Source: Streptomyces sp. NBC_00775 (lineage in GTDB: Bacteria > Actinomycetota > Actinomycetes > Streptomycetales > Streptomycetaceae). Taken from it: a stretch of DNA of 64,000 bases. The stretch is taken from assembly GCF_036347135.1 (NCBI RefSeq), contig NZ_CP108938.1, forward strand, positions 5,580,001-5,644,000, read 5' to 3'. The notes below the pieces were generated by a model. That model worked only from the letters and a program-made list of their open reading frames with translations. It ran no database searches and was not told the origin of the DNA. Of the stretch, positions 1 to 64,000 are shown in pieces (within the stretch, counting starts at the first letter, position 1; each line of letters opens with the position of its first letter). Made by a program: the position numbers and the translations under genes.

Positions 1-33
1 CGCGGCGGCGGTGAGAACGAGACGGCGCAACAT
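1..33 (-). CDS. N-terminal fragment of a probable exported protein (partial)
   Basis: The ATG is at base 33 on the minus strand and the gene runs off the left edge. Only 11 codons are visible: MLRRLVLTAAA. Two arginines followed by small and hydrophobic residues look like the start of a signal peptide or membrane anchor. Upstream there is only a weak AGG as ribosome binding site. The product cannot be named from this fragment. Confidence 0.4.
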   Translation of the reverse strand, partial: MLRRLVLTAAA

Positions 34-262
34 GACCTGCCTAACGCCACGCGCCCCGCACGGTTGCGCGACGATCCGGCCACCACCCCCTCCCGCCGTC
101 CGCCCTCCCGGCGTCCCCCTCCTCCCCCTCCCGCCGTCCCGTCGAATCCGGGCTTTGCTCTGCGGCCCGCCTGCCTAGTACCGTGGGGGGCGATTGGTGA
201 CACCGCGCTCGACTGTGTCATCATCTGCACGCACCACTCGCGCTCGCGCGAGCGGCTGTGCG

Positions 263-353
263 GGAGGCGTCGCCTAGTCCGGTCTATGGCGCCGCACTGC
301 TAATGCGGTTTGGGCCTTCAAGCCCATCGAGGGTTCAAATCCCTCCGCCTCCG
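263..353 (+). tRNA. tRNA-Ser(GCT)
   Basis: This is a class II tRNA of 91 nt with a long variable arm. The acceptor arms GGAGGCG (263-269) and CGCCTCC (346-352) pair and G353 is the discriminator. The anticodon stem CCGCA/TGCGG encloses the loop CTGCTAA, giving anticodon GCT. The T arm carries GGTTCAAATCC. CCA is not encoded. A perfect hairpin terminator follows 11 bases downstream. Confidence 0.95.
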
Positions 354-364
354 CGTCAAGATCC

Positions 365-394
365 GAAGCCCCGGTCCCTCTGGACCGGGGCTTC
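365..394 (+). terminator. Hairpin terminator of tRNA-Ser(GCT)
   Basis: A 13-bp perfect stem (365-377 with 382-394) closes a CTCT loop. It lacks a T tract, which is usual for Streptomyces. Confidence 0.85.
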
Positions 395-546
395 GGCGTT
401 ACCCGGCGCTGGAGTGCGTTTGCCCAGCTCACAAGGGGTGCGGCAAACGGATTTCACATGGCGGCGGCAGTCATGTAATGTTCTTCCTGTCGCCGCGAGC
501 GGGCCGAAAGCCCAGGGAACGGGACAGCAGGACAAAAACAAAACAA

Positions 547-619
547 GCACTCGTAGCTTAACGGATAGAGCATCTGACTACGGATCAGAAGGTTGCAGGT
601 TCGAATCCTGCCGAGTGCA
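547..619 (+). tRNA. tRNA-Arg(ACG), integration target
   Basis: This 73-nt tRNA has acceptor arms GCACTCG (547-553) and CGAGTGC (612-618), with A619 as discriminator. The anticodon stem TCTGA/TCAGA encloses CTACGGA, giving anticodon ACG. CCA is not encoded. Its 3' part, from the anticodon loop onward, is repeated at 2708-2751, so the gene is the attachment site of an integrative element that restored the tRNA on insertion. A hairpin terminator follows. Confidence 0.95.
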
Positions 620-621
620 CA
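578..621 (+). repeat. attL: 3' part of tRNA-Arg, direct repeat with 2708-2751
   Basis: This 44-bp stretch from the anticodon loop to just past the tRNA end recurs at 2708-2751 with one mismatch (A590 versus G2720). An integrase remnant lies immediately inside the repeat. This is the classic layout of actinobacterial elements that integrate site-specifically into tRNA genes. Confidence 0.85.
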
Positions 622-627
622 CAGCTC

Positions 628-660
628 AAAGGCCCCGCCGGTTGAACCGGCGGGGCCTTT
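628..660 (+). terminator. Hairpin terminator after tRNA-Arg
   Basis: The inverted repeat AAAGGCCCCGCCGG / CCGGCGGGGCCTTT has a TTGAA loop. It lies 9 bases after the tRNA end and the right arm runs into a short T stretch. Confidence 0.85.
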
Positions 661-700
661 GACATCACCGGGTGACATCAACGCCCCCGGATATCGCCGA

Positions 701-991
701 TCAGGCCGCGTTCTCCGCCTCCGGATCATCTTCCGAAAGGTCGGGGCCCAACACGTCGTCCATCCGATCGGACGCAGCCCGCAGGGCCGTCCCCATCACA
801 TGCGCGTACGTGTCCAGCGTCATCGTGATCGTGCTGTGGCCCAGCGTCTCCATGATGGTGCGGACGTCGACGCCCTGAGCGAGCAGCAGGGACGCGCATG
901 TGTGCCGCAGGTCGTGCACCCGTACCCGCCGCACTCGTGCGTCACGGCACAGGATGGTGAGCATCCGGTTCAGGTCAACAGAGGCGTACAA
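701..991 (-). pseudogene. Tyrosine recombinase/integrase, C-terminal remnant
   Basis: The frame encodes the catalytic half of a phage-type integrase. It contains HDLRHT (box II H-x-x-R), then GHSTITMTLDTYAHV with the conserved GH and the nucleophilic tyrosine. The N-terminal arm-binding and core domains are missing. The integrase homology stops near base 975, exactly where the 110-bp repeat (975-1084) begins, so the gene was cut by a rearrangement at an element end. It ends 82 bases from the tRNA-Arg it would have used. It is inactive as a recombinase unless complemented by another copy. Confidence 0.85.
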
Positions 992-1084
992 CCGCGCACG
1001 GTGGCACGCCTGCGATCGGTGGACAAGCCAACAGATCCCAGCAGGCGAGCGGTTCGTGACGGTGCCGCACGCGCCAACGGATCA
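975..1084 (+). repeat. Element-end repeat, copy A (with degenerate att)
   Basis: These 110 bases match 2608-2717 without gaps and with about 11 mismatches (about 90% identity by hand alignment). The last 15 bases align to the start of attR, including CGGATCA, and similarity stops inside the att core. The segment therefore looks like the fossil right end of an earlier element, inside the present island. Confidence 0.7.
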
Positions 1085-1268
1085 CAGGACCGAGTTCGGG
1101 GTCGGGCAGCGTCTGGTCGGTGGATCGCGGGCGGTATGACGGTGTGTCTGTACGGCTGCACAGGGCGGGTGTGGCTTGATCGTCGGGCGGTCCCGGCAGG
1201 GGCCTGAACACCAACCGACGTCCGTGGCGCGTGCTGAGTGCCGCGCTCTTTGTCGAGGAGTTTCCCTC

Positions 1269-2537
1269 GTGAGACCGACCCTGCAACATGCCATGTTCCA
1301 TCGACGTGGCGCTGGAGCCACGGGTGAGCGGAGGCGCCCGGCCAGGCGTGCTGCCGTCCTGCTCGCCACGGTGGCGCTGCCGGCGGCCCTGGTGGTGCCC
1401 ACGGCCACGCCCGCTGCTGCGGCGGTGCCCGTGACCGTCACCTTCAACGCGGGCGCCGACCAGCCCTTCACCGTCCCGGCCGGCGTCACCCAACTGACCG
1501 TCACCGCCACAGGTGCCGCGGGCCAGAACGGGGGCAACGGCGGCACAGGCGGCAACGGCGCCACCGTCACCGGCACCGTCCCCGCCACCCCGGGCAACAC
1601 CCTGTTCGTGAACGTCGACACCGGCGGCGGCACAGTCACCGGGGTCGCAGCGGGCGGTGTCGGCGGCGGTTCCAGCGACGTCCGCACCTGCAGCTCGGCC
1701 AACGTCAGCTGTGTCCTGACCGGCGTCCCCGGCACCGACCCCCGCCTCATCGTCGCGGGCGGCGGCGGAGGCGGCGGCCACGGCGGTTTCACCATTTCCG
1801 GGCCTGACTCCACCGGCGGAGACGCCGGAGACACCGGCCAGCCCGGCGGCGACAGACCGCAAGGCGGCGTGGGCGGTGGCGGAGGTACTCAGACCACCGG
1901 CGGCACCGGCGGAGCCACATGCTCGCCGAACCCATCTACCGGCGGCACCAACGGTGCGGCCGGCGCCGCCGGCACCGGCGGGAGCGGCTTCGGGGGAGGC
2001 GGCGGAGGCGGCGGCTGGTTCGGAGGCGGCGGAGGCGGAGGCTGCAACGCCATCGCCTCCAATGGCACGCTAGGTTCCGGTGGTGGCGGCGGTGGGTCGA
2101 ACCTCGTCCCGTCGGGAGCTACCTCCGGACCTGCAGCGGGAGCGGCCCAGGTGACCATCACCTACGAGCCGGTCCCCCCCACCTGCGCGACCGCCACGCC
2201 GACCATCACCGGCACCAACGGCCCCGACGTCCTGGTCGGCACTCCCGGCGATGACGTGATCTTCGCTCTCGGCGGCAGCGATGCGGTCGACGGCCGCGGT
2301 GGCAACGACCTCATCTGCGGCGGCGACGGCAGCGACTCGTTGTCCGGCGGTGACGGCAACGACCGCATCGAGGGTGGCAACGGCGCCGACAGGCTGAACG
2401 GCAACAACGGCAACGACGCCCTCTTCGGCGGCCCCGGCAACGACGCCCTCTACGGCGGCCCCGGTACCAACACCAACGACGCCGGCCCCGGCGCCAACGC
2501 CTGTTTCAACCCCTCCACCGGACCCGGCTGCCCCTGA
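1269..2537 (+). CDS. Secreted glycine-rich protein with RTX-type calcium-binding repeats
   Basis: The protein has 422 residues from GTG 1269, chosen because GAGGAG (1255-1260) lies 8 bases upstream. A signal peptide (arginine-rich n-region, hydrophobic core, cleavage near TPAAAA) is followed by a domain starting VTVTFNAGADQPFTVPAGVTQ. A long glycine-rich stretch follows. The C-terminus carries about six nonapeptide-like GGxGxDxL repeats typical of hemolysin-type calcium-binding beta-rolls. No type I secretion genes are nearby, so export is presumably by Sec. The C-terminus ends CFNPSTGPGCP. It is the only intact gene in the tRNA-Arg island, hence cargo. Function is unknown; an extracellular structural or adhesive role is inferred. 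Confidence 0.8.
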   Translation: MRPTLQHAMFHRRGAGATGERRRPARRAAVLLATVALPAALVVPTATPAAAAVPVTVTFNAGADQPFTVPAGVTQLTVTATGAAGQNGGNGGTGGNGATVTGTVPATPGNTLFVNVDTGGGTVTGVAAGGVGGGSSDVRTCSSANVSCVLTGVPGTDPRLIVAGGGGGGGHGGFTISGPDSTGGDAGDTGQPGGDRPQGGVGGGGGTQTTGGTGGATCSPNPSTGGTNGAAGAAGTGGSGFGGGGGGGGWFGGGGGGGCNAIASNGTLGSGGGGGGSNLVPSGATSGPAAGAAQVTITYEPVPPTCATATPTITGTNGPDVLVGTPGDDVIFALGGSDAVDGRGGNDLICGGDGSDSLSGGDGNDRIEGGNGADRLNGNNGNDALFGGPGNDALYGGPGTNTNDAGPGANACFNPSTGPGCP

Positions 2538-2607
2538 CCCACCCCACACGCTGCCGACCTGATCGACGGACATCAGAAACGGGCCCCGGCACCTCCAGTA
2601 GCTGACA

Positions 2608-2717
2608 TCAACAGAGGCGTACAACCGCGCACCGTGGGACGCCCGTGATCGGTGGACGAGCCGACAGATTCCAGCAGGCGAGCGGTTCGTGATGGTGCTG
2701 CACCCGCCTACGGATCA
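2608..2717 (+). repeat. Element-end repeat, copy B, adjoining attR
   Basis: This copy corresponds to 975-1084 and runs directly into attR. In the minus-strand integrase frame both copies share the residues around MYASVD and then diverge. The repeat is thus the right-hand border of the element family. Confidence 0.7.
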
Positions 2718-2751
2718 GAGGGTTGCAGGTTCGAATCCTGCCGAGTGCACA
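2708..2751 (+). repeat. attR: copy of the tRNA-Arg 3' end
   Basis: This is the 44-bp counterpart of attL. The D-arm and acceptor 5' half of the tRNA are absent, so no functional tRNA is formed. A terminator-like hairpin follows, as it does after the intact tRNA. Confidence 0.85.
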
Positions 2752-2756
2752 GCAGG

Positions 2757-2792
2757 CCAGAGGCCCCGTGGAGGAATCCACGGGGCCTCTGG
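2757..2792 (+). terminator. Hairpin terminator beyond attR
   Basis: A perfect 16-bp stem (2757-2772 with 2777-2792) closes a GGAA loop and is followed by CTTTTGT. It marks the right edge of the island and is probably the original terminator of the tRNA-Arg transcript. Confidence 0.8.
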
Positions 2793-3159
2793 CTTTTGTC
2801 TTGACGGCAGTGCCCGGGGTGAGGGGTGGGCGGCGGCGCTTGTTACCCACTTTCGGTTGGCGTCGCACGCGTTGGTGGGGTGGCGTTGCGAGGGTGGCGA
2901 ATGTCCGGGGTCAACGGGCGCACGGGTCACCGTCGCACCGAGGCGTCAAACTGGTGCATATAGTTCATAAATGGGTGATACACGGGAGAGTCACAGTAAT
3001 GTGCGTGATTTGTAACGTCGTTCACGTCTTATTCGCATTACCGGCACATCGGGCCCACGGTGTGGATGCGCGGCCGACCGGTCGCCACCCGCATACCGCA
3101 CACCTCGTCGGTCGACTGACCGCAGGCGGGGTTGTGCGTGCACCGAGCAGGGAGAACCT
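2793..3159. other. Intergenic region, partly AT-rich
   Basis: I see no gene here. Bases 2950-3050 are clearly less GC-rich than the surroundings and probably hold the promoter of the lamin-tail protein gene. I could not settle on a single -35/-10 pair. Confidence 0.5.
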
Positions 3160-3798
3160 GTGCCTGTTTCCAAGATCGTAACCGCCCGCAGTCTGGCCGC
3201 CGCCGCGCTGGCAGCCGGCGCCCTGGTCGGGGCGGTGACGCTGCCGGCGTCCGCGGCCGACCACAGCCCGCACTGGTCGACCGTGGAGATCAGCGACGTC
3301 CAGTACGACGTCCCGGGCCGCCGCAACGACGACTCGAACCGCTCCCTGAACAAGGAGTGGGTGGAGATCACCAACAACAGCCGCCACGGCGTGAACCTGG
3401 ACGGGTGGACGCTGGCCGACGAGGACGGCCACACCTACACCTTCCACTACTACCGCCTGGCCGGCCGGGCGACCGTCCGCGTCCATACCGGTGAGGGCCG
3501 TGACAGTCGTAGCGACCTGTTCCAGGACCGTCGCCACGAGTTCTGGGACAACCACTCCGACACGGCCACCCTGCGCAACGACCGCGGCCGCTTCGTCGAC
3601 GACTTCTCCTGGAGCGACCGTGACCGCGACCACGGTGACCGCGACCACCGCGGTGACCGCGACCACCGGGACTACCGCGGTGACCGCGACCACCGGGACC
3701 ACCGCGGTGACCGGGACTACCGCGGTGACCGGGACTACCGCGGCGACCACCGTGACCGCGACCACCGTGACCGCGACCACCGCGGCTACCGCCGCTGA
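3160..3798 (+). CDS. Secreted lamin-tail-domain protein with Asp/Arg/His repeat tail
   Basis: The protein has 212 residues from a GTG start preceded by CAGGGAG. A signal peptide (residues about 1-32, ending LPASAAD) leads into a lamin-tail-like domain (about 38-140). That domain shows VEISDVQYD, EWVEITNNSRHGVNLDGWTL, a DEDGHTYTF strand and a closing NDRGRFVDDFSW, the usual pattern of bacterial secreted LTD proteins. The last 65 residues are repeats rich in Asp, Arg, His and Gly (DRDHRGD-like), encoded by near-identical 18-base units. The tail is highly charged and probably disordered. The domain often acts as an extracellular adaptor; the ligand here is unknown. Confidence 0.8.
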   Translation: MPVSKIVTARSLAAAALAAGALVGAVTLPASAADHSPHWSTVEISDVQYDVPGRRNDDSNRSLNKEWVEITNNSRHGVNLDGWTLADEDGHTYTFHYYRLAGRATVRVHTGEGRDSRSDLFQDRRHEFWDNHSDTATLRNDRGRFVDDFSWSDRDRDHGDRDHRGDRDHRDYRGDRDHRDHRGDRDYRGDRDYRGDHRDRDHRDRDHRGYRR

Positions 3799-3929
3799 TT
3801 CACCCCCGGCCCGCTGATGGCCGGTGGCCGGTGGCTACGCCCTTCGCGGGAACACGAGTGGGCGGGTCGAACCGGCCGGATGAGCCGCGAGATCGACGGC
3901 CTGACCGTCCGAAGCGAGAACGAGCCTCC

Positions 3930-4022
3930 ATGAGGATCGCTTTCGCCCACCCGGACGACGTCGCCAAGCTGCCGGCCTTCCGTGCGGAGGCCGCAGCTTG
4001 GCTTTCGCGGCTTGGTACCGGT
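3930..4022 (+). pseudogene. GNAT acetyltransferase, N-terminal remnant
   Basis: From ATG 3930 the frame reads MRIAFAHPDDVAKLPAFRAE and continues AAAWLSRLGT, which resembles the first helix of Streptomyces GNAT acetyltransferases. After about 31 residues the similarity ends. The acetyl-CoA-binding loop is not present anywhere downstream, and the following DNA is used by a gene on the other strand. I read it as a truncated relic. The identification rests on recall of family sequences. Confidence 0.5.
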
Positions 4023-4130
4023 CGGGAAGCGGACCTTGCGGAGGCCGGCACGGGTGCTCAGCACCTCGAAGGAGCGGTTCAGGTTGCAGCGACCTGCGTC
4101 ACCATCAATCGCAGGCTTGATTCGCCCTCG

Positions 4131-4496
4131 TCACCAGATCCACATCCCTCCGACGACGCCATCAGGGCCGAGGAAGTGGGCCGCCTCAGGGCCCACCCGA
4201 GAGTCATCGTCCAGAGGGATGGCGAATCGGTGCTCGCCGAAGTCCAGGGCGAGGATCTGGTCCGGATCCAGTTCGTAGCCGTCGACCGTCCTGCCGATAT
4301 AGCCGTGCATGAGGTCCAGCGATCCCGGTTCGGGGAAGCGCCACTCGCGGCCGTCGTACAGGCCGAATGGATCACTCAAGGCCCGCAGGACCGGTCCGTC
4401 AAAATGCAGCTCGACGTAATCACGTACGAAGTGCACGGCACTCACCTCCGCACCCATCAGCAACTGGAGCGGGTTATCCGGGTCAACAGTTTCCAC
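4131..4496 (-). CDS. Conserved hypothetical protein, 121 aa
   Basis: I do not recognise the family. The acidic protein from GTG 4496 begins METVDPDNPLQLLMGAEV and contains VHFVRDYVELHFDGP, GYIGRTVDGYELDPDQILAL and ends in VVGGMWIW. The alternating hydrophobic pattern suggests a small beta-sheet protein. There is no signal peptide or membrane segment. The start has no clear ribosome binding site; an internal ATG at the LLMG position is an alternative. It lies downstream of, and on the same strand as, the TPR gene. Confidence 0.6.
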   Translation of the reverse strand: METVDPDNPLQLLMGAEVSAVHFVRDYVELHFDGPVLRALSDPFGLYDGREWRFPEPGSLDLMHGYIGRTVDGYELDPDQILALDFGEHRFAIPLDDDSRVGPEAAHFLGPDGVVGGMWIW

Positions 4497-4636
4497 GAGA
4501 TCATGCTGGCACGAGCCTCGAGGTTCGATGCCAGGGGCTTCCGGGGCGGCCGGCAGGGCGACGATCGTGGTTGGTCGGCCGTTGGCGGTCGCGGAGTTCG
4601 GCTCCGCCCCACGACAGCCCTTGCGCAGGTGCGTGT

Positions 4637-5620
4637 TCAGTTCTTGCGGATACGGCGGGCCTTGGCCAGGAGGTTCCGGGGCAGCCCCGGCCCCGCGCAC
4701 GCGTAGTCGATCAGCAGGTCCCGGTAGGCGGTGTTCGCGAGCTCCGGCGCCATGGAGATCAGGGCCCGCAGGTCGTCGGATGACCCGGACAGGCGCGTGC
4801 GATACGCGGCACCCGCGGCGCGCAGGGAGAGTTCCTGCGGTTCGTGTTGCAGGCCCTGTTCGACGAGGGCCACAGCTGCGGCGAAGTCGCCCTGCTCGGC
4901 ACGCACGTCGGCCAGGTCCAGGTAGAGGGACCAGTTGGCGGGGTCCAGGGTCAGGGCGTCTTCGAAGGCCGCCGCAGCCTGGTCGAGGTCGCCCATCGCC
5001 ATCCAGGTGTTCGCGCGCGCGACCGCGGTCCACATGACCCGGTCGACGGTATCGGCGCGGTCGCAGAGGGCGAAAGAGAGCTCGTAGCGTCCGCAGGCCC
5101 GGGGCAGTCGGGCCATGGCGGCGAGCGATTCCGGCACCGGACTCCGCTCGGACACCACGTCGATGGTGTGAAACCAGGGCGCGAACCGTTCACGCATCTC
5201 GTCGGTGTCCAGGTCGTGGCCGTAGTCCAACGTCCGCAGACACGCCTCCGCCAGTGCCTCGGCACTCACCGCGTCGAGAAAACGCGCATCGCCGAACCAT
5301 GGAGCAGTGCCCCACGGCACGTCCGGCCGCGCGCCCGTGACCGAACCAAGGGTCATCACCGCGTCATCCATGTCCCCCTTGAGGAACAGGAAGTACGCCT
5401 GCGCCAGCACAGCGCTCAAGGAGCCGTCCCCTTCGAGACCCGCCTCCAGCTCCGAGCGCCGGTCCCTCCACAAGTCGGCGAGGCCCGCATAGGGCTCCGG
5501 GGCCGCCGGCGCGGAGGCTATCGCCCCCACCAGGAACTTCACGGCGCCGACCGGACTTCCGCCGCAGTGCGCCATTACACGAGCGAGACTGACGCCCGCC
5601 GCCACTGACTGATTCGACAT
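4637..5620 (-). CDS. TPR-repeat protein, 327 aa
   Basis: The start is ATG 5620 (MSNQSVAAG). The C-terminal half contains tetratricopeptide-type helical pairs, for example WMAMGDLDQAAAAFEDALTL with DPANWSLYLDLADVRAEQGD, then FAAAVALVEQGLQHEP. The N-terminal half is also helical, with a repeat-like ALAEACLRTLDYGHDLDTDE stretch. No transmembrane segment, signal peptide or enzymatic motif is visible. The role is probably protein-protein interaction in the cytoplasm. The ribosome binding site is weak. Confidence 0.75.
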   Translation of the reverse strand: MSNQSVAAGVSLARVMAHCGGSPVGAVKFLVGAIASAPAAPEPYAGLADLWRDRRSELEAGLEGDGSLSAVLAQAYFLFLKGDMDDAVMTLGSVTGARPDVPWGTAPWFGDARFLDAVSAEALAEACLRTLDYGHDLDTDEMRERFAPWFHTIDVVSERSPVPESLAAMARLPRACGRYELSFALCDRADTVDRVMWTAVARANTWMAMGDLDQAAAAFEDALTLDPANWSLYLDLADVRAEQGDFAAAVALVEQGLQHEPQELSLRAAGAAYRTRLSGSSDDLRALISMAPELANTAYRDLLIDYACAGPGLPRNLLAKARRIRKN

Positions 5621-5725
5621 CGCCAGAGAATATCCATGGCCAAAGATGGCCAAAGGTTCTGTGGCCCCTTCCGCTTGTGCGGCGGCACGCAGTTGATGAT
5701 CCGTGAGTGACGGCAGCGGGGACAG

Positions 5726-5830
5726 ATGGACTGGACGTTCTTCCGCTGGATCCTTCTCGCCGGATTTCTGCTGACGGTGATCGCCGTTGGGATCTTCACG
5801 TGGGCGTTCGCCCATCGGAACCCCTACTAG
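5726..5830 (+). CDS. Small single-pass membrane protein, 34 aa
   Basis: The frame starts at ATG 5726, preceded by AGCGGGGA at good spacing. It encodes a short start, one hydrophobic helix (about residues 6-29, WILLAGFLLTVIAVGIFTWA) and a polar end, AHRNPY. It is divergent from the TPR gene and its last 4 bases overlap the end of the convergent MarR gene. Its size, single helix and usable ribosome binding site support a real small membrane protein. Function is unknown. Confidence 0.6.
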   Translation: MDWTFFRWILLAGFLLTVIAVGIFTWAFAHRNPY

Positions 5831-6333
5831 GCCGGTCTCTGTGTGCGGAGCTCTTCCCGGTACTCGCTCATCAGCTCGCCCGTGCGGGTGAACCAGTCGT
5901 GCAGGACGGCGACTTCGGCAGGGGTGTAGTCGGCGAAGAGTTCGGTCAGGCGGGCGTAGTAGGGCTCGTAGAGGGCCAGGACGCGGGTGACGGCGGCCGG
6001 TTGCGCGGCGACGCGGACGCGGCGGCGGTCCGTGGGGTCGGGGCGGCGGGTGACGTAACCGGCGCGTTCGAGGCGGTTGAGGATGCCCGTGACAGCACCG
6101 GTCGTCACCTGCGCGCGCTCCGCGAGGTCGCCGGCCGTGAGCAGGGTGTCGCCGGCCTCCAGGACGAACCCGAAGCACGTGAGGTCGCTGACGTTCAGGT
6201 TCAGCCGCTGGGCCATCTCCTGCCGGCCGAACATGCTCGCCGCGATCAGGTGGTCCATGGCGGATAGCGCCTGCGCCGGTGTCGCGGGTGGGCGCGGGTG
6301 GGGCCGCGAGCGCGGTGGGCTGCCGTGCTGCAT
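5827..6333 (-). CDS. MarR-family transcriptional regulator
   Basis: The protein has 168 residues from ATG 6333, with AAGGGAA upstream. The winged-helix part reads LTAGDLAERAQVTTGAVTGI, then NRLERAGYVTRRPDPTDRRRVRV, the hallmark recognition helix and DxRR wing of MarR proteins. Flanking helices (QALSAMDHLIAASMFG and the C-terminal helices) form the dimer interface. The N-terminal 20 residues are proline/arginine rich and probably disordered. It is divergent from the small membrane protein at 6427, and the 93-bp spacer holds a repeated TTAGnnnGTGAG motif, so auto- and cross-regulation of that pair is likely. Confidence 0.9.
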   Translation of the reverse strand: MQHGSPPRSRPHPRPPATPAQALSAMDHLIAASMFGRQEMAQRLNLNVSDLTCFGFVLEAGDTLLTAGDLAERAQVTTGAVTGILNRLERAGYVTRRPDPTDRRRVRVAAQPAAVTRVLALYEPYYARLTELFADYTPAEVAVLHDWFTRTGELMSEYREELRTQRPA

Positions 6334-6343
6334 CGATATTCCC

Positions 6344-6386
6344 TTAGTGCGTGAGAGTTTCGGTGCTGAATTTCTTAGGTAGTGAG
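6344..6386. promoter_or_regulatory. Candidate MarR operator repeats
   Basis: TTAGTGCGTGAG (6344-6355) and TTAGGTAGTGAG (6375-6386) are direct repeats spaced 31 bp apart (three helical turns), between the divergent MarR gene and the membrane-protein gene. The assignment is positional only. Confidence 0.4.
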
Positions 6387-6426
6387 GGGTTGTGAGTCTA
6401 GTCGTTGGCTTAGGAGGGGGCTGGGG

Positions 6427-6792
6427 ATGAGCCAGTGGGACGAGGGGCACACCATCGCGGGGTGGACCGGGTTCGGGATCGCCACGGTAGGAGTGGCGGG
6501 AATCGCTGTCGGCGTCTGCACCGGGAACGCCCTGGGGGTGTGGGGCGGGCTGGCCGTCGTGGCGATCGGTGCCGCGGTCACCTGGGCGCTGCACCTCTCC
6601 GGCTGGGGCAAGCCGCCGGGGCGCCGGCCCGTCTCGCAGTGGGGGTTGCGGGTCAAGGACCTCACCGCGCGGGAGGGGCATCCCGGGTGCGTCGGGTGCC
6701 GGCTGGCGGGGCGGGGGCGGCCTGCGGGGCTTCCGGTACGGGTGGCTGGGGAGTCGGGCACCGGTGAGCCGGTGAGCGAGTCCGTCGGCTGA
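6427..6792 (+). CDS. Small membrane protein of the HGxxPAAW-like type (DUF6704-like), 121 aa
   Basis: The start is ATG 6427 with GGAGGGGGC just upstream. The N-terminus contains GHTIAGWTG, resembling the HGHTPAAWTG motif of the actinobacterial HGxxPAAW family. Two transmembrane helices follow (about residues 15-33 and 40-57), then GWGKPPG. After residue 62 there is an extra basic, glycine-rich tail with a CVGC motif that family members of usual size lack. No function is established for the family. It is probably co-controlled with the divergent MarR gene. Confidence 0.7.
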   Translation: MSQWDEGHTIAGWTGFGIATVGVAGIAVGVCTGNALGVWGGLAVVAIGAAVTWALHLSGWGKPPGRRPVSQWGLRVKDLTAREGHPGCVGCRLAGRGRPAGLPVRVAGESGTGEPVSESVG

Positions 6793-6934
6793 GGTCTTCG
6801 TCGTCGTTCTTCGTCTGCGTTCTTCCTCGTCAGGGGCAGAATCGATACCTCCGTCGCCTATCGGGTGAACATCCTTGCTAACGCCCCGAGTTGACCTTCC
6901 GTGTGCCTAATTTCCGGAGCGGAGGTGATGCTCG

Positions 6935-7870
6935 ATGTACGAGCAGAACACGCCGCCGGACGAGTCGGCGGTACAGCGGCAGGACGCGATCGACATCAAT
7001 GACTTCGTGTTCGCGGCTACGGGGGCGCGGGTGCGGAGGCTTACGTTGCCGGATGGGGAGCACTGGTTTCCGGCGGCGGACGTGGCCTCGGATCTTGGCT
7101 ACGCGAACACACGTCAGGCGCTGCTCTGGCATGTTGCAGCAGAATGCCAGCGAAACTTGGGTGATCTTGCTCGAAGCGTCTATGGAGTAGACGCCTTGAG
7201 CAAGATTGCAGGTCACGGGCTTAAGAAGTCGATGAAGATGGTGAACTTGAGGGGGCTCATCAGGCTTGTCAACGGTTGCACCAAGGCCGAGTGCACTCCG
7301 TTCAAGAACTGGGTCTCCGAGGTCATCGAGACCGTCCATCGCGATGGGTCCTACTCCCTCGAACCGGCCCCCATCCAGCCCGCGCCCAGCGGCGGCACCG
7401 CGTACGTCATGCCCCAGCAGGTCGCCGATGCCATCGTGCGGCTCGAAGAGCGAAACGTCCGGGCCGACGAGATGCTGCTCGCCTTCCAGGAGGAGCGCGG
7501 CGAGCTGTTGCGGGAGATCAGCCGCAGTCAGGGCGTGATCGCCGCGGCCCTGCAGCAGATCGCCACTGCTCTGGATCGCCCCGCTGTCGGCCAACGCCCT
7601 GCGGCGAGGGCCGAGCCGACGCCGCAGGAGCTTCTCGCCACCTGGAAGGCGAAGAACCTCGTCGTCACCGAGGACATCCACGCGGTGGCGGCCTACCTGG
7701 CCCCGGCGCTGCTGCGGGGCGGGGCTCAGTACCGACTGGAAGAGATCGCTGCCCGTACGGGACTGGCGCAGGCGCGCGTCCACGACTGCGTACGGATGCT
7801 GCTCAAGCGCGGCTGCATGCGGCAGCAGGGCTGCACGCCGGACGGGGCGCCGGTGTACGTGCTGCCGTAG
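6935..7870 (+). CDS. Bro-N domain protein (phage antirepressor-like), 311 aa
   Basis: The start ATG 6935 follows GGAGGTGATG. Residues about 20-125 form a BRO N-terminal domain: FVFAATGARVRRLTLPDGEH, WFPAADVASDLGYANTRQAL, then LSKIAGHGLKKSMKMVNLRG and LIRLVNGCTKAECTPFKNWV. This domain binds DNA in phage antirepressors. The middle is an alpha-helical, possibly coiled-coil linker (about 150-215). The C-terminus (about 225-300) looks like a winged-helix domain with IAARTGLAQARVHDCVRMLL. Streptomyces chromosomes often carry such genes outside prophages. No other phage genes surround it. It is probably a DNA-binding regulator with unknown targets. Confidence 0.85.
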   Translation: MYEQNTPPDESAVQRQDAIDINDFVFAATGARVRRLTLPDGEHWFPAADVASDLGYANTRQALLWHVAAECQRNLGDLARSVYGVDALSKIAGHGLKKSMKMVNLRGLIRLVNGCTKAECTPFKNWVSEVIETVHRDGSYSLEPAPIQPAPSGGTAYVMPQQVADAIVRLEERNVRADEMLLAFQEERGELLREISRSQGVIAAALQQIATALDRPAVGQRPAARAEPTPQELLATWKAKNLVVTEDIHAVAAYLAPALLRGGAQYRLEEIAARTGLAQARVHDCVRMLLKRGCMRQQGCTPDGAPVYVLP

Positions 7871-7883
7871 GAGCGCAGTGAGA

Positions 7884-7924
7884 GAGGCCCGAAGTCGCAA
7901 ATCCAAGTTGCGGCTTCGGGCCTC
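7884..7924 (+). terminator. Hairpin terminator after the Bro-N gene
   Basis: A 17-bp stem with one G-T pair (7884-7900 with 7908-7924) closes a 7-base loop, 14 bases after the stop codon. Confidence 0.85.
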
Positions 7925-7963
7925 GCCGTACGGTATCGGACCGCTCGGCTTGGTGCGGCGATC

Positions 7964-8000
7964 TTGCACGAACCGTCGATCCTGGCGACGGTTCGTGCAA
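7964..8000. repeat. Second perfect hairpin between Bro-N and DUF2797 genes
   Basis: A perfect 15-bp stem TTGCACGAACCGTCG / CGACGGTTCGTGCAA closes a 7-base loop. It stands 40 bases after the first terminator and about 36 bases before the -10 box of the next gene. It may be a back-up terminator or a protein-binding palindrome. Confidence 0.6.
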
Positions 8001-8035
8001 CATCGCTGGTCAGGCCCGCTGTCAGTCCTGCCCCC

Positions 8036-8041
8036 TATTGT
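8036..8041 (+). promoter_or_regulatory. -10 box of a probable leaderless promoter
   Basis: TATTGT lies 7 bases before GTG 8049. No ribosome binding site is present, so transcription probably begins at the start codon. Confidence 0.45.
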
Positions 8042-8048
8042 CGATGGC

Positions 8049-8918
8049 GTGCGGCAGGCATGGAGATGTTCGGGGTTGCGGTGGGCGTCGGACGGGCCCG
8101 TGCTCGTGTGGGGCGGGGGGCGCCGGAGCCCGCTGGCCTGGGGGAAGCAGGTGGCGTTCGGTGTGGTGGACGGGGGTGTGCGGACGTGTGTCGGGGCGCG
8201 GGGGCACGACTGCCCCGTGCGGGCCGCCGTGTCGGGGCGGAGTACCGGGGCGCGGTGCGAGGAATGTGCGCGGCTGGACCGGGCGCACTCCGTGGCCGCC
8301 GACACGATCGCCGATGACCCGCGGCCGTACCGCGTGTATCTCGCGTGGTTCGGGCCCGCCATGGTGAAGGTGGGGATCACCCGGGTCGAGCGGGGGTCCG
8401 CGCGGCTGCTGGAGCAGGGGGCCGTCACCTTCAGCTGGCTGGGGGAGGGGCCCTTGATGGCCGCGCGGCGGGCGGAGGAGTTGCTGCGGGCCGCGCTCAA
8501 GGTGCCGGATCGGATTCCGTACGCCGACAAGCGGGCCGTGCGGGCGGCGCTGCCGGGGCCCGGTGAGCGGGTGGCCGAGATCGAGGAGTTGCACGCGCGC
8601 GTGGGGCGGCTCGATGCCTGGCCCGAGTCGCTCCGGCGCGCGCCGTTCGAGCCCGTCGACCACACCGATGTGTTCGGGCTGACAGGGATACCCGCGATGG
8701 AGGGTGTCGTGAGCGAGTTGGCCGCGGGCGGTGTCGTCAGTGGTGAGTTGTGTGCTGCCGCCGGGCCCGATCTGCACCTCGCGACCGGGAGGGGTGTTGT
8801 CGTTCTTGATACGCGGCTGATGACGGGGTGGGAGCTGACCGGTGTCGGCGGTGAGGCCGGACTGACCGTTCCCGTAAGGGAGATGGGGGAGCGCAGCGTG
8901 CAGGACGGGCTTTTCTAG
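8049..8918 (+). CDS. DUF2797 family protein, 289 aa
   Basis: The start GTG 8049 was chosen because the family similarity begins at WRCSGLRW and a TATTGT box lies 7 bases upstream. The protein contains the conserved blocks of the family: CVGARGHDCPVRA with following CEECARLDRAHSVAAD cysteines, YRVYLAWFGPAMVKVGITR, and RAEELLRAALKVPDRI. The cysteine pattern suggests metal binding, and the VKVGITR block resembles the GIY-YIG-like strand seen in related families. The biochemical role is not established. A strong hairpin terminator follows. Confidence 0.8.
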   Translation: MRQAWRCSGLRWASDGPVLVWGGGRRSPLAWGKQVAFGVVDGGVRTCVGARGHDCPVRAAVSGRSTGARCEECARLDRAHSVAADTIADDPRPYRVYLAWFGPAMVKVGITRVERGSARLLEQGAVTFSWLGEGPLMAARRAEELLRAALKVPDRIPYADKRAVRAALPGPGERVAEIEELHARVGRLDAWPESLRRAPFEPVDHTDVFGLTGIPAMEGVVSELAAGGVVSGELCAAAGPDLHLATGRGVVVLDTRLMTGWELTGVGGEAGLTVPVREMGERSVQDGLF

Positions 8919-8940
8919 CGGGCGAGACGGTCTCTTTGCG

Positions 8941-8970
8941 CCGTGCCGGAAGAGGTCTCTTCCGGCACGG
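8941..8970 (+). terminator. Hairpin terminator after the DUF2797 gene
   Basis: A perfect 13-bp stem (8941-8953 with 8958-8970) closes a GGTC loop. Confidence 0.8.
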
Positions 8971-9056
8971 CGGAATGGTCAAGACTTCGATCCCTTTTGG
9001 ATCCCGTTCGGAAAGGTGCTGGACGTGCCCGGGAGCCCGAGCCGAGAGTGGCGGAC

Positions 9057-9434
9057 ATGAGCGATCACTTCATTGCACCTGTCGCTGCCGCACCCGTCGC
9101 CGCACCCGTCGCGGCCCATGAACCCCCGTACTACGCCGTCGTGTTCACCTCCGTGCGGACGGAGGGCGACAACGGATACGGCGAGACCGCTGAGCGCATG
9201 GGCGAGCTGGTGAAGGAGATACCCGGGTTCCTCGGGGAGGACGCCGCCCGTACGCCCGGCGGGCTCGGGATCACCATCGCCTACTTCCGGGACGAGGCCT
9301 CCATCGACGAGTGGCGCCACCACATGGAGCACCAGGCGGCGAAGAAGTACGGGCGCGCCCACTGGTACGAGCGCTACACCCTCCATATCGCCAAGGTCGA
9401 GCACAGTCACGGATTCGAGCGTGCCCGTGGCTGA
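9057..9434 (+). CDS. Antibiotic biosynthesis monooxygenase (ABM) domain protein, 125 aa
   Basis: From ATG 9057 an Ala/Pro/Val-rich leader of about 20 residues is followed by a ferredoxin-like ABM domain: YYAVVFTSVRTEGDNGY, MGELVKEIPGFLGEDAARTP, GITIAYFRDEASIDEWRHHM, then WYERYTLHIAKVEHSHGFER. Family members are small dimeric proteins of the quinol-oxidase or heme-degrading type. No heme-ligating asparagine can be assigned with confidence. The gene overlaps the amidohydrolase gene by 14 bases, so the two are co-translated and probably act in one pathway. Confidence 0.85.
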   Translation: MSDHFIAPVAAAPVAAPVAAHEPPYYAVVFTSVRTEGDNGYGETAERMGELVKEIPGFLGEDAARTPGGLGITIAYFRDEASIDEWRHHMEHQAAKKYGRAHWYERYTLHIAKVEHSHGFERARG

Positions 9435-10344
9435 GAAGGCGGAGAAGGCGGAGAAGACTGGGAAGGCTGAGGTGGCTGAGGTCCGGGGGTTCTGGGAGCG
9501 GCTCGGGCTTCCCGGGCTCGTCGACGTGCACACGCACTTCATGCCCGAGCGGGTGCTGCGCAAGGTGTGGGACTACTTCGACGGGCTCGGGCCGCTGACG
9601 GGCGGCGTCGAGTGGCCGATCACCTATCGCGGGGACGAGGACGAACGGCTCGCGGTGATCAGGGAGTTCGGGGTGCGGGCTTTCACCGCCATGCTCTACC
9701 CGCACAAGGCCGGCATGGCCCAGTGGCTCAACTCGTGGGCCGTCGACTTCGCCCGCCGGACCCCCGACTGCCTGCACACGGCGACCCTCTTTCCCGAGCC
9801 GGGCGTCGAGGCGTATGTGCGTGCGGCGGTGGACGAGGGTGCGCGGGTCTTCAAGGCGCATGTGCAGGTGGGGGCGTACGACCCGGGGGATCCGCTCCTC
9901 GATCCGGTGTGGGGGCTGCTCGCCGAAGCCGGGGTCCCCGTCGTGATGCACTGCGGGTCCGGCCCCTCGCCCGGCAAGCACACCGGGCCCGGTCCGGTCG
10001 CCGCCGTACTCGCCCGGCATCCCCGGCTGCGGCTCGTCGTCGCACATATGGGGATGCCGGAGTACGAGGACTTCCTCGACCTCGCCGAGCGGTACGGGGA
10101 GGTGCGGCTCGACACGACGATGGCGTTCACGGACTTCAGCGAGCGGTTCGCCCCGCTCCCCCGGCGCGCTCTTCCCCGGCTCGCGGATCTTGGCGACAGG
10201 GTCCTCCTCGGCACCGACTTCCCGAACATCCCGTACCCGTACGCGCACCAGCTGCACGCCCTGGAGCGGCTCGGGTTGGGGGACGACTGGCTCCGGGCGG
10301 TCTGCTACGAGAACGGCGCACGCCTCTTCAAGATCAACCACTGA
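9421..10344 (+). CDS. Amidohydrolase-2 family metal-dependent hydrolase, 307 aa
   Basis: The protein is a TIM-barrel hydrolase of the ACMSD/amidohydrolase-2 group. DVHTHFMPE (residues about 35-43) gives the HxH metal ligands. VFKAHVQVGAYDP, VVMHCGSGPSP, LVVAHMGMPEYEDFL and LLGTDFPNIPYPY carry the remaining His and Asp ligands. GTG 9421 lies within the previous gene; GTG 9427 is also possible. The N-terminal 20 residues are Lys/Glu/Ala repeats encoded by imperfect GAGAAGGCG units. It probably decarboxylates or hydrolyses a small cyclic acid. The substrate is unknown. Confidence 0.85.
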   Translation: MPVAEKAEKAEKTGKAEVAEVRGFWERLGLPGLVDVHTHFMPERVLRKVWDYFDGLGPLTGGVEWPITYRGDEDERLAVIREFGVRAFTAMLYPHKAGMAQWLNSWAVDFARRTPDCLHTATLFPEPGVEAYVRAAVDEGARVFKAHVQVGAYDPGDPLLDPVWGLLAEAGVPVVMHCGSGPSPGKHTGPGPVAAVLARHPRLRLVVAHMGMPEYEDFLDLAERYGEVRLDTTMAFTDFSERFAPLPRRALPRLADLGDRVLLGTDFPNIPYPYAHQLHALERLGLGDDWLRAVCYENGARLFKINH

Positions 10345-10385
10345 ACCGCTCAGCCCCGGACACTTGATGATCTTCCCAGGAGTTG

Positions 10386-10425
10386 CCTGAGAGGCACCTG
10401 TGTGTTTCTCAGGGAAATCACAGGT
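10386..10425. promoter_or_regulatory. Overlapping inverted repeats before the two-component operon
   Basis: CCTGAGA (10386-10392) pairs with TCTCAGG (10407-10413), and ACCTGTG (10396-10402) with CACAGGT (10419-10425). The interlocked palindromes lie 44-83 bases before the response-regulator start. They may be an autoregulatory site or mutually exclusive RNA hairpins in the leader. Confidence 0.45.
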
Positions 10426-10468
10426 TCCCGAAAGCGTGCTCTCAGAGGACCCGGACAAGGTGTCCGCT

Positions 10469-11209
10469 ATGACCACGACCTCGCCCCAGGGGCGCACCGA
10501 ACTGCTGAGGCCGGACGGGAGCCCCGTCCGAGTGCTTGTGGTGGACGACGAGCTGTCGATCACCGAACTGCTCTCCATGGCCCTCCGCTATGAAGGCTGG
10601 CAGATCCGCAGCGCGGGTGACGGACAGGGCGCGGTGCAGACCGCGCGCGAGTTCCGCCCCGACGCTGTCGTCCTCGACATGATGCTGCCCGACATGGACG
10701 GGCTGACCGTCCTGGGTCGGCTGCGTCGCGAGCTGCCCGAAGTTCCGGTGCTGTTCCTTACCGCGAAGGACGCCGTCGAGGACCGCATCGCGGGCCTGAC
10801 CGCCGGCGGCGACGACTACGTCACCAAGCCGTTCAGCCTCGAAGAGGTCGTGGCCCGGCTGCGTGGACTGATCCGCCGTTCCGGTGCCGCCGACCGGCGT
10901 TCCGACTCCGTGCTCGTCGTCGGGGACCTCACCCTCGACGAGGACAGCCACGAGGTGTCGCGGGCCGGCGAGAACATCCACCTCACCGCGACCGAGTTCG
11001 AGCTGCTGCGCTTCCTGATGCGCAATCCGCGCCGGGTGCTCAGCAAGGCACAGATACTCGACCGCGTGTGGTCGTACGACTTCGGTGGCCAGGCCAACGT
11101 GGTCGAGCTCTACATCTCTTATCTGCGCCGCAAGATCGACGCCGGGCGCGAGCCGATGATCCACACCCGGCGTGGGGCCGGTTATCTGATCAAGCCCGCC
11201 GCGTCATGA
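10469..11209 (+). CDS. OmpR/PhoB-type response regulator, 246 aa
   Basis: The start is ATG 10469, with AAGG 8 bases upstream. The receiver domain (about 20-135) has the acidic pair D26/D27, phospho-acceptor D70 in VVLDMMLPDMDG, and K120 in YVTKPFS. The winged-helix effector domain (about 150-243) contains LTATEFELLRFLMRNPRRVL, then VVELYISYLRRKID and RRGAGYLI. It overlaps the sensor kinase by 4 bases (ATGA), so the two are translationally coupled. Downstream glycosyltransferases in the same operon suggest it controls an envelope glycosylation function. Confidence 0.95.
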   Translation: MTTTSPQGRTELLRPDGSPVRVLVVDDELSITELLSMALRYEGWQIRSAGDGQGAVQTAREFRPDAVVLDMMLPDMDGLTVLGRLRRELPEVPVLFLTAKDAVEDRIAGLTAGGDDYVTKPFSLEEVVARLRGLIRRSGAADRRSDSVLVVGDLTLDEDSHEVSRAGENIHLTATEFELLRFLMRNPRRVLSKAQILDRVWSYDFGGQANVVELYISYLRRKIDAGREPMIHTRRGAGYLIKPAAS

Positions 11210-12828
11210 GCGGGCGACGACGGCCGCGTACGCAGAAGAGGCGAGCACGACAGCCGCGCACGCTGCGGACGCGGCTCGTCGTCTCGGCGGTCACACTGAT
11301 CGCCGTGGTCTGCGCCGTGATCGGTACGGTCACGACCATCGCGCTGGGGCAGCATCTGGATCAGCAGCTGAACAGCCAGGTCACCGAGGCGGCCAAGCGA
11401 GCCGGAGGGCCGCCGGGGAATCCGGGCAAGGGCAATGGGCTGCCCATGGACCCGAACGGTGACCCGTCGGCGACCACCTCCAGCATCTCCTCGTCGGAGG
11501 ACAGGCTCGACGTCTTCGTCACCCAGGGGACGCAGAAGGACACCATCGCCGCCGCGGTCGACGACGACGGCGGAGTCACCCAGGCGGTCATCGCCAAGGA
11601 GTCCACCACCAGCGGTGTCTTCGAACGCATGAAGGGCGTCAAGCTCAACGAGGCCCAGAAGGCCGCGCTCGGCTCCGTATCCAAGACCGGCATCCACACC
11701 ATCGACATCCCGGGCCTGGGCGAGTACCGCGTCACGTACGTCCAGGGCGGCAAGGGCAACTTCTACGTCGCCCTCCCCACCGCGTCCGTCACCAACACCA
11801 TCAACACCCTCATCATCGTCGAGGTGAGCGTCACCGCGGCCGGTCTGATCGCGGCCGGCATCGCGGGCAGCGTCCTCGTCGGTGTCGCCCTGCGCCCGCT
11901 GCGCAAGGTCGCCGCCACCGCCACCCGGGTCTCCGAACTCCCCCTGCACAGTGGGGAAGTCACCCTGTACGAGCGGGTTCCCGAGTCCGAGGCCGATCCG
12001 CACACCGAGGTCGGCCAGGTCGGCGCGGCCCTCAACCGGATGCTCGACCACATCCACGGCGCCCTGCACGCACGCCAGCAGAGCGAGATGCGCGTACGGC
12101 AGTTCGTCGCCGACGCGAGTCATGAGCTGCGTACGCCGCTGGCCTCCATCCGCGGCTACGCCGAGCTCACCAGGCGCGGCAGGGAGGAGACCGGGCCCGA
12201 CACCCGGCACGCGCTGGGCAGGATCGAGTCCGAGGCCGGGCGTATGACGGGGCTCGTCGAGGACCTGCTGCTGCTCGCGCGGCTCGACGCGGGCCGCCCG
12301 CTCCAGTACGAGCAGACCGACCTCGTACCCCTGGTTATCGATGCCGTCAGCGACGCGCGGGCGGCCGGGCGGGAGCACAACTGGCGGCTGGAGCTGCCGG
12401 AGGAGCCCGCGCTGGTGTCGGCGGACGCCGCACGGCTCCAGCAGGTGCTGGTCAACCTGTTCGCGAACGCACGCACGCACACACCACCGGGTACGACCGT
12501 CACCGCGCGCGTCCACCGGCACGGGCCGTGGCTGTGCGTGGACGTCCAGGACGACGGGCAGGGTATCCCCGCGGATCTGCTCCCCCGTGTCTTCGAACGG
12601 TTCGCGCGCGGTGATTCCTCGCGCTCCCGGGCCTCCGGCTCGACCGGTCTGGGGCTCGCCATCGTGCAGGCCGTCGCGTCCGCGCACGGCGGTGCCGTGA
12701 CCGTCGACAGCATCCCGGGCAGGACCGTGTTTACCGTGCATTTGCCTGCGCTTGTTCCGGAAACAAATTGGCAATCGCACTCACAGGCACAGCACAGCGC
12801 CACCACATGGGTGCAACAGGGCGTTTGA
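11206..12828 (+). CDS. Sensor histidine kinase, 540 aa
   Basis: A basic N-terminus leads into TM1 (about 25-47). An extracytoplasmic domain of about 150 residues with a Pro/Gly-rich insert follows, then TM2 (about 203-226), a HAMP-like segment and the phospho-acceptor H306 in FVADASHELRTPL. The ATPase has the N box LVNLFANARTH, G1 box DDGQGIP, and G2 box STGLGLAIV. The large sensor domain between the membrane helices is not a family I recognise. It is coupled to the response regulator by a 4-base overlap and followed after 14 bases by the GT2 gene. Confidence 0.95.
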   Translation: MSGRRRPRTQKRRARQPRTLRTRLVVSAVTLIAVVCAVIGTVTTIALGQHLDQQLNSQVTEAAKRAGGPPGNPGKGNGLPMDPNGDPSATTSSISSSEDRLDVFVTQGTQKDTIAAAVDDDGGVTQAVIAKESTTSGVFERMKGVKLNEAQKAALGSVSKTGIHTIDIPGLGEYRVTYVQGGKGNFYVALPTASVTNTINTLIIVEVSVTAAGLIAAGIAGSVLVGVALRPLRKVAATATRVSELPLHSGEVTLYERVPESEADPHTEVGQVGAALNRMLDHIHGALHARQQSEMRVRQFVADASHELRTPLASIRGYAELTRRGREETGPDTRHALGRIESEAGRMTGLVEDLLLLARLDAGRPLQYEQTDLVPLVIDAVSDARAAGREHNWRLELPEEPALVSADAARLQQVLVNLFANARTHTPPGTTVTARVHRHGPWLCVDVQDDGQGIPADLLPRVFERFARGDSSRSRASGSTGLGLAIVQAVASAHGGAVTVDSIPGRTVFTVHLPALVPETNWQSHSQAQHSATTWVQQGV

Positions 12829-12842
12829 CGAGAGTCGTTGGC

Positions 12843-14357
12843 ATGCGAACCGACTCTTCTCCCGGCAATCTGCCGGCGCGGGAGCACCTCCCGGCCGGAG
12901 ACGCCGGTACGCCTGTCCTGGACGTAGTGATCCCCGTCTACAACGAGGAGAAGGACCTCCAGCCATGTGTGCTCAGACTGCACGAGCACCTCAAGCGCAC
13001 GTTCCCATACGCGTTCCGCATCACTGTCGCGGACAACGCGTCCACGGACACCACCCCTCAGGTGGCAGCGCGGCTGGAGTCGGAGATCCCGGAGGTCACC
13101 TCCTTCCGGCTGGAGCAGAAGGGCCGCGGCCGGGCGCTGCGGACCGTGTGGTCCGCCTCGGACGCGCCGATCCTCGCGTACATGGACGTGGACCTGTCCA
13201 CCGACCTCAACGCGCTGCTGCCGCTGGTGGCGCCGCTGATCTCCGGTCACTCGGACCTCGCGATCGGCTCGCGGCTGTCCCGCTCCTCGCGTGTCGTGCG
13301 CGGCGCCAAGCGGGAGTTCATCAGCCGCACGTACAACCTGATCCTGCGCGGCTCGCTGCAGGCCCGCTTCTCGGACGCGCAGTGCGGCTTCAAGGCGATC
13401 CGCCGTGATGTCGCGCAGGTGCTGCTGCCGCTGGTCGAGGACACCGGCTGGTTCTTCGACACCGAGATGCTGGTGCTCGCCGAGCGCGCCGGACTGCGCA
13501 TCCACGAGGTGCCGGTCGACTGGGTCGACGACCCGAACTCGACGGTGCACATCGTGAAGACCGCGACGGACGACCTCAAGGGGGTGTGGCGGGTGGGACG
13601 TGCTCTCGCCACCGGTTCGCTGGCGCTCGACCGGCTCGCCCGGCCCTTCGGGGACGACCCGCGCGACCGCGACCTGACCGACGTACCCAAGGGCCTGGCC
13701 CGGCAGCTGGTCGGCTTCTGTGTGGTGGGCGCGCTGTCCACCCTCTTCTACCTGCTGCTCTACAGCGGCTTCCGCTCGTTCTCGGGCTCGCAGGTCGCCA
13801 ACGCGCTCGCCCTGCTCGTGTCGGCGGTCGCCAACACGGCGGCCAACCGGCGACTGACCTTCGGCGTACGCGGCCGGGGCGGCGCCGTCCGGCACCAGGC
13901 ACAGGGCCTGGTCGTCTTCGGTATCGGTCTCGCCCTCACCAGCGGCTCGCTCGCCGCGCTGAACGCCGCGACGACCAGCCCCTCGCACTCCACGGAGCTG
14001 GCGGTCCTCATCGCCGCCAACCTCGCGGCGACGGTGCTGCGCTTCCTGCTCTTCCGGGCCTGGGTCTTCCCCGACCGGCGTGACGACACGCCGTCGCCGT
14101 CCCAGGTGGTGACCTCGCACAACCCGGCCTCGCCGACCTACTCGACGGCGCAGCACCACTCGGCCGCCCAGCACGCCCAGGCAGGGCACCCGCCGCTGCC
14201 CCAGCGTCCGACGGCGCCGCAGTCTTCGTACGACACATATGACACAGCCCAGTTCCGCGCCGGTGAAGCCGCGGACCGCACCTGGGGGGACTCGACCATG
14301 CAGTTGCAGGCGGTGCGCCCGCACGATCACGATCACGATCCGAGGAACGCGCGATGA
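12843..14357 (+). CDS. GT2 glycosyltransferase fused to a GtrA-like membrane domain, 504 aa
   Basis: The start is ATG 12843. Residues about 25-245 are a GT-A fold transferase of the dolichyl/polyprenyl-phosphate sugar synthase type: DVVIPVYNEEKDL, ADNASTDTTP, and YMDVDLSTDL with the metal-binding acidic motif. Residues about 300-420 form a GtrA-like domain with four helices (FCVVGALSTLFYLLLY, NALALLVSAVANTAANRRLT). The tail is disordered and ends in a His/Asp cluster. The product is expected to load a sugar on undecaprenyl phosphate and flip it, feeding the GT39 enzyme encoded next (4-base overlap). Confidence 0.9.
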   Translation: MRTDSSPGNLPAREHLPAGDAGTPVLDVVIPVYNEEKDLQPCVLRLHEHLKRTFPYAFRITVADNASTDTTPQVAARLESEIPEVTSFRLEQKGRGRALRTVWSASDAPILAYMDVDLSTDLNALLPLVAPLISGHSDLAIGSRLSRSSRVVRGAKREFISRTYNLILRGSLQARFSDAQCGFKAIRRDVAQVLLPLVEDTGWFFDTEMLVLAERAGLRIHEVPVDWVDDPNSTVHIVKTATDDLKGVWRVGRALATGSLALDRLARPFGDDPRDRDLTDVPKGLARQLVGFCVVGALSTLFYLLLYSGFRSFSGSQVANALALLVSAVANTAANRRLTFGVRGRGGAVRHQAQGLVVFGIGLALTSGSLAALNAATTSPSHSTELAVLIAANLAATVLRFLLFRAWVFPDRRDDTPSPSQVVTSHNPASPTYSTAQHHSAAQHAQAGHPPLPQRPTAPQSSYDTYDTAQFRAGEAADRTWGDSTMQLQAVRPHDHDHDPRNAR

Positions 14358-16657
14358 CCACTCAGCCCGATACGGATACGAGCCTTCCGGGGGGCGCGAG
14401 CCCCTCCGGGGGAGCCAGTCCCTCCGCGGAAGCCAGTCCCTTCTGGGGGCCTCCCACGTCGACGGCTCTGCAGGAGCCGGTCGTGCCCGCCGCCGTGGCC
14501 CCGGTCCCGGCGCCCGGCTCCGGTGAGCCCAAGCAGCCCCTCCCGCGCCGCTTCTGGCGCGGCCGGCCCGAGGACCCGCGCTGGGTGCGCCCCGCCTTCC
14601 TCGGCCTGCTGCTCGCCACCGCGGTGCTGTACCTGTACAACCTGAGCGCCTCCGGGTACGCCAACTCGTTCTACTCGGCGGCCGTGCAGGCCGGCAGTCA
14701 GAGCTGGAAGGCGATGTTCTTCGGCTCGCTCGACTCGGCCAACGCCATCACCGTCGACAAGCCCCCGGCCTCGCTGTGGCCGATGGCCCTGTCGGTGCGG
14801 ATCTTCGGCCTCAGCTCGTGGGCGATCCTCGTCCCCGAGGTGCTCATGGGCGTGGCCACGGTCGGCGTCCTGTACGCGGCCGTCCGGCGCCGCTTCAGCC
14901 CCGCGGCCGGTCTGATCGCGGGCGCGGTGCTCGCGCTCACCCCCGTCGCCGCGCTGATGTTCCGGTTCAACAACCCGGACGCGATGCTCGCGCTGCTGAT
15001 GACCGTCACGGTCTACTGCGTGATCCGCGGCCTGGAGGACGGCCGTTCGAAGTGGCTGGTCTGGGCGGGTGTCGCGGTCGGCTTCGCCTTCCTCGCGAAG
15101 ACCCTCCAGGCCTTCCTGATCCTTCCGCCGCTCGCCGTGCTGTACGCGGTCTGCGCGCCGGTGAAGCTGAAGAAGCGGTTCGCCCAGCTGGGCCTCTCGG
15201 CCGTCGCGATGGTCGTCTCCGGCGGCTGGTGGGTCGCGATCGTGGAGCTGTGGCCCGCGTCCTCCCGCCCGTACATCGGCGGCTCGCAGAACAACTCCTT
15301 CCTTGAGCTGACCTTCGGCTACAACGGCCTCGGCCGCATCAACGGCGACGAGACCGGCAGCGTCGGCGGCGGTGGCGGCGCCGGTGGCACCGGCCAGTGG
15401 GGCGAGACCGGCTGGAACCGGATGTTCAACTCCGAGATCGGCAGCCAGATCGCGTGGCTGCTCCCGGCCGCGCTGATCCTGCTCGTGGCGGGCCTCGTGC
15501 TCACGCGGAAGGCCAAGCGGACCGACCTGGCCCGCGGTTCGTTCCTCGCCTGGGGCGGCGCGCTGCTGATGACCATGGTCGTCTTCAGCTACATGGCCGG
15601 CATCTTCCACCAGTACTACACGGTGGCGCTGGCCCCCTACATCGCCGCCGTCGTCGGCATGGGCGCGACGGTCCTGTGGGAGGAGCGGAGCAGGATCTGG
15701 GCGTCGCTCACCCTCGCGGGCGCGGTCACCGCCACCGCGGCCTGGGGTTACGTCCTGCTCAACCGCACCTCCGACTACCTGCCCTGGCTGAAGTGGCTCG
15801 TCCTCATCGGCGGTCTGGTCGGCGCGCTCGGCCTGATCTTCGCGGCCAGGCTGGGGCGTCAGCTGGCGCTCGCGGCGGTCGGGCTGAGCTTCGTGGCCTC
15901 GGTCGCGGGCCCGACGGCGTACACCCTTTCCACCGTGAACACCGGGCACACCGGGTCCATCGTCACGGCCGGTCCGTCCGGGGCGAGCATGATGGGCGGC
16001 GGAGGCGGTCCTGGCGGCGGTGGCGCCGGCGGCCGTGGTGGGTTCGGCGGCGGTATGCCGGGCCAGAACGGCACCACCCAGAACGGCAACGGCAACGCCC
16101 AGCAGGGTGGCGGCATGGGGCAGCCTCCGACCGGCGGCACCGGTGGTACCGGTGGCACGGGCGGCTTCCCCGGTCAGAACCAGCAGGGCAACGGCACCAC
16201 CCAGAACGGCCAGCAGGGCGGCCCCGGCGGCCAGACCGGCGAGGGCGGCATGGGCGGAGGAGGCGGCGTCGGCGGTCTGCTCAACGGCGCGACCGTCACC
16301 TCCGAGGCCAAGAGCCTGCTGTCGAAGAACGCGGACGACTACACCTGGGCGGCGGCGGCCATCGGTTCCCAGAACTCCGCGAGCTACCAGCTCGCCACCG
16401 GCAAGCCCGTGATGGCGATCGGCGGCTTCAACGGCACGGACCCGTCTCCGACGCTGGCCCAGTTCAAGAAGTACGTGGCGGACGGCAAGATCCACTACTT
16501 CATCTCCAGCGGTTCGGGCGGCGGCATGGGCGGCAGCAGCAGCGGTACGTCGTCGCAGATCAGCTCGTGGGTGACGGCCAACTTCAAGAAGGTGACCGTG
16601 GGTTCGGCCACGTTCTACGACCTGACGCAGGCGGCGAGCAGCAGCTCCAGCAGCTGA
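14354..16657 (+). CDS. GT39-type (PMT_2/ArnT-like) glycosyltransferase, 767 aa
   Basis: This large polytopic membrane transferase uses lipid-linked sugars. After a Pro/Ser-rich cytoplasmic leader come about 11-12 hydrophobic helices. The first extracytoplasmic loop holds the motif SLDSANAITVDKPPASLWPM, with the aspartates typical of the family. Residues about 530-635 are almost pure Gly/Gln/Asn low complexity. A soluble C-terminal domain follows (about 640-755: AKSLLSKNADDYTWAAAAIG, IGGFNGTDPSPTLAQFKKYV). It is last in the operon and followed by a strong terminator. The acceptor, whether protein or cell-wall polymer, is unknown. Confidence 0.9.
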   Translation: MTTQPDTDTSLPGGASPSGGASPSAEASPFWGPPTSTALQEPVVPAAVAPVPAPGSGEPKQPLPRRFWRGRPEDPRWVRPAFLGLLLATAVLYLYNLSASGYANSFYSAAVQAGSQSWKAMFFGSLDSANAITVDKPPASLWPMALSVRIFGLSSWAILVPEVLMGVATVGVLYAAVRRRFSPAAGLIAGAVLALTPVAALMFRFNNPDAMLALLMTVTVYCVIRGLEDGRSKWLVWAGVAVGFAFLAKTLQAFLILPPLAVLYAVCAPVKLKKRFAQLGLSAVAMVVSGGWWVAIVELWPASSRPYIGGSQNNSFLELTFGYNGLGRINGDETGSVGGGGGAGGTGQWGETGWNRMFNSEIGSQIAWLLPAALILLVAGLVLTRKAKRTDLARGSFLAWGGALLMTMVVFSYMAGIFHQYYTVALAPYIAAVVGMGATVLWEERSRIWASLTLAGAVTATAAWGYVLLNRTSDYLPWLKWLVLIGGLVGALGLIFAARLGRQLALAAVGLSFVASVAGPTAYTLSTVNTGHTGSIVTAGPSGASMMGGGGGPGGGGAGGRGGFGGGMPGQNGTTQNGNGNAQQGGGMGQPPTGGTGGTGGTGGFPGQNQQGNGTTQNGQQGGPGGQTGEGGMGGGGGVGGLLNGATVTSEAKSLLSKNADDYTWAAAAIGSQNSASYQLATGKPVMAIGGFNGTDPSPTLAQFKKYVADGKIHYFISSGSGGGMGGSSSGTSSQISSWVTANFKKVTVGSATFYDLTQAASSSSSS

Positions 16658-16675
16658 CGGTTCCTTTCGCAGGGT

Positions 16676-16705
16676 GATGGCCCGGAGCGTTTGCTCCGGG
16701 CCATC
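16676..16705 (+). terminator. Terminator of the two-component/glycosyltransferase operon
   Basis: A perfect 13-bp stem (16676-16688 with 16693-16705) closes a GTTT loop. Confidence 0.85.
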
Positions 16706-16734
16706 GGTCTGTCCGGGGGGTCGCGATACTTTCT

Positions 16735-16768
16735 TGTACGGCGTATGGGAACTGTTCTACGGTGTACA
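16735..16768 (+). promoter_or_regulatory. Promoter overlapped by a palindromic (TetR-type) operator
   Basis: TGTACGGCGTA (16735-16745) is an inverted repeat, 9 of 11 matching, of TACGGTGTACA (16758-16768). The same bases supply a -35-like TTGTAC and a -10 TACGGT at 18-bp spacing. The -10 box ends 7 bases before ATG 16771, so the transcript is probably leaderless. The downstream TetR gene is the likely repressor. Confidence 0.6.
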
Positions 16769-16770
16769 GC

Positions 16771-18303
16771 ATGTCAAGTACGCCGACACCCCAGACCCCC
16801 CAAACCTCCCAAGGCCCCGAAGGCCCCCTTGCCCCCCAAGGGCACCCCCAGCGCTGGCTGATCCTCGGTGTCATCTGTCTCGCGCAGCTCACCGTGCTGC
16901 TCGACAACACCGTGCTGAACGTCGCGATCCCCTCCCTCACCCGGGAGTTGGACGCGTCCACCTCGGACATCCAGTGGATGATCAACGCGTACTCGCTGGT
17001 GCAGTCCGGGCTGCTGCTCACCGCGGGCAGCGCGGCCGACCGTTACGGGCGCAAGAAGATGCTGGTGGCAGGGCTGGTGCTGTTCGGGATCGGGTCACTG
17101 GTGGCCGGACTCGCGGACTCCACCGGGCAGTTGATCGCCGCGCGGGCGGGGATGGGGGTGGGGGGTGCCCTGCTGCTCACCACCACGCTCGCCGTGGCCA
17201 TGCAGATCTTCACGCCCGACGAACACCCGAAGGCCATCGGTATCTGGAGTGCCGTGAACGCACTCGGGTTCGCGGCCGGACCGCTCCTCGGCGGCTTCGT
17301 GCTGAACCACTTCTGGTGGGGGGCGATCTTCCTCGTCAATCTGCCGGTGGCGGCGCTGGGGCTCGTCGCGGTGGTGGCGCTCGTACCCGAGTCGCAAAAT
17401 CCGCGGGGTGACCGGCCCGACCTGCTGGGCGCGCTGCTCTCCACCGTCGGTATGACCGCGCTCGTGTACGCGATCATCTCGGGGCCCGGGCATGGGTGGG
17501 CCTCGGGGCGGGTGCTGGTCACGGCGGGGGTGGCTGTGGCGGTGCTCGGTGTGTTCGCGTACTGGGAGAGCCGGATTCCGTATCCGATGCTCGATCTGCA
17601 CTTCTTCCGGGACCGGCGGTTCACGGGGGCCGTCGCGGGAGCGGTGCTCATCACCTTCGGGATGGGGGGTGCGTTGTTCCTGCTGACGCAGCATCTCCAA
17701 TTCGTCCTGGGATACGGGCCGTTGGAGGCCGGGCTGCGGACCGCGCCGCTCGCCCTGTCGGTCGTCGCCCTGAACTTCTCCGGCCTGTCCGCGAAGTGGA
17801 CGACGAAGCTCGGGACACCGGTGTCGATCGCGCTCGGCATGGTGCTGATGTCGGCGGGGCTGGTGTCCATCGCGACGCTCGCCGCGCACGGGTACGGCGG
17901 CACCCTGCTCGGGCTGCTGCTCATCGGCGCGGGGTGTGCCGTGGCCAACCCCGCCATGGCGCACGCCATCATGAGCGCGATTCCCCGGGAGAAGGCGGGC
18001 GTCGGCGCGGGCATCAACGGCACGCTCGCCGAGTTCGGCAACGGACTGGGGGTGGCCGTGCTCGGCGCGGTCCTCAACTCGCGGTTCGCGGCGCTGATCC
18101 CGGTGGCGGCGAGTTCGTTGCCGGCGGCGCTCGGCTCGGCGCGGTCGGCGCAGGAGCGGGGGCGGATCACGGACGCGTTCTCGTCGGGGCTGGAGACCAG
18201 TCAGTTGGTGGGTGCGCTCGCCGTGCTTCTCGGTGGACTCCTGGCGGCGGCGTTGCTGCGGCGGGCGGAGAGGGCAGACTCCGCGGTGGCGGTTTCCGCG
18301 TAG
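16771..18303 (+). CDS. DHA2-type MFS drug exporter, 510 aa
   Basis: ATG 16771 is preferred over the in-frame GTG 16762 because a TACGGT box ends 7 bases before it. The protein has the motifs of 14-helix EmrB/QacA exporters: LDNTVLNVAIPSLTREL in TM1 (motif D1), DRYGRKKMLVAGLVLFGIGS (motif A), and GPLLGGFVLNHFWWGAIFLVN (motif C region). The N-terminal 25 residues are Pro/Gln-rich. The TetR gene 80 bases downstream is probably co-transcribed and represses the operon. The substrate is unknown. Confidence 0.92.
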   Translation: MSSTPTPQTPQTSQGPEGPLAPQGHPQRWLILGVICLAQLTVLLDNTVLNVAIPSLTRELDASTSDIQWMINAYSLVQSGLLLTAGSAADRYGRKKMLVAGLVLFGIGSLVAGLADSTGQLIAARAGMGVGGALLLTTTLAVAMQIFTPDEHPKAIGIWSAVNALGFAAGPLLGGFVLNHFWWGAIFLVNLPVAALGLVAVVALVPESQNPRGDRPDLLGALLSTVGMTALVYAIISGPGHGWASGRVLVTAGVAVAVLGVFAYWESRIPYPMLDLHFFRDRRFTGAVAGAVLITFGMGGALFLLTQHLQFVLGYGPLEAGLRTAPLALSVVALNFSGLSAKWTTKLGTPVSIALGMVLMSAGLVSIATLAAHGYGGTLLGLLLIGAGCAVANPAMAHAIMSAIPREKAGVGAGINGTLAEFGNGLGVAVLGAVLNSRFAALIPVAASSLPAALGSARSAQERGRITDAFSSGLETSQLVGALAVLLGGLLAAALLRRAERADSAVAVSA

Positions 18304-18383
18304 CGCCCGCTTAGCATCATCAAGGAAGGCGGACCGGGGGATTCCGGGCCGCGCCGCAGTCCGAGTTCCTAGGAAGGTGCGCC

Positions 18384-19157
18384 ATGGTGAGGGCAGCCGA
18401 CCGGGCCAAGCGTCCGGCGCGGACCAGTGTCTGGCTGGAGGGCAAGGCCCCCCGGGGCGGTGCGGCTCGGGGCGGTGGGCAGCCGTCGGGGCTCGACCGG
18501 GAGCGGATCACCGAGGTCACAGTGCGGTCGCTGGACGCGGAGGGGTTGGCGAAGTTCTCCATGCGCCGGCTGGCCGCCGAGCTGAACGTCACCGCGATGT
18601 CCGTGTACTGGTACGTCGACACCAAGGACGACCTGCTCGAACTCGCCCTCGACGCGGTGTTCGGTGAACTGGAGCTGCCGGACCCGGAGTCGGGGGAGGA
18701 CTGGCGCGATCAGCTGCGCGCGCTGGCCACCGGGTACCGGGCGCTGTTGGTGCGCCACCCCTGGGTGTCGCCGCTCATCGGCAACTTCCTGAACATCGGG
18801 CCGCACTCCATGGCGTTCTCGCTCTGCGTGCAGCAGGTGGTCCGCAACACGGGGTTGCCGCCGTACGGGCAGATGGGTGCGCTGTCGGCGGTGTTCCAGT
18901 TCGTGTACGGCTTCGGCACGATCGAGGGGCACTTCGTGCAGCGTTGCGCCTCGGCGGGGATGTCCCAGGACGAGTACTTCCGCCAGGCCATGAGCACCAT
19001 CAGCGAACAGCCGCAGTTCGCGGCGAACTTCGAGAGTGCGGCGGATCTGATGGAGGCGCGTGGGGGTGACACGGTCGAGGAGATGCGAGAGCGGGACTTC
19101 GGCTTCGCCCTGGAGATGCTGATCGCCGGCATCGAGACGATGGTGGCGCGCGGCTGA
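18384..19157 (+). CDS. TetR-family repressor, 257 aa
   Basis: The start ATG 18384 follows AGGAAGG. After a basic leader of about 35 residues the DNA-binding domain reads ITEVTVRSLDAEGLAKFSMR, then RLAAELNVTAMSVYWYVDTK and DDLLELALDAVF. The C-terminal ligand domain (about 95-255) is of the TetR_C type seen in drug-exporter repressors. It is placed directly after the MFS gene and likely binds the palindrome at 16735-16768. Confidence 0.92.
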   Translation: MVRAADRAKRPARTSVWLEGKAPRGGAARGGGQPSGLDRERITEVTVRSLDAEGLAKFSMRRLAAELNVTAMSVYWYVDTKDDLLELALDAVFGELELPDPESGEDWRDQLRALATGYRALLVRHPWVSPLIGNFLNIGPHSMAFSLCVQQVVRNTGLPPYGQMGALSAVFQFVYGFGTIEGHFVQRCASAGMSQDEYFRQAMSTISEQPQFAANFESAADLMEARGGDTVEEMRERDFGFALEMLIAGIETMVARG

Positions 19158-19226
19158 GGGTCCCTGCGGGTCCCTGCGGGTGCGTGGGGCGCCAAAAAGT
19201 CGTCTGCGGGCCGGTGGGGGCTGGCC

Positions 19227-19297
19227 GCGCAGTTCCCCGCGCCCCTAACGGCTCGGGGCTGCGCCCCGTCGCCGTTTAGGGGCGCGGGGAACTGCGC
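19227..19297. repeat. Long GC-rich hairpin, dispersed Streptomyces repeat type
   Basis: The 22-base arms 19227-19248 and 19276-19297 are perfect inverted repeats containing GGGGCGCGGGGAACTGCGC. The right arm recurs at 35680-35701. The spacer forms an additional small stem. It lies between the convergent TetR and PPOX genes and may terminate both. Confidence 0.7.
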
Positions 19298-19345
19298 AAT
19301 CTTTTGGCCCAGCCCCCACCCACCCGCACCCGACACACAGCGAAC

Positions 19346-19402
19346 GGGGTCGAAGGGGCGGAGCCCCTGGAGGATGGGACGGGTAGGGGCGGCGGGGGCG
19401 AG
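19346..19402. repeat. 57-bp exact repeat, copy 1
   Basis: This segment is identical to 35741-35797. It contains a small GGGGC-GGA-GCCCC hairpin. In both places it sits about 45-50 bases after a copy of the GGGGCGCGGGGAACTGCGC arm and just before a convergent gene end. Confidence 0.75.
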
Positions 19403-19409
19403 AATCCCC

Positions 19410-19880
19410 CTAGGGCTGGGGGGCCAGGTGGGCCGGGAAGCCGCCGGTGGCGACCGGGCCCCAGCGGTCGGGGGTGACGCGGATGATGGACTTGCCCTGC
19501 TTGAGCATCGCCGCGCGGTACTCGTCCCAGTCCGGATGCTCGCCCGCGATATTGCGGTAGTACTCGACCAGGGGTTCGACGGAGTCCGGCGCGTCGATGA
19601 CCTCGGCGGTGCCGTCGATCTGGACCCACGGCCCGTTCCACTCGTCGCTCAGGACGATCACGCTGACGCGCTCGTCCCGCTTGGCGTTGCGGGTCTTGGC
19701 GCGCTCGGGATAGGTCGAGACGACGATGCGGCCGGAGTCGTCGACCCCGCAGGCCAGGGGCGAGCCCTGAGGGCTCCCGTCGGCCCGGCGGGTGAGGAGG
19801 ATGGCGCGGTGGCGGGGGCGTACGAAGTCGAGCAGTTCGTCGCGGGAGACAGAGGTGTTCGTCGCGATGTTCGGTGCCAT
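19410..19880 (-). CDS. PPOX-class (pyridoxamine 5'-phosphate oxidase-like) F420/FMN oxidoreductase, 156 aa
   Basis: The split-barrel flavoprotein starts at ATG 19880. It contains RPRHRAILLTRRADGSPQGS, then IVVSTYPERAKTRNAKRDER and VQIDGTAEVID, typical of actinobacterial PPOX enzymes that bind F420 or FMN through the RRADGSP and KTRN segments. TAGGCT lies 7 bases before the ATG and no ribosome binding site is present, so translation is probably leaderless. The substrate is unknown. Confidence 0.88.
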   Translation of the reverse strand: MAPNIATNTSVSRDELLDFVRPRHRAILLTRRADGSPQGSPLACGVDDSGRIVVSTYPERAKTRNAKRDERVSVIVLSDEWNGPWVQIDGTAEVIDAPDSVEPLVEYYRNIAGEHPDWDEYRAAMLKQGKSIIRVTPDRWGPVATGGFPAHLAPQP

Positions 19881-19887
19881 GGTCCGC

Positions 19888-19893
19888 AGCCTA
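19888..19893 (-). promoter_or_regulatory. -10 box of the PPOX gene (leaderless)
   Basis: TAGGCT on the minus strand ends 7 bases before the ATG at 19880. Confidence 0.5.
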
Positions 19894-19935
19894 CGGGCTG
19901 GACGGTGCTCCGGCCTGTCCCTGCCGTGCCTATGC

Positions 19936-20763
19936 CTATGCGAGTGCCTGGGGGAGCGATTCGCCCTGCACCGCCTGGATGTCCAGCTCCACCTTGAGCG
20001 TCGTACCGATCGCGGCGATGCCCGCCTGCACGACCTGGTTGTAGCGCATCGCGAAGTCCTCGCGGTGCAGTTCCGTCGTGGCGCGGAACGCGGCGCGGGT
20101 GCCACCCCAGGGGTCGGCTCCGGTGCCGAGGTAGGCGAGGTCCAGGTCGACCGGGCGTACGACGCCGTGCAGGGCCAGTTCGCCGTGGATGGTCCAGCGG
20201 TCGGAACCGGCGGGGGTCACGGCGGTCGAGGTATAGGTGATGTGCGGGTAGGTCTCGACGTCCAGGAAGTCCGGTGACCTCAGATGTCCGTCGCGCATCC
20301 CGTTGCCGGTGTCGATGGACGCGGCCTGAATCACCGCCTCCACGCGGGACTTGGTCACGTCGTCGGGGGCGATCTCGATCGTGCCCGAGAAGTCGGTGAA
20401 GCGGCCGTGCACGCTGGAGATGCCCAGGTGCTGGGCGACCGCGCCCACGGAGGAGTGGGCGGGGTCGATGGTCCACGGGCCGGGCGGCGGCAGTTCGGTG
20501 CCGCCCTGGCGGGCCAGGGTCACATTGCCGATCTCGGCGCGGCCGGCGGCGGTCACCAGGGCGCTGGACGCGGCGGGCGCGTACCCGACCGCCGTGACGA
20601 TCACGGTGTACGCGCCGGGCGCGAGGGCGGTCGTGTCGTGGACGGCTCCTTCGGCGTCCGCCTCGGCGCGCAGCACCTGGGCGCCCGTCATGTCGGTCAC
20701 CGTGACGACCGCGTGCGACACGGCCCATCCGTCCCGCGTACGAATCCGTGCGGTCAGTCCCAT
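19936..20763 (-). CDS. YceI-family lipid-binding protein with N-terminal carboxypeptidase-regulatory-like domain, 275 aa
   Basis: ATG 20763 was chosen because GGGAG lies 8 bases upstream. Residues about 1-88 form a beta-sandwich like CarboxypepD_reg/Cna-B domains: TRDGWAVSHAVVTVTDMTGA, then DTTALAPGAYTVIVTAVGYA. Residues about 95-270 are a YceI lipocalin-like domain: WTIDPAHSSVGAVAQHLGIS, VHGRFTDFSGTIEIAPDDV, TYTSTAVTPAG and LALHGVVRPVDLDL. YceI proteins bind isoprenoid lipids. There is no signal peptide, so it is cytoplasmic. It lies downstream of an MFS exporter that carries the same accessory domain type. Confidence 0.88.
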   Translation of the reverse strand: MGLTARIRTRDGWAVSHAVVTVTDMTGAQVLRAEADAEGAVHDTTALAPGAYTVIVTAVGYAPAASSALVTAAGRAEIGNVTLARQGGTELPPPGPWTIDPAHSSVGAVAQHLGISSVHGRFTDFSGTIEIAPDDVTKSRVEAVIQAASIDTGNGMRDGHLRSPDFLDVETYPHITYTSTAVTPAGSDRWTIHGELALHGVVRPVDLDLAYLGTGADPWGGTRAAFRATTELHREDFAMRYNQVVQAGIAAIGTTLKVELDIQAVQGESLPQALA

Positions 20764-20807
20764 CCCGTTTTCTCCCTGCAAGACACGAAAAATTGGTCGT
20801 AATGAAA

Positions 20808-20861
20808 CCGGCCCGTGGGGGGCGCACCTCCGCTCAGAGTGCGCGCTTCCCCACGGGCCGG
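20808..20861 (-). terminator. Terminator of the MarR-MFS operon
   Basis: A perfect 13-bp stem (20808-20820 with 20849-20861) encloses a second smaller stem GCGCAC/GTGCGC. It lies just after the MFS stop and before the YceI start. Confidence 0.8.
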
Positions 20862-20869
20862 GGCTCGAA

Positions 20870-23407
20870 CTACTCGCCGGGGTGGGCGAGTTCGATGTGG
20901 TGGTCGTCGACGCCGCGGCCGGAGACCGTCAGTGCCGTGGCCACCGGCGGGTAGCCGGTCGCGATGACGGTGTACTCGCCGCCGTCCAGGTCGGTGAAGG
21001 CGTACGCGCCGTCCGTGCCCGTCCTGGCCGTGCCGACCACGTTGCCCGCCGCGTCGACCAGCGTGACCCGGGCGTCGGCCAGGGGCCCGCCGGGCGCCTG
21101 TACGACACCCTGGAGCTGGGCGCCCGAGTCGAGTTCGACCTCGATCCGGGTGACCCCGGCGCCGCCGACCTCGACGGGCAGGGCCCGCGGCCGGTGACCC
21201 GCGGCGTTCACCGCGACCGTCACGACACCCGGCACCAGCTCGGCGAAGGTGAACTCGCCCTGCTCACCGGTGGTCCCGGTGGCCAGCACATCACCGCGTA
21301 CGTCGGTCACGATGACCATGGCGTCCTTGACCGCCGTACCGCCGTCGGCGGCCCGCACGACACCGCTCAGCCCGCTCGTGCCGCTCAGCAGGATGTCGTA
21401 CGCGACCGGCTCGTCGTTGACGACGATCGTCGAGGCCTGCGGCTGGAAGCCGTCGGCGGAGGCGATCAGGACGTAACTGCCCACGCCGGGCGCGTCCAGG
21501 GCGTAGGAGCCGTCGGCCTGGGCGACCGAACGGCCCAGCTGCCGTCCCGCGAGCGAGATCAGCGTGACCGCGGCCTGCGGCACGGGCGCGCTCTCGGCGC
21601 CGCGGACGTAACCGCGTACGGGAACGCCACTGGAGGCGGGCAACGGGGTGGTCTCCTTCGTTGCCGTGGCGACGGCGGACAGTCGCTGCGTGCCCTCGGG
21701 GCCGGCTTCGGTCTCCGCGACGGCCCAGCTCGGGACCTTCTCCTCGGCGACGGGAGTTCCGGCGGCGGGAGCCCCGGCGGTGGAAGTCTCCGCCGGTGTT
21801 TCCGTCTTGGCGTCCGCTGCCTGGGCCAGTGCGCCCGACGTCCGCAGCGGGACCTCCTTGATGAACAGCACGATGAAGAAGGCGATCAGCGCCATGCCCG
21901 CGGCGATCAGGAAGACGTCCGCGATGCCGTGGCCGTACGCGCTCTCCATGACGGTGCGCAGCGGCGCGGGGAGCTTGTCCATGTCCGGGATGGAGCTGGT
22001 GGAGCTGGAACCGGAGGCCAGGGAGGCGTACTTGGGGCCGAGGTCGGTCAGACCGTCCTTGACGTAGTCGGTGATCCGGTTGGCCATGATCGCGCCGAGC
22101 GCGGAGACGCCCATCGCACCGCCGAGGGAACGGAAGAACGTCACCGTGGAGCTGGCCGAGCCGAGGTCGGCCGGGGCCACCTGGTTCTGCGTGGACAGCA
22201 CCAGGTTCTGCATCATCATGCCGACACCGAGGCCCAGCAGCGCCATGAAGATCGCGATGTGCCAGTAGGTCGTGTCGTAGCGGATCGTGCCGAGGAGGCC
22301 GAGGCCCGAGGTCACCAGGACGCCGCCCGCGACCAGCCAGTACTTCCACCGGCCGGTCTTGGTGATGATCTGGCCGGAGACCGTGGAGGCGACGAACAGG
22401 CCGGCGATCATCGGGATGGTCATGACGCCCGACATCGTCGGGGACTTGTCACGGGCCAGCTGGAAGTACTGGCTGAAGAAGACCGTGCCGGAGAACATCG
22501 CGACACCCACGAAGAGCGACGCGAGGGAGGAGAGGGTGATGGTGCGGTTTCGGAACAGCCGCAGCGGGATGATCGGCTCGCTCGCCCTGGACTCGACCAG
22601 CACGAAGATCAGGCCGAGCAGGATCGAGCCGCCCACCATCGCGTACGTCTGCCACGACACCCAGTCGTACTTGTCACCGGCGAAGGTGACCCAGAGCAGC
22701 AGCAGCGAGACCGCGGCGGAGATGAAGAACGCGCCGCCCCAGTCGACCTTCACGTCCCGCTTCACGACGGGCAGGTGCAGGGTCTTCTGCAGCACGATCA
22801 GCGCGATGATCGCGAACGGCACACCGACGTAGAAGCACCAGCGCCAGCCGAGCCACGAGGTGTCGGTGATGACACCGCCGAGCAGCGGACCGCCGACGGT
22901 TGCGACGGCGAAGGTCGCGCCGAGGTAGCCGGAGTACCGCCCGCGCTCGCGCGGGGAGATCATCGCGGCCATGACGATCTGGGCGAGGGCGGACAGGCCG
23001 CCGACACCGATGCCCTGGACGACACGGCACGCGATCAGCATGCCCGCGTTCTGGGACAGACCCGCGACCACAGAGCCCAGAACATAAATGATCAGGGCTA
23101 TCTGGACGAGGGCCTTCTTGCTGTACAGGTCGGAGAGCTTGCCCCACAGCGGCGTGGTCGCGGTCATGGAGAGCAGCGCGGCCGTGACGACCCAGGTGTA
23201 GGCGGACTGGCCGCCGCCGAGGTCGCCGATGATGTGGGGGAGTGCGTTGGAGACGATCGTCGACGACAGGATCGCGACGAACATGCCGAGCAACAGCCCG
23301 GAGAGCGCCTCCATGATCTGCCGGTGCGTCATCGGAGCGTCGCCGCTCGTGGCGCCTCCGTGCTTGGCGTGAGAGCCCCGCACACCGGCTGGTGTGGTCG
23401 TTGCCAT
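20870..23407 (-). CDS. DHA2-type MFS exporter with three C-terminal carboxypeptidase-regulatory-like domains, 845 aa
   Basis: Residues about 25-545 are a complete 14-helix EmrB/QacA exporter: LSSTIVSNALPHIIGDLGGG, then WGKLSDLYSKKALVQIAL and RVVQGIGVGGLSALAQIVMA. A Pro/Ala/Glu/Thr-rich linker (about 545-610) is followed by three Cna-B/CarboxypepD_reg-like beta-sandwiches of about 80 residues each, with the recurring pattern ADGSYALDAPGVGSYVLIAS / EQGEFTFAELVPGVVTVAV / TDGAYAFTDLDGGEYTVIAT. Typical DHA2 exporters have about 500 residues. Fourteen helices put the C-terminus in the cytoplasm, which is unusual for these domains. The gene follows the MarR gene by 41 bases. Confidence 0.9.
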   Translation of the reverse strand: MATTTPAGVRGSHAKHGGATSGDAPMTHRQIMEALSGLLLGMFVAILSSTIVSNALPHIIGDLGGGQSAYTWVVTAALLSMTATTPLWGKLSDLYSKKALVQIALIIYVLGSVVAGLSQNAGMLIACRVVQGIGVGGLSALAQIVMAAMISPRERGRYSGYLGATFAVATVGGPLLGGVITDTSWLGWRWCFYVGVPFAIIALIVLQKTLHLPVVKRDVKVDWGGAFFISAAVSLLLLWVTFAGDKYDWVSWQTYAMVGGSILLGLIFVLVESRASEPIIPLRLFRNRTITLSSLASLFVGVAMFSGTVFFSQYFQLARDKSPTMSGVMTIPMIAGLFVASTVSGQIITKTGRWKYWLVAGGVLVTSGLGLLGTIRYDTTYWHIAIFMALLGLGVGMMMQNLVLSTQNQVAPADLGSASSTVTFFRSLGGAMGVSALGAIMANRITDYVKDGLTDLGPKYASLASGSSSTSSIPDMDKLPAPLRTVMESAYGHGIADVFLIAAGMALIAFFIVLFIKEVPLRTSGALAQAADAKTETPAETSTAGAPAAGTPVAEEKVPSWAVAETEAGPEGTQRLSAVATATKETTPLPASSGVPVRGYVRGAESAPVPQAAVTLISLAGRQLGRSVAQADGSYALDAPGVGSYVLIASADGFQPQASTIVVNDEPVAYDILLSGTSGLSGVVRAADGGTAVKDAMVIVTDVRGDVLATGTTGEQGEFTFAELVPGVVTVAVNAAGHRPRALPVEVGGAGVTRIEVELDSGAQLQGVVQAPGGPLADARVTLVDAAGNVVGTARTGTDGAYAFTDLDGGEYTVIATGYPPVATALTVSGRGVDDHHIELAHPGE

Positions 23408-23448
23408 GGGCTTCCTTTTCTTACGTACTTACGCGGGTGTACGGGTGG

Positions 23449-23934
23449 TCAGTTCTGTTGCGCTGTCGCATACGGGTGCGGGTGGAGCGGCCGCTGTGTG
23501 GTGGAGCGGCAGTCGCCGAAGCTCTCGCGCAGCCGGCCCATGAGCGCGATGAGCAGCCCGACCTCGTGGTCGGACCAGTCGCTCAGCCGGTCGGCGAGGA
23601 GCCGCGTGGTGCGCCGGGAGAGCTCGTCGAGCTGCTCCTGACCCGCGGGGGTGAGGTGGAGGATGCGTGAGCGCTTGTCGGCCGGGTCGGGGGACCGTTC
23701 GATCCAGCCCCGGTCCGCGACGTGCGCGACATGGCGGCTGGTCACCGACATGTCCACGGAGAGCAGCTCCGCGAGCCGGCTCATCCGCATCTCGCCGTAC
23801 CGGCCGAGCAGCGTCAGCACGGCGGCGGAGCCCCCGGGGCAGTCGGGCGGCAGGATCCGCCCCATGTCCCTCTTCACGGCACCGATGGCACTGAGCTGAC
23901 GGGCCAACTCCTCGTACTGCGTCTGCTCGGCCAT
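23449..23934 (-). CDS. MarR-family regulator of the adjacent exporter, 161 aa
   Basis: The start ATG 23934 has GGGAGGTG immediately upstream. The winged helix reads YGEMRMSRLAELLSVDMSVT, then SRHVAHVADRGWIERSPDPA and DKRSRILHLTPAGQEQL. It is the first gene of a two-gene operon with the fused MFS exporter, a common arrangement for drug-responsive MarR repressors. Several short palindromes overlap its promoter. Confidence 0.92.
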   Translation of the reverse strand: MAEQTQYEELARQLSAIGAVKRDMGRILPPDCPGGSAAVLTLLGRYGEMRMSRLAELLSVDMSVTSRHVAHVADRGWIERSPDPADKRSRILHLTPAGQEQLDELSRRTTRLLADRLSDWSDHEVGLLIALMGRLRESFGDCRSTTQRPLHPHPYATAQQN

Positions 23935-23950
23935 CGCACCTCCCGTATTC

Positions 23951-23993
23951 GTTGCTTGGGGCAACCATAAATCAAGTTGGTTGCCACAGGCAA
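23951..23993 (-). promoter_or_regulatory. Promoter and MarR operator cluster
   Basis: Nested palindromes are present: GTTGC-TTGGG-GCAAC (23951-23965), GGCAACC with GGTTGCC (23960-23966 and 23979-23985), and TTGCC-ACA-GGCAA (23981-23993). On the minus strand a TTGCCT -35 and a TATGGT -10 at 18-bp spacing overlap them. Confidence 0.55.
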
Positions 23994-24147
23994 ACGAAAT
24001 CCTTTACGTCTGGCCTAAAAACTTGGCAAAGGCAAGTATTGGCGAACGTAAACTTGCAGGTGAGAGGGGATGACTTGGCTGGGAATGCCCTGGGAGTGAG
24101 CGGGGAGGGCGGGACCGTGGCTCCGGAGAACCAGGAGGGCCCCGCAC

Positions 24148-24176
24148 TTGGGCAGCCCTCATGAATTCGCTAGTGT
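24148..24176 (+). promoter_or_regulatory. Leaderless promoter of the 65-aa membrane protein
   Basis: TTGGGC (24148-24153) and TAGTGT (24171-24176) are spaced 17 bp apart. The -10 box ends 8 bases before ATG 24185. Confidence 0.55.
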
Positions 24177-24184
24177 CCTGACCC

Positions 24185-24382
24185 ATGGCAAACACCCAGG
24201 GCCCCGAGGGCAACTACGACCCCGCGGGCAGCACCCAGATGTTCCGTGCCTTCGTCGACGAGGCCCCCCAGAGCCGTCAGCAGCAGGCCGTCGCTCCGGC
24301 GGGCCCCCGCGTCGGCCTCATCGTCGGCGTGGTCCTCGCCGTCGTGGTCGTGGCGGCCGTGGCCTGGCTCGCGCTCAAGTAA
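24185..24382 (+). CDS. Small C-terminally anchored membrane protein, 65 aa
   Basis: A polar, glutamine-rich N-terminus (MANTQGPEGNYDPAGSTQMF) is followed by one hydrophobic helix at residues about 43-63 (VGLIVGVVLAVVVVAAVAWL) and a final ALK. There is no ribosome binding site; a good promoter ends 8 bases before the ATG. I do not know a function. A tail-anchored topology is inferred. Confidence 0.7.
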   Translation: MANTQGPEGNYDPAGSTQMFRAFVDEAPQSRQQQAVAPAGPRVGLIVGVVLAVVVVAAVAWLALK

Positions 24383-24473
24383 CACTCAAGGACGTGAACA
24401 GGGGCGAGTAACGCGAGACGGGTGAACGGCCCCCGGGTGGGGCCCGAGCCCTGCTTCCGGCGGGGGCCGAGCC

Positions 24474-25268
24474 CTACTTCCACCGGACGGACACGTCCCG
24501 CGTCTCGATGTGCATGCCCAGCGGCACGCGCCACGCGTCGACGCACACCGTCCAGGTCTTGTCCTTCTTCGCGCCGGCGGCGATCGGTGCGGGAAGGTCC
24601 TCGATGGACTCGATCGTCGCCCAGTCGATCCCGAGCGCCCCGATGATGTGCGTCCCGAAGGTCACCGTGCCCGAACGCACCGCCGTGCCGCCGGTGTTGC
24701 GGAACGAGACGGTCACCTTCTCGCACCACCGCTGATCGGTGGCCTCGCGCGAGGGATCGCCCACGCTGAGCACGGCGGGCCCGGCGCTCGCCGTGGACCC
24801 GGGGGCCGTCGGGGCCGGCGACGCGGACGTGCTTCCCGAACCTCCGCTCGCGCCACCTGAGTTGCCGCTCCCGGACGAGGGTGTCGACGTACCGCCGCTG
24901 CCGTCGGCTGTTCCGCCGCCGCCCTGATCGCTGGTGCCGGATCCCGAAGTCGTCTCACCGGAGCCGGAGTTCGAAGCCGAGGTCGAGCTCGATGTCGAGG
25001 TCGATTCCCCGGAGCCCGAACTCCCGGAAGTTCCCGCCCCCTTGGAGCCGGCCGCCGTGCCGCCCTTCAGTGGCATCAGTGACACATCCCCCGTGGGGGC
25101 GACCACCGCGCCCGACGCCCGGGGTGAACCCCCGGCGGCTCCGACGGCGACGTATCCGTCCCCGCCGCCACCGCTTCCGCAGGCGGCCAGCACCGTACCC
25201 AGGCAGACCACAGTCGCCGAGGCACCCACAAGGGCACCTCGGCGACCACGTATCGACTCTCGACGCAT
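24474..25268 (-). CDS. Lipoprotein with Ser/Gly-rich linker and C-terminal beta domain, 264 aa
   Basis: A signal peptide with lipobox LAAC (cysteine about residue 30) indicates a lipid-anchored protein. Residues about 65-160 are a Ser/Gly/Thr low-complexity spacer. The C-terminal 100 residues form a globular domain: WCEKVTVSFRNTGGTAVRSG, then TVTFGTHIIGALGIDWATIE and KTWTVCVDAWRVPLGMHIET, with two cysteines that may pair. The domain looks like a secreted immunoglobulin-like fold. Function is unknown. Confidence 0.8.
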   Translation of the reverse strand: MRRESIRGRRGALVGASATVVCLGTVLAACGSGGGGDGYVAVGAAGGSPRASGAVVAPTGDVSLMPLKGGTAAGSKGAGTSGSSGSGESTSTSSSTSASNSGSGETTSGSGTSDQGGGGTADGSGGTSTPSSGSGNSGGASGGSGSTSASPAPTAPGSTASAGPAVLSVGDPSREATDQRWCEKVTVSFRNTGGTAVRSGTVTFGTHIIGALGIDWATIESIEDLPAPIAAGAKKDKTWTVCVDAWRVPLGMHIETRDVSVRWK

Positions 25269-25366
25269 CGCGCCAGTGTGGCTGACGATCCGTCAATTAT
25301 GAACCCTCGGGAGGCTCCTGAGGCGAACCTCGGTCGGAGCCCCAAGCCGGAGCCCCAGTCCGAGCC

Positions 25367-26290
25367 TCAGTCGGAGATGAGCCCTTCCCGCAGCTGCGCC
25401 AGGGTCCGGGTCAGCAGTCGGGAGACGTGCATCTGCGAGATGCCGACCTCCTCGCCGATCTGCGACTGGGTCATGTTCGCGAAGAAGCGGAGCATGATGA
25501 TCCGGCGCTCGCGGGGCGGGAGCTTGGCGAGCAGCGGCTTGAGGGACTCGCGGTACTCGACGCCCTCCAGGGCCGTGTCCTCGTAGCCGAGGCGGTCCGC
25601 GAGGGAGCCCTCGCCGCCGTCGTCCTCGGGGGCGGGGGAGTCGAGGGACGAGGCGGTGTACGCGTTGCCCACGGCGAGGCCGTCGACGACGTCCTCCTCG
25701 GACACGCCCAGGACCGCGGCGAGTTCGGTGACCGTCGGAGACCGGTCGAGCTTCTGCGAGAGCTCGTCGCTGGCCTTGGTGAGGGCCAGGCGCAGCTCCT
25801 GGAGGCGGCGCGGGACGCGGACGGACCACGACGTGTCGCGGAAGAACCGCTTGATCTCGCCGACGACCGTCGGCATCGCGAAGGTCGGGAACTCCACACC
25901 GCGTTCGCAGTCGAAGCGGTCGATCGCCTTGATCAGGCCGATGGTGCCGACCTGGACGATGTCCTCCATCGGCTCGTTGCGGGAGCGGAAGCGCGCTGCC
26001 GCGTACCGGACGAGCGGGAGGTTGAGCTCGATGAGCGTGTCCCGGACATAGGCGCGCTCAGGGCTGTTCTCGCCGAGTGCGGCGAGCCGCAGGAACAGGG
26101 AGCGGGACAGGGTGCGGGTGTCGATGGCGCCCGAGGACTCGGGGGCCTTGACGGCTTCGGGGGCCGGGGCGGCCGGAGCGGCGTCGGGGGCCGGAAGGGC
26201 CGGGACATCGTGAAGCGCGTCGTGCGTCTCGGGCGCTGCTTCGCTCTTCGTGAGCGTGAGCACCTTCGAGCTGCCCTGGTCTGCGGACAT
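25367..26290 (-). CDS. sigN: SigB/SigF-group RNA polymerase sigma factor (SigN-like), 307 aa
   Basis: The start ATG 26290 follows AAAGGGGGTG. After a Pro/Ala-rich leader (about 1-60) come region 2 ([20 protein letters not shown], then [20 protein letters not shown]), region 3 (RVPRRLQELRLALTKASDEL) and region 4 (LPPRERRIIMLRFFANMTQS then [17 protein letters not shown]). It is a paralogue of the sigma factor encoded 244 bases upstream, and both blocks [11 protein letters not shown] are identical. In S. coelicolor the corresponding neighbours are SigN and SigF. The symbol is assigned by that recalled order and is less certain than the family. Confidence 0.85.
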   Translation of the reverse strand: MSADQGSSKVLTLTKSEAAPETHDALHDVPALPAPDAAPAAPAPEAVKAPESSGAIDTRTLSRSLFLRLAALGENSPERAYVRDTLIELNLPLVRYAAARFRSRNEPMEDIVQVGTIGLIKAIDRFDCERGVEFPTFAMPTVVGEIKRFFRDTSWSVRVPRRLQELRLALTKASDELSQKLDRSPTVTELAAVLGVSEEDVVDGLAVGNAYTASSLDSPAPEDDGGEGSLADRLGYEDTALEGVEYRESLKPLLAKLPPRERRIIMLRFFANMTQSQIGEEVGISQMHVSRLLTRTLAQLREGLISD

Positions 26291-26404
26291 GCCACCCCCT
26301 TTGGGTCGCGGACGGTCGCGGCAGTCGCTCCCGTCGGAGGAACGCAGCCTCCACCTGAATACCGGAGGCGGGGCCGCGGCAAACGCGCTTCCGGAAGAAT
26401 GTCA

Positions 26405-26440
26405 CATGTCGGCAACACGCTGTAGTGACATGTCGACATG
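26405..26440. promoter_or_regulatory. CATGTCG motifs and palindrome upstream of sigN
   Basis: CATGTCG occurs at 26405-26411 and again in the perfect 12-bp palindrome CATGTCGACATG (26429-26440), between sigF and sigN. This is a possible regulator site. The protein that binds it is unknown. Confidence 0.4.
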
Positions 26441-26534
26441 GAAGGGGTGAATAGGCCCTGGAAAGAGGGGGTCTGACGGTCTTTCAGCGCTGAACTGTCG
26501 GAAAAGGAGCCATCGAGCGATTCGCTCCTACCGG

Positions 26535-27440
26535 TTATGCCTCGATCCTGTTTGCGGATCGAAGACGCGCGAAACTACGGGCGAGCAGCCTTGACACATG
26601 CATCTGGGAGACTCCCAGCTCGGCGCTGATCTGTGACTGCGTCAGATTGCTGTAGTAGCGCAGAAGAAGGATCCGTTGCTCGCGCTCGGGCAGCTGTACG
26701 AGCAGATGCCGTACGAGGTCGCGGTGTTCGACCCCGTCGAGTGCCGGGTCCTCGTAGCCGAGCCGGTCGAGCAGTCCCGGCAGCCCGTCGCCCTCCTGGG
26801 CCGCTTCGAGGGAGGTCGCGTGGTACGAGCGGCCCGCCTCGATGCAGGACAGCACCTCCTCCTCGGTGATGCGCAGCCGTTCGGCGATCTCGGCGGTCGA
26901 GGGTGAGCGCCCGAAGGCTGTCGTCAGGTCCTCCGTCGCGCTGTTCACCTGCACCCACAGCTCGTGCAGCCGGCGCGGTACGTGGACGGTGCGGACGTTG
27001 TCGCGGAAGTACCGCTTGATCTCGCCGACGACGGTCGGCATCGCGAAGGTCGGGAACTGCACGCCCCGGTCCGGGTCGAACCGGTCGATGGCGTTGATCA
27101 GCCCGATGGTCCCGACCTGGACCACGTCCTCCATGGGCTCGTTGCGGCTGCGGAAGCGCGCTGCCGCGTACCGGACGAGCGGGAGGTTGGCCTCGATGAG
27201 CGCCCCGCGTACGCGGTTGTGCTCCGCGGTGCCCGGCTGCAGGGTCTTGAGCTGGCCGAAGAGGACCTGGGTGAGGGCCCGGGTGTCGGCGCCGCGGCGC
27301 CGCTCCGGCGCGGGGTCCTGCGCGACCTCCTGGGTGATTTCCTGCGTGACTTCCGGGGTGGCTTCCTGGGGTGGTGCCGGGGTCGGCGCCTGGGCCGGGG
27401 CCGGGGCTTCCTCCTGGGGCGGCGCAGTACTGGCCGACAC
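26535..27440 (-). CDS. sigF: Late-sporulation sigma factor SigF, 301 aa
   Basis: The sequence from [15 protein letters not shown] through the final [10 protein letters not shown] closely matches the SigF that I know from Streptomyces, which acts late in spore maturation. Regions 2 ([20 protein letters not shown]), 3 ([20 protein letters not shown]) and 4 ([20 protein letters not shown]) are intact. GTG 27440 (MSASTAPP) was chosen because AGAGG lies at suitable spacing and it matches the known SigF N-terminus. The reading frame stays open further up to 27491. The N-terminus is a Pro/Gln/Glu repeat region. SigB-group factors are usually held by anti-sigma factors; none is encoded nearby. Confidence 0.9.
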
Positions 27441-27578
27441 GGTCAACGCCACCTCTTCATTCGTCAACACAACCGTCAACTCATCCCTCAAAAGCGGTCA
27501 TAGCATCACAAGACATGTGCACTGTGTGCAAGCACCGCATAACGCCGTGTTGAGGGAGAGTTGGGGCATAAGACGTGA

Positions 27579-27610
27579 AAAGCCCCCCGCCAGTTCGGGC
27601 GAGGGGCTTC
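27579..27610 (-). terminator. Terminator after the Dabb gene
   Basis: AAGCCCC (27580-27586) pairs with GGGGCTT (27603-27609), extended by an imperfect CCGCC/GGGCG stem. It lies about 35 bases after the Dabb stop and before sigF. Confidence 0.7.
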
Positions 27611-27644
27611 GGAGCGGCAGCGCTCGGAAGGCCGGCGGCAGGGC

Positions 27645-27938
27645 TCAGAACGGATAGTCGGCGATCACCCAGGTCGAGAACTCCCGCCACAGCACGGCGG
27701 CCGCCTGGTGCGCCGGGTGCTCCAAGTACCGCTTCAGGGCGTCGGCGTCGTCGACGGCGGAGTTGATCGCGAAGTCGTACGCGATGGGCCGGTCGGTGAT
27801 GTTCCAGTCGCATTCCCAGAACCGCAGCTCGGGAATCCGGTCGCCGAGCGCGCGGAAGGCGGCGACGCCCTCGACGGCGCGCGGGTCGTCGCGCTCGACG
27901 CCCTCGTTGAGCTTGAAGAGGACCAGATGGCGGATCAC
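27645..27938 (-). CDS. Dabb (stress-responsive alpha/beta barrel) domain protein, 97 aa
   Basis: The GTG at 27938 (MIRHLVLFKL) is preferred to the GTG at 27944 because AAGGAG abuts the latter with no spacer. The single Dabb domain runs the full length: VIRHLVLFKLNEGVERDDPR, then IPELRFWECDWNITDRPIAY and LKRYLEHPAHQAAAVLWREF. These ferredoxin-like proteins form dimers. Some act in stress responses or as cyclases; the role here is unknown. It is adjacent to the spore sigma factor gene in a conserved order. Confidence 0.85.
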   Translation of the reverse strand: MIRHLVLFKLNEGVERDDPRAVEGVAAFRALGDRIPELRFWECDWNITDRPIAYDFAINSAVDDADALKRYLEHPAHQAAAVLWREFSTWVIADYPF

Positions 27939-27969
27939 GGGCACTCCTTGGTGGTGCGAGGGACGCCTC

Positions 27970-28149
27970 TCAGTTCTTGGCCCCGTCGGCGACCCATGTC
28001 ATGAAGTCGCCGATGGCCTGAGCGGCACTCGATATGCCCTCGAACCCTATCTGGACGTAATCGGCGGCCTTGGCGGGATCTGTGATGATCACGTACAACG
28101 CGAAGACCACGAGCACATAGACGGCGATCTTCTTCGAATTCACCGCCAT
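27970..28149 (-). CDS. Small membrane-anchored protein, 59 aa
   Basis: ATG 28149 has GGGAGGCC just upstream, and a TACACT -10-like box lies about 54 bases further up (28208-28203 on the minus strand). Residues about 7-22 form a hydrophobic helix (IAVYVLVVFALYVIIT). The amphipathic remainder is DPAKAADYVQIGFEGISSAA and so on to VADGAKN. It appears to be a genuine short gene next to the Dabb gene. Function is unknown. Confidence 0.7.
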   Translation of the reverse strand: MAVNSKKIAVYVLVVFALYVIITDPAKAADYVQIGFEGISSAAQAIGDFMTWVADGAKN

Positions 28150-28522
28150 CGCGGCCTCCCCTGTGACTGCTGCGCCCGGTGGGCCCCCTGTTGCCGGCGG
28201 CGAGTGTAACCTTCACGCCGCTTTTAAGGACCAACGGCCCGCTGGTCGAGGCCCTTTGCCGAGCCGTTCCGGGGGTGCGGTGGCCCAGGATGGATGGTGA
28301 GCCCGGCGGTTCTGGCAGGAGTCCGCGGGGCGGGACGGACCCCACTGCGGGGTCCCCGCCGCAAGCTTCCCCCGATACGCGGCGCGGACTTGCGGGTCCC
28401 TCTCCACCGGGGGAAGCGGCTTGTCCCCCAGATGCCGCTTCCCCCGTCCTTCTTCCTTCTTCCGCACTTCTGAGTCCTGCGTCTTCCCTCTTCTTCTTTC
28501 CTTCTTTTGACCGTGTACGCAC
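28150..28522. other. Intergenic region without recognised gene
   Basis: Apart from the probable minus-strand promoter near 28208 I see no coding frame with usable start, ribosome binding site and plausible protein. The frames here give Arg/Pro/Gly-rich shadows. Bases 28440-28510 are C/T-rich on the plus strand. Confidence 0.6.
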
Positions 28523-28552
28523 GAAGGGCCCCGTCTTTCGACGGGGCCCTTC
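28523..28552 (-). terminator. Terminator of tRNA-Ser(CGA)
   Basis: A perfect 13-bp stem (28523-28535 with 28540-28552) closes a TTTC loop, 5 bases after the tRNA end on the minus strand. Confidence 0.85.
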
Positions 28553-28557
28553 TCAAG

Positions 28558-28642
28558 CGGTAGCGGAGGGATTTGAACCCTCGGTGACTTGCGCCACACT
28601 CGCTTTCGAGGCGAGCTCCTTCGGCCGCTCGGACACGCTACC
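28558..28642 (-). tRNA. tRNA-Ser(CGA)
   Basis: This class II tRNA has acceptor arms GGTAGCG/CGCTACC and a G discriminator. The anticodon stem CTCGC/GCGAG encloses CTCGAAA, giving anticodon CGA. It has a long variable arm and a T arm with GGTTCAAATCC. CCA is not encoded. Confidence 0.95.
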
Positions 28643-28652
28643 GAGGGAGACC

Positions 28653-29177
28653 TTACCCCAAGGTGGGCCGTGGTCTGAAATCCGTTTGGCGGTCCCGGAA
28701 GAAGTCGGTGAGCGTGCGCGCGCACTCGTCGGCGAGGACGCCCTCGATCACCTCGGGCCGGTGGTTGAGCCGCCGGTCGCGTACGAGGTCCCAGAGGGAG
28801 CCGGCCGCGCCCGCCTTCTCGTCCCGGGCCCCGTACACGACCCGGTCCACCCGGGACTGCACGAGCGCGCCCGCGCACATCACGCAGGGCTCCAGGGTGA
28901 CGACGAGCGTGCAGCCGGACAGCCGCCACTCGCCGAGCTCCGCGGCGGCCCTGCGCAGCGCGAGGACCTCGGCGTGCGCCGTCGGATCGCCGGTGGCCTC
29001 GCGTTCGTTGTGCCCGGCCGCGAGCACCGTCGTACCGTCCGGGGACAGCACGACAGCGCCGACGGGAACATCCCCGCCCCGGACGGCCCGGTGGGCCTCG
29101 TCCAGGGCGAGCCGCATGGCGGCCCGCCAGCGGTCGCGTACCGGATCGGGCTGTGGAGTTTCCTCGGCGGTGCTCAC
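28653..29177 (-). CDS. tadA: tRNA-specific adenosine deaminase TadA, 174 aa
   Basis: TadA converts the wobble adenosine of tRNA-Arg(ACG) to inosine; the matching tRNA-Arg(ACG) gene is in this window at 547. The zinc site is H68-A-E70 with proton-shuttle E70, and P97-C98-V-M-C101. The body GDVPVGAVVLSPDGTTVL and RVDRVVYGARDEKAGAAGSL is typical. The GTG start lies 6 bases after TAGGTT, which contains the stop codon of the preceding gene, so the message may be leaderless or coupled. Confidence 0.93.
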   Translation of the reverse strand: MSTAEETPQPDPVRDRWRAAMRLALDEAHRAVRGGDVPVGAVVLSPDGTTVLAAGHNEREATGDPTAHAEVLALRRAAAELGEWRLSGCTLVVTLEPCVMCAGALVQSRVDRVVYGARDEKAGAAGSLWDLVRDRRLNHRPEVIEGVLADECARTLTDFFRDRQTDFRPRPTLG

Positions 29178-29186
29178 GCGGGGAAC

Positions 29187-29729
29187 CTAGCGGACGGTCT
29201 CCAGGACCTCCGCCGCACCCAGGGCGTCGGCGATCGTGCTGAGCGCGTCGCCTTCGTCCAGGGTGAGCAGTTCCTTCTCGCTCACTCCGAGGTCCGCGAG
29301 GATGGCAAGGTCCCCGACGGGGCTGTGCGAGACGGCGTCGGCGGACACGCTCTCGTCCTCGTCGTCGTCGGAGTCGTTTTCGTGGTCGGGTTCACCGTCC
29401 TCCGTGCCGTCCAGGTCGAGGGAGTCCAGGTCGGCGTCGTCGTCGCCCGGATCCCGTCCTAGTAGTTCGTCCGTGAGCAGGATCTCGCCGTACGAGCTGC
29501 GGGAAGCGGCGGCGGCGTCCGAGACGTAGATGCGAGGGTCCTCCTCGCCGTCCACGCGGACGACGCCGAACCACGCGTCCTCCTGCTCGATGAGTACGAG
29601 GACCGTGTCCGCCTCCGAGGCTTCACGGGCCAGGTCGGTCAGATCCGACAGGCTCTCCACATCGTCGAGCTCTGTGTCGCTCGCTTCCCACCCGTCTTCG
29701 GTGCGCGCGAGCAGTGCGGCGAAGTACAC
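29187..29729 (-). CDS. tRNA adenosine deaminase-associated protein, 180 aa
   Basis: GTG 29729 (MYFAALLARTEDGWEASD) has GGGAGAG at good spacing, and the similarity begins there. The N-terminal half is globular (LVLIEQEDAWFGVVRVDGEE, then DPRIYVSDAAAASRSSYGEI). An Asp/Glu-rich stretch (about 110-145) follows, then the helical C-terminus ILADLGVSEKELLTLDEG. It matches the actinobacterial family always found beside tadA. It is separated from tadA by 9 bases on the same strand. The molecular role is unproven. Confidence 0.88.
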   Translation of the reverse strand: MYFAALLARTEDGWEASDTELDDVESLSDLTDLAREASEADTVLVLIEQEDAWFGVVRVDGEEDPRIYVSDAAAASRSSYGEILLTDELLGRDPGDDDADLDSLDLDGTEDGEPDHENDSDDDEDESVSADAVSHSPVGDLAILADLGVSEKELLTLDEGDALSTIADALGAAEVLETVR

Positions 29730-29991
29730 CGTGACTCTCCCACTGGTCGTAGGCGTGCCGGTTGGGGGTCCCCCCGGCGGAGGTCGATGGGCGGGGCGTG
29801 CTGCTCTGAGCCCCACCCACTCGGAATCGTGGCAGAAACAGAGCGTTCAGGGGACGTCTTCGGCCTGCTGTGTCTGCCTCTTTTGATCGCTAACAGCGGA
29901 TCGTACGCGGCTGTCGGCGTCACGTAAGCACCTCCCGGCCCAGACACGGGCTCGTGCGGCCCGGGCGGGGGCATGGGCTCACGGCGGGCGG

Positions 29992-30174
29992 CTACCAGCG
30001 GAAGGTGCGCATACGCATGGCGTGGCGCAGTCGTGCGGCCTTGGCGCGGCGGGGCTGGACCCGGTCGCGCAGCTCGCGCGCCTCGGTCAGTTCCCGCAGG
30101 AACTGGGCGCGCCGCCGCCTGCGCTCGGCGTCGGTCTCCACCTGCTCGGGGGACTCCTCTTCCGGGTTCCGCAT
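29992..30174 (-). CDS. Small basic hypothetical protein, 60 aa
   Basis: The start ATG 30174 gives [20 protein letters not shown] and ends AMRMRTFRW. The protein is a strongly charged helix: acidic for the first 16 residues, then Arg-rich. It is divergent from upp. There is no signal or membrane segment. Possible nucleic-acid binding is inferred from the charge only. An alternative start is GTG 30180. Confidence 0.65.
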
Positions 30175-30309
30175 AGACACACCACCCCAGGTCCGTCCCT
30201 CCCACTTTCCCTCTGATGGGCGGTTTGATGCCAGCGGTCGGGTGACATCGCGGGCCGGACCTTGCCGGGCCCGGCAAGGCGAGGCAGTGGCGGGCGCCCG
30301 CAGCCCGGC

Positions 30310-30315
30310 TACTGT
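30310..30315 (+). promoter_or_regulatory. -10 box of upp (leaderless)
   Basis: TACTGT ends 7 bases before ATG 30323. No ribosome binding site is visible. Confidence 0.5.
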
Positions 30316-30322
30316 TGTGGAC

Positions 30323-30958
30323 ATGCGTCTCCACGTCGTCGACCACCCCCTGGTCGCCCATAAGCTCACCACCCTGCGCGACCAGCGCACCGACTCCGCG
30401 ACCTTCCGGCGGCTCGCCGACGAGCTGGTCACCCTGCTCGCCTACGAGGCCACCAGGGACGTACGCACGGAGCAGGTCGACATCGTGACCCCGGTCGCCT
30501 CCACGACGGGCGTCAAGCTCTCCTACCCGCGCCCCCTCGTCGTGCCGATCCTGCGCGCGGGCCTCGGCATGCTCGACGGCATGGTGCGGCTGCTGCCGAC
30601 CGCCGAGGTGGGCTTCCTGGGCATGGTGCGCGACGAGGAGACGCTCCAGGCCTCCACGTACGCCACCCGCATGCCGGACGACCTCTCCGGGCGCCAGGTG
30701 TACGTCCTGGACCCGATGCTGGCCACCGGCGGCACGCTCGTCGCGGCGATCCAGGAGCTGATCAAGCGCGGCGCCGACGACGTCACCGCCGTGGTCCTCC
30801 TCGCCGCCCCCGAGGGCGTTGAGGTCATGGAGCGCGAACTGGCGGGCACGCCGGTCACCGTCGTCACGGCCTCGGTCGACGAGCGGCTCAACGAGCACGG
30901 TTACATCGTGCCGGGGCTGGGCGACGCGGGAGACCGGATGTACGGCGCGGCGGAGTGA
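30323..30958 (+). CDS. upp: Uracil phosphoribosyltransferase
   Basis: The enzyme has 211 residues and converts uracil and PRPP to UMP in pyrimidine salvage. The PRPP-binding loop [11 protein letters not shown] (residues 128-137) and the uracil-binding C-terminus [15 protein letters not shown] are intact. [12 protein letters not shown] and [10 protein letters not shown] are family blocks. Length and order match Streptomyces Upp. A TACTGT box lies 7 bases before the ATG. A hairpin terminator follows. Confidence 0.97.
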
Positions 30959-31005
30959 CTCGCGGGTTCCCGGTGGAGTGACTCCCGGGTTCCCCAAAGG
31001 ATTTC

Positions 31006-31036
31006 GGCCGTACGGGGCTTTCGGCTCCGTACGGCC
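31006..31036 (+). terminator. Terminator of upp
   Basis: GGCCGTACGG (31006-31015) pairs perfectly with CCGTACGGCC (31027-31036). The sequence TTCTTGG follows. It also faces the convergent LytR-C gene. Confidence 0.8.
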
Positions 31037-31091
31037 TTCTTGGTTCTGCGGGACTGCCGTCCCGTACGCCTTTCCCGGCCGTACGCGGCTC

Positions 31092-31745
31092 TCAGCAGCT
31101 CTTCGAGGAGGTGGAGGGCGCCGGTGCGGGCTTGGCCAGGACGGCCAGGGCCTTGTCGGCGTCGTCCTTCTTCGTCAGCGACTTGAAGCCGGTGCCGATG
31201 ATGAGGTCGACCTCGGTGGCCTTGTCGCGGCCGTCGGTCTTCAACTCGGCGCCGGGGAGCTGGGTGTTGAGGACGGGCAGCGCGGCCGAGTAGGCCGACT
31301 TCGCGCCGAGGAGTATCCCGGCGCCCTCGACCTTCTTGTCGTACGCGTCCGTCGCGTTGCCCACGTCGCCGATCTTGAAGCCGCGCTTCTCCAGCTCGTC
31401 CGCGGTTTCCTTGGCCAGCCCGCTGCGGGGCGTGGCGTTCAGGACGTTCACGGTGATCTGGCCGGGCTTGGGCAGCGTCTTGGCGGTGGCGGCGGCCGGT
31501 GTGGCCGACGCGCTGACCTTCGTCGCGCAGTCCGCCTTGGGGCCCGCCGCCGTCGCCTTGTCGCCGCCGCCCGTGAAGACGTCGATGAGCTGCAGGGTCC
31601 CCCACCCGATCAGCCCGAGTGCGGTGACGGAGGCGACGACCAGGAACACGAGCCTGCGGCGCCCTCGGGGCCGGCGCATCCGCGGGTACTTGTCCCCCGT
31701 GATCCGGTACTGGCCGCCCATGCCAGGGGGAGTGAGCATGCTCAT
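31092..31745 (-). CDS. LytR C-terminal-domain envelope protein, 217 aa
   Basis: An arginine-rich cytoplasmic start (about 1-31) is followed by one membrane helix (LVFLVVASVTALGLIGWGTL) and an Ala/Thr-rich spacer. The LytR_C domain runs from about 95 to 200 (ITVNVLNATPRSGLAKETAD, ELEKRGFKIGDVGNATDAYD, ATEVDLIIGTGF). The catalytic LytR-CpsA-Psr domain is absent, so it is not a cell-wall ligase itself. TACGCT lies 6 bases before the ATG, suggesting a leaderless message. It probably acts in cell-wall attachment. Confidence 0.88.
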   Translation of the reverse strand: MSMLTPPGMGGQYRITGDKYPRMRRPRGRRRLVFLVVASVTALGLIGWGTLQLIDVFTGGGDKATAAGPKADCATKVSASATPAAATAKTLPKPGQITVNVLNATPRSGLAKETADELEKRGFKIGDVGNATDAYDKKVEGAGILLGAKSAYSAALPVLNTQLPGAELKTDGRDKATEVDLIIGTGFKSLTKKDDADKALAVLAKPAPAPSTSSKSC

Positions 31746-31751
31746 GGGCGC

Positions 31752-31757
31752 AGCGTA
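31752..31757 (-). promoter_or_regulatory. -10 box of the LytR-C gene (leaderless)
   Basis: TACGCT on the minus strand ends 6 bases before ATG 31745. Confidence 0.5.
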
Positions 31758-31835
31758 GTGCGCCGCGGCGGCGATAACTACTAGATGATCATTGCCCGGC
31801 GGTCAGTTCAACCCATTGGGGTCAAGCCGTGGCCA

Positions 31836-32132
31836 TTAGTCCAGTTCAAGGACGCGTGCGTGGAGCACCTGGCGCTGTTGCAGCGCGGCGCGGACGGCAC
31901 GGTGCAGGCCGTCTTCCAGGTATAGGTCGCCCTGCCACTTCACCACGTGCGCGAACAGGTCGCCGTAGAAGGTGGAGTCCTCGGCGAGGAGGGTCTCCAG
32001 GTCCAGCTGGCCCTTGGTCGTCACGAGTTGATCGAGGCGGACCGGGCGCGGCGCGACGTCCGCCCACTGCCGGGTGCTTTCCCGGCCGTGGTCGGGGTAC
32101 GGCCGTCCGTTTCCGATGCGCTTGAAGATCAC
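31836..32132 (-). CDS. Conserved hypothetical protein, 98 aa (ParB-like C-terminal motif)
   Basis: The start GTG 32132 gives MIFKRIGNGRPYPDHGREST. The second half, LDQLVTTKGQLDLETLLAED then LYLEDGLHRAVRAALQQRQV, resembles the N-terminal strand-helix of ParB/sulfiredoxin-like domains (DG-H-R). Databases sometimes label such Streptomyces proteins as VapB antitoxins (recalled), but no toxin gene is adjacent, so I do not adopt that. TAGGCT ends 6 bases before the GTG. Confidence 0.75.
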   Translation of the reverse strand: MIFKRIGNGRPYPDHGRESTRQWADVAPRPVRLDQLVTTKGQLDLETLLAEDSTFYGDLFAHVVKWQGDLYLEDGLHRAVRAALQQRQVLHARVLELD

Positions 32133-32138
32133 ACGGAA

Positions 32139-32144
32139 AGCCTA
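32139..32144 (-). promoter_or_regulatory. -10 box of the 98-aa protein gene (leaderless)
   Basis: TAGGCT on the minus strand ends 6 bases before GTG 32132. Confidence 0.5.
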
Positions 32145-32237
32145 CCGGTCAAGAGCTTCCGGGCGCAGCCATGGCGACGGAGTGCGACGCTGGAAAAGAC
32201 GCCGTAAATCCGTTCAAATCGGGAACAGGGGCCTGAT

Positions 32238-33941
32238 ATGCGTGACAGCGAGACCATGCCGTCGGCTGGCCCTGGCACCGCTCCCGGGACGACCGGAAAC
32301 GCCCCCGCCGCGGGAGGGAGCTCCGCCGCGCTGCCGCGGGAAGCCCTGGAAATCGCTTCCGGGTACGCCTTCTCCGGCCCCGCCCTCGATCTGGGCGCCC
32401 TGCTCTGGGACGGGCAGTGCCTGCCCGACGTACAGATCCGCATCCCGTTGCCGATGCTCAACCGGCACGGTCTGGTCGCCGGCGCCACCGGCACCGGCAA
32501 GACCAAGACGCTCCAGCTGATCGCCGAGCAGCTGTCGGCCCAGGGCGTGCCGGTGTTCCTCGCGGACATCAAGGGCGATGTGTCGGGCATTTCGGCGCCG
32601 GGCGTGGCGGGCGACAAGGTCCAGGAGCGCGCCCGGGACGTCCACCAGGAGTGGACGCCGACCGGATACCCGGCCGAGTTCTACGCGCTCGGCGGCATGG
32701 GCCATGGCATCCCCGTACGTGCCACGATCACCAGCTTCGGCCCGGTGCTGCTGTCCAAGGTGCTCCAGCTCAACCAGACCCAGGAGCAGTCGCTCGGCCT
32801 GATCTTCCACTACGCCGACCAGAAGGGCCTGGAGCTGGTCGACCTCAAGGACCTGCGCGCGGTCGTCACGTTCCTGACCTCGGACGAGGGCAAGCAGGAG
32901 CTGAAGGGGATCGGCGGGCTGTCCACGGCCACGGCGGGCGTCATCCTCCGTTCCCTCACCGCCTTCGAGGCGCAGGGCATGAGCCCCTTCTTCGGGGAGC
33001 CGGAGTTCGACACGAGCGAGCTGTTGCGGACGGTGTCGGACGGGCGGGGGTCGGACGGGCCTGGGTCGGACGGGCGGGGGGTGGTGTCGGTGCTCGAACT
33101 CCCGGAAGTCCAGGACAAGCCGCAGCTCTTCTCCACCTTCCTGATGTGGCTGCTCGCCGACCTGTTCCACGATCTTCCGGAAGTCGGCGACGCCGACAAG
33201 CCGAAACTCGTGTTCTTCTTCGACGAGGCGCACCTGCTGTTCAACGACGCCTCGAAGGCCTTCCTGAACTCGATCACCCAGACCGTCCGGCTCATTCGCT
33301 CGAAGGGAGTTGGCGTCTTCTTCGTGACGCAGACTCCGAAGGACGTACCCGCCGATGTCCTCGGCCAGCTCGGCAACCGCGTCCAGCACGCGCTGCGGGC
33401 CTTCACCCCTGACGATCAGAAGGCTTTGAGGGCGACGGTGAAGACCTTCCCGAACTCGGCGTACGACCTGGAGGAACTCCTCACGGGACTCGGCACGGGG
33501 GAGGCCGTGGTCACGGTCCTGAGCGAGAAGGGCGCCCCGACCCCCGTCGCCGCGACCCGGCTGCGTGCGCCCGGGTCGCTGATGGGCCCGGTCGACGCGG
33601 CGGTCCTGGACCGGGCGGTCACGGCGTCGCCGCTCTACGGGCGGTATGCACAGGCTGTGGACCGCGAGTCGGCTTACGAGAAGCTGACCGCTGCCCGTGA
33701 GGTGGAGGCGGGGCAGGAGGTGGCGGCGGGGTCTGCGTCCGCTCCTGGGTCTGCGTCTGCTCCTGGGTCCGCGCGGGCCAAGGGGGCACCGGCGAAGGGG
33801 CGGCCGGCCAAGGAGGAGGCCTCGGTTGTCGAGCAGGTGGTCGGTAGTGGGCTTTTCAAGTCCCTGGCCCGGTCGGTCGGTACGCAGATCGGCCGTGAGA
33901 TCACTCGGTCGTTGTTCGGGACGGCTCGGCGTCGGCGGTAG
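32238..33941 (+). CDS. HerA/DUF853-type ATPase, 567 aa
   Basis: The start ATG 32238 follows ACAGGGGCC. This is a FtsK-HerA superfamily ATPase: Walker A GATGTGKT (82-89), Walker B VFFFDEAHLL (D329-E330), sensor-like FFVTQTPKDVP, and the arginine-finger region FTPDDQKALRATVK. Residues about 265-275 are a Gly/Ser/Asp repeat in an insertion. The last 90 residues are an Ala/Gly linker and a basic helix ending GTARRRR. The family is widespread and often annotated as helicase HerA-like. Direct partners such as NurA are not nearby. Confidence 0.9.
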   Translation: MRDSETMPSAGPGTAPGTTGNAPAAGGSSAALPREALEIASGYAFSGPALDLGALLWDGQCLPDVQIRIPLPMLNRHGLVAGATGTGKTKTLQLIAEQLSAQGVPVFLADIKGDVSGISAPGVAGDKVQERARDVHQEWTPTGYPAEFYALGGMGHGIPVRATITSFGPVLLSKVLQLNQTQEQSLGLIFHYADQKGLELVDLKDLRAVVTFLTSDEGKQELKGIGGLSTATAGVILRSLTAFEAQGMSPFFGEPEFDTSELLRTVSDGRGSDGPGSDGRGVVSVLELPEVQDKPQLFSTFLMWLLADLFHDLPEVGDADKPKLVFFFDEAHLLFNDASKAFLNSITQTVRLIRSKGVGVFFVTQTPKDVPADVLGQLGNRVQHALRAFTPDDQKALRATVKTFPNSAYDLEELLTGLGTGEAVVTVLSEKGAPTPVAATRLRAPGSLMGPVDAAVLDRAVTASPLYGRYAQAVDRESAYEKLTAAREVEAGQEVAAGSASAPGSASAPGSARAKGAPAKGRPAKEEASVVEQVVGSGLFKSLARSVGTQIGREITRSLFGTARRRR

Positions 33942-33942
33942 G

Positions 33943-33987
33943 GGGCGACCGCCCCGTCCCGGGGGTGCGGGGGAGGGGCGGTCGCCC
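33943..33987 (+). terminator. Terminator of the HerA-like gene
   Basis: GGGCGACCGCCCC (33943-33955) pairs perfectly with GGGGCGGTCGCCC (33975-33987). A repeated TTGTTG tract follows. Confidence 0.8.
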
Positions 33988-34005
33988 TTGTTGTTGTTGT
34001 TGTTG

Positions 34006-34143
34006 TCAGTTGTGGCTGTGTTCCGTCTGGGGGTTCTTGTGGTGGGGGCCGTTCGGCTTGGGGCGGGGAGCCGGCTTCGGTGCGTTGCGTACGGCCTCTG
34101 CGCGCAGCAGGGCGCGCAGGACCGCGTAGGGGTCGCTGGGCAT
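34006..34143 (-). CDS. Small basic hypothetical protein, 45 aa
   Basis: ATG 34143 has AAGGAC at suitable spacing. The sequence MPSDPYAVLRALLRAEAVRN is followed by a Pro/Lys/His-rich tail. It has a helical N-terminus and no membrane segment. I do not recognise it. It is on the strand opposite the HerA-like gene and converges with it. Confidence 0.55.
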   Translation of the reverse strand: MPSDPYAVLRALLRAEAVRNAPKPAPRPKPNGPHHKNPQTEHSHN

Positions 34144-34214
34144 GGGGTGTCCTTGTGTCCTTGTGTTCGCTGTGTTCGCTGGTGAGGGACTTGCCGGGGC
34201 GGAAGCCGGGTCCG

Positions 34215-34637
34215 TCAGCAGCGCAGGACCACGCAGCGGAGGGTGTGCGGGGCGGAGGAGTGCGAGGGGGACGCGGGGGCCCGCACGGGGAGGGGGCCGT
34301 GCTGTTGCTCCGGGGGGCGCGTGTCGGGGCGCAGGGGGGTGAGGGGGTGGTGGTCCTGGCGGGTGGGTGGGCGCAGGGCCGTGTCGAGTACGTCGTGTTC
34401 GGCGGTGCCTGATCCTGATGCGGTGCCGGCCGTGGGGGCGGGCGTGGGGGTGGACGCGGCGAGCGCTTCGAGGTGCGGGCCTGTGGCGAGTACCGCGGTG
34501 ACCAGCAGGATGAGGATCCGCAGCCAGGTGCCTGAACGTGATGTGCCTGAACGTGACGTCCCTGAACGTGAAGGAGCCCCTCCCCGCGCTCGCGCGCACC
34601 GGCGCAGCGGGTGCGGGGGGTGCGGGGTGGGGCTCAT
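34215..34637 (-). CDS. Probable exported hypothetical protein, 140 aa
   Basis: The start ATG 34637 has AGGACC upstream. After an Arg/Ser/Gly-rich start with three SRSGT repeats (encoded by 15-base units) there is a hydrophobic segment (WLRILILLVTAVLATGPHLE) followed by ALAAS, a possible signal-peptide cleavage region. The rest is Pro/Thr/His/Arg-rich and likely disordered, ending LRCVVLRC. An upstream ATG at 34673 is an alternative. The codon bias is acceptable, but function is unknown and the gene is less certain than its neighbours. Confidence 0.55.
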   Translation of the reverse strand: MSPTPHPPHPLRRCARARGGAPSRSGTSRSGTSRSGTWLRILILLVTAVLATGPHLEALAASTPTPAPTAGTASGSGTAEHDVLDTALRPPTRQDHHPLTPLRPDTRPPEQQHGPLPVRAPASPSHSSAPHTLRCVVLRC

Positions 34638-34731
34638 GAGAGGTCCTGTCCCCACCGGAGGTGGGTGATTCATCGGGTTGGCCGGGAGATCCGCCCTGTT
34701 GGCGGAGTGGTCAGGAGGTGCGGTCAGGCGG

Positions 34732-35310
34732 TCAGGCGGTTCGGGGGATGCGCCGGGCGCCGGAGCGGATGCCGAACGCCGTGATGATCTCGACGATGCC
34801 GACCACGATGAGCCAGCAGCCGGTGACGAGGGTGAGGACGGCGACCGACTTGAACGGGGCCACGATCAGCACGACGCCGGCGATGAAGCTGACGATGCCG
34901 AGGAACACCTGCCAGCCGCGGGCCGGCACGGTCGGGTCGGACGCGGCGGCGATGGCCTGGGTGATGCCGCGGAACAGCCAGCCGATGCCGATCCACAGGG
35001 CGAGGAGCAGGATCGACTCCATTGCGCCGCGGAAGCAGAAGAGGCCCAGCAGGATGGACAGGGCGCCGCTGATGAAGGCCAGGACGCGGAGGGAGGTCGC
35101 CGCGTGGGTGCCGAAGGCGGCGACGAGTTGCAGGACGCCGCTGACGATCAGGTAGAGCCCGAAGAGCACTCCGGCGACGCGGAGTGAGGCCTCCGGCCAG
35201 ACCAGCACCATGACGCCCAGCGCCAGCGCGGCGATTCCGGCGCCTAGTACGGCTTGCCAGGCGGTGCGGGAGAGAAGGTACAGGGGGCCTTCGTCTGTGG
35301 GCTCGCTCAT
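34732..35310 (-). CDS. HdeD-family (DUF308) membrane protein, 192 aa
   Basis: From ATG 35310 the protein has six predicted transmembrane helices in three repeated pairs, as in HdeD: ALGVMVLVWPEASLRVAGVL, then FGLYLIVSGVLQLVAAFGTH, and later ILLGLFCFRGAMESILLLAL and FIAGVVLIVAPFKSVAVLTL. Family members are linked to acid or envelope stress in enterobacteria. The role in Streptomyces is unknown. Confidence 0.85.
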   Translation of the reverse strand: MSEPTDEGPLYLLSRTAWQAVLGAGIAALALGVMVLVWPEASLRVAGVLFGLYLIVSGVLQLVAAFGTHAATSLRVLAFISGALSILLGLFCFRGAMESILLLALWIGIGWLFRGITQAIAAASDPTVPARGWQVFLGIVSFIAGVVLIVAPFKSVAVLTLVTGCWLIVVGIVEIITAFGIRSGARRIPRTA

Positions 35311-35416
35311 GACCCATGCTGTGAACGGCTGCGGGGATCTCGCCACCGGGATGACCCGAGTGGTGGACGTATGGCGGTGCGTTCGGTTCGGTTGGGTTCG
35401 GTGGCGTGGGTGGGTC

Positions 35417-35529
35417 GGGGCCGTGCCGGTACGTCCAGCCCGTCGCCGGTGGGCATTGCTGCTTGCTGCCACAGCATGAACTTGGCCATAACCCCGTATG
35501 CGACGGGCTGGACGTACCGGCACGGCCCC
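35417..35529. repeat. Perfect 30-bp inverted repeat enclosing 53 bp
   Basis: Arms 35417-35446 and 35500-35529 are exact reverse complements over 30 bases (outer end GGGGCCGTGCCGG). The 53-bp centre (35447-35499) is less GC-rich and contains no gene. The arms are too long and exact for an ordinary terminator. It could be a non-autonomous mobile element or a large protein-binding cruciform. Confidence 0.8.
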
Positions 35530-35679
35530 TTCGGCGCGTTGCCAACTGCGCCGCCGTCGTAGCGGGTGGGGGTGGGCGGGGTCTGCGCTTCGTCGGCTGC
35601 GGGTGCGTGCCGGCTGGGCCTGTGCGTCGCAGGGTGTGGGTGCCGGTCCGTGTGGCGAACGGTTCCTGGGGTCGTGTTT

Positions 35680-35797
35680 TTAGGGGCGCGGGGAACTGCG
35701 CGCCCAGCCCGCACGGACCCGCAGTCGACACACAACCCCCGGGGTCGAAGGGGCGGAGCCCCTGGAGGATGGGACGGGTAGGGGCGGCGGGGGCGAG
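35680..35797. repeat. Dispersed repeat, copy 2
   Basis: The 22-base arm 35680-35701 matches 19276-19297, and 35741-35797 is identical to 19346-19402 over 57 bases. The left arm of the hairpin seen in copy 1 is absent here. Confidence 0.75.
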
Positions 35798-35809
35798 GAA
35801 CCCGGGGTC

Positions 35810-36394
35810 TTACTTGCCGGAGGCCTTGGCGGTGGCTTTCAGTTCTTGTTTGTGGGCGCGGACCTTGGCGAGGGAGTCGGGGCCGGTGATGTCGGCCACG
35901 GAGCGGAAGGACTTGGGCTCCCCGTAGGGACCCGCGGACTCGCGCCAGCCCTTGGGACGTACGCCCAGTTGTTTGCCGAGGAGGGCGAGGAAGATCTGGG
36001 CCTTCTGGGGGCCGAAGCCGGGAAGGTCCTTGAGGCGTTGGAGGAGTTCGGCGCCGGTCTTGGCGTCGTTCCAGACAGCGGTGGGGTCTCCGGCGTAGTG
36101 CTCCACGAGGTACTGGCACAGCTGCTGGATCCTCTTGGCCATCGAACCGGGATAGCGGTGCACGGCCGGCTTGGCGGACAGCAACGCGGCGAACTTCTCC
36201 GGGTCGTACGCGGCGATCTCGTGCGCGTCGAGATCGTCCGTACCCAGCCGTTGCGCGATCGTGTACGGCCCCGCGAAGGCCCACTCCATCGGAACCTGCT
36301 GGTCCAGCAGCATGCCGACGAGGGCGGCGAGCGCGCTGCGGCCGAGCAGTTCGTCGGCTTCCGGCTGCTGGGCGAGGTGAAGAGTGACGTCCAT
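35810..36394 (-). CDS. HhH-GPD-type base-excision DNA repair protein, 194 aa
   Basis: Starting at ATG 36394, the protein contains ALVGMLLDQQVPMEWAFAGP and the helix-hairpin-helix LPGFGPQKAQIFLALLGKQL, matching actinobacterial HhH-GPD glycosylases. The aspartate normally found after the hairpin of classical HhH-GPD enzymes is not obvious. Ends at a Lys/Ala-rich tail. It is divergent from the iron-box-controlled acylase operon. Confidence 0.85.
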   Translation of the reverse strand: MDVTLHLAQQPEADELLGRSALAALVGMLLDQQVPMEWAFAGPYTIAQRLGTDDLDAHEIAAYDPEKFAALLSAKPAVHRYPGSMAKRIQQLCQYLVEHYAGDPTAVWNDAKTGAELLQRLKDLPGFGPQKAQIFLALLGKQLGVRPKGWRESAGPYGEPKSFRSVADITGPDSLAKVRAHKQELKATAKASGK

Positions 36395-36430
36395 GGACCG
36401 ATGATCCCCCGGACGCGGGCGGGGTGCAGG

Positions 36431-36465
36431 GCGGTGAAGACCCCGGCCCGCGCGGTCTTCACCGC
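36431..36465. terminator. Perfect hairpin between HhH-GPD start and iron box
   Basis: GCGGTGAAGACC (36431-36442) pairs with GGTCTTCACCGC (36454-36465), with an 11-base loop. Located between divergent genes, it may insulate them or mark the end of a lost gene. Confidence 0.45.
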
Positions 36466-36492
36466 TCGCGTACGATTTCGCCCCAATGGGAG

Positions 36493-36511
36493 TTAGGTTA
36501 GCCTAACCTGG
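36493..36511. promoter_or_regulatory. Iron box (IdeR/DmdR operator)
   Basis: TTAGGTTAGCCTAACCTGG matches the actinobacterial iron-box consensus TTAGGTTAGSCTAACCTAA at 17 of 19 positions. A further half-site CCTAACCTGAG follows at once. It lies 29 bases before the GTG of the penicillin acylase gene. DmdR/IdeR with Fe(II) would repress the operon. Confidence 0.9.
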
Positions 36512-36539
36512 CCTAACCTGAGACGAGTGGGGATGGATC

Positions 36540-38687
36540 GTGACCGTCGAGATCTACCGTGACGCCTGGGGCATCCCCCACCTGCGCGCGCACAGCGCAC
36601 AGGAACTCGCCCACGCGCAGGGCCGTACCACCGCCGTGGACCGGGCCTGGCAGCTGGAGGTCGAACGGCACCGCTCGCAGGGCACCTCGGCCGCCTTCCT
36701 CGGCGCCGACGCCGTCGCCTGGGACCGGTTCGCCCGGCAGGCCCGGCTCGACGACACCGCAAGACGCTGTTTCGCGGCCCTGGAGAAACGGGATCCCGAG
36801 ACCGCCGCGTGGGTTGTCTCCTATGTGGCCGGGGTCAATGAGGGGCTCGCCGAGGGCGCCCGGCGCGCACCGGAGTTCGCGGCGACCGGGCTCGCCCCCG
36901 GGCGCTGGGAGCCCTGGAGCCCCCTCGGTGTCTGGCTCGGCACGCACATCCTCTTCGCCGGGTTCCCCGCCAAGCTCTGGCGCGAGGAGGTCGTACGGCT
37001 GCTGGGGGCGGACGCGGTCCAGCTGTTCGCCATGGACGGGCCCGGCACCTCGGGGAGCAACGGGTGGCTGGTGAGCGGCGGGCGCAGCGTCACCGGGCGG
37101 GCCGTCATCGCCGGTGATCCCCATCGGTTCATCGAGGATCCCGGCGTCTATCAGCAGATACGCCTCTCCTGCCCGGAGTTCGACGTCGTCGGCCTCGCCG
37201 TCCCCGGCGTCCCGGGCATCGCCCACTTCGCCCACACCGGAACCGTCGCCTGGGCCATCACCAACGCGATGGCCGACTACCAGGACCTGTACCGCGAGCG
37301 CCTGCGGTGGGCCGCCGGGCATCCCGGTGACGGTTCGTCCGTCGAGGCGGCCGATGTGCTTGAAGTGCTTGATCCCGACGGGGCCTGGCGGACCGCGGAC
37401 CGGCATCTGGAGACCATTCATGTCGCCGGGAGCGAGTCCGTCGAGGTCGAGGTGATCGAGACGGGGCGGGGGCCCGTGGTCATCGGTGGAGCGGGGGCCG
37501 AGGAGTCCATCAGCCTCCGGTATCCGCCGCGCGTCACCGAGGACCTCGGCTTCAGCGCCCTCCTCCCGCTGCTGCGCGCCCGCCGGGTCGCCGACGTGGA
37601 CCGGGCGTTCGACCGCTGGGCCGAGCCCGTCAACGTCGTCCAGGCCGCCGACACCGAGGGCGGGCTGCTGCACCGTGTCGCCGGGCGGGTCCCGGTGCGG
37701 AGCGCCGACAACCGGACGCGGGTGGTGGCTGCCTGGGAGCCCGGGCGGGAGTGGCAGGGCTGGCACGAGATGCCGTACGGCTCCTTCGAGGACGGCGTCG
37801 CCGTGATGGCCAACCAGCGCGGGCCCGCCGCCCCGCTCGGCGTCGAGTTCGCCCCGCCGCACCGCGCCTCGCGCATCCGGCAGCTTCTCGGCGCGGCGAA
37901 GCACTGGTCGGCGCAGGACATGCCCGCCATCCACATGGACACCCATCTCGCCTCGGCCGCCGCCCTGTTGGACCGGCTGGGTGCCCTTGCGCGGGAGGAG
38001 TTCAGCCTCGGTGCGGTCGCGCTTCGGGAGCAACTCCTCGGCTGGGACCGGCGGATGGAGGCCGGCAGTGCCGAGGCGGCGGTGTACGCGGCGGTGCGCG
38101 GTGCGGTCGTACGGCGGCTCGTGGCGCAGCCCGCGCTGGCTGCGCTGGCCGTGCTGGCCGATCCGGCCGGTCCGTCCGCGTATCCGGAGATTTTTCTTCC
38201 GTGGCTCGCCCTCACCTCGCGCGTCGGTTTCGCCCTCGAAAACCTGCTGAAGGCCGAGGAGTTGTACGGCATCGACCGCGACGCGATCGTCCGCGCGGCC
38301 GTCGAGGAGGTGGCCGCCGCCCCGGCGCCGGGTACGTGGGGCGACACCCACCGGCTCGCGCCCTGGCGTGCGCTCACCGACACGTCGTACGACGAACCGG
38401 GGCTGTCCGGCGACCACGACTGTGTGCTGTGCACCTCGGCGGTGCCCGGTCTCACCGATCTGAGCGCGCGTGGCCCGGCCGCCCGTTACGTCTGGGATCT
38501 CGCCGACCGGCAGAACAGTCTGTGGGTGGTTCCGTTCGGTGCGGACGGCGTCCCGGGGTCGGGCCACCACCGTGACCAACTCCCCTTGTGGCTCAAGGGA
38601 GATCTCGTCCCGGTGACCACCGACTGGAACACGCTGACCAAGCAGAGCCATGAGAGTCAGGAGGGGCAGGAGAGCCATGAGGACTGA
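36540..38687 (+). CDS. Penicillin acylase family Ntn hydrolase, iron-regulated, 715 aa
   Basis: GTG 36540 has GGGGATGGA upstream. The A-chain start VEIYRDAWGIPHLRAHSAQE is typical. The autocatalytic nucleophile is S173 in SGSNGWLVSG (S-N-x-W), where the precursor splits into alpha and beta chains. The B-chain has VAGDPHR-like AVIAGDPHRF, SFEDGVAVMANQRG, and the late LSGDHDCVLC. No signal peptide is visible, so it is probably cytoplasmic. The iron box and the downstream siderophore-type acyltransferase (11-base overlap) point to hydroxamate siderophore tailoring. Published work proposes a penicillin-amidase-like DesG for aryl-desferrioxamines; this is a candidate homologue (recalled, not searched). 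Confidence 0.88.
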   Translation: MTVEIYRDAWGIPHLRAHSAQELAHAQGRTTAVDRAWQLEVERHRSQGTSAAFLGADAVAWDRFARQARLDDTARRCFAALEKRDPETAAWVVSYVAGVNEGLAEGARRAPEFAATGLAPGRWEPWSPLGVWLGTHILFAGFPAKLWREEVVRLLGADAVQLFAMDGPGTSGSNGWLVSGGRSVTGRAVIAGDPHRFIEDPGVYQQIRLSCPEFDVVGLAVPGVPGIAHFAHTGTVAWAITNAMADYQDLYRERLRWAAGHPGDGSSVEAADVLEVLDPDGAWRTADRHLETIHVAGSESVEVEVIETGRGPVVIGGAGAEESISLRYPPRVTEDLGFSALLPLLRARRVADVDRAFDRWAEPVNVVQAADTEGGLLHRVAGRVPVRSADNRTRVVAAWEPGREWQGWHEMPYGSFEDGVAVMANQRGPAAPLGVEFAPPHRASRIRQLLGAAKHWSAQDMPAIHMDTHLASAAALLDRLGALAREEFSLGAVALREQLLGWDRRMEAGSAEAAVYAAVRGAVVRRLVAQPALAALAVLADPAGPSAYPEIFLPWLALTSRVGFALENLLKAEELYGIDRDAIVRAAVEEVAAAPAPGTWGDTHRLAPWRALTDTSYDEPGLSGDHDCVLCTSAVPGLTDLSARGPAARYVWDLADRQNSLWVVPFGADGVPGSGHHRDQLPLWLKGDLVPVTTDWNTLTKQSHESQEGQESHED

Positions 38688-39297
38688 GAACGCGTACGCC
38701 CTGGGCCGCGAAGCCGTACACGAGCAGGTGCTCGACGGGTTCGGCACCGTTCGTGTCGTGACGGTCGATCCGCATGCCGATCTCGATGTCATCCACGGGT
38801 GGGTCGCGCAGGAGCGGGCCAGGTTCTGGGGGATGAACGGGCTCACGAAGGAGCAGGTGCTCGAAACGTATGTCCATCTGGACTCGCTCGACACCCATCA
38901 CGCCTTCCTCGCGGTCAAGGACGGCGAACCCGCCGCGCTCTTCCAGACGTACGAGCCCGAGGCCGACCGGGTCAGCGAGTGCTACGACGTCGAGTCCGGT
39001 GACATCGGTATGCATCTGCTGATCGGGCCCGCGGGACCCGGCGGTGGCCGGCCGGGCTGGTCGTCGACCCTGCTGACCGCGTTCACCACGTATCTGCTGA
39101 CCGGCCTCGACCGGCAGCGGGTCGTGGTCGAACCCGACGCGCGCAACGTGAAGGCGATCGACCGGCTGACCCGGCAGGGTTTCGTCCCGGCGGAGGAGAT
39201 CGTGCTGCCCGAGATCGACCTGCCCGAGGTCTACCTCCCCGAGAAGCGCGCCCGGCTCGCCTTCCTCACCCGGAAGGCTTTTCAGGAAGGTCGTTGA
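38677..39297 (+). CDS. GNAT acyltransferase of the siderophore (AlcB/IucB/DesC-like) type, 206 aa
   Basis: ATG 38677 lies after GGAGGGG and within the end of the acylase gene. The protein resembles acyl-CoA-dependent transferases that acylate hydroxylamines in hydroxamate siderophore synthesis: HGWVAQERARFWGMNGLTKE, DSLDTHHAFLAVKDGEPAAL, FQTYEPEADRVSECYDVESG, DIGMHLLIGP and VVVEPDARNVKAIDRLTRQG. It is coupled to the iron-regulated acylase. No hydroxylase or NIS synthetase gene is nearby, so the pair probably serves a siderophore made by genes elsewhere. Confidence 0.88.
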   Translation: MRTENAYALGREAVHEQVLDGFGTVRVVTVDPHADLDVIHGWVAQERARFWGMNGLTKEQVLETYVHLDSLDTHHAFLAVKDGEPAALFQTYEPEADRVSECYDVESGDIGMHLLIGPAGPGGGRPGWSSTLLTAFTTYLLTGLDRQRVVVEPDARNVKAIDRLTRQGFVPAEEIVLPEIDLPEVYLPEKRARLAFLTRKAFQEGR

Positions 39298-39409
39298 GGA
39301 GATCCTTTGACGAAGGCCTTTGAGGAGGGTTCCTCGCCTGTGGGTGAGCAGCGCGCCGTTCGCGTCCGTACGTAACCGGGACTCTGGAAACGCGGATGCG
39401 GAGTGGCGT

Positions 39410-41251
39410 GTGAGCGGACAGCGGGAGCGGCGGGGCGTGGTCCGGGGCCTGGCGCTGCTGGCGGGCGTCCTGGTGCTGGTTCTGTTCGGCGGGGTGAGCG
39501 GCGCGTCCGCGCATGCCGCGCTGACGGGCACCGATCCGCAGGACGGCAGTGTGCTGAAGTCCGCGCCCCGGCAGATCACGCTGACGTTCAGCGAGTCCGT
39601 CGGGCTCCTCGACGACTCTTTCCGCGTGCTCACCCCGGAGAACCGGCGCGTCCACACGGGCGCGCCCGGCCACGCGGGCGGCCGTTCCGACACCGCCCGC
39701 GTGACCCTGCCGCGCGGCCTCGGCACCGGCACGTTCACGGTGGCCTGGCGGGTCGTCTCGGCGGACAGTCACCCCGTCTCCGGCGCCTTCACCTTCTCCA
39801 TCGGCAAACCCTCCGCGACCTCCGTCGCCCTGCCCTCCGCGCCCGCCGGGGACACCGCCTCCGCCACGCTCTACGACATCGCCCGCTATGTCGCGTACGG
39901 CGGCCTCGCCCTGCTCATCGGCGCGGCCGGCTTCGTCCTGGCCTGCGGCTTCCAGGGGAGCGTGCGGCGCCTGCTGCTGACCGGCTGGTGGACCCTGCTG
40001 CTGTCCACGCTCGCGCTGCTGCTCCTGCGCGGCCCCTACGAGCGCGGCACAGGCGTCACCGCGGCCTTCGACCCGGCCGCCCTGCGCGAGACGCTGACGA
40101 GCCGGCCAGGGGTGGCTCTGGTGGCCCGGCTGGTGCTGCTGGGGGTGGCCGCCTTCCTTCCCGAGCGCGTTCGCGTACGGGAACGGGGGCGGGCGCGGGG
40201 TGCACTCGTCCTCGGCGGGGCGCTCGCCCTCGGTCTCGCGGTCACTTGGGCCGCCGCCGAGCACGCGTCCGCCGGGATCCAGGTCCCCGCCGCGATGGTC
40301 TCCTCCGTGCTCCACCTGCTAGCCATGGCCCTCTGGCTCGGCGGCCTGACCGCCCTGCTCACCGCGCTCTACCGCCCGGCCGAGCCCCTCTCCACGGCCG
40401 TCGTCACCCGCTTCTCCCGGCTCGCCCTCGCCTCGGTCGCCGTCCTCGCCGGCACCGGCGTCTACCAGTCCTGGCGCGGCCTCGGCTCCTGGGACGCCCT
40501 GACCTCGACGTCGTACGGCAGGATCCTGCTCGCCAAGCTGTGCGCGGTGCTGCTCCTGCTGGCGGGGGCGGCGTATTCGCGGCGCTGGACGGCGCGGCTG
40601 GCGGTGACGGAGGCCGCACTTCTCGCTCCCGCCGCCGTGGAACGGGTGGCTGTGCCCGTCGGGGGGCCGGCGGCCACGGACGCGGGCGCCTCCGACGACG
40701 TACGACCTGACGCCGCCCCCGATGACGTACGACCGGAAGCCGCGTCCCGCGCCGATCAGGCCGCCACGTACCGGCGGGGTCTGCGCCGCTCCGTGCTCGC
40801 CGAGGTCACCGTGGGCATCGTCGTCCTGGTGATCACCACCGTGCTGACCGGGACCCAGCCGGGGCGGGCGGCCACCGAGGCGGCCGCTTCCGCCGTGGCC
40901 GCGGACCGGCCCACGTCGTCGACGTCGCTGGTTCCCTTCGACGTCGGTACGCCGGGCGGGCACGGCAAGGTGCAGATCGAGCTGTCGCCCGGGCGGGTGG
41001 GCGAGAACTCCGTGCAGGCCGTGATCCTCGGGCCCGACGGGGGCATCGCGACCGTCCCCGAGCTGCGGCTCACCTTCACGCTGGCCGCGCAGCAGGTCGG
41101 CCCGATCGACGCCGGGCTCACCGACAAGGGCGGCTACTGGGGGACGGACGCCCTCACGCTCCCGCTGGCCGGTACCTGGACCATGAAGGTCACGGTGCGC
41201 ACCACCGACATCGATCAGGTCACGGTCTCGAAGAACGTGAGGGTCGGCTGA
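39410..41251 (+). CDS. CopC-CopD fusion, copper resistance/import protein, 613 aa
   Basis: GTG 39410 has GGAG six bases upstream. A signal peptide is followed after ASA by mature H35 (HAALTGTDPQDGS), the N-terminal histidine that binds Cu(II) in CopC. The CopC domain ends near FTFSIGKP with a second histidine in ADSHPVSG. The CopD membrane domain (about 155-430) has eight helices with conserved AAEHAS and HLLAMALWLGGL. A third extracytoplasmic domain (about 500-613) resembles the YtkA/FixH type. The gene is alone and has no copper regulator beside it. Confidence 0.9.
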   Translation: MSGQRERRGVVRGLALLAGVLVLVLFGGVSGASAHAALTGTDPQDGSVLKSAPRQITLTFSESVGLLDDSFRVLTPENRRVHTGAPGHAGGRSDTARVTLPRGLGTGTFTVAWRVVSADSHPVSGAFTFSIGKPSATSVALPSAPAGDTASATLYDIARYVAYGGLALLIGAAGFVLACGFQGSVRRLLLTGWWTLLLSTLALLLLRGPYERGTGVTAAFDPAALRETLTSRPGVALVARLVLLGVAAFLPERVRVRERGRARGALVLGGALALGLAVTWAAAEHASAGIQVPAAMVSSVLHLLAMALWLGGLTALLTALYRPAEPLSTAVVTRFSRLALASVAVLAGTGVYQSWRGLGSWDALTSTSYGRILLAKLCAVLLLLAGAAYSRRWTARLAVTEAALLAPAAVERVAVPVGGPAATDAGASDDVRPDAAPDDVRPEAASRADQAATYRRGLRRSVLAEVTVGIVVLVITTVLTGTQPGRAATEAAASAVAADRPTSSTSLVPFDVGTPGGHGKVQIELSPGRVGENSVQAVILGPDGGIATVPELRLTFTLAAQQVGPIDAGLTDKGGYWGTDALTLPLAGTWTMKVTVRTTDIDQVTVSKNVRVG

Positions 41252-41336
41252 CGGCTCGCCGCCCTCCCGGCCCGTATGTCACCGGAATTGATCTTCGTCG
41301 TGTCCATCACGTTTCAACAAAGGCCGCCGACAACTC

Positions 41337-41366
41337 TTGACGTATGACAGGACATACGACTGTTAT
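41337..41366 (+). promoter_or_regulatory. Promoter with operator palindrome, galactoside operon
   Basis: TTGACG (41337-41342) and TGTTAT (41361-41366) form a -35/-10 pair with 18-bp spacing. CGTATG-ACAGGA-CATACG (41341-41358), a 6-bp inverted repeat, fills the spacer, as expected for a repressor site. The regulator gene is not in this window. Confidence 0.55.
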
Positions 41367-41466
41367 TGCGCCACACGATGTTCGGTCAAGTTGATTTCTG
41401 GTCGATTTCGATCTGGCTCAACCCCGCTCTCCCCCGCGACCGGACGCACGTCTTCGAGGAGCCGTC

Positions 41467-42780
41467 ATGCACCACCTCTCCCCTTCCGGTCTCTCCGTCC
41501 CCGGCCCGAGCCGTCGCAGCGTGCTGCGCGGCGTCGGCGGCGCGGCCGCGCTCGCGGCGGGAATACCCCTGCTCAGCGCCTGTGGCGGCAGCACGGCGGC
41601 CAGTGACCCGAAGACCGTCACCGTCGGCTCCAACGCGTCGGACGCCGTGCCGAAGAAGGCCTTCGCCGACATCTACGCGGCCTACAAGAAGCAGTCCGGC
41701 ATCACGGTCGATGTGAACACGAAGGACCACAACACCTTCCAGGAGCAGATCAACTCCTACCTCCAGGGCACGCCCGACGACGTGTTCAACTGGTTCGCCG
41801 GCTACCGCATGCAGTTCTTCGCGGCCAAGAAGCTCGCCACCCCGATCGACGACGTGTGGGAGAAGATCGGGGGCAACTTCCCCGAGGCGATGAAGAAGCT
41901 CAGCAAGGGTGAGGACGGCAAGTACTACTTCGTGCCGCTGTACACGTACCCCTGGGCGGTCTTCTACCGGAAGAGCGTCTTCAAGAAGTACGGGTACGAA
42001 GTCCCCACCACGTGGTCCGCGTTCATCGCGCTGTGCAAGCAGATGAAGAAGGACAACCTGGTCCCGATCGCCTTCGGCGACAAGGACGCCTGGCCCGCGC
42101 TCGGCACCTTCGACCAGATCAACTTCCGTACCAACGGCTACGACTTCCATGTCGAGCTGATGGCGGGCAAGGCCTCCTGGACCGACAAGCGCACCCGCGC
42201 CGCCTTCGACAACTGGGCCGAGATCCTCCCCTACCACCAGGACGGCGCCGTCGGCCGCACCTGGCAGGACGCCGCCCAGACCCTGGTGTCCAAGAAGGCC
42301 GGCATGTATCTGCTGGGCTCCTTCGTGGGCCAGCAGTTCACCAACGCTGCCGACCGCGAGGACCTCGACTTTTTCGCCTTCCCGGAGATCGACCCCACCT
42401 ACGGCCAGGAGACCGTCGAGGCGCCGACCGACGGGTTCATGCTCAGCAAGAGCCCGAAGAACCAGGCGGGGGCCCTGAAGCTCCTGGAGTACCTGGGCAC
42501 CCCGGCCGCCGAGCAGATCTACCTGAAGTCCGACCCGAACGTCGTCGCCGCGTCCACCAAGGCCGACACCTCCTCGTACAGCGCCCTGCAGAAGCGCGCG
42601 TACGAGATGATCAGCGGCGCCAAGAACCTCACGCAGTACATGGACCGCGACAGCCGGCCCGACTTCACCTCGACGGTGATGCAGCCCGCGCTGCAGAAGT
42701 TCGTCCGCGACCCCAAGGGCATCGACAGTCTGCTGACGTCGATCGAGCGCCAGAAGAAGACGATCTTCGCGTCCTCATGA
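41467..42780 (+). CDS. Sugar ABC transporter substrate-binding lipoprotein (Tat-exported), 437 aa
   Basis: ATG 41467 lies 7 bases after GAGGAG. The N-terminus has a twin-arginine motif RRSVLRG (R16-R17) and lipobox LLSAC with C39. The body is a cluster-type sugar-binding protein: VTVGSNASDAVPKKAFADIY, VFNWFAGYRMQFFAAKKLAT, FVPLYTYPWAVFYRKSVFKK and TDGFMLSKSPKNQAGALKLL. It is the first gene of the galactoside operon and overlaps the first permease by 4 bases. The ATPase is not encoded here; a shared MsiK-type ATPase is likely, as usual in Streptomyces. Confidence 0.93.
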   Translation: MHHLSPSGLSVPGPSRRSVLRGVGGAAALAAGIPLLSACGGSTAASDPKTVTVGSNASDAVPKKAFADIYAAYKKQSGITVDVNTKDHNTFQEQINSYLQGTPDDVFNWFAGYRMQFFAAKKLATPIDDVWEKIGGNFPEAMKKLSKGEDGKYYFVPLYTYPWAVFYRKSVFKKYGYEVPTTWSAFIALCKQMKKDNLVPIAFGDKDAWPALGTFDQINFRTNGYDFHVELMAGKASWTDKRTRAAFDNWAEILPYHQDGAVGRTWQDAAQTLVSKKAGMYLLGSFVGQQFTNAADREDLDFFAFPEIDPTYGQETVEAPTDGFMLSKSPKNQAGALKLLEYLGTPAAEQIYLKSDPNVVAASTKADTSSYSALQKRAYEMISGAKNLTQYMDRDSRPDFTSTVMQPALQKFVRDPKGIDSLLTSIERQKKTIFASS

Positions 42781-43769
42781 GCAGCGACATGAACATCGAT
42801 ACGACGACGAAGTCCCCGGAGGCGGCCGCCGTGCCGCCTCCGGGCGCCGCGTCCCCCAAGAAGCGGGTTCCGCAGGGCCACAAGCGTCTGCTGACCCGCC
42901 GTGACCGGATCACGCTCGGCCTGATGGCCGGCGTGCCCACGGTCCTGCACGTGATCCTCGTCTGGTTCACGGCCCTCGCCTCGATCGCCCTGGCCTTCAC
43001 CACCTGGGACGGCATCGGCTTCGGCTCGATCAAGTGGGTCGGGCTGCAGAACTTCAAGGAGCTGTTCAGCAGCAACCCGCAGTTCTGGCCCGCCGTCCAG
43101 CACAACGTCATCTGGTTCGTTGTGCTGATTTTGATCCCGACCCCGATCGGCCTGTTCCTGGCCGTGCAGCTGGACAAGAAGATCCGGTTCAGCCGGGTCT
43201 ACCAGACCGCGTTCTTCCTGCCGGTCGTCGTGTCGATGGCCGTCATCGGCTTCGTCTGGCAGCTCGTCTACAACCCCGACACGGGCCTGATCAACAGCCT
43301 CATCGGCGCCAACAAGCCCGGCCACTACATCGACTGGATCGGCGACCCGAACCTCAACCTCTGGGCCATCCTGGTCGCCGCCTCCTGGCGGCACACCGGC
43401 TACATGATGATCCTCTACCTGGCCGGTCTGAAGGGTGTCGACCCGGCCCTGCGCGAGGCCTCCGCGCTGGACGGCGCCAACGAGTGGCAGACGTTCAAGA
43501 ACGTCGTCTTCCCGACCCTGCGCCCCACCAACACGGTCGTCCTGGTCGTCACGATCATCGAGTCGCTGCGCGCCTTCGACCTGGTGTTCGTCTTCAACAA
43601 GGGCGCCCAGGGCACCGAGCTGCTCTCGATCCTGGTCACCAACAACATCATCGGCGAGTCCAGCCGCATCGGGTACGGATCGGCCATCGCCGTCGTCCTG
43701 CTCGTGATCTCGCTCGTCGTGATCATCCCGTACCTGGTGGCCACCTTCCGGAAGGAGCGGCGCGCATGA
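42777..43769 (+). CDS. Sugar ABC transporter permease, MalF/UgpA type, 330 aa
   Basis: Starts within ATGA of the previous stop. It has six transmembrane helices after a 45-residue cytoplasmic leader. The coupling (EAA) motif reads EASALDGANEWQTFKNVVFP. Ends with ATFRKERRA. It pairs with the next permease (4-base overlap). Confidence 0.93.
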   Translation: MSSDMNIDTTTKSPEAAAVPPPGAASPKKRVPQGHKRLLTRRDRITLGLMAGVPTVLHVILVWFTALASIALAFTTWDGIGFGSIKWVGLQNFKELFSSNPQFWPAVQHNVIWFVVLILIPTPIGLFLAVQLDKKIRFSRVYQTAFFLPVVVSMAVIGFVWQLVYNPDTGLINSLIGANKPGHYIDWIGDPNLNLWAILVAASWRHTGYMMILYLAGLKGVDPALREASALDGANEWQTFKNVVFPTLRPTNTVVLVVTIIESLRAFDLVFVFNKGAQGTELLSILVTNNIIGESSRIGYGSAIAVVLLVISLVVIIPYLVATFRKERRA

Positions 43770-44656
43770 GCACCCCCACCGCCGCGCTCGGCAAGCAGCG
43801 CACCCCCGTCCGCCCGGCCCGGGTCCTGCTGCACGTGTTCCTCGTCCTCACGTCACTGGCCTGGCTCGGCCCGCTGCTGTGGGCCCTGTTCGCCGCCCTG
43901 CGGCCGTACGGCGAGACCAGCGAGAAGGGCTACGTCTCGTGGCCCGACAAGCTGAGCTTCGACAACTTCACCAACGCGTTCCAGCAGTCCGACATGCTCC
44001 ACTACTTCGGCAACACGCTGCTGATCGCGATCCCGGCCGTGCTGCTGACGCTGTTCCTGTCGTCGTGCGTCGCGTTCTACGTCAGCCGCTTCGACTTCCG
44101 CGTCAACCTCTTCCTGCTGCTGGTGTTCACGGCCGGCAACCTGCTCCCGCAGCAGGTCATCATCACCCCGCTGTACCGCCTGTACCTGCTGATCGACCTG
44201 CCCGGGATCACCGTCAGCGGCAAGCTGTACGACTCCGCGCTCGGCCTGGTCCTCATCCACGTGGCGTTCCAGTCCGGGTTCTGCGCCTTCGTGCTGAGCA
44301 ACTACATGCGCTCGCTGCCGCACGAGCTGACCGAGGCCGCGCTCGTCGACGGCGCCTCGGTGTGGCGGCTGTACTGGCAGATCGTGCTGCCGCTGTGCAA
44401 GCCCGCGATCGCGGCCCTGGCGACCCTGCTGTCCATCTGGATCTACAACGACTTCTTCTGGGCCATCGTGCTGATCTCCACCGGCGAGAACATGCCGATC
44501 ACCTCGGCCCTGAACAACCTCTCCGGCCAGTACTTCACCGACCCCAACCTGGTCGCCGCCGGCGCCCTGCTCACCGCGATCCCGACGCTGACCGTGTACT
44601 TCGCGCTCCAGCGCCAGTTCGTCGGCGGTCTCACGCTGGGCGCCAACAAGGGCTGA
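43766..44656 (+). CDS. Sugar ABC transporter permease, MalG/UgpE type, 296 aa
   Basis: Six membrane helices; the EAA motif is EAALVDGASVWRLYWQIVLP, followed by IAALATLLSIWIYNDFFWAI. Family start PVRPARVLLHVFLVLTSLAW. It completes the membrane part of the transporter and is followed after 27 bases by the alpha-galactosidase gene. Confidence 0.93.
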   Translation: MSTPTAALGKQRTPVRPARVLLHVFLVLTSLAWLGPLLWALFAALRPYGETSEKGYVSWPDKLSFDNFTNAFQQSDMLHYFGNTLLIAIPAVLLTLFLSSCVAFYVSRFDFRVNLFLLLVFTAGNLLPQQVIITPLYRLYLLIDLPGITVSGKLYDSALGLVLIHVAFQSGFCAFVLSNYMRSLPHELTEAALVDGASVWRLYWQIVLPLCKPAIAALATLLSIWIYNDFFWAIVLISTGENMPITSALNNLSGQYFTDPNLVAAGALLTAIPTLTVYFALQRQFVGGLTLGANKG

Positions 44657-44683
44657 CGCCCTCGTACTTGAAAGAGAACCACC

Positions 44684-45997
44684 GTGCCCCACCCCTTCAC
44701 TCCGCTCGACTCCGTGCCCGTGGACCCGCGCAGGGCCAGGGTCTACGAGGAGGGCTGGCAGTCCTGGAGCCCCAGCGGCGCCTACGCCCTCGACGCGACG
44801 CCGTACCGGCCGACCAACGACAACTGGGCGACCGTCTGCTACCGGCCAGGCGTCACCGTCCCCCACGGCACCTTCCAGGGTGAGGGCCTGCTGGCGCTCG
44901 ACCCCGGCGACGGCTCGCCGGTCCGGCTGTGGGCGGCGGCCGAGCCGCTGCGGTCCGTGCCGTCCATCCGGCTGGAGATACGGGGTGACCGGGCGGAGAT
45001 CAGCGCCGACGGGCCGGTGAAGTCGCTGACCGGCACCGACATCCAGTCCCTGCTGGCGGACTGGGCGGACGGCCTCGGCCTCGCCGCCCCGCGGCCGGCG
45101 CCCACCGTCTGGTGCTCCTGGTACGAGTACTTCACCGCCGTCACCGAGGACGACATCCACGAGAACCTCCGTGCGATGGACACCCTCGACCTCCCCATCG
45201 ACGTCGTCCAGATCGACGACGGCTACCAGCGCGCCCTCGGCGACTGGCTCACCCTCTCCGGCCGCTTCCGCTCCCGCTCCGGCATCGCCGACACCATCCG
45301 CGCGCGGGGCCGCAGGGCGGGCATCTGGACGGCGCCGTTCCTGGTCGACCCGGGCAGCGAACTCGCCACGGCCCACCCCGACTGGCTCGTCCGGTCCCTC
45401 GACGGCACGCCCCTGCACGCGGGCCGCAACTGGGGCCACGACCTGTACGTCCTGGACACCACGCACCCGGCCGCGGCGGCCTACCTGACCGAGGTCTTCA
45501 CCACCCTGCGCGCCGAGGGCTACGACTACTTCAAGGTCGACTTCCTCTACGCGGGCGCCCTGGACGGCGTACGGCACGACGGAACCGACGCCCTCACGGC
45601 GTACCGCTCCGGTATCGCCCTGATCCGCGAGGCGATCGGCCCGGACGCCTATCTGCTGGGCTGCGGTGCGCCGGTCCTCCCCTCCATCGGCCTGTTCGAC
45701 GCGATGCGCGTCAGCCCCGACACGGCTCCGCACCGCCGCTCCGAGGCCGACGACTACTCCCAGCCCGGCCAGGACGCCGCCGAGTTCACCGGCGTCGGAC
45801 GCCAGTGGCAGCACGGCCGTCTCTGGGTCAACGACCCCGACTGCCTGATGGCCCGCCCCGCCGTGGAGACCCGCGAACGCTGGGCGGCGCATGTGGAGGC
45901 CACCGGCGGCCTGATGGCGTCCAGCGACCGGCTGCTGTCGCTGGACGAGTGGGGCGTGACCACAACTCGACGTCTGCTGGGGGGAGTTACCCGATGA
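44684..45997 (+). CDS. GH36-type alpha-galactosidase, 437 aa
   Basis: GTG 44684 has AAAGAGAA upstream. The catalytic nucleophile is D286 in FKVDFLY and the acid/base is D346 in RVSPDTAP. WCSWYEYFTAVTEDDIHENL and IDVVQIDDGYQRALGDW are (beta/alpha)8-barrel elements of GH36/GH27. It is shorter than many GH36 enzymes (usually over 600 residues) because the N-terminal beta-sandwich is reduced. There is no signal peptide, so it hydrolyses imported alpha-galactosides in the cytoplasm. It overlaps the beta-galactosidase gene by 4 bases. Confidence 0.9.
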   Translation: MPHPFTPLDSVPVDPRRARVYEEGWQSWSPSGAYALDATPYRPTNDNWATVCYRPGVTVPHGTFQGEGLLALDPGDGSPVRLWAAAEPLRSVPSIRLEIRGDRAEISADGPVKSLTGTDIQSLLADWADGLGLAAPRPAPTVWCSWYEYFTAVTEDDIHENLRAMDTLDLPIDVVQIDDGYQRALGDWLTLSGRFRSRSGIADTIRARGRRAGIWTAPFLVDPGSELATAHPDWLVRSLDGTPLHAGRNWGHDLYVLDTTHPAAAAYLTEVFTTLRAEGYDYFKVDFLYAGALDGVRHDGTDALTAYRSGIALIREAIGPDAYLLGCGAPVLPSIGLFDAMRVSPDTAPHRRSEADDYSQPGQDAAEFTGVGRQWQHGRLWVNDPDCLMARPAVETRERWAAHVEATGGLMASSDRLLSLDEWGVTTTRRLLGGVTR

Positions 45998-48006
45998 GCG
46001 GCATCCGCACTCTGTCCGTGCCCGGTATCGCGTACGGCGGCGACTACAACCCCGAGCAGTGGCCCGAGGACGTCTGGGCCGAGGACATGCGCCTGATGCG
46101 CGAGGCCGGCGTGACCATGGTCAGCGTGGGCATCTTCGCGTGGGCCCTGCTCGAACCGTCCGAGGGCGTGTACGACTTCGCCCGCATGGACCGCCTGCTC
46201 GACCTGCTGCACGAGAACGGCATCGCGGCCGACCTGGCCACCCCCACGGCAGCGCCCCCGGCGTGGTTCTTCCGCGCGCACCCCGAGGCGCTGCCCGTGG
46301 ACCGCGACGGCCGCACCCTCTCGTACGGCAGCCGGCAGACCTTCTGCCCGAGCAGCCCCGCCTACCGCGAGGCCGCCCTGCGCATCGCGGGCGCCCTCGC
46401 CGAGCGGTACGCCGGCCACCCGGCGGTGGCGATGTGGCACGTCCACAACGAGTACGGCTGCCACAACGCGGAGTGCTACTGCGACACGAGCGCGGCGGCC
46501 TTCCGCGGCTGGCTCCGGGCCCGGTACTCCGACGACCTGGCGGAGCTCAACCACGCCTGGGGCACCACCTTCTGGAGCCAGTGGTACTACGACTGGGACG
46601 AGATCCTGCCGCCCCGCGCCACCGGAGCCGTCCCCAACCCGACCCACCAGCTGGACTGGCGCCGCTTCTGCTCGGACGAACTGCTGTCGCTGTACGTCGC
46701 CGAGCGGGACGTACTGCGCCGGGCGGCCCCGGCGACGCCCGCCACCACCAACTTCATGGTGATGGACAACTTCGACGCGCTGGACTACTGGCGCTGGGCG
46801 CCCGAGCTGGACGTCGTCTCCAACGACCACTATCTGATGTCCGCCGACCCCGAGTCGGAGATCGACATCGCGCTGAGCGGCGACCTGATGCGCTCGCTCG
46901 CGGGCGGCCCCTGGCTGCTGATGGAGCACTCCACGGGCGCGGTGAACTGGCAGCCCGTCAACCGCGCCAAGGGGCCGGGGGAGCTGCGCCGCAACGCCCT
47001 CGCGCATGTGGCGCACGGCGCGGACGGCATCGCCTACTTCCAGTGGCGGGCGGCCAAGGCGGGCGCCGAGCAGTGGCACTCGGCGATGCTGCCGCACGCG
47101 GGGACGGACAGCCGCATCTGGCAGGACGTCGTCGCACTGGGCCAGGACCTGAAGGCCCTGGCGGAGGTGCGCGGCAGCACGGGCACGGCGTCCGTCGCCA
47201 TCGTCTGGGACTGGAACGCCCGCTGGGCCGTGGAACTGCCCTCCCAGCCGAGCGGCGAACTCCGCTTCCAGGACCTGGTCCGTGACTGGTACGAGCCGCT
47301 GTGGCGCGCGGGCGTGGCCGTGGACTTCGTACGCCCCGAAGCGGACCTGAGCGCGTACCGCCTGGTCCTGGCGCCGAGCCTGTACCTGGTGGACGACGCA
47401 GGCGCGGCGAACCTGGCCGCCTTCGCCGAACGCGGCGGCACGCTCGCCGTCGGCTTCCACAGCGGGGCGGTGGACGAGAACTGCCATGTGCGGCTGGGCG
47501 GTTACCCGGGCGCGTTCCGGGAGGTCCTCGGCGTACGGTCCGACGAACTGTTCCCGCTGCTGGCCGACGAGACGGTGGGCCTGAGCGGGGGCGGCACGGC
47601 CACGCTGTGGTCGGAGCGGGTGCGTCTCGCGGGCGCGCGGGCGGTGACCTCGTACACGGAGGGCCCGCTGACGGGCGTTCCGGCGGTCACCCGGCACACA
47701 TACGGCGCGGGCACCGCCTGGTACCTGGCCACCCGCCCGGATCCGGCCACACTGGGCGCCCTGCTGACCCGGATCCGCGAGGAGGCGGGCGTCGAGCCGG
47801 TCGCGACCACCCCACTCGGCATCGAGGCGGTCCGCCGCCGGGGGCCGCACGCCGACTACCTCTTCCTGATCGACCACGGCGGCCAGGGCGCTGAGGTGCC
47901 GGTCGCCGCCGACGCGACGGAACTCCTCACCGGTAAGCCCGCTTTGGGGTCGGTGACGGTTCCGCCGGGTGGGACGGCCGTGGTACGGGAGCCGCACGGG
48001 AGCTGA
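45994..48006 (+). CDS. GH42 beta-galactosidase, 670 aa
   Basis: ATG 45994 follows GGGGGAG. The N-terminus GIAYGGDYNPEQWPEDVWAE is diagnostic. Catalytic acid E153 lies in WHVHNEYGCH and nucleophile E311 in LLMEHSTGAVNW. The cysteine cluster CHNAECYCD corresponds to the GH42 zinc site. The trimerisation domain and C-terminal beta-sandwich complete the protein. It is intracellular. Together with the GH36 enzyme and the transporter it forms a pathway for mixed alpha/beta galactosides. Confidence 0.94.
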   Translation: MSGIRTLSVPGIAYGGDYNPEQWPEDVWAEDMRLMREAGVTMVSVGIFAWALLEPSEGVYDFARMDRLLDLLHENGIAADLATPTAAPPAWFFRAHPEALPVDRDGRTLSYGSRQTFCPSSPAYREAALRIAGALAERYAGHPAVAMWHVHNEYGCHNAECYCDTSAAAFRGWLRARYSDDLAELNHAWGTTFWSQWYYDWDEILPPRATGAVPNPTHQLDWRRFCSDELLSLYVAERDVLRRAAPATPATTNFMVMDNFDALDYWRWAPELDVVSNDHYLMSADPESEIDIALSGDLMRSLAGGPWLLMEHSTGAVNWQPVNRAKGPGELRRNALAHVAHGADGIAYFQWRAAKAGAEQWHSAMLPHAGTDSRIWQDVVALGQDLKALAEVRGSTGTASVAIVWDWNARWAVELPSQPSGELRFQDLVRDWYEPLWRAGVAVDFVRPEADLSAYRLVLAPSLYLVDDAGAANLAAFAERGGTLAVGFHSGAVDENCHVRLGGYPGAFREVLGVRSDELFPLLADETVGLSGGGTATLWSERVRLAGARAVTSYTEGPLTGVPAVTRHTYGAGTAWYLATRPDPATLGALLTRIREEAGVEPVATTPLGIEAVRRRGPHADYLFLIDHGGQGAEVPVAADATELLTGKPALGSVTVPPGGTAVVREPHGS

Positions 48007-48015
48007 CCGGGGCGG

Positions 48016-48834
48016 TCACGGCTGTGGCGGTGGAGGCGGGCTGGTGTGCCACATGGCGAAGACCGCTTCGGTGGTGCGGCACAGGGCCCCCACCGCCCCG
48101 CGCAGTGACCGCCAGGACGCCAGCCCGACCACGACGCCGAGGGGCGCCGCCGGCCACCACCAGGCACCGAGGACCGTGAACGCGAGGCTCCAGGCGAGCG
48201 CCTCGCACGCCGCGTCGTAGGCGTCCCGGGCCTCGCTCAGCGCGGCACGGGGGGCGTCCGGCAGCGCGAGGAGCAGCCTGGTCCACTCGCTCGCGACATC
48301 GGTTCCCGTCTCGGCTCTGACGTGCGCCTCGGTGGCGCGGAACCGGTCGCCCGACCAGGTCGGGGAGCCGGGCTCGGCCGGCCCGGTACGGGCCCTGCGC
48401 GCGTCGAGCCGGTCGGCGCGCAGCTGCCGTCCGGCGGCGCGTGCGCGGACGGCCCGCCGCCCGGTCTCCTCGGGAGGCGCCCAGCGCCGTACCCGCCACG
48501 CGGTCAGCCGGCGGCCCAGCGGCATCAGCCACCAGGGCCAGGCCCCCGACGCCAGCGCGCCGATCGCGCCCCCGGCGAAGGGCACCGCGAACGCGGCTCC
48601 CACCGCCGCCACCGCGACGAGCACGAGGGACGCGACGCCGTCCCCGGACATGCCGCCGCTCCACCGCAGCGCACCGGCGATCCGTTCGCGGGCGAGCCCG
48701 AGATCGTCCCAGTGGCGCTGTCCGAGCTGCCCGCCCCCCACGATCGCCACCACGACGAACAGCACGGCGGGCAGCAGCCGGCGCAGAAACCAGCCGTCGG
48801 GTATGCGCTTCTGGAGTTCGACGAGCAGCCCCAC
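48016..48834 (-). CDS. Multi-pass membrane protein of unknown function, 272 aa
   Basis: GTG 48834 lies 5 bases after the stop of the upstream gene. Hydrophobic helices occur at about 15-35 (LPAVLFVVVAIVGGGQLG), 60-95 (two segments, LVLVAVAAVGAAFAVPFAGG and IGALASGAWPWWLMPL) and 210-240 (WSLAFTVLGAWWWPAAPLGV). A basic helical cytoplasmic region lies between. I recognise no family. It forms an operon with the 129-aa protein, divergent from the CHAT gene, which suggests a shared function. Confidence 0.7.
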   Translation of the reverse strand: MGLLVELQKRIPDGWFLRRLLPAVLFVVVAIVGGGQLGQRHWDDLGLARERIAGALRWSGGMSGDGVASLVLVAVAAVGAAFAVPFAGGAIGALASGAWPWWLMPLGRRLTAWRVRRWAPPEETGRRAVRARAAGRQLRADRLDARRARTGPAEPGSPTWSGDRFRATEAHVRAETGTDVASEWTRLLLALPDAPRAALSEARDAYDAACEALAWSLAFTVLGAWWWPAAPLGVVVGLASWRSLRGAVGALCRTTEAVFAMWHTSPPPPPQP

Positions 48835-48839
48835 GGCCC

Positions 48840-49229
48840 TCAGCCGTCCACGAGACGCATCGGCCGATCGACCAGGGCACACGCCGGAGTCTCCGGGCCC
48901 GTCGCCCCTTCGCGCAGGTCCACCCGGCCACAACGGCCCGTGGGGCAGACCCAGCCGACCGACCGCGGGGTGGGCCCGGACGGCCATACGCTAGAGCCCA
49001 TCGTGATGCTCAGGCCGATCCCGCCGGGGATCCCGGCCGCCTCGACCGCGTTGTGCAGCGCGCGCACCGCGTCCCGCCACGCGGCGGTGGACGGGTCGCC
49101 GTCCCGGACGACCGCGAAGGGTGCCTCCCAGAGCGCGGGGCCGATCAGCTCGCGTACCGCGTCGACATTGCGGCACAGGTATTCGACGGCATTCTCGTAG
49201 AGCCTGCGCGCTTGCGTCCCGTCCCCCAC
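48840..49229 (-). CDS. Hypothetical protein with C-terminal cysteine motif, 129 aa
   Basis: GTG 49229 was chosen because AGGGAG lies 6 bases upstream; the frame is open to GTG 49259. The helical N-terminal half includes ARRLYENAVEYLCRNVDAVR and WRDAVRALHNAVEAAGIPGG. The C-terminus has GWVCPTGRCGRVD, then PACALVDRPMRLVDG, which could bind zinc through three or four cysteines. I do not recognise the family. It starts 67 bases from the divergent CHAT gene and shares its promoter region. Confidence 0.7.
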   Translation of the reverse strand: MGDGTQARRLYENAVEYLCRNVDAVRELIGPALWEAPFAVVRDGDPSTAAWRDAVRALHNAVEAAGIPGGIGLSITMGSSVWPSGPTPRSVGWVCPTGRCGRVDLREGATGPETPACALVDRPMRLVDG

Positions 49230-49282
49230 CGCAGACTCCCTGAAAGTCCGGAGAATCACTGCCCTCTGACGTGAGATCAGAT

Positions 49283-49289
49283 TAGTGTA
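49283..49289. promoter_or_regulatory. Overlapping divergent -10 boxes
   Basis: The bases ATTAGTGTAAT around here give TAGTGT on the plus strand (49283-49288) and TACACT on the minus strand (49289-49284). The plus -10 ends 8 bases before ATG 49297, so the CHAT message has almost no leader. Confidence 0.5.
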
Positions 49290-49296
49290 ATGAAGG

Positions 49297-52200
49297 ATGA
49301 CTGAGCTTCAGGATCGAGTGATCGCCCGTCTCTTAGCAGCTCAGAACGCCCGAGATCCCGCGCCGCTGCGCGGGGAGGACGCGGTGAGCGATGCGCTGGC
49401 CCTGCTGCGTGAGGCCGCGCCGTCGCCCGAGGGAACGATCGACCTCGACGGGGTCGCCGCCGTCTGCTGGACGTTCTTTCTCCGCCATCAGGGCCCCGAG
49501 GACCCGGACGCCCAGCGAAACGTGCTGATCGCGCTGAGCACGTTCGGATTCCTGTGCCCGCAGGTGCCGGCCGACGCGCAGCTTCCGCAGCCGCTGCGGG
49601 ACGGCTTCGACCCTGCCGATCCGGGGCACGAGGCGCGGTTCGCCTACCTCGTGAGTTCGGCGTACGGGGAGGCTGTCGGCGACAGTCCGGCGTACGGGGA
49701 TGCCGGCCGGCTGGCCGCGCTGGACCGTGCGCTCGCCTGGTCCGATACGGCGCATCAGCTCCTGCCCGAAGGCCACGACGGGTTCGTCGAGTTGGCGTTC
49801 CACAGCCTCGGGCTCCACGCGGCGCGTTTCCAGCTCGCGGCGGACCCGGACGCGCTCGCCGTCGCCGCCCGGTACGCGGGGGCGGTGTGCGAAGGGCTGG
49901 ATTCCGCCGGCCCGGAGGGAGCGGAGGCGGCGGCGGTCGCCCTCGGGACCGTCCTGGACGCCGCGCGGCTGCTCGGCGAACCCCCGCTCGGCGAGGTCGA
50001 GCGGCTGGTGGCGGCGGCCCCGGAGGGCGCGCTCACCCCGGAGGGCGCCGAGGCGCTGCGCTTCCTGCGTGAGCTGGACGCCGAACCGGCCGCCTGGCCG
50101 GGGGAGATGGACCTGCGCGTCGGCTCGGTCATCGCCGACGCAGGCATACGTGAGCACGACGCGAGCCGGATCGTCTGCGGTGCCCGGCGGCTGCGCGCGG
50201 CGCTCGCCCACACCCCCGCCGACCATCCGGCCCATCCCTTCGCCACCGCCGCCCTGAGCCGGACGCTCGCGGCCTTCGCCCAGGAGCGGGGCGACGACGC
50301 GGTGGCACGGGAGGCGGCACGTGAGGCGGCCGAACTGCTCGCCACGGTCGACGTGACGCGCCTGCTGAACGGCGCCGACGCGGAAACCCTCGCCGCTTTC
50401 CCCGGAGCGGACCAGGAACTCCTCACCACCGTCCGGGGGTTGACGGAGCTGATCGAGGACGACGATCCGGGCCGCCGGCAGCAGGCGGGGCCGTTGCTCG
50501 GCCACCTCGTCGAGCAGCTCAGGGAACGCGCCCCGGGCGACGGGGAGTCCGCACCCGCCCCGGACATCGACCTCGAAATCCTCGACATGGTCAGCGTGAT
50601 CATGGGGCAGTCGGGGCAGGCGGAAAACTCCAGGGACTCCAGGGACTCCAGGGACTCCAGGGACTCCAGGGACTCCAGGGACTCCAAGGACTCCAAGGAC
50701 TCCAGAGATTCCAGGCGATCCGCGCACTCCGGCGTGGTCTCCGATCAACGGATCGCCCGCTACCGTGCCGCCCTGGCCGGCCTGCCCGCCGACAGCCCGC
50801 ACCGTTACGCCTATGTCGCCGTGCTGGCCGCCCTCACGGGAGCGCACGCGCAGGCCCTGCGGGAGGCCGAACCCGCCAGGGCGGCCGCGCTCACGGCGGA
50901 ATCCCGGTCGCTGACCGACGAGGTGGCGGCCGCCGCCCCGGACGGCTTCCTGCCGCTCGGCCTGCTGCGCCGTGGCCTCTTCGACGCCGCGCTGCCCGTC
51001 GCCATGGCGGCGATCCACGCGGACGAGCCGGACGGTGCGGAGGACCTGCGCGACCTGACCAGGCTGGTCTCCTTCGTGTCCCGCATGGACGACGTCCGGC
51101 TCGACGACCCCGATCACCTCGACGCCGACATCGTGGTCATGCGGGAACTGCTCGCGGACCTCGGCGAGGAAGACCCCTCGATACAGGCGCTGCTGGCCGG
51201 GGCGCTCGGCAGCGCGCTCTCCGCCCAGAGCTCCCAGCAGGGCGATCTCGCCCCGCTCGACGAGGCCGTCCCGCTGTTGCGTCAGGCGCGTTCGCACGCG
51301 TCCGACGCCGGTGGCGTCACCGAGGGGCTCGACGGGATCGACCGGGTCCTCGCCGGCGCGCTCACGGCCTGGTCGTTCGGGCGCTTCGACGCGGAAGGGG
51401 CGCGGGAGGCGGCGGCACTGCTCGCCGCGGCGGCTGACGGGTCATCGCCCGGCGTCGAAGCGGCGGTGGCCGAAGGGGAACTCACCGACTTCGAGGTGGA
51501 GGTGCTGTCGGCCCGTACCGAATTCACCAACGCCGTGGAGAACTACCTGATCGGCCACGAACCGGCCCAGCTCGAACGGGCCCGGGAGTTCGCGCGACGG
51601 CTCAAGGAACTCACCGGCCGAGCGGACGCCCAGGACGGGGACCGTCTGCCGGGGCTCGACGTGCTGGGCGACGCCCTGCTCAACCTGGTCGACACCTTGG
51701 GGCCCGGCGGCGGCCCCAAGCCCGACATCACCGACGAGCTGGTCGAGCAGTGCCGGAGCACGTTCGAGGCGTGTCCGGCGGGCCACCCGATGCGGCTGTT
51801 CACCGCCTCCACGTTCATGCGGGCGCTGGCCCAGCGTTCCGTCGCGGTGCGCCGCGCCGATCCGGAGCACGCGGCGCGCCTGGCGGCCGAGGCCAACGAG
51901 GTGATCAGCGGCGTCGAGGGGGAGGCACCCGACGGCTGGGCCGACACGATGCGCGTCTTCATCGGTGTCATCGGGAAAGGACGCCTGCCTCGGCTCTCCC
52001 TGCCGGACGGGCCGCCCATGACCCCCTCCCGGGCGCCGGCGAACGCCGTCGAGGCCATGATGGCGTTTCTCGGAACCCGCCTGTCCGGCAGCGCCGACCC
52101 CACCGCGCTGCGCGACCCCATGCTCCCGACGTGGTTCCGGGCGCACGGGGAACTCGGCGCCGCGGCCGGTGCGTTGGGGAGGGAGAACGGCAGTGTCGAG

Positions 52201-53913
52201 CTGGCCCTGTCCCACCTCGAAGCGGCCATCGAAGCCATGGCGGACGTCACCGACCGGGGAAGCGACCAGCAGTCCGCCGAGCACGGTCTGACCTCGTTCG
52301 AGGGGGACATCCGCCGGATCGTCGAGCTGATCCTCCTGACGGTCCAGGGCCGCCAGGCCGCCACCGAGGTGAGCGCCTTCGCCGACGACGTCAAAAGCGC
52401 CCTCGACGACTTCCAGACCGCCCTGCGGGAACAGCGTGTGCCGGATGCCCTGCCCGATGCCGCCGCCCTCTCCCGCAAGCTCCGTATCGTCGCGGGGCCC
52501 GACGTCGACCGCACCACCGAGCTGCTCGAACGCGGGCGCGGGCTGCTGCTGGCACGGCGGATCGAGGCCCGCGCCGACATCGGCGAAGTACGGTCGGCGC
52601 ATCCCGCGCTGGCTCGCGAGTTCGAGCGGCTGACCGACCTGCTCGCCACCGAGGCCGACATACCCGACGTGCTCGGCACACCCGGCGTATCCGATCCGGC
52701 CCCCGCCGGGCACGCCGAACGGGCCCGGCTCGCGGGGCTCCGCGCGTCACGCGAACTCGACGAGCTGGTCGACCGCATCCGCGCCCAGCCGGGGTTCGAC
52801 GGTTTTCTGCGCCCGCTCTCCGCCGGGCAACTGCGCCTGCTCGCGGCCGACGGTCCGATCGTCGTGCTCAACCACACCCAGGGCGCGTGCCACGCCCTCG
52901 TGGTGACGGCGGAGTCGATCACCTCCCTGCACCTCGAACCCGACGCGGACGAGATCACCGAAACGGCCCGACAACTCGGCGACGCCGTCGACGCCATCAA
53001 CGCACGCGGCCGGTCGAGACCGTCCCCGGCGCAGCTCATCGCCGCCGGCGCCACGCTCTCTCGTACGCTGGCGTGGACCTGGCACAAGATCGTGCGCCCG
53101 GTGCTCGATCTGGTCGGGTCAAGCGCGCCCGTTCCCGACGAAGGCAGCTGGCCGCGCATCTGGTGGGTGCCCACGGGCGCCTTCAACGCCCTGCCGCTGC
53201 ACGCGGCCCAGTGCACGCTGCCCGACTGCGCACTCGACGGCTGCGGCGCCGCGCTGGACGCCGTCGTCTCGTCGTACGTCCCCGGATTCCAGACCCTGGC
53301 GTACGCGCGCACCCGGGCCGGGCACCGCGACACCGCCGACAACGGCGGCGCCCTGCTCGTCGCGTCCCCCGAGGACGAGCTGCCCGGCGTCGCGGCGGCG
53401 GCCGGCTACGCCGCCGGACTGCTCGGCGCGCACGAGCCGCTGGTCGGTGCCGCCGCCACCCGCGAGGCCGTACTCGCCGCGCTCGGCGCCACCCCCTGGG
53501 CGCACTTCGGCTGCCACGCGGCCACCGACCCCACGGAACCCTCGGGCGCCCTGCTGCACCTGCCCAGCGGCGAGCACCTGTCCGTCCTCGAAATCTGCCG
53601 CGCCCGGCCCCGGTCGGCCCGCCTCGCCTTCCTCGCGGCCTGCGGCACCGCCCGCGCCTCCGAGCGGCTCGCCGACGAGGCCATCCACATCACCAGCGCC
53701 TTCCTCCTCGCCGGCTTCCCCACCGCCGTAGGCACCCTCTGGGAGATCGACAGCACCCACGCGGACCACGTCACCCGCGCCTTCTACGACCGCATGACAA
53801 CCCCTGGCACCGACACCTCGGCCCACGCCCTGCACCACACCGTCCGAGAACTCCGCCACCGCATCCCCGACCGCCCGCATGTCTGGGCGGCGTACGTCCA
53901 CGCGGGCACCTGA
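49297..53913 (+). CDS. Helical-repeat CHAT-domain protease, 1538 aa
   Basis: Residues about 1-1150 are alpha-helical repeats of TPR/solenoid type with tripeptide repeats Ser-Arg-Asp at about 446-472. Residues about 1190-1535 form a C-terminal CHAT (caspase-like) domain: GPIVVLNHTQGACHALVVTA, then RIWWVPTGAFNALPLHAAQC. The catalytic dyad is H1407 in HFGCHAATDP and C1449 in FLAACGTARAS, followed by AFLLAGFPTAVGTLWEIDST. CHAT proteases often act in stress or conflict systems. Codon 13 is TTA, so translation should need the bldA tRNA. It is divergent from two uncharacterised genes with which it shares a promoter region. Confidence 0.92.
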   Translation: MTELQDRVIARLLAAQNARDPAPLRGEDAVSDALALLREAAPSPEGTIDLDGVAAVCWTFFLRHQGPEDPDAQRNVLIALSTFGFLCPQVPADAQLPQPLRDGFDPADPGHEARFAYLVSSAYGEAVGDSPAYGDAGRLAALDRALAWSDTAHQLLPEGHDGFVELAFHSLGLHAARFQLAADPDALAVAARYAGAVCEGLDSAGPEGAEAAAVALGTVLDAARLLGEPPLGEVERLVAAAPEGALTPEGAEALRFLRELDAEPAAWPGEMDLRVGSVIADAGIREHDASRIVCGARRLRAALAHTPADHPAHPFATAALSRTLAAFAQERGDDAVAREAAREAAELLATVDVTRLLNGADAETLAAFPGADQELLTTVRGLTELIEDDDPGRRQQAGPLLGHLVEQLRERAPGDGESAPAPDIDLEILDMVSVIMGQSGQAENSRDSRDSRDSRDSRDSRDSKDSKDSRDSRRSAHSGVVSDQRIARYRAALAGLPADSPHRYAYVAVLAALTGAHAQALREAEPARAAALTAESRSLTDEVAAAAPDGFLPLGLLRRGLFDAALPVAMAAIHADEPDGAEDLRDLTRLVSFVSRMDDVRLDDPDHLDADIVVMRELLADLGEEDPSIQALLAGALGSALSAQSSQQGDLAPLDEAVPLLRQARSHASDAGGVTEGLDGIDRVLAGALTAWSFGRFDAEGAREAAALLAAAADGSSPGVEAAVAEGELTDFEVEVLSARTEFTNAVENYLIGHEPAQLERAREFARRLKELTGRADAQDGDRLPGLDVLGDALLNLVDTLGPGGGPKPDITDELVEQCRSTFEACPAGHPMRLFTASTFMRALAQRSVAVRRADPEHAARLAAEANEVISGVEGEAPDGWADTMRVFIGVIGKGRLPRLSLPDGPPMTPSRAPANAVEAMMAFLGTRLSGSADPTALRDPMLPTWFRAHGELGAAAGALGRENGSVELALSHLEAAIEAMADVTDRGSDQQSAEHGLTSFEGDIRRIVELILLTVQGRQAATEVSAFADDVKSALDDFQTALREQRVPDALPDAAALSRKLRIVAGPDVDRTTELLERGRGLLLARRIEARADIGEVRSAHPALAREFERLTDLLATEADIPDVLGTPGVSDPAPAGHAERARLAGLRASRELDELVDRIRAQPGFDGFLRPLSAGQLRLLAADGPIVVLNHTQGACHALVVTAESITSLHLEPDADEITETARQLGDAVDAINARGRSRPSPAQLIAAGATLSRTLAWTWHKIVRPVLDLVGSSAPVPDEGSWPRIWWVPTGAFNALPLHAAQCTLPDCALDGCGAALDAVVSSYVPGFQTLAYARTRAGHRDTADNGGALLVASPEDELPGVAAAAGYAAGLLGAHEPLVGAAATREAVLAALGATPWAHFGCHAATDPTEPSGALLHLPSGEHLSVLEICRARPRSARLAFLAACGTARASERLADEAIHITSAFLLAGFPTAVGTLWEIDSTHADHVTRAFYDRMTTPGTDTSAHALHHTVRELRHRIPDRPHVWAAYVHAGT
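50632..50714 (+). repeat. Nine-base tandem repeat inside the CHAT gene
   Basis: About nine copies of the unit AGGGACTCC (last copies changed to AAGGACTCC and AGAGATTCC) encode (S-R/K-D)n. The unit length preserves the frame, so copy number can vary without breaking the gene. It forms a charged linker between two helical regions. Confidence 0.85.
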
Positions 53914-54012
53914 CCGCACCGTGCGGGTGGCCCGACCCTCCAAGCGTGGTGGCCGGCACCGTTGACTCGGCCTATGGGTGACTCAGGGGTCGACTGCGCC
54001 CCCGCACACGCG

Positions 54013-55542
54013 TCAACTCTGTCGGGCGGGCAGCCAACGATCGAGGTAGTCGCGCAGCCCTTCCAGGTGCGTCCCGGCAGTGACGTAGCCGAAGTACCCA
54101 TCAGGGCGCAGGAGCCCGTGGACCACGGTCGGCCATGGACTCTCCCCGCCGAGCCGGTGCACGCTGATCATGTCGTCGCGGCCGCACAGGGCAGAGGCGA
54201 GATGTTCATCGCTCCAGATCTCGGGAGGCCCGGACAGCAGCAGGTGCCAACCCGGTCCCGCGGTCCGTGCCTGGAGCCCGCGCGGGAGGTCGGGCAGACG
54301 GTCGCCCGGCCGCGGTCCGCGCCTCGGCGGCCGTGGGCCCACGGTGGTGGCGGGGCTGCGCCGGTAGTGAATGCCCAGCTCAGACACCGTACGGAAGACC
54401 CGCCCGCGCGGCCCGTTCGCACGCAGCGCCAATGGAGCCAGGCGCGGCGCGAGTCGCGTACGGGCGAAGCGGATGACCGGGTTGCTGCTGGTGCCGATGG
54501 TGAACGCGCGGTCGGTGAAGCGCAGCACTCTGCGGGCGACCGGGGCGCGCTCGGCCTCGTATGTCTCCAGCAGTTCCTCCGGAGCCCTTCCCTGGCAGAC
54601 GAGGGCGAGTTTCCAGCCCAGGTTGAGGGCGTCCTGGATGCCGGTGTTCATGCCCTGGGCGCCTGCCGGGCTGTGGATGTGGGCCGCGTCCCCGGCGAGG
54701 AAGAAGGGCCCCGAGCGATAGCGGGCGGCCGCGCGGTTGTGGAGGCGGAAGTCGGTCATCCACACCGGGTCGCGCAACGCCAGCCGGTCGCTGGTGTACC
54801 GGTCGGTGATCTCCTGCAGGAGCCCCAGAGTCAGCTTGGTGTCCGGGGCGCCCGGCGGTCGCATCGCGAGCATCCGCCAGGTGGCCGGCGTCCCAAGGGG
54901 GAAGAAGAGCAGCACCCCTGCCCCGGTCATGTACGCGTGCACCGCCCCGGACTCCAGCCCGTCGACTTCCAGGTCGGCGAGCAGGAAGCTCTGCGGGTAG
55001 GCGTACCCCTCGAAGCCGATGCCCGCCTCGGCCCGCACCGTGCTGTGCGCACCGTCGCAGCCCACGACGTACCTCGCCGCTACGGCCTCCTCGGTGCCGT
55101 CGCCGTGCCGGAGCCGACAGCTGACGGACGAGCCCGTGCGCTCCAGACGGACCACCTCCGTGCCCCGCTCCACGTCCACGTCCCGGCCCCTCAGATGCTC
55201 CGAGAGGACGCTCTCGGTCTCCGCCTGCGAGAGGAACAGCACGAAGGGGTACGCGGTGTCAGCCAGCCCGATGTCGAACAACGGCATCTGCACCACCCGC
55301 TGCGGCAGATGCATCCTCACCCGCATCGCGGGGTTGCCGCGTCCGACCAGTTCGTCGGTCACCCCGAACGGGGCCAGCGCTTCCAGGGTGCGTGGCTGGA
55401 TGGCCAGCGCGCGCGACTCGTGGACCCGGTCCAGTGAGCGGTCGACGATCCGGAAAGTGGTTCCGTAGGTCCGCAGCTGAGCGGCGAGGGCGAGCCCGGT
55501 GGGCCCCGCGCCGACCACCAGCACGTCCAGAGGAGCCGTCAT
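54013..55542 (-). CDS. FAD-dependent aromatic monooxygenase (PHBH fold), 509 aa
   Basis: The N-terminal FAD motif DVLVVGAGPTGLALAAQLRT (GxGxxG), the DG motif VVGCDGAHSTVRAEAGI, and the GD motif FFLAGDAAHIHSPAGAQGMN are all present. A thioredoxin-like C-terminal domain (about 400-505) completes the phenol/polyketide hydroxylase type. TACCGT ends 6 bases before the ATG, suggesting a leaderless message. The substrate is unknown. It is divergent from the methyltransferase gene and could act with it on a small aromatic compound. Confidence 0.9.
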   Translation of the reverse strand: MTAPLDVLVVGAGPTGLALAAQLRTYGTTFRIVDRSLDRVHESRALAIQPRTLEALAPFGVTDELVGRGNPAMRVRMHLPQRVVQMPLFDIGLADTAYPFVLFLSQAETESVLSEHLRGRDVDVERGTEVVRLERTGSSVSCRLRHGDGTEEAVAARYVVGCDGAHSTVRAEAGIGFEGYAYPQSFLLADLEVDGLESGAVHAYMTGAGVLLFFPLGTPATWRMLAMRPPGAPDTKLTLGLLQEITDRYTSDRLALRDPVWMTDFRLHNRAAARYRSGPFFLAGDAAHIHSPAGAQGMNTGIQDALNLGWKLALVCQGRAPEELLETYEAERAPVARRVLRFTDRAFTIGTSSNPVIRFARTRLAPRLAPLALRANGPRGRVFRTVSELGIHYRRSPATTVGPRPPRRGPRPGDRLPDLPRGLQARTAGPGWHLLLSGPPEIWSDEHLASALCGRDDMISVHRLGGESPWPTVVHGLLRPDGYFGYVTAGTHLEGLRDYLDRWLPARQS

Positions 55543-55548
55543 GAGTCC

Positions 55549-55554
55549 ACGGTA
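55549..55554 (-). promoter_or_regulatory. -10 box of the monooxygenase gene (leaderless)
   Basis: TACCGT on the minus strand ends 6 bases before ATG 55542. Confidence 0.45.
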
Positions 55555-55678
55555 GTGCTCGGCCGTCTCGATGCTTCCCGTTCGCCGTACGGGCGATCAT
55601 GGGGCCGAGGGCCACCGCGCCTGCTGGGCCGATGCGGATCGCACCGCTGACGCGGCCATGAGGGAGAAGGACATCAGC

Positions 55679-56344
55679 ATGTCGGAGGACGGGCAGGAGC
55701 TGGCCGGAGCCCAGCGAGAGCACTGGCAGCGGACCTACGGCGAGCACCCCGGCATGTACGGCGAGGAGCCGTCCGAACCGGCCGTCCACGCCGCCGAGGT
55801 ATTCCGGGCCGCCGGCGCCCGTGAGGTTGTGGAGCTGGGCGCCGGGCACGGCCGCGATGCCCTGTTCTTCGCCCGCGAGGGCTTCACCGTGCTGGCCACC
55901 GACTTCAGCCCGGTCGGCCTGGACCAGCTGCACGAGGCCGCCCACGCTCAAGGCGTCGCCGAACGGGTCAGCACTCACGTGCAGGACGTCCGCCGGCCGC
56001 TCCCGCTCCCGGATGCATCGGTGGACGCGGTCTTCGCTCACATGCTGCTGTGCATGGCTCTCTCCACCCGGGAAATCCACGCCCTGGTCACCGAGGTCCG
56101 CCGGGTGCTGAGGCCGGGCGGCGCGTTCGTCTACACGGTCCGGCACACCGGGGACGCGCACTACCGGGCCGGTACGGGGCACGGCGACGACATCTGGGAG
56201 CACGGCGGCTTCGCCGTCCACTTCTTCCCGCGCTCCCTGGTCGACCACCTCGCCGAAGGCTGGATCCTTCACGAGGTCCACCCCTTCGAGGAGGGCGGCC
56301 TGCCGCGCCGACTGTGGCGGGTCACGCAGACCGTGCCACGGTGA
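55679..56344 (+). CDS. Class I SAM-dependent methyltransferase, 221 aa
   Basis: ATG 55679 was chosen because AGGGAGAAGG (55661-55670) stands upstream; ATG 55658 is in frame. The SAM-binding motif I is VVELGAGHGRDALFFAREGF, motif II region LATDFSPVGLDQLHEAAHAQ, and motif III VRRVLRPGGAFVYTVRH. The fold is that of small-molecule methyltransferases related to TehB or thiopurine enzymes. The substrate is unknown. A strong hairpin follows after 6 bases. Confidence 0.9.
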   Translation: MSEDGQELAGAQREHWQRTYGEHPGMYGEEPSEPAVHAAEVFRAAGAREVVELGAGHGRDALFFAREGFTVLATDFSPVGLDQLHEAAHAQGVAERVSTHVQDVRRPLPLPDASVDAVFAHMLLCMALSTREIHALVTEVRRVLRPGGAFVYTVRHTGDAHYRAGTGHGDDIWEHGGFAVHFFPRSLVDHLAEGWILHEVHPFEEGGLPRRLWRVTQTVPR

Positions 56345-56347
56345 CAT

Positions 56348-56393
56348 ACGTCGAAGGGCCCCACCGCGAACGGTGGGGCCCTTCGACATCGTG
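56348..56393. repeat. 46-bp direct repeat containing a terminator hairpin, copy 1
   Basis: This segment is identical to 60582-60627. It forms a 16-bp perfect stem (56351-56366 with 56371-56386) with a CGAA loop. Copy 2 is the terminator of tRNA-Ser(GGA). Copy 1 ends the methyltransferase gene and the ATPase gene converging on it. The two copies bracket the ATPase/WYL module. Confidence 0.85.
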
Positions 56394-56433
56394 ATGCAAC
56401 CAGAATTGCAACCAGCGGGGGGCCGGTCCCTGC

Positions 56434-57855
56434 TCACGCCCTGTGCCAGGCGCTGAGCAATTCCTCGGGGCCGTATGCCGCCTGGAGCCCGGAACAGCTG
56501 ATCCCGTTGCGGGAGACCGCCACGAGTGGAACGGGCTCGTCGGTGATCGCCGCCCGGTGCTTCTGCAGCGCGGCCAGATCGTGGCTGTCGAACGCGGAAG
56601 TCTCCAGCCACTTGACCGAGCCGAGGAAGAGCAACTGCTTGGCCACGGGCTGTCGGTCGGCGCCCACCAAGTCGATTTCGACGTCGTTGCTGCGGGTCCA
56701 GTACCCGCCGATCGCCGGGGCGGCGGGCAGGAGCCCGTCCGGCAGGAGACGGGCCAGGGATTCCCGGACCAGGGGCTCGATCGCGCGGCCCCGCCAGCTC
56801 GTCCACTGCTCCTTGATCCGGCTCAGAGTGAGATCTCCCCGCATCCGCTCGATCTCCGCCATGTGCGGATCCAGAAACGCGAGCCAGAACCGGAGGTAAG
56901 GGTCGGCCACCCGGTAGCGGCGTTCCTTCGACGGCCGCATCGAGAGTGGCAACTCGGCTGCCACCGCCCGTTTCTCGGTCAGGACATCCGTGGCTCGAGT
57001 GAGAGTGGTGTGGGCGATGCCGCCGGCGGCGCGCGCGATGTTGGTGAACGTTCGCTCCCCGCTTCCGATGGCCCGCAGCACTTCCCGGCTCATCGCCTGC
57101 GGTGGAAACTCAGCGGCCAGTGAGCGCTCGGCGGATACCAGCAGCGCCGAGATCGGGTTGTCCAGCGAGTCGCGGAGGAACTCCCAGACATCCGCTCCGG
57201 CCCGCCACTCCGCGCAGATCAGCGGGAGGCCGCCCGTGATCAGGGCGGCGTCGAAGGCGTCCGCCGGCTCAAGCCCGAGCATCTCGCCGATGTCGGCCGG
57301 GTTCAGCGGCCCCACGACCATTTCCCGGCCCCGCTGGTGGAAGGGGCGGTCGTAGCTGTTCAGCGCCTCCATCATCGACAGGTCGGATCCGACCAGGAGG
57401 AGGAGCACCGGCTTGCGGCTGAGCAGCCGGTCCCATGTGCGCTGGAGCATGCCCTCGAAGGCGTCGATGCGGTCCATGAGATACGGAACCTCATCGATGA
57501 CGACGACGCTCGGGCTGTCGTCGGGCAGGACCTCCGCAAGCAGTCTGAATGCGGCGTTCCACTGTTCCGGGGCCTCCTCCGAGAACAGCCCTCGCTCCGG
57601 GAGCGTGGATCTGGCGACGGCGTCGAGCAACTCCGTCAGTTCGTCCTCCGCCGTTCCGCCCGCAGCGGTGAAGAAAAGGTACGGCGTCTCGGTGCGCCGG
57701 AGGAACTCCTCGACGAGGCTGGACTTGCCGACCCGCCGCCGCCCCCGCATGAGGATGCACTGGCCCGGCTTCGCTGACCCGACGGCATCGCCAACGGCTT
57801 GCAGGGCGTTGCGGAGCACGTTCAGCTCCCGGTCCCGTCCGATGAAACGACGCAT
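56434..57855 (-). CDS. Archaeal-type P-loop ATPase with DUF234-like C-terminus, 473 aa
   Basis: ATG 57855 has GGGGG upstream. The protein starts MRRFIGRDRELNVLRNALQA. Walker A is GRRRVGKSSL (38-47) and Walker B SVVVIDEVPYL (D121-E122). The winged helix GERTFTNIARAAGGIAHTTL and C-terminal nuclease-like region (WTRSNDVEIDLVGADRQPVA then LFLGSVKWLE) follow the PF01637-DUF234 layout; the E-D...K pattern suggests a PD-(D/E)xK-like fold. A 12-bp palindrome precedes the gene, implying self-control. Such ATPases are often on mobile or conflict-related islands. The role is unknown. Confidence 0.88.
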   Translation of the reverse strand: MRRFIGRDRELNVLRNALQAVGDAVGSAKPGQCILMRGRRRVGKSSLVEEFLRRTETPYLFFTAAGGTAEDELTELLDAVARSTLPERGLFSEEAPEQWNAAFRLLAEVLPDDSPSVVVIDEVPYLMDRIDAFEGMLQRTWDRLLSRKPVLLLLVGSDLSMMEALNSYDRPFHQRGREMVVGPLNPADIGEMLGLEPADAFDAALITGGLPLICAEWRAGADVWEFLRDSLDNPISALLVSAERSLAAEFPPQAMSREVLRAIGSGERTFTNIARAAGGIAHTTLTRATDVLTEKRAVAAELPLSMRPSKERRYRVADPYLRFWLAFLDPHMAEIERMRGDLTLSRIKEQWTSWRGRAIEPLVRESLARLLPDGLLPAAPAIGGYWTRSNDVEIDLVGADRQPVAKQLLFLGSVKWLETSAFDSHDLAALQKHRAAITDEPVPLVAVSRNGISCSGLQAAYGPEELLSAWHRA

Positions 57856-57870
57856 GGGAATACCCCCGTG

Positions 57871-57900
57871 GGAGATAGTATCGCTGGAGATACTATCTCC
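57871..57900. promoter_or_regulatory. Palindromic operator before the ATPase gene
   Basis: GGAGATAGTATC (57871-57882) and GATACTATCTCC (57889-57900) are perfect inverted repeats with a 6-base spacer. The site is AT-rich relative to its surroundings and lies 16 bases before the ATPase ATG, overlapping any promoter there. Confidence 0.7.
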
Positions 57901-57917
57901 ATTGTTACCATCTTGCC

Positions 57918-60344
57918 CTACTCGGGCATGATGCTGTGGATGCGCGAGAGGGTGAAGACGCGTTCGGCGTCCCGCAGGTGGCACCAGGCTTCGAGATAGG
58001 GCGGGTCGAGCGCGAGGCGGCTGAGGGTACGTACGGTCCGGTTGCCCGAGGTGGCGACGTATTCGACGGTGATGGCCCGACCGGTGTCGATGGCATGGGC
58101 GAGCTGGCGGACATCGGTGTAGGGCAGGAGTTTCGCCCACGACGAGACGATCTCCTCGGTGTCCGTGCCGAAGGGCACCCCTCCGTCGAACGGTGCCGGA
58201 TCCGGAGCATTCGGCGGGGCGGCCAGCAGTCGGGCCGCCAAGGCGCTCGGGTCGACGGCGGCCGGCGCCTTCGCCGTGACGGTGGCCGTGATCCGGAAGC
58301 TGCTCCTTCCGCTGGTGCCGCGTGGGGCCGGCACGGGAACGGCGGCCCGCCGAGGCCGGGTTCTGTCGATGCGTACCGTTCCCTCGGCCGTCTCGCCGAC
58401 AGGGGCGTATCCCTCGGCTCGGAGCGCGGCGAGGGTCGCGTCGACCGGGCTGCGGCTGACCAGTACCGTCGGCGCCAGCTGTCGTAGTCCCAGCTTGGTG
58501 AGCCCCCGGTGGGCGGCGATCTCCGCCAGGAGCGCGGGCTCGTCGCCGTGGAGGACGCAGGCGGCCGGGGCGATGCGCACCCGCCCGTGGCGGCGCGCGG
58601 CGTCGGAGATCAGATACGACAGTGGCTGTGGCAGGGGCCCGGCGGCGACAGCGGCCAGCTCGGCGGTGATGTCGGTGGGGGTGCGGCCGGCGTCCAGGGC
58701 CCGGCGGATACTGCCGGCCTTGAACCGCCACACCGACGCTGTGCCGCTGGTCTCCCGGTCGGCGACGGAGTCCAGGAGCGCGGCGAGCCGCGCGGACGGT
58801 GTGCCCGTGACGACGGCGGTGAGGTCGGCGCCGATTCGGGCCGCTGAGGTGGCCGGGGGCAGCAGCCGCCGGCACGTGGTGCCCAGTTCCTGCATGTCGT
58901 CGGTCCGCAGGTGGGCGCCGAGGGGGGACAGGGCACCACGAGCGAGTACGCCGAGCAGTTCGGCCTCACGGATCGCGGCGGCGAACGGCGTTTGGTCCTG
59001 GGGCGACGACTCGGCGAGTGGACGGTGCCAGGCGATCAGCGGCCCGAGATCCGAGGCGGCCCTCAAGCCCTGACCTGTCGGGAGCAGGCCGGTTGCGGCC
59101 AACAGCCCCTCGCGAGCCTGCAGGCAGCCGTCGCAGGGCGGTGCGCCGGCGAGGGCCGGAAGCGCCTTGTTGTCCTCGTCACGAGCCCGGGTGGGGGTGA
59201 GCGGCAGGTTCCGCCATGCTCGAAGGAGTACGGCGAACTGCTCCGACGGTTCCTGTTCCGCCCAGGCCTCATAAGCGTCGGTGGATGCCATGTGATCGCC
59301 GTCCCGGCCCAGCAGCCCGGCAACGTACGCGGTCTCGAGGGTGATGCGTACGACGGCGTCTTCGGCCTGGGCGGCCTTGCCGATCCGGACCAGTTCACGT
59401 GCGCCGATCCCGCCGGACTTCAGCCGGGCCGGCGCGGCCGCCGCGCAGGCCGACAGGACGGAGACGGCGTGAGCGGCGAACGCCGTGGCCGCGGCCGACG
59501 CTTCGCGATCCACCTCTGCCGGGGTGACGGGCACCAGCGGGGCGAAAGGTGGGACGGGATGGAACGGGGCGTGCCAGGAGGGCCCGCGCAGCGCGAGCGC
59601 CACTTCGACAGGCATACGGGCCGGGCCGTAGCGATGACGGTCCTGGACCAGGAGCCCCCGGTCCAGTGCCCATTGCGTGCCCGATTCGAGGCCGGGGCCG
59701 GGAGCCCCGAACATGATGAACTCAGGCTGCCTCGCAGTGGCCTCCGCTCGGCGTTCGAGCAACTTCCGGGCCGCAGTAGGAGCCTTCGCGACCAGCGCGG
59801 CGATCTGCTCCGGGTCGCCGTGGTGTTCCACCAGAGCGACCATTCGCTGTGGCTTGGTGCCGGGAGGCTTGACTCCCAGTGCCACCAGCATGCTGCGCAG
59901 TTCGTCGGAGGTCGTGCCCGCGAGCAGCTCCTTCAGCGGAGCATCCAGCCCCAGAGGCGCGTCCCATGCCTGCCGCAGCGGTGCGGCCATGCGGAGCTTC
60001 TCCGCGCCATCCGGCCAGACCAGAGCATGATCGGCCAGTACCCCCAGCACAACGTTCAGCTCGCGAGCGGCTTCCTCGTCCGCCGCTCCCAGCAGCTTCG
60101 CCAGGGCATCACGCGACGCGGGTGCCCCCAGCGCCGCCAGTGCCTCGGCCGCCTGCAGGTACGGCAGCGCGAGCCGTGGCAGGGCCAGCGACACCGACCC
60201 GGGACGCTGAAGACGGTCCGCCAGTTCCCCCAGTGAGCGTGGCTCTGGAGGGGACACGGCGTCCTTCCGTGTCACGAGCACGCGTGCCAGTCGAGTGCCG
60301 TCGAGGCTGCCCAGCCACGTAACCAGCGTTGATCGGGACGTCAT
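57918..60344 (-). CDS. Helicase-associated (XPB/Ssl2-like) domain and WYL domain protein, 808 aa
   Basis: ATG 60344 follows GAGGTG. The N-terminal half has helical winged elements (LPRLALPYLQAAEALAALGA, ADEEAARELNVVLGVLADHA). The middle has a helicase C-terminal XPB-like domain without a P-loop (YLISDAARRHGRVRIAPAAC, LGLRQLAPTVLVSRSPVDAT). The C-terminal 60 residues are a WYL domain (ITVEYVATSGNRTVRTLSRL, YLEAWCHLRDAERVFTLSRI). WYL domains sense nucleic acids or nucleotides in many defence regulators. No ATPase motif is visible, so it is probably a DNA-binding regulator. It precedes the ATPase gene by 62 bases. Confidence 0.88.
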   Translation of the reverse strand: MTSRSTLVTWLGSLDGTRLARVLVTRKDAVSPPEPRSLGELADRLQRPGSVSLALPRLALPYLQAAEALAALGAPASRDALAKLLGAADEEAARELNVVLGVLADHALVWPDGAEKLRMAAPLRQAWDAPLGLDAPLKELLAGTTSDELRSMLVALGVKPPGTKPQRMVALVEHHGDPEQIAALVAKAPTAARKLLERRAEATARQPEFIMFGAPGPGLESGTQWALDRGLLVQDRHRYGPARMPVEVALALRGPSWHAPFHPVPPFAPLVPVTPAEVDREASAAATAFAAHAVSVLSACAAAAPARLKSGGIGARELVRIGKAAQAEDAVVRITLETAYVAGLLGRDGDHMASTDAYEAWAEQEPSEQFAVLLRAWRNLPLTPTRARDEDNKALPALAGAPPCDGCLQAREGLLAATGLLPTGQGLRAASDLGPLIAWHRPLAESSPQDQTPFAAAIREAELLGVLARGALSPLGAHLRTDDMQELGTTCRRLLPPATSAARIGADLTAVVTGTPSARLAALLDSVADRETSGTASVWRFKAGSIRRALDAGRTPTDITAELAAVAAGPLPQPLSYLISDAARRHGRVRIAPAACVLHGDEPALLAEIAAHRGLTKLGLRQLAPTVLVSRSPVDATLAALRAEGYAPVGETAEGTVRIDRTRPRRAAVPVPAPRGTSGRSSFRITATVTAKAPAAVDPSALAARLLAAPPNAPDPAPFDGGVPFGTDTEEIVSSWAKLLPYTDVRQLAHAIDTGRAITVEYVATSGNRTVRTLSRLALDPPYLEAWCHLRDAERVFTLSRIHSIMPE

Positions 60345-60581
60345 GTGGGGTGCACCTCGTCAGACCGGAGTACGAGCGCCGCAGCGTGGCCGGAGCCGGT
60401 CCGGCGCCGGGTTCAAGGATGGCGCATCCTCATGATCCGCAGGGTCGCATGCAGACAGGTCACCCCTTAGTGGGCGTCGGCGCCTCGGGGGACTGCCGCG
60501 ATCGCGGCGCGAAGGGCCATCTGGGGACCCCAGGAAACACCCGCTGTGGACAAAAAACTCAGGACAGCGAGGGCTGAGAAC

Positions 60582-60627
60582 ACGTCGAAGGGCCCCACCG
60601 CGAACGGTGGGGCCCTTCGACATCGTG
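60582..60627. repeat. 46-bp direct repeat containing a terminator hairpin, copy 2
   Basis: Identical to 56348-56393. The stem is 60585-60600 with 60605-60620. It lies 14 bases past the end of tRNA-Ser(GGA) and is that tRNA's terminator. Confidence 0.85.
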
Positions 60628-60640
60628 CCCGGTGAGGCAC

Positions 60641-60728
60641 TGGCGGAGGATACGAGATTCGAACTCGTGAGGGGTTGCCCCCAACACGCTTTCCAAGCGT
60701 GCGCCCTAGGCCTCTAGGCGAATCCTCC
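60641..60728 (-). tRNA. tRNA-Ser(GGA)
   Basis: This class II tRNA has acceptor arms GGAGGAT/ATCCTCC and discriminator G, with CCA encoded (TGG at 60641-60643 on the plus strand). The anticodon stem CACGC/GCGTG encloses TTGGAAA, giving anticodon GGA. It has a long variable arm and a T arm with GAGTTCGAATCTC. Confidence 0.95.
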
Positions 60729-60825
60729 GCCGCAAACAATACAAGACGTTGAGGAGTGCTCGCGAACCCGTTCCCCCCGCTCAGATCGCGTTCGTTCCTC
60801 CCGCTCAGATCGGGTACCCTGTGCG

Positions 60826-60915
60826 GAGCCCCTCACGTGGCGCTATCTGACTGAACTCCCCCAGGGCCGGAAGGCAGCAAGGGTAGGTTGGCTCTGGCGG
60901 GTGCGTGGGGGGCGC
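60826..60915 (+). ncRNA. ffs: Signal recognition particle RNA (small bacterial type)
   Basis: The conserved apical helix-8 core CCAGGGCCGGAAGGCAGCAA, followed by GGGTAGGTTGGCTCTGG, is the SRP RNA signature that binds Ffh. The outer stem GCCCCTCACG/CGTGGGGGGC closes it. TACCCT (60815-60820) is a likely -10 box. Location just upstream of dnaX is the usual actinobacterial position. Ends are placed by pairing and are approximate. Confidence 0.93.
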
Positions 60916-60989
60916 TTGCGTTTGCGGGGATGTGCCGGTGAGCGGTCCCTGTCGTCGTCAGCGAGCGGTGCTCGTTGTCAGTGGGCGCC

Positions 60990-60995
60990 TATAAC
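60990..60995 (+). promoter_or_regulatory. -10 box of dnaX
   Basis: TATAAC ends 9 bases before GTG 61005. No ribosome binding site is present between them. Confidence 0.45.
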
Positions 60996-61004
60996 CTCGT
61001 ATGC

Positions 61005-63263
61005 GTGTCGTCTCTCGCGCTGTACCGCCGCTATCGCCCGGAGTCGTTCGCCGAGGTCATCGGGCAGGAGCATGTCACCGACCCGTTGCAGCAGGCGCTG
61101 CGGAACAACCGGGTCAATCACGCGTACCTGTTCAGCGGTCCGCGCGGGTGCGGGAAGACGACCAGCGCACGAATCCTCGCCCGGTGTCTCAACTGCGAGC
61201 AGGGGCCCACGCCCACCCCGTGCGGGGAGTGCCAGTCCTGTCGGGATCTCGCGCGCAACGGGCCGGGTTCCATCGACGTCATCGAGATCGACGCCGCCTC
61301 GCACGGTGGTGTCGATGACGCTCGTGACCTGCGAGAAAAGGCCTTCTTCGGGCCCGCCAGCAGTCGGTACAAGATCTACATCATCGACGAGGCCCACATG
61401 GTCACCCCGGCGGGCTTCAACGCCCTGCTGAAGGTGGTCGAGGAGCCGCCCGAGCATCTCAAGTTCATCTTCGCCACGACCGAGCCCGAGAAGGTCATCG
61501 GGACGATCAGGTCGCGGACCCACCATTACCCGTTCCGGCTCGTGCCGCCCGGAACCCTGCGGGGCTACCTCGGCGAGGTCTGCGGACGCGAGGGCATCCC
61601 CGTCGAGGACGGGGTGCTGCCGCTGGTCGTACGGGCCGGTGCGGGGTCCGTGCGTGACTCCATGTCCGTCATGGACCAGCTGCTCGCGGGCGCGGGCGAC
61701 GCCGGTGTGACGTATGCCATGGCGACCTCGCTGCTCGGGTACACGGACGCGTCGATGCTGGACTCGGTGGTCGAGGCGTTCGCCGCGGGGGACGGCGCCG
61801 CGGCCTTCGAGATCGTGGACCGGGTGATCGAGGGCGGCAATGACCCTCGGAGGTTCGTCGCCGATCTGCTGGAGCGGTTGCGGGATCTGGTGATTCTGTC
61901 GGCCGTGCCCGATGCCGCCGAGAAGGGGCTCATCGATGCCCCGTCCGATGTCGTGGAGCGCATGCAGGCCCAGGCCGGAGTCTTCGGCGCCGCCGAGCTG
62001 AGCCGCGCCGCCGACCTCGTCAACGAGGGGCTGACGGAGATGCGCGGCGCCACCTCGCCCCGGCTCCAGCTCGAACTCATCTGCGCGCGCGTGATGCTGC
62101 CCGCCGCGTACGGGGACGAGCGGTCCGTCATGGCCCGGCTGGACCGCATCGAGCGCGGTGTGAACTTCTCCGGCGGCGGTGGCGCACCCGTCATGGGGTA
62201 CGTGCCCGGGCCCGAGGTACACGGCGCGGCGCCGGTCGCTTCGGTTCCGGGGGCTCCGCCGGTTCCGCCCGGGGGCGGGGCCGCCGCGGCCCGGGCCGCG
62301 GCGCGCGGGGCCGGTCCTGGGCCTGGCGGGGCCACCCCGCAGAGCGTCGAGCCGGCCGTGCCCGTGGCTTCCGTGGCTCCCTCGGCCCCCGCGGCGAGTG
62401 CGCCCCCCGCCGCTCCGGCGGCCCCGCCTGTGGCTGCGCAGCCACAGGCCCCGGCCGCCGCACCCCCAGCCGCTGCTCCGCCGGCGCCGGCGCCCGGCGC
62501 CTGGCCCACCGCGACGGCAGCGGGCAGTGGCCGACGCCCAGGCGGATGGCCGACGGCGACCCCCGCGGGCGGGGGACAGCCTCCGGCCGCGACGCCGAGT
62601 GCGCCCGCGCCCTCTCCTGCCGCGGCCACCCCCGCGCCCGTAGCTGCCTCTCCCGCCGCTCCGGCGGCTCCCGCGAGCGGCGGCATCGACTTCACCACGC
62701 TGTGGCCGAACGTCCTGGAGGCGGTGAAGAACCGCCGCCGGTTCACCTGGATCCTGCTCAGCCAGAACGCGCAGGTCACCGGCTTCGACGGTACGACTTT
62801 GCAGATCGGCTTCGTCAACGCGGGCGCGCGGGACAACTTCGCGAGCAGCGGCAGCGAGGAGGTGCTGCGACAGGCGCTGGCCGAGCAGTTCAACCTCCAG
62901 TGGAGGATCGAGGCGATCGTCGACGCCTCGGGCGGCTCCGCACCGCCGCCTCCGGCCGGCTCCGGCTACGGCGGCGGGGGTTACGGCGGGGCTCCGGCCG
63001 CCGCGCGCCCCGCGCCCCAGCAGCCACCGGCTCCTGCCGCACGCCCCGCGGCTCCCCAGGGCAGCCCCTCCGCAGGCCACGCCCCGACCGGGCCCGCCCC
63101 GACACCGACCCGTCCTCCGGCTCCCGAACCGCCTCCGGTGGCCCCCGAGGACGACATCCCCGAGGACGACGACCCCGACCTCGACGAGTCCGCCCTCTCG
63201 GGCCACGACCTGATCGTCCGCGAGCTGGGGGCGACGGTGATGGAGGAGTTCTCCAACGAGTAG
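61005..63263 (+). CDS. dnaX: DNA polymerase III gamma/tau subunit, 752 aa
   Basis: The clamp-loader ATPase starts with the usual SSLALYRRYRPESFAEVIGQ. Walker A is GPRGCGKTT (45-53), the zinc cysteines lie in CLNCEQGPTPTPCGECQSC, and Walker B is IYIIDEAHMV. Domain III follows to about residue 385. A 180-residue Pro/Ala/Gly linker, then the tau C-terminal domain (TTLWPNVLEAVKNRRRFTWI, GFVNAGARDNFASSGSEEVL) and a second Pro-rich segment, end in an acidic tail DDIPEDDDPDLDES. GTG 61005 was chosen from the family start and the nearby -10 box. Confidence 0.96.
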   Translation: MSSLALYRRYRPESFAEVIGQEHVTDPLQQALRNNRVNHAYLFSGPRGCGKTTSARILARCLNCEQGPTPTPCGECQSCRDLARNGPGSIDVIEIDAASHGGVDDARDLREKAFFGPASSRYKIYIIDEAHMVTPAGFNALLKVVEEPPEHLKFIFATTEPEKVIGTIRSRTHHYPFRLVPPGTLRGYLGEVCGREGIPVEDGVLPLVVRAGAGSVRDSMSVMDQLLAGAGDAGVTYAMATSLLGYTDASMLDSVVEAFAAGDGAAAFEIVDRVIEGGNDPRRFVADLLERLRDLVILSAVPDAAEKGLIDAPSDVVERMQAQAGVFGAAELSRAADLVNEGLTEMRGATSPRLQLELICARVMLPAAYGDERSVMARLDRIERGVNFSGGGGAPVMGYVPGPEVHGAAPVASVPGAPPVPPGGGAAAARAAARGAGPGPGGATPQSVEPAVPVASVAPSAPAASAPPAAPAAPPVAAQPQAPAAAPPAAAPPAPAPGAWPTATAAGSGRRPGGWPTATPAGGGQPPAATPSAPAPSPAAATPAPVAASPAAPAAPASGGIDFTTLWPNVLEAVKNRRRFTWILLSQNAQVTGFDGTTLQIGFVNAGARDNFASSGSEEVLRQALAEQFNLQWRIEAIVDASGGSAPPPPAGSGYGGGGYGGAPAAARPAPQQPPAPAARPAAPQGSPSAGHAPTGPAPTPTRPPAPEPPPVAPEDDIPEDDDPDLDESALSGHDLIVRELGATVMEEFSNE

Positions 63264-63477
63264 CGAGTGGCGAGTGGCGAGTAGCGGGGCTTTCACCGGC
63301 GTGCAGCTACTTCACGAGCGCTCTCCGGCGCCTCCATCGGCGTACGCCGCCTTCCTGTCCGCCCCCACCCGCGTACGACCGCTTCACCCGCCGGCACCGC
63401 CTTCCTTTAGAGGATCCCACCAGCCCCGCACGCCCCTCTCTTCGGAAGCCCCCACAAAGGCACCCACCCCCGACGGT
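63264..63477. other. dnaX-purD intergenic region
   Basis: No gene seen. Bases 63259-63285 hold an imperfect tandem repeat of GCGAGTG units just after the dnaX stop. The rest is C-rich. Confidence 0.6.
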
Positions 63478-63483
63478 TAGGCT
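63478..63483 (+). promoter_or_regulatory. -10 box of purD (leaderless)
   Basis: TAGGCT ends 6 bases before GTG 63490, the same arrangement as at the 98-aa protein gene (32144-32130). Confidence 0.5.
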
Positions 63484-63489
63484 GACCCC

Positions 63490-64000
63490 GTGAAGGTCCT
63501 TGTCATCGGTAGTGGCGCCCGCGAACACGCCCTGTGCCGTTCCCTGTCCCTCGACCCCGACGTCACCGCCCTGTACTGCGCCCCCGGGAACGCAGGCATC
63601 GCGGAGGTGGCCGAGTTGCACGCGGTCGACGCCCTCGACGGCGCCGCCGTGGCCGCGCTGGCCACGGAGCTCGGCGCCGAGCTGGTGATCGTGGGCCCGG
63701 AGGCCCCGCTCGTCGCGGGGGTCGCCGACGCCGTGCGCGCGGCGGGAATCCCCGTCTTCGGCCCCTCGAAGGAGGCCGCGCAGCTGGAGGGCTCCAAGGC
63801 CTTCGCCAAGGACGTGATGGCGGGTGCGGGCGTTCCGACGGCGCGCTCGTACGTCTGTACGACGCCCGAGGAGGTCGAGGAGGCGCTGGACGCCTTCGGC
63901 GCCCCGTACGTCGTGAAGGACGACGGTCTCGCGGCCGGCAAGGGCGTGGTCGTGACCGACGACCTCGACAAGGCCCGCGCGCACGCCAACGCCTGCGACC
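63490..64000 (+). CDS. purD: Phosphoribosylamine-glycine ligase (partial)
   Basis: The first 170 residues of the GAR synthetase of purine synthesis are present and run off the right edge. The start [20 protein letters not shown] is diagnostic, followed by [26 protein letters not shown] and the ATP-grasp entry [20 protein letters not shown] and [15 protein letters not shown]. The GTG follows a TAGGCT box by 6 bases, so translation is probably leaderless. Confidence 0.96.

Follow-up and report, generated by a model that had tools for sequence, protein, structure and literature searches.

Described systems with CHAT-type proteases

The CATRA systems are composed of a CHAT-TPR caspase, a small helical CATASP protein, and a third protein, CATRA (CATRA-N/CATRA-C), and models for CATRA are included in Pfam. 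In the available part of PMC8195603, these ternary caspase systems are cited to Kaur 2020 and to Burroughs and Aravind 2020, and a term search of the main text of Kaur 2020 returned neither CATRA nor CHAT. Bacterial gasdermins adjoin caspase-like proteases that cleave them (excerpt of PMC9612521). HetF is a putative CHAT-domain protease whose active site is required for its function (excerpt of PMC8406250), and a TPR-CHAT protease was reported to cleave a sigma-factor inhibitor (excerpt of PMC10028731). No description of a triad of CHAT, Cys-motif, and membrane proteins was found in the literature searched, which excluded Burroughs and Aravind 2020; term searches of the available parts of PMC11237479 and PMC12419801 returned nothing on CHAT proteases.

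The locus in Streptomyces sp. NBC_00775

The window is a stretch of 64,000 nucleotides from the soil bacterium Streptomyces sp. NBC_00775, and its positions 48016-53913 hold a three-gene unit, in which a 1538-aa CHAT protease gene on the plus strand is divergent from a coupled pair on the minus strand, whose products are a small protein with a Cys motif and a membrane protein. The coding features are as follows.

48016..48834, minus strand: membrane protein, 272 aa, GTG start
48840..49229, minus strand: small protein, 129 aa, GTG start, AGGGAG upstream
48843..48965, minus strand: zinc-ribbon-like end of the small protein (C95, C100, and C117 of 129)
49297..53913, plus strand: CHAT protease, 1538 aa, open frame, TPR-like N-terminal repeats
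49333..49335, plus strand: TTA codon 13, the sole TTA in the CHAT gene
50627..50715, plus strand: 9-bp tandem repeat, 9.9 copies, encoding a DSR/DSK run in a fast-changing stretch
53071..53907, plus strand: CHAT domain, residues 1259-1537, Pfam PF12770
53515..53517, plus strand: catalytic His1407 (His in 53 of the 54 CHAT domains aligned, the other having a gap)
53641..53643, plus strand: catalytic Cys1449 (Cys in all 54 aligned CHAT domains)

Both minus-strand genes of the preliminary description exist, but their starts as first read had to be shifted; gene calls by script relied on a crude GC-frame method. The small gene runs from the GTG at 49229, preceded by AGGGAG, to the stop at 48840, and a start at the GTG at 49259 would probably lie too far upstream, because most of the 67 homologs are ~128 aa long. 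The membrane gene begins at the GTG at 48834, 5 bp past the stop of the small gene. The 323-aa open reading frame from 48987 is too long, since most close homologs have 260-285 aa (coverage of the 323-aa query, 80-87%). The RefSeq annotation of the S. cadmiisoli ortholog uses the same two starts (proteins of 272 and 128 aa, with 5 bp between the genes). Within the inherited unit, the small and membrane genes overlap or nearly touch.

Comparison with the described systems

The unit resembles the CATRA systems in its CHAT caspase with a TPR-type N-terminal region, its small helical protein, and its third gene, but the small protein of the window is of a Cys/zinc-ribbon type, not CATASP, and for the other partner, a membrane protein, Pfam gave no credible match. 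In Csx29 (type III-E CRISPR, Craspase), too, a CHAT protease follows TPR-type repeats; however, the NF041237 match of the window CHAT protein scores 35 bits, far under the 300-bit cut-off, and no Cas family, including Cas7-11, was detected in seven flanking proteins at E 0.001. The bacterial gasdermin loci are similar in that a caspase-like protease is encoded beside a candidate membrane effector, whereas the partner in the window is modelled as all-helical, with 3-4 predicted membrane helices and no gasdermin fold, and the Pfam scan of the membrane family gave no gasdermin match. HetF is also a putative CHAT-domain protease of a multicellular bacterium, but in HetF the membrane and TPR segments are part of the same polypeptide, its roles are in division and differentiation, and the three-gene unit is not seen for it in the available part of PMC8406250.

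At first no described type had been recognised in the locus, and the family and defence-model scans agree, having returned no catalogued type. The likeness to caspase-like conflict systems drawn at the same time is a fair one, because TPR-S and TPR matches occur in CHAT relatives and CATASP genes of a CATRA-type locus lie beside related CHAT genes.

Co-inheritance of the three families

The preliminary description named a lack of co-occurrence of the three families as a refuting outcome, but our survey found the triad recurring as a unit. Of the 63 strong membrane-protein matches found across 197 genomes of the order, at least 58 have a CHAT match no more than 7 kb away, where ~0.13% would be expected by chance. 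This count is based on 86 membrane places and, among the matches listed, 141 CHAT places. Where a gene gave more than one fragment, the second was in some cases left out, and both searches were taken to cover the same 197 genomes because the same handles were listed. The weak membrane matches were near a listed CHAT match in 2 of 7 cases (E 1e-40 to 1e-20) and 2 of 16 cases (above 1e-20). Conversely, 79 of the 141 CHAT rows, among the matches listed, had no membrane-family match within 7 kb, indicating that CHAT proteins have other partners too.

A CHAT gene was found with an HMM in 18/20 and 20/20 strong-match neighbourhoods and in 15/20 weak-match ones (20 loci per set, hand-picked from the match tables, not random). 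The HMM finds CHATs that the sequence query misses (L171-L173); one of the 15 CHATs in the weak set (L190) is a poor match with a gap at the catalytic His, and two CHAT-less weak membrane loci adjoin DUF4132 genes. The small protein was recognized beside the membrane gene by HMM in 31 of 40 strong loci, and the remaining nine have an adjacent open reading frame with a CP-x3/4-C end, as read by eye (a reading that left out the loci between L173 and L177).

The divergent triad is present at 17 of 17 ortholog loci, which fall into 13 groups by flank similarity; the genes are split in L092, L094, and L098, and in L097 the contig ends within the CHAT gene. None of five tested flank genes of the window was found at any of these 17 loci. 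Chance adjacency is ruled out by the proximity count together with the 17 loci across 13 flank groups. The triad is also carried on two megaplasmids, and on a Rhodococcus opacus plasmid the order is small-membrane-CHAT, all on one strand. The CHAT and membrane-protein distances are correlated (Mantel r 0.87 for 38 loci and 0.65 for 53 loci; 0 of 1000 permutations reached the observed r), with host relatedness uncorrected. The membrane family is found in 21/101 genomes of the genus and 69/197 of the order, 52/197 having a strong match. It is near-certain that the three families form a real, co-inherited unit.

The CHAT protease

The CHAT domain of the window protein matches PF12770 at E 3.8e-33 (115.6 bits vs a cut-off of 24). 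Cys1449 had been proposed as the catalytic residue, and its invariance, together with the partner residue His1407, bears out this prediction. The helical repeats claimed for the N-terminal region are supported indirectly: Pfam detects no TPR in the window protein, but segments from the N-terminal part of its ortholog profile hit relatives more than once (with a spacing of ~45 residues in L072), the relative L078 exceeds the Pfam cut-offs of both TPR-S and TPR_10, and another CHAT relative matches TPR-S below the cut-off. Mean ortholog identity is 0.53-0.54 over residues 501-1060 vs 0.78 in the CHAT domain, and 0.45 over residues 420-500 (8/17 orthologs comparable). No relative of the protein was found in PDB by sequence. 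Judging from the sequence, we infer that the N-terminal region is sensor-like.

The small and membrane proteins

The small protein is modelled as a four-helix N-terminal part followed by a Cys-containing C-terminal beta part. Its conserved Cys residues (conservation 0.99-1.00 in 68 rows) include a fourth, Cys19, in the N-terminal helix. The resemblance of the model to ribbon folds is weak and below significance, and zinc binding is uncertain because the ribbon of the window family has only three Cys. The linker at residues 65-88 has low model confidence and a conservation of 0.79, vs 0.75 and 0.74 elsewhere. The model has no significant known fold, and no credible Pfam or NCBIfam family was obtained for the members scanned; among 31 small members there was one match to EAD1, an effector-associated domain, at E 0.03.

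The membrane protein has, besides its predicted helices, a 136-residue Arg-rich loop and the motifs PTWsGDR, Wp.Lw, and wWWPa. Its all-helical model (pLDDT 87.5) has no clear or significant known fold. The Pfam scan of 34 family members gave nothing better than E 0.05, no credible NCBIfam family was found for the members scanned, and the 120 listed database members have no Pfam domain and are labelled hypothetical, mislabelled, or unlabelled. NCBIfam was queried with the window's three proteins plus ten distant members; the PADLOC queries for the unit were the three window proteins, of which the small and membrane proteins matched no model.

The TTA codon

The TTA reported at codon 13 of the CHAT gene is correct and in frame. 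As a property of the system, bldA control is not supported: of 17 ortholog loci, one keeps TTA-13, and the near ortholog in G040 has GTA at codon 13 and no TTA anywhere in its CHAT gene. Among 53 CHAT genes of the wider family, five have an early TTA codon (codon 30 or earlier, the count starting at the first in-frame ATG or GTG), which makes bldA dependence of the window gene plausible but local.

Proposed mechanism and alternatives

The three-gene unit may work as a membrane or cell-death switch that its protease triggers. We consider it quite possible, short of probable, that a repeat-gated CHAT protease cuts one or both partners and thereby switches on a membrane effector. The TPR-like N-terminal region would sense a cue or bind a partner and keep the CHAT domain off. 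Upon triggering, the protease would cut the small protein, for which we guess the conserved, poorly ordered linker as the site, or the large cytoplasmic loop of the membrane protein. The freed membrane protein would then permeabilise or signal at the membrane, leading to dormancy or death of the compartment. Protease supply in Streptomyces sp. NBC_00775 may also have to wait for bldA tRNA to become plentiful, since the early TTA is in the protease gene and not in the partner genes. A more specific version is rather doubtful, namely that a helical, non-gasdermin membrane effector is held by a zinc-ribbon inhibitor until the TPR-CHAT protease releases it, as a widespread, uncatalogued, caspase-executed death switch that often has a shared, overlapping divergent promoter and is sometimes bldA-gated; its scope would be the filamentous actinobacteria, with strong membrane matches in about one quarter of the order genomes sampled. 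Should the membrane protein be controlled by the protease, bacteria would have a further caspase-to-membrane route next to gasdermins, and they would have it in organisms whose hyphal death has long been discussed. Three genes are few enough for direct testing.

It is possible but unlikely that the unit is instead a membrane-sensing signalling module, in which the small and membrane proteins detect a cue from the envelope or from inside the cell and the CHAT protease cuts a regulator elsewhere in the genome, with no killing. The small and membrane genes are tightly linked and have a promoter of their own, the protease being divergent from them in 28 of 38 strong loci, and the cleavage of a sigma-factor inhibitor by a known TPR-CHAT protease (excerpt of PMC10028731) is a precedent; but no regulator gene was seen as part of the conserved unit, and the cassette stays whole in varied contexts, which implies that the CHAT substrate is either general or within the unit. 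Phage defence proper, by abortive infection via membrane damage, has a similarly low probability. Such a role would suit a unit that is patchy and plasmid-borne, that one genome may hold in several divergent copies (G119, for instance, has four membrane-family matches), and whose CHAT repeat region evolves fast. However, known defence genes are not in excess beside 20 systems compared with 20 shifted control regions (PADLOC, three models with one member each among 109 neighbour proteins vs five models with 11 member matches among 113 controls), so that a defence island was rejected; the unit had no match in the phage collection, where none was expected either way.

A HetF-like developmental timer in Streptomyces differentiation, bldA-dependent through the TTA, appears improbable. 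The codon is real, HetF offers the precedent of a CHAT domain in heterocyst formation (excerpt of PMC8406250), and TTA codons per 1000 are 0.43 (strong set), 0.62 (orthologs), and 1.19 (weak set) in CHAT genes vs 0.28 in flanking open reading frames. Against this, TTA-13 is confined among the orthologs to that single locus, a relative is present in Rhodococcus, and the membrane family, at the frequencies given above, is too patchy for a core developmental role. Least probable, and very unlikely in our judgment, is that the locus is itself a CATRA ternary conflict system. The parts list is alike in outline, and in G056 two CATASP matches adjoin CHAT genes that match the window protein (P0001) at E 1.1e-63 and 7.5e-58; yet the CATASP proteins of G056 lack the Cys motif and their loci have no membrane-family match, and PF20271 (CATASP) was found in 0/31 small-protein members at E 0.1, not for P0003, and not in G000. 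We therefore rejected CATRA membership, the small protein not being CATASP.

The divergent control region

The intergenic features are as follows.

49230..49296, no strand: divergent control region, 67 bp
49266..49280, no strand: inverted repeat CTGAC-N5-ATCAG (ortholog consensus CTGAC-N5-GTCAG)
49283..49288, plus strand: CHAT -10 box TAGTGT, 8 nt before the ATG
49284..49289, minus strand: -10 box TACACT for the small and membrane genes, in overlap with the CHAT box

The overlapping divergent -10 boxes first noted here are thus present. A TAnnnT box lies 6-9 nt ahead of the CHAT start codon in 16 of 16 aligned orthologs (16 of 19 were aligned, the script having missed the start motif in three), and this distance predicts a leaderless CHAT mRNA. 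A simple scan found no sigma-70 consensus promoter. The idea that the CHAT promoter motif marks a wider regulon was rejected, with four sites in its own genome at up to two mismatches, one being this locus, vs one in the reversed control. The PafBC consensus is TGTC, and a PafBC-type damage promoter was also rejected because the element here is mostly TGAC, although the spacing is similar. The inverted repeat keeps a mean of 3.56 of 5 pairs in 16 orthologs, vs 2.5 at the best offset outside its own register.

The CHAT protease locus and its inheritance

Genes for a CHAT protease, a small Cys-motif protein, and a membrane protein (the triad) lie together in the window, which is positions 5580001-5644000 of an 11.1-Mb single-contig genome, and the three-gene observation of the preliminary description is confirmed at this locus:

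49297-53913, +, open reading frame of the CHAT protease, 1538 aa
residues 1259-1537 of the 1538-aa protein, +, CHAT domain (Pfam match)
His1407/Cys1449 of the CHAT protein, +, catalytic pair (conservation across the family)
codon 13 of the CHAT gene, +, TTA, the sole TTA in that gene
GTG 49229 to stop 48840, -, small protein, 129 aa (start as in RefSeq S. cadmiisoli)
GTG 48834 to stop 48016, -, membrane protein, 272 aa, 5 bp after the small-gene stop

Close homologs come from Streptomyces, which points to a Streptomyces host. The starts previously proposed for the small and membrane genes were too early compared with those of homologs, and RefSeq has the corrected starts in Streptomyces cadmiisoli. 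To the left of the triad (window 43034-48006) are genes for an ABC permease, a melibiase-like protein, and a GH42 beta-galactosidase, the latter two of which also flank the triad in genome G040; to the right (56434-60344) are genes for an AAA ATPase with a DUF234 end and for a Helicase_C_3 plus WYL protein.

The conserved protease, Cys-motif protein, and membrane protein were shown to be inherited together. The divergent layout was kept in all 17 ortholog loci (Streptomyces, Streptantibioticus, Saccharothrix, and Actinacidiphila), which form 13 groups by flank similarity. Five flank genes of the window were tested and found in none of these 17 loci, and G040 was the only locus with one flank side in common. 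The triad is also present on two megaplasmids, and a Rhodococcus opacus plasmid carries the small, membrane, and CHAT genes in that order on one strand. Among 38 loci with strong membrane-family matches (strong loci), the CHAT gene was divergent in 28, on the same strand downstream of the membrane gene in 5 and upstream of it in 4, with a single convergent case. Distances between CHAT proteins correlated with those between membrane proteins (Mantel r 0.87 for the 38 strong loci and 0.65 for 53 loci; 0/1000 permutations), uncorrected for host relatedness. An HMM detected the small protein at 31 of the 40 strong loci, and the other 9 have an ORF with a CP-x3/4-C end, read by eye, just upstream of the membrane gene; at several loci that are more distant, the C-terminus of the small protein is a ribbon of the CPxC or CPxD...CPxH type. 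In L097 a contig end truncates the CHAT gene, and in L092, L094, and L098 the CHAT gene or the membrane gene is broken between two frames (draft errors or decay).

Co-occurrence in the order

In 197 genomes of the order, searches by alignment matched the membrane family in 69, and searches with the CHAT part of the protease matched 90. Co-occurrence of the families, whose absence would have refuted the preliminary description, was observed: of the 63 membrane matches with E of 1e-40 or lower, 58 had a CHAT match no more than 7 kb away, for which a random place has a probability of ~0.0013. The five strong exceptions are L239, where the contig end falls inside the adjoining N-terminal part of a CHAT protein, L240, where the contig stops ~700 bp beyond the membrane gene, two matches to one split membrane gene in genome G220 (examined at one of the two loci), and L238 (genome G102), whose membrane gene is without its N-terminal part. 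Weaker membrane matches were near CHAT in 2/7 cases at 1e-40 to 1e-20 and in 2/16 of the remainder. A membrane match lay within 7 kb of 62 of the 141 typed CHAT rows, so other partners exist for CHAT proteins as well.

In neighbourhoods picked by us, 20 per set, CHAT was found beside strong membrane matches in 18/20 and 20/20 and beside weak ones in 15/20. The strong neighbourhoods without it were L078, which ends inside the CHAT N-terminus, and L069, with insertion-sequence transposases on both sides. Among related CHAT genes picked for having no membrane match (L191-L210), an extended profile gave a membrane match in 4/20, and different multi-TM ORFs lie close by in several others, which suggests further CHAT-membrane pairings. 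Distant membrane-family paralogs without CHAT occur directly downstream of DUF4132/DUF7737 genes (L179, L180).

The three proteins

Mean identity of the CHAT domain to its orthologs was 0.78 (16/17 comparable), that of the first 60 N-terminal residues 0.73, and that of residues 501-1060 0.53-0.54. Of the 53 CHAT proteins in the family, 51 were matched by the ortholog profile, and in 28 of the 51 (including L065, a profile member) the N-terminal part was matched significantly; in L072 these matches recur at ~45-residue spacing. Two relatives cut by contig ends score for TPR-S, above the cut-off in L078 (plus TPR_10) and below it in L239. A 9-bp tandem repeat (9.9 copies, window 50627-50715) codes for a DSR/DSK run in the CHAT stretch most variable among orthologs.

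The AlphaFold2 model of the small protein (pLDDT 81.6, pTM 0.54) has four helices and a three-strand end weakly resembling zinc ribbons. Its Cys19, 95, 100, and 117 are conserved at 0.99-1.00 (68 sequences), and linker 65-88 is poorly predicted, yet as conserved as the rest. The membrane protein model is all-helical (pLDDT 87.5), with three clear hydrophobic segments, a probable fourth, and a 136-residue Arg-rich loop; structure comparisons gave no clear known fold. Pfam gave no family better than E 0.03 for 34 membrane and 31 small members or for ten distant members. Searches of NCBIfam with the window pair and these ten distant members yielded no credible family, and PADLOC gave no match for the window proteins. 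The best 120 of 306 database members of the membrane family are hypothetical, unnamed, or "Vegetative cell wall protein gp1," a UniRef label (P0162, P0174, P0180) that is most likely a misannotation.

Control region and TTA codon

The two transcription units are separated by 67 bp, within which the two -10 boxes described as overlapping are indeed present. In the alignment of this region (16 of 19 orthologs, 3 dropped), 16/16 have a TAnnnT box 6-9 nt ahead of the CHAT start codon, and just upstream is an inverted repeat, CTGAC-N5-GTCAG, with a mean of 3.56/5 pairs, against 2.5 for the best offset out of register. This arrangement predicts a leaderless CHAT mRNA and a putative operator-like element serving both directions. 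A simple scan gave no sigma-70 consensus promoter, and no clear regulon was found for the motif of the control region.

The bldA tRNA reads TTA and limits TTA-containing genes. The TTA at codon 13, from which bldA control was claimed, is real but was kept in only 1/17 ortholog loci (L085), being GTA in G040; bldA gating is thus plausible for the CHAT gene of this window but does not define the triad, and this headline is the weakest part of the preliminary description. TTA made up 20/46,835 codons of CHAT genes in the strong set, 16/25,642 in orthologs, and 23/19,416 in the weak set, and was rarer in the remaining ORFs at these loci (56/198,153); 23 of 43 (strong and weak sets) fall within the first 30% of the CHAT gene.

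Function and known systems

The triad is a real system and, as far as searched, an uncatalogued one. We infer that the CHAT protease would gate a putative membrane effector by proteolysis, a mechanism that is directly testable. Csx29, by its cleavage of a sigma-factor inhibitor (PMC10028731), and the gasdermin-protease pairs (PMC9612521) are precedents. Counting against plain phage defence, PADLOC genes were no more numerous around 20 systems than in control regions ~55-80 kb away. In view of HetF (PMC8406250), the triad may still have a role in differentiation.

Among catalogued systems the closest is CATRA, a ternary caspase system named in PMC8195603. CATASP, the small protein of CATRA, occurred in 1/61 genomes (G056), beside related CHAT genes, and is Cys-free there, unlike the Cys-motif protein of the triad. 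In L104 of that genome, two CHAT genes ~9 kb apart each adjoin their own CATASP match, probably a double CATRA locus.
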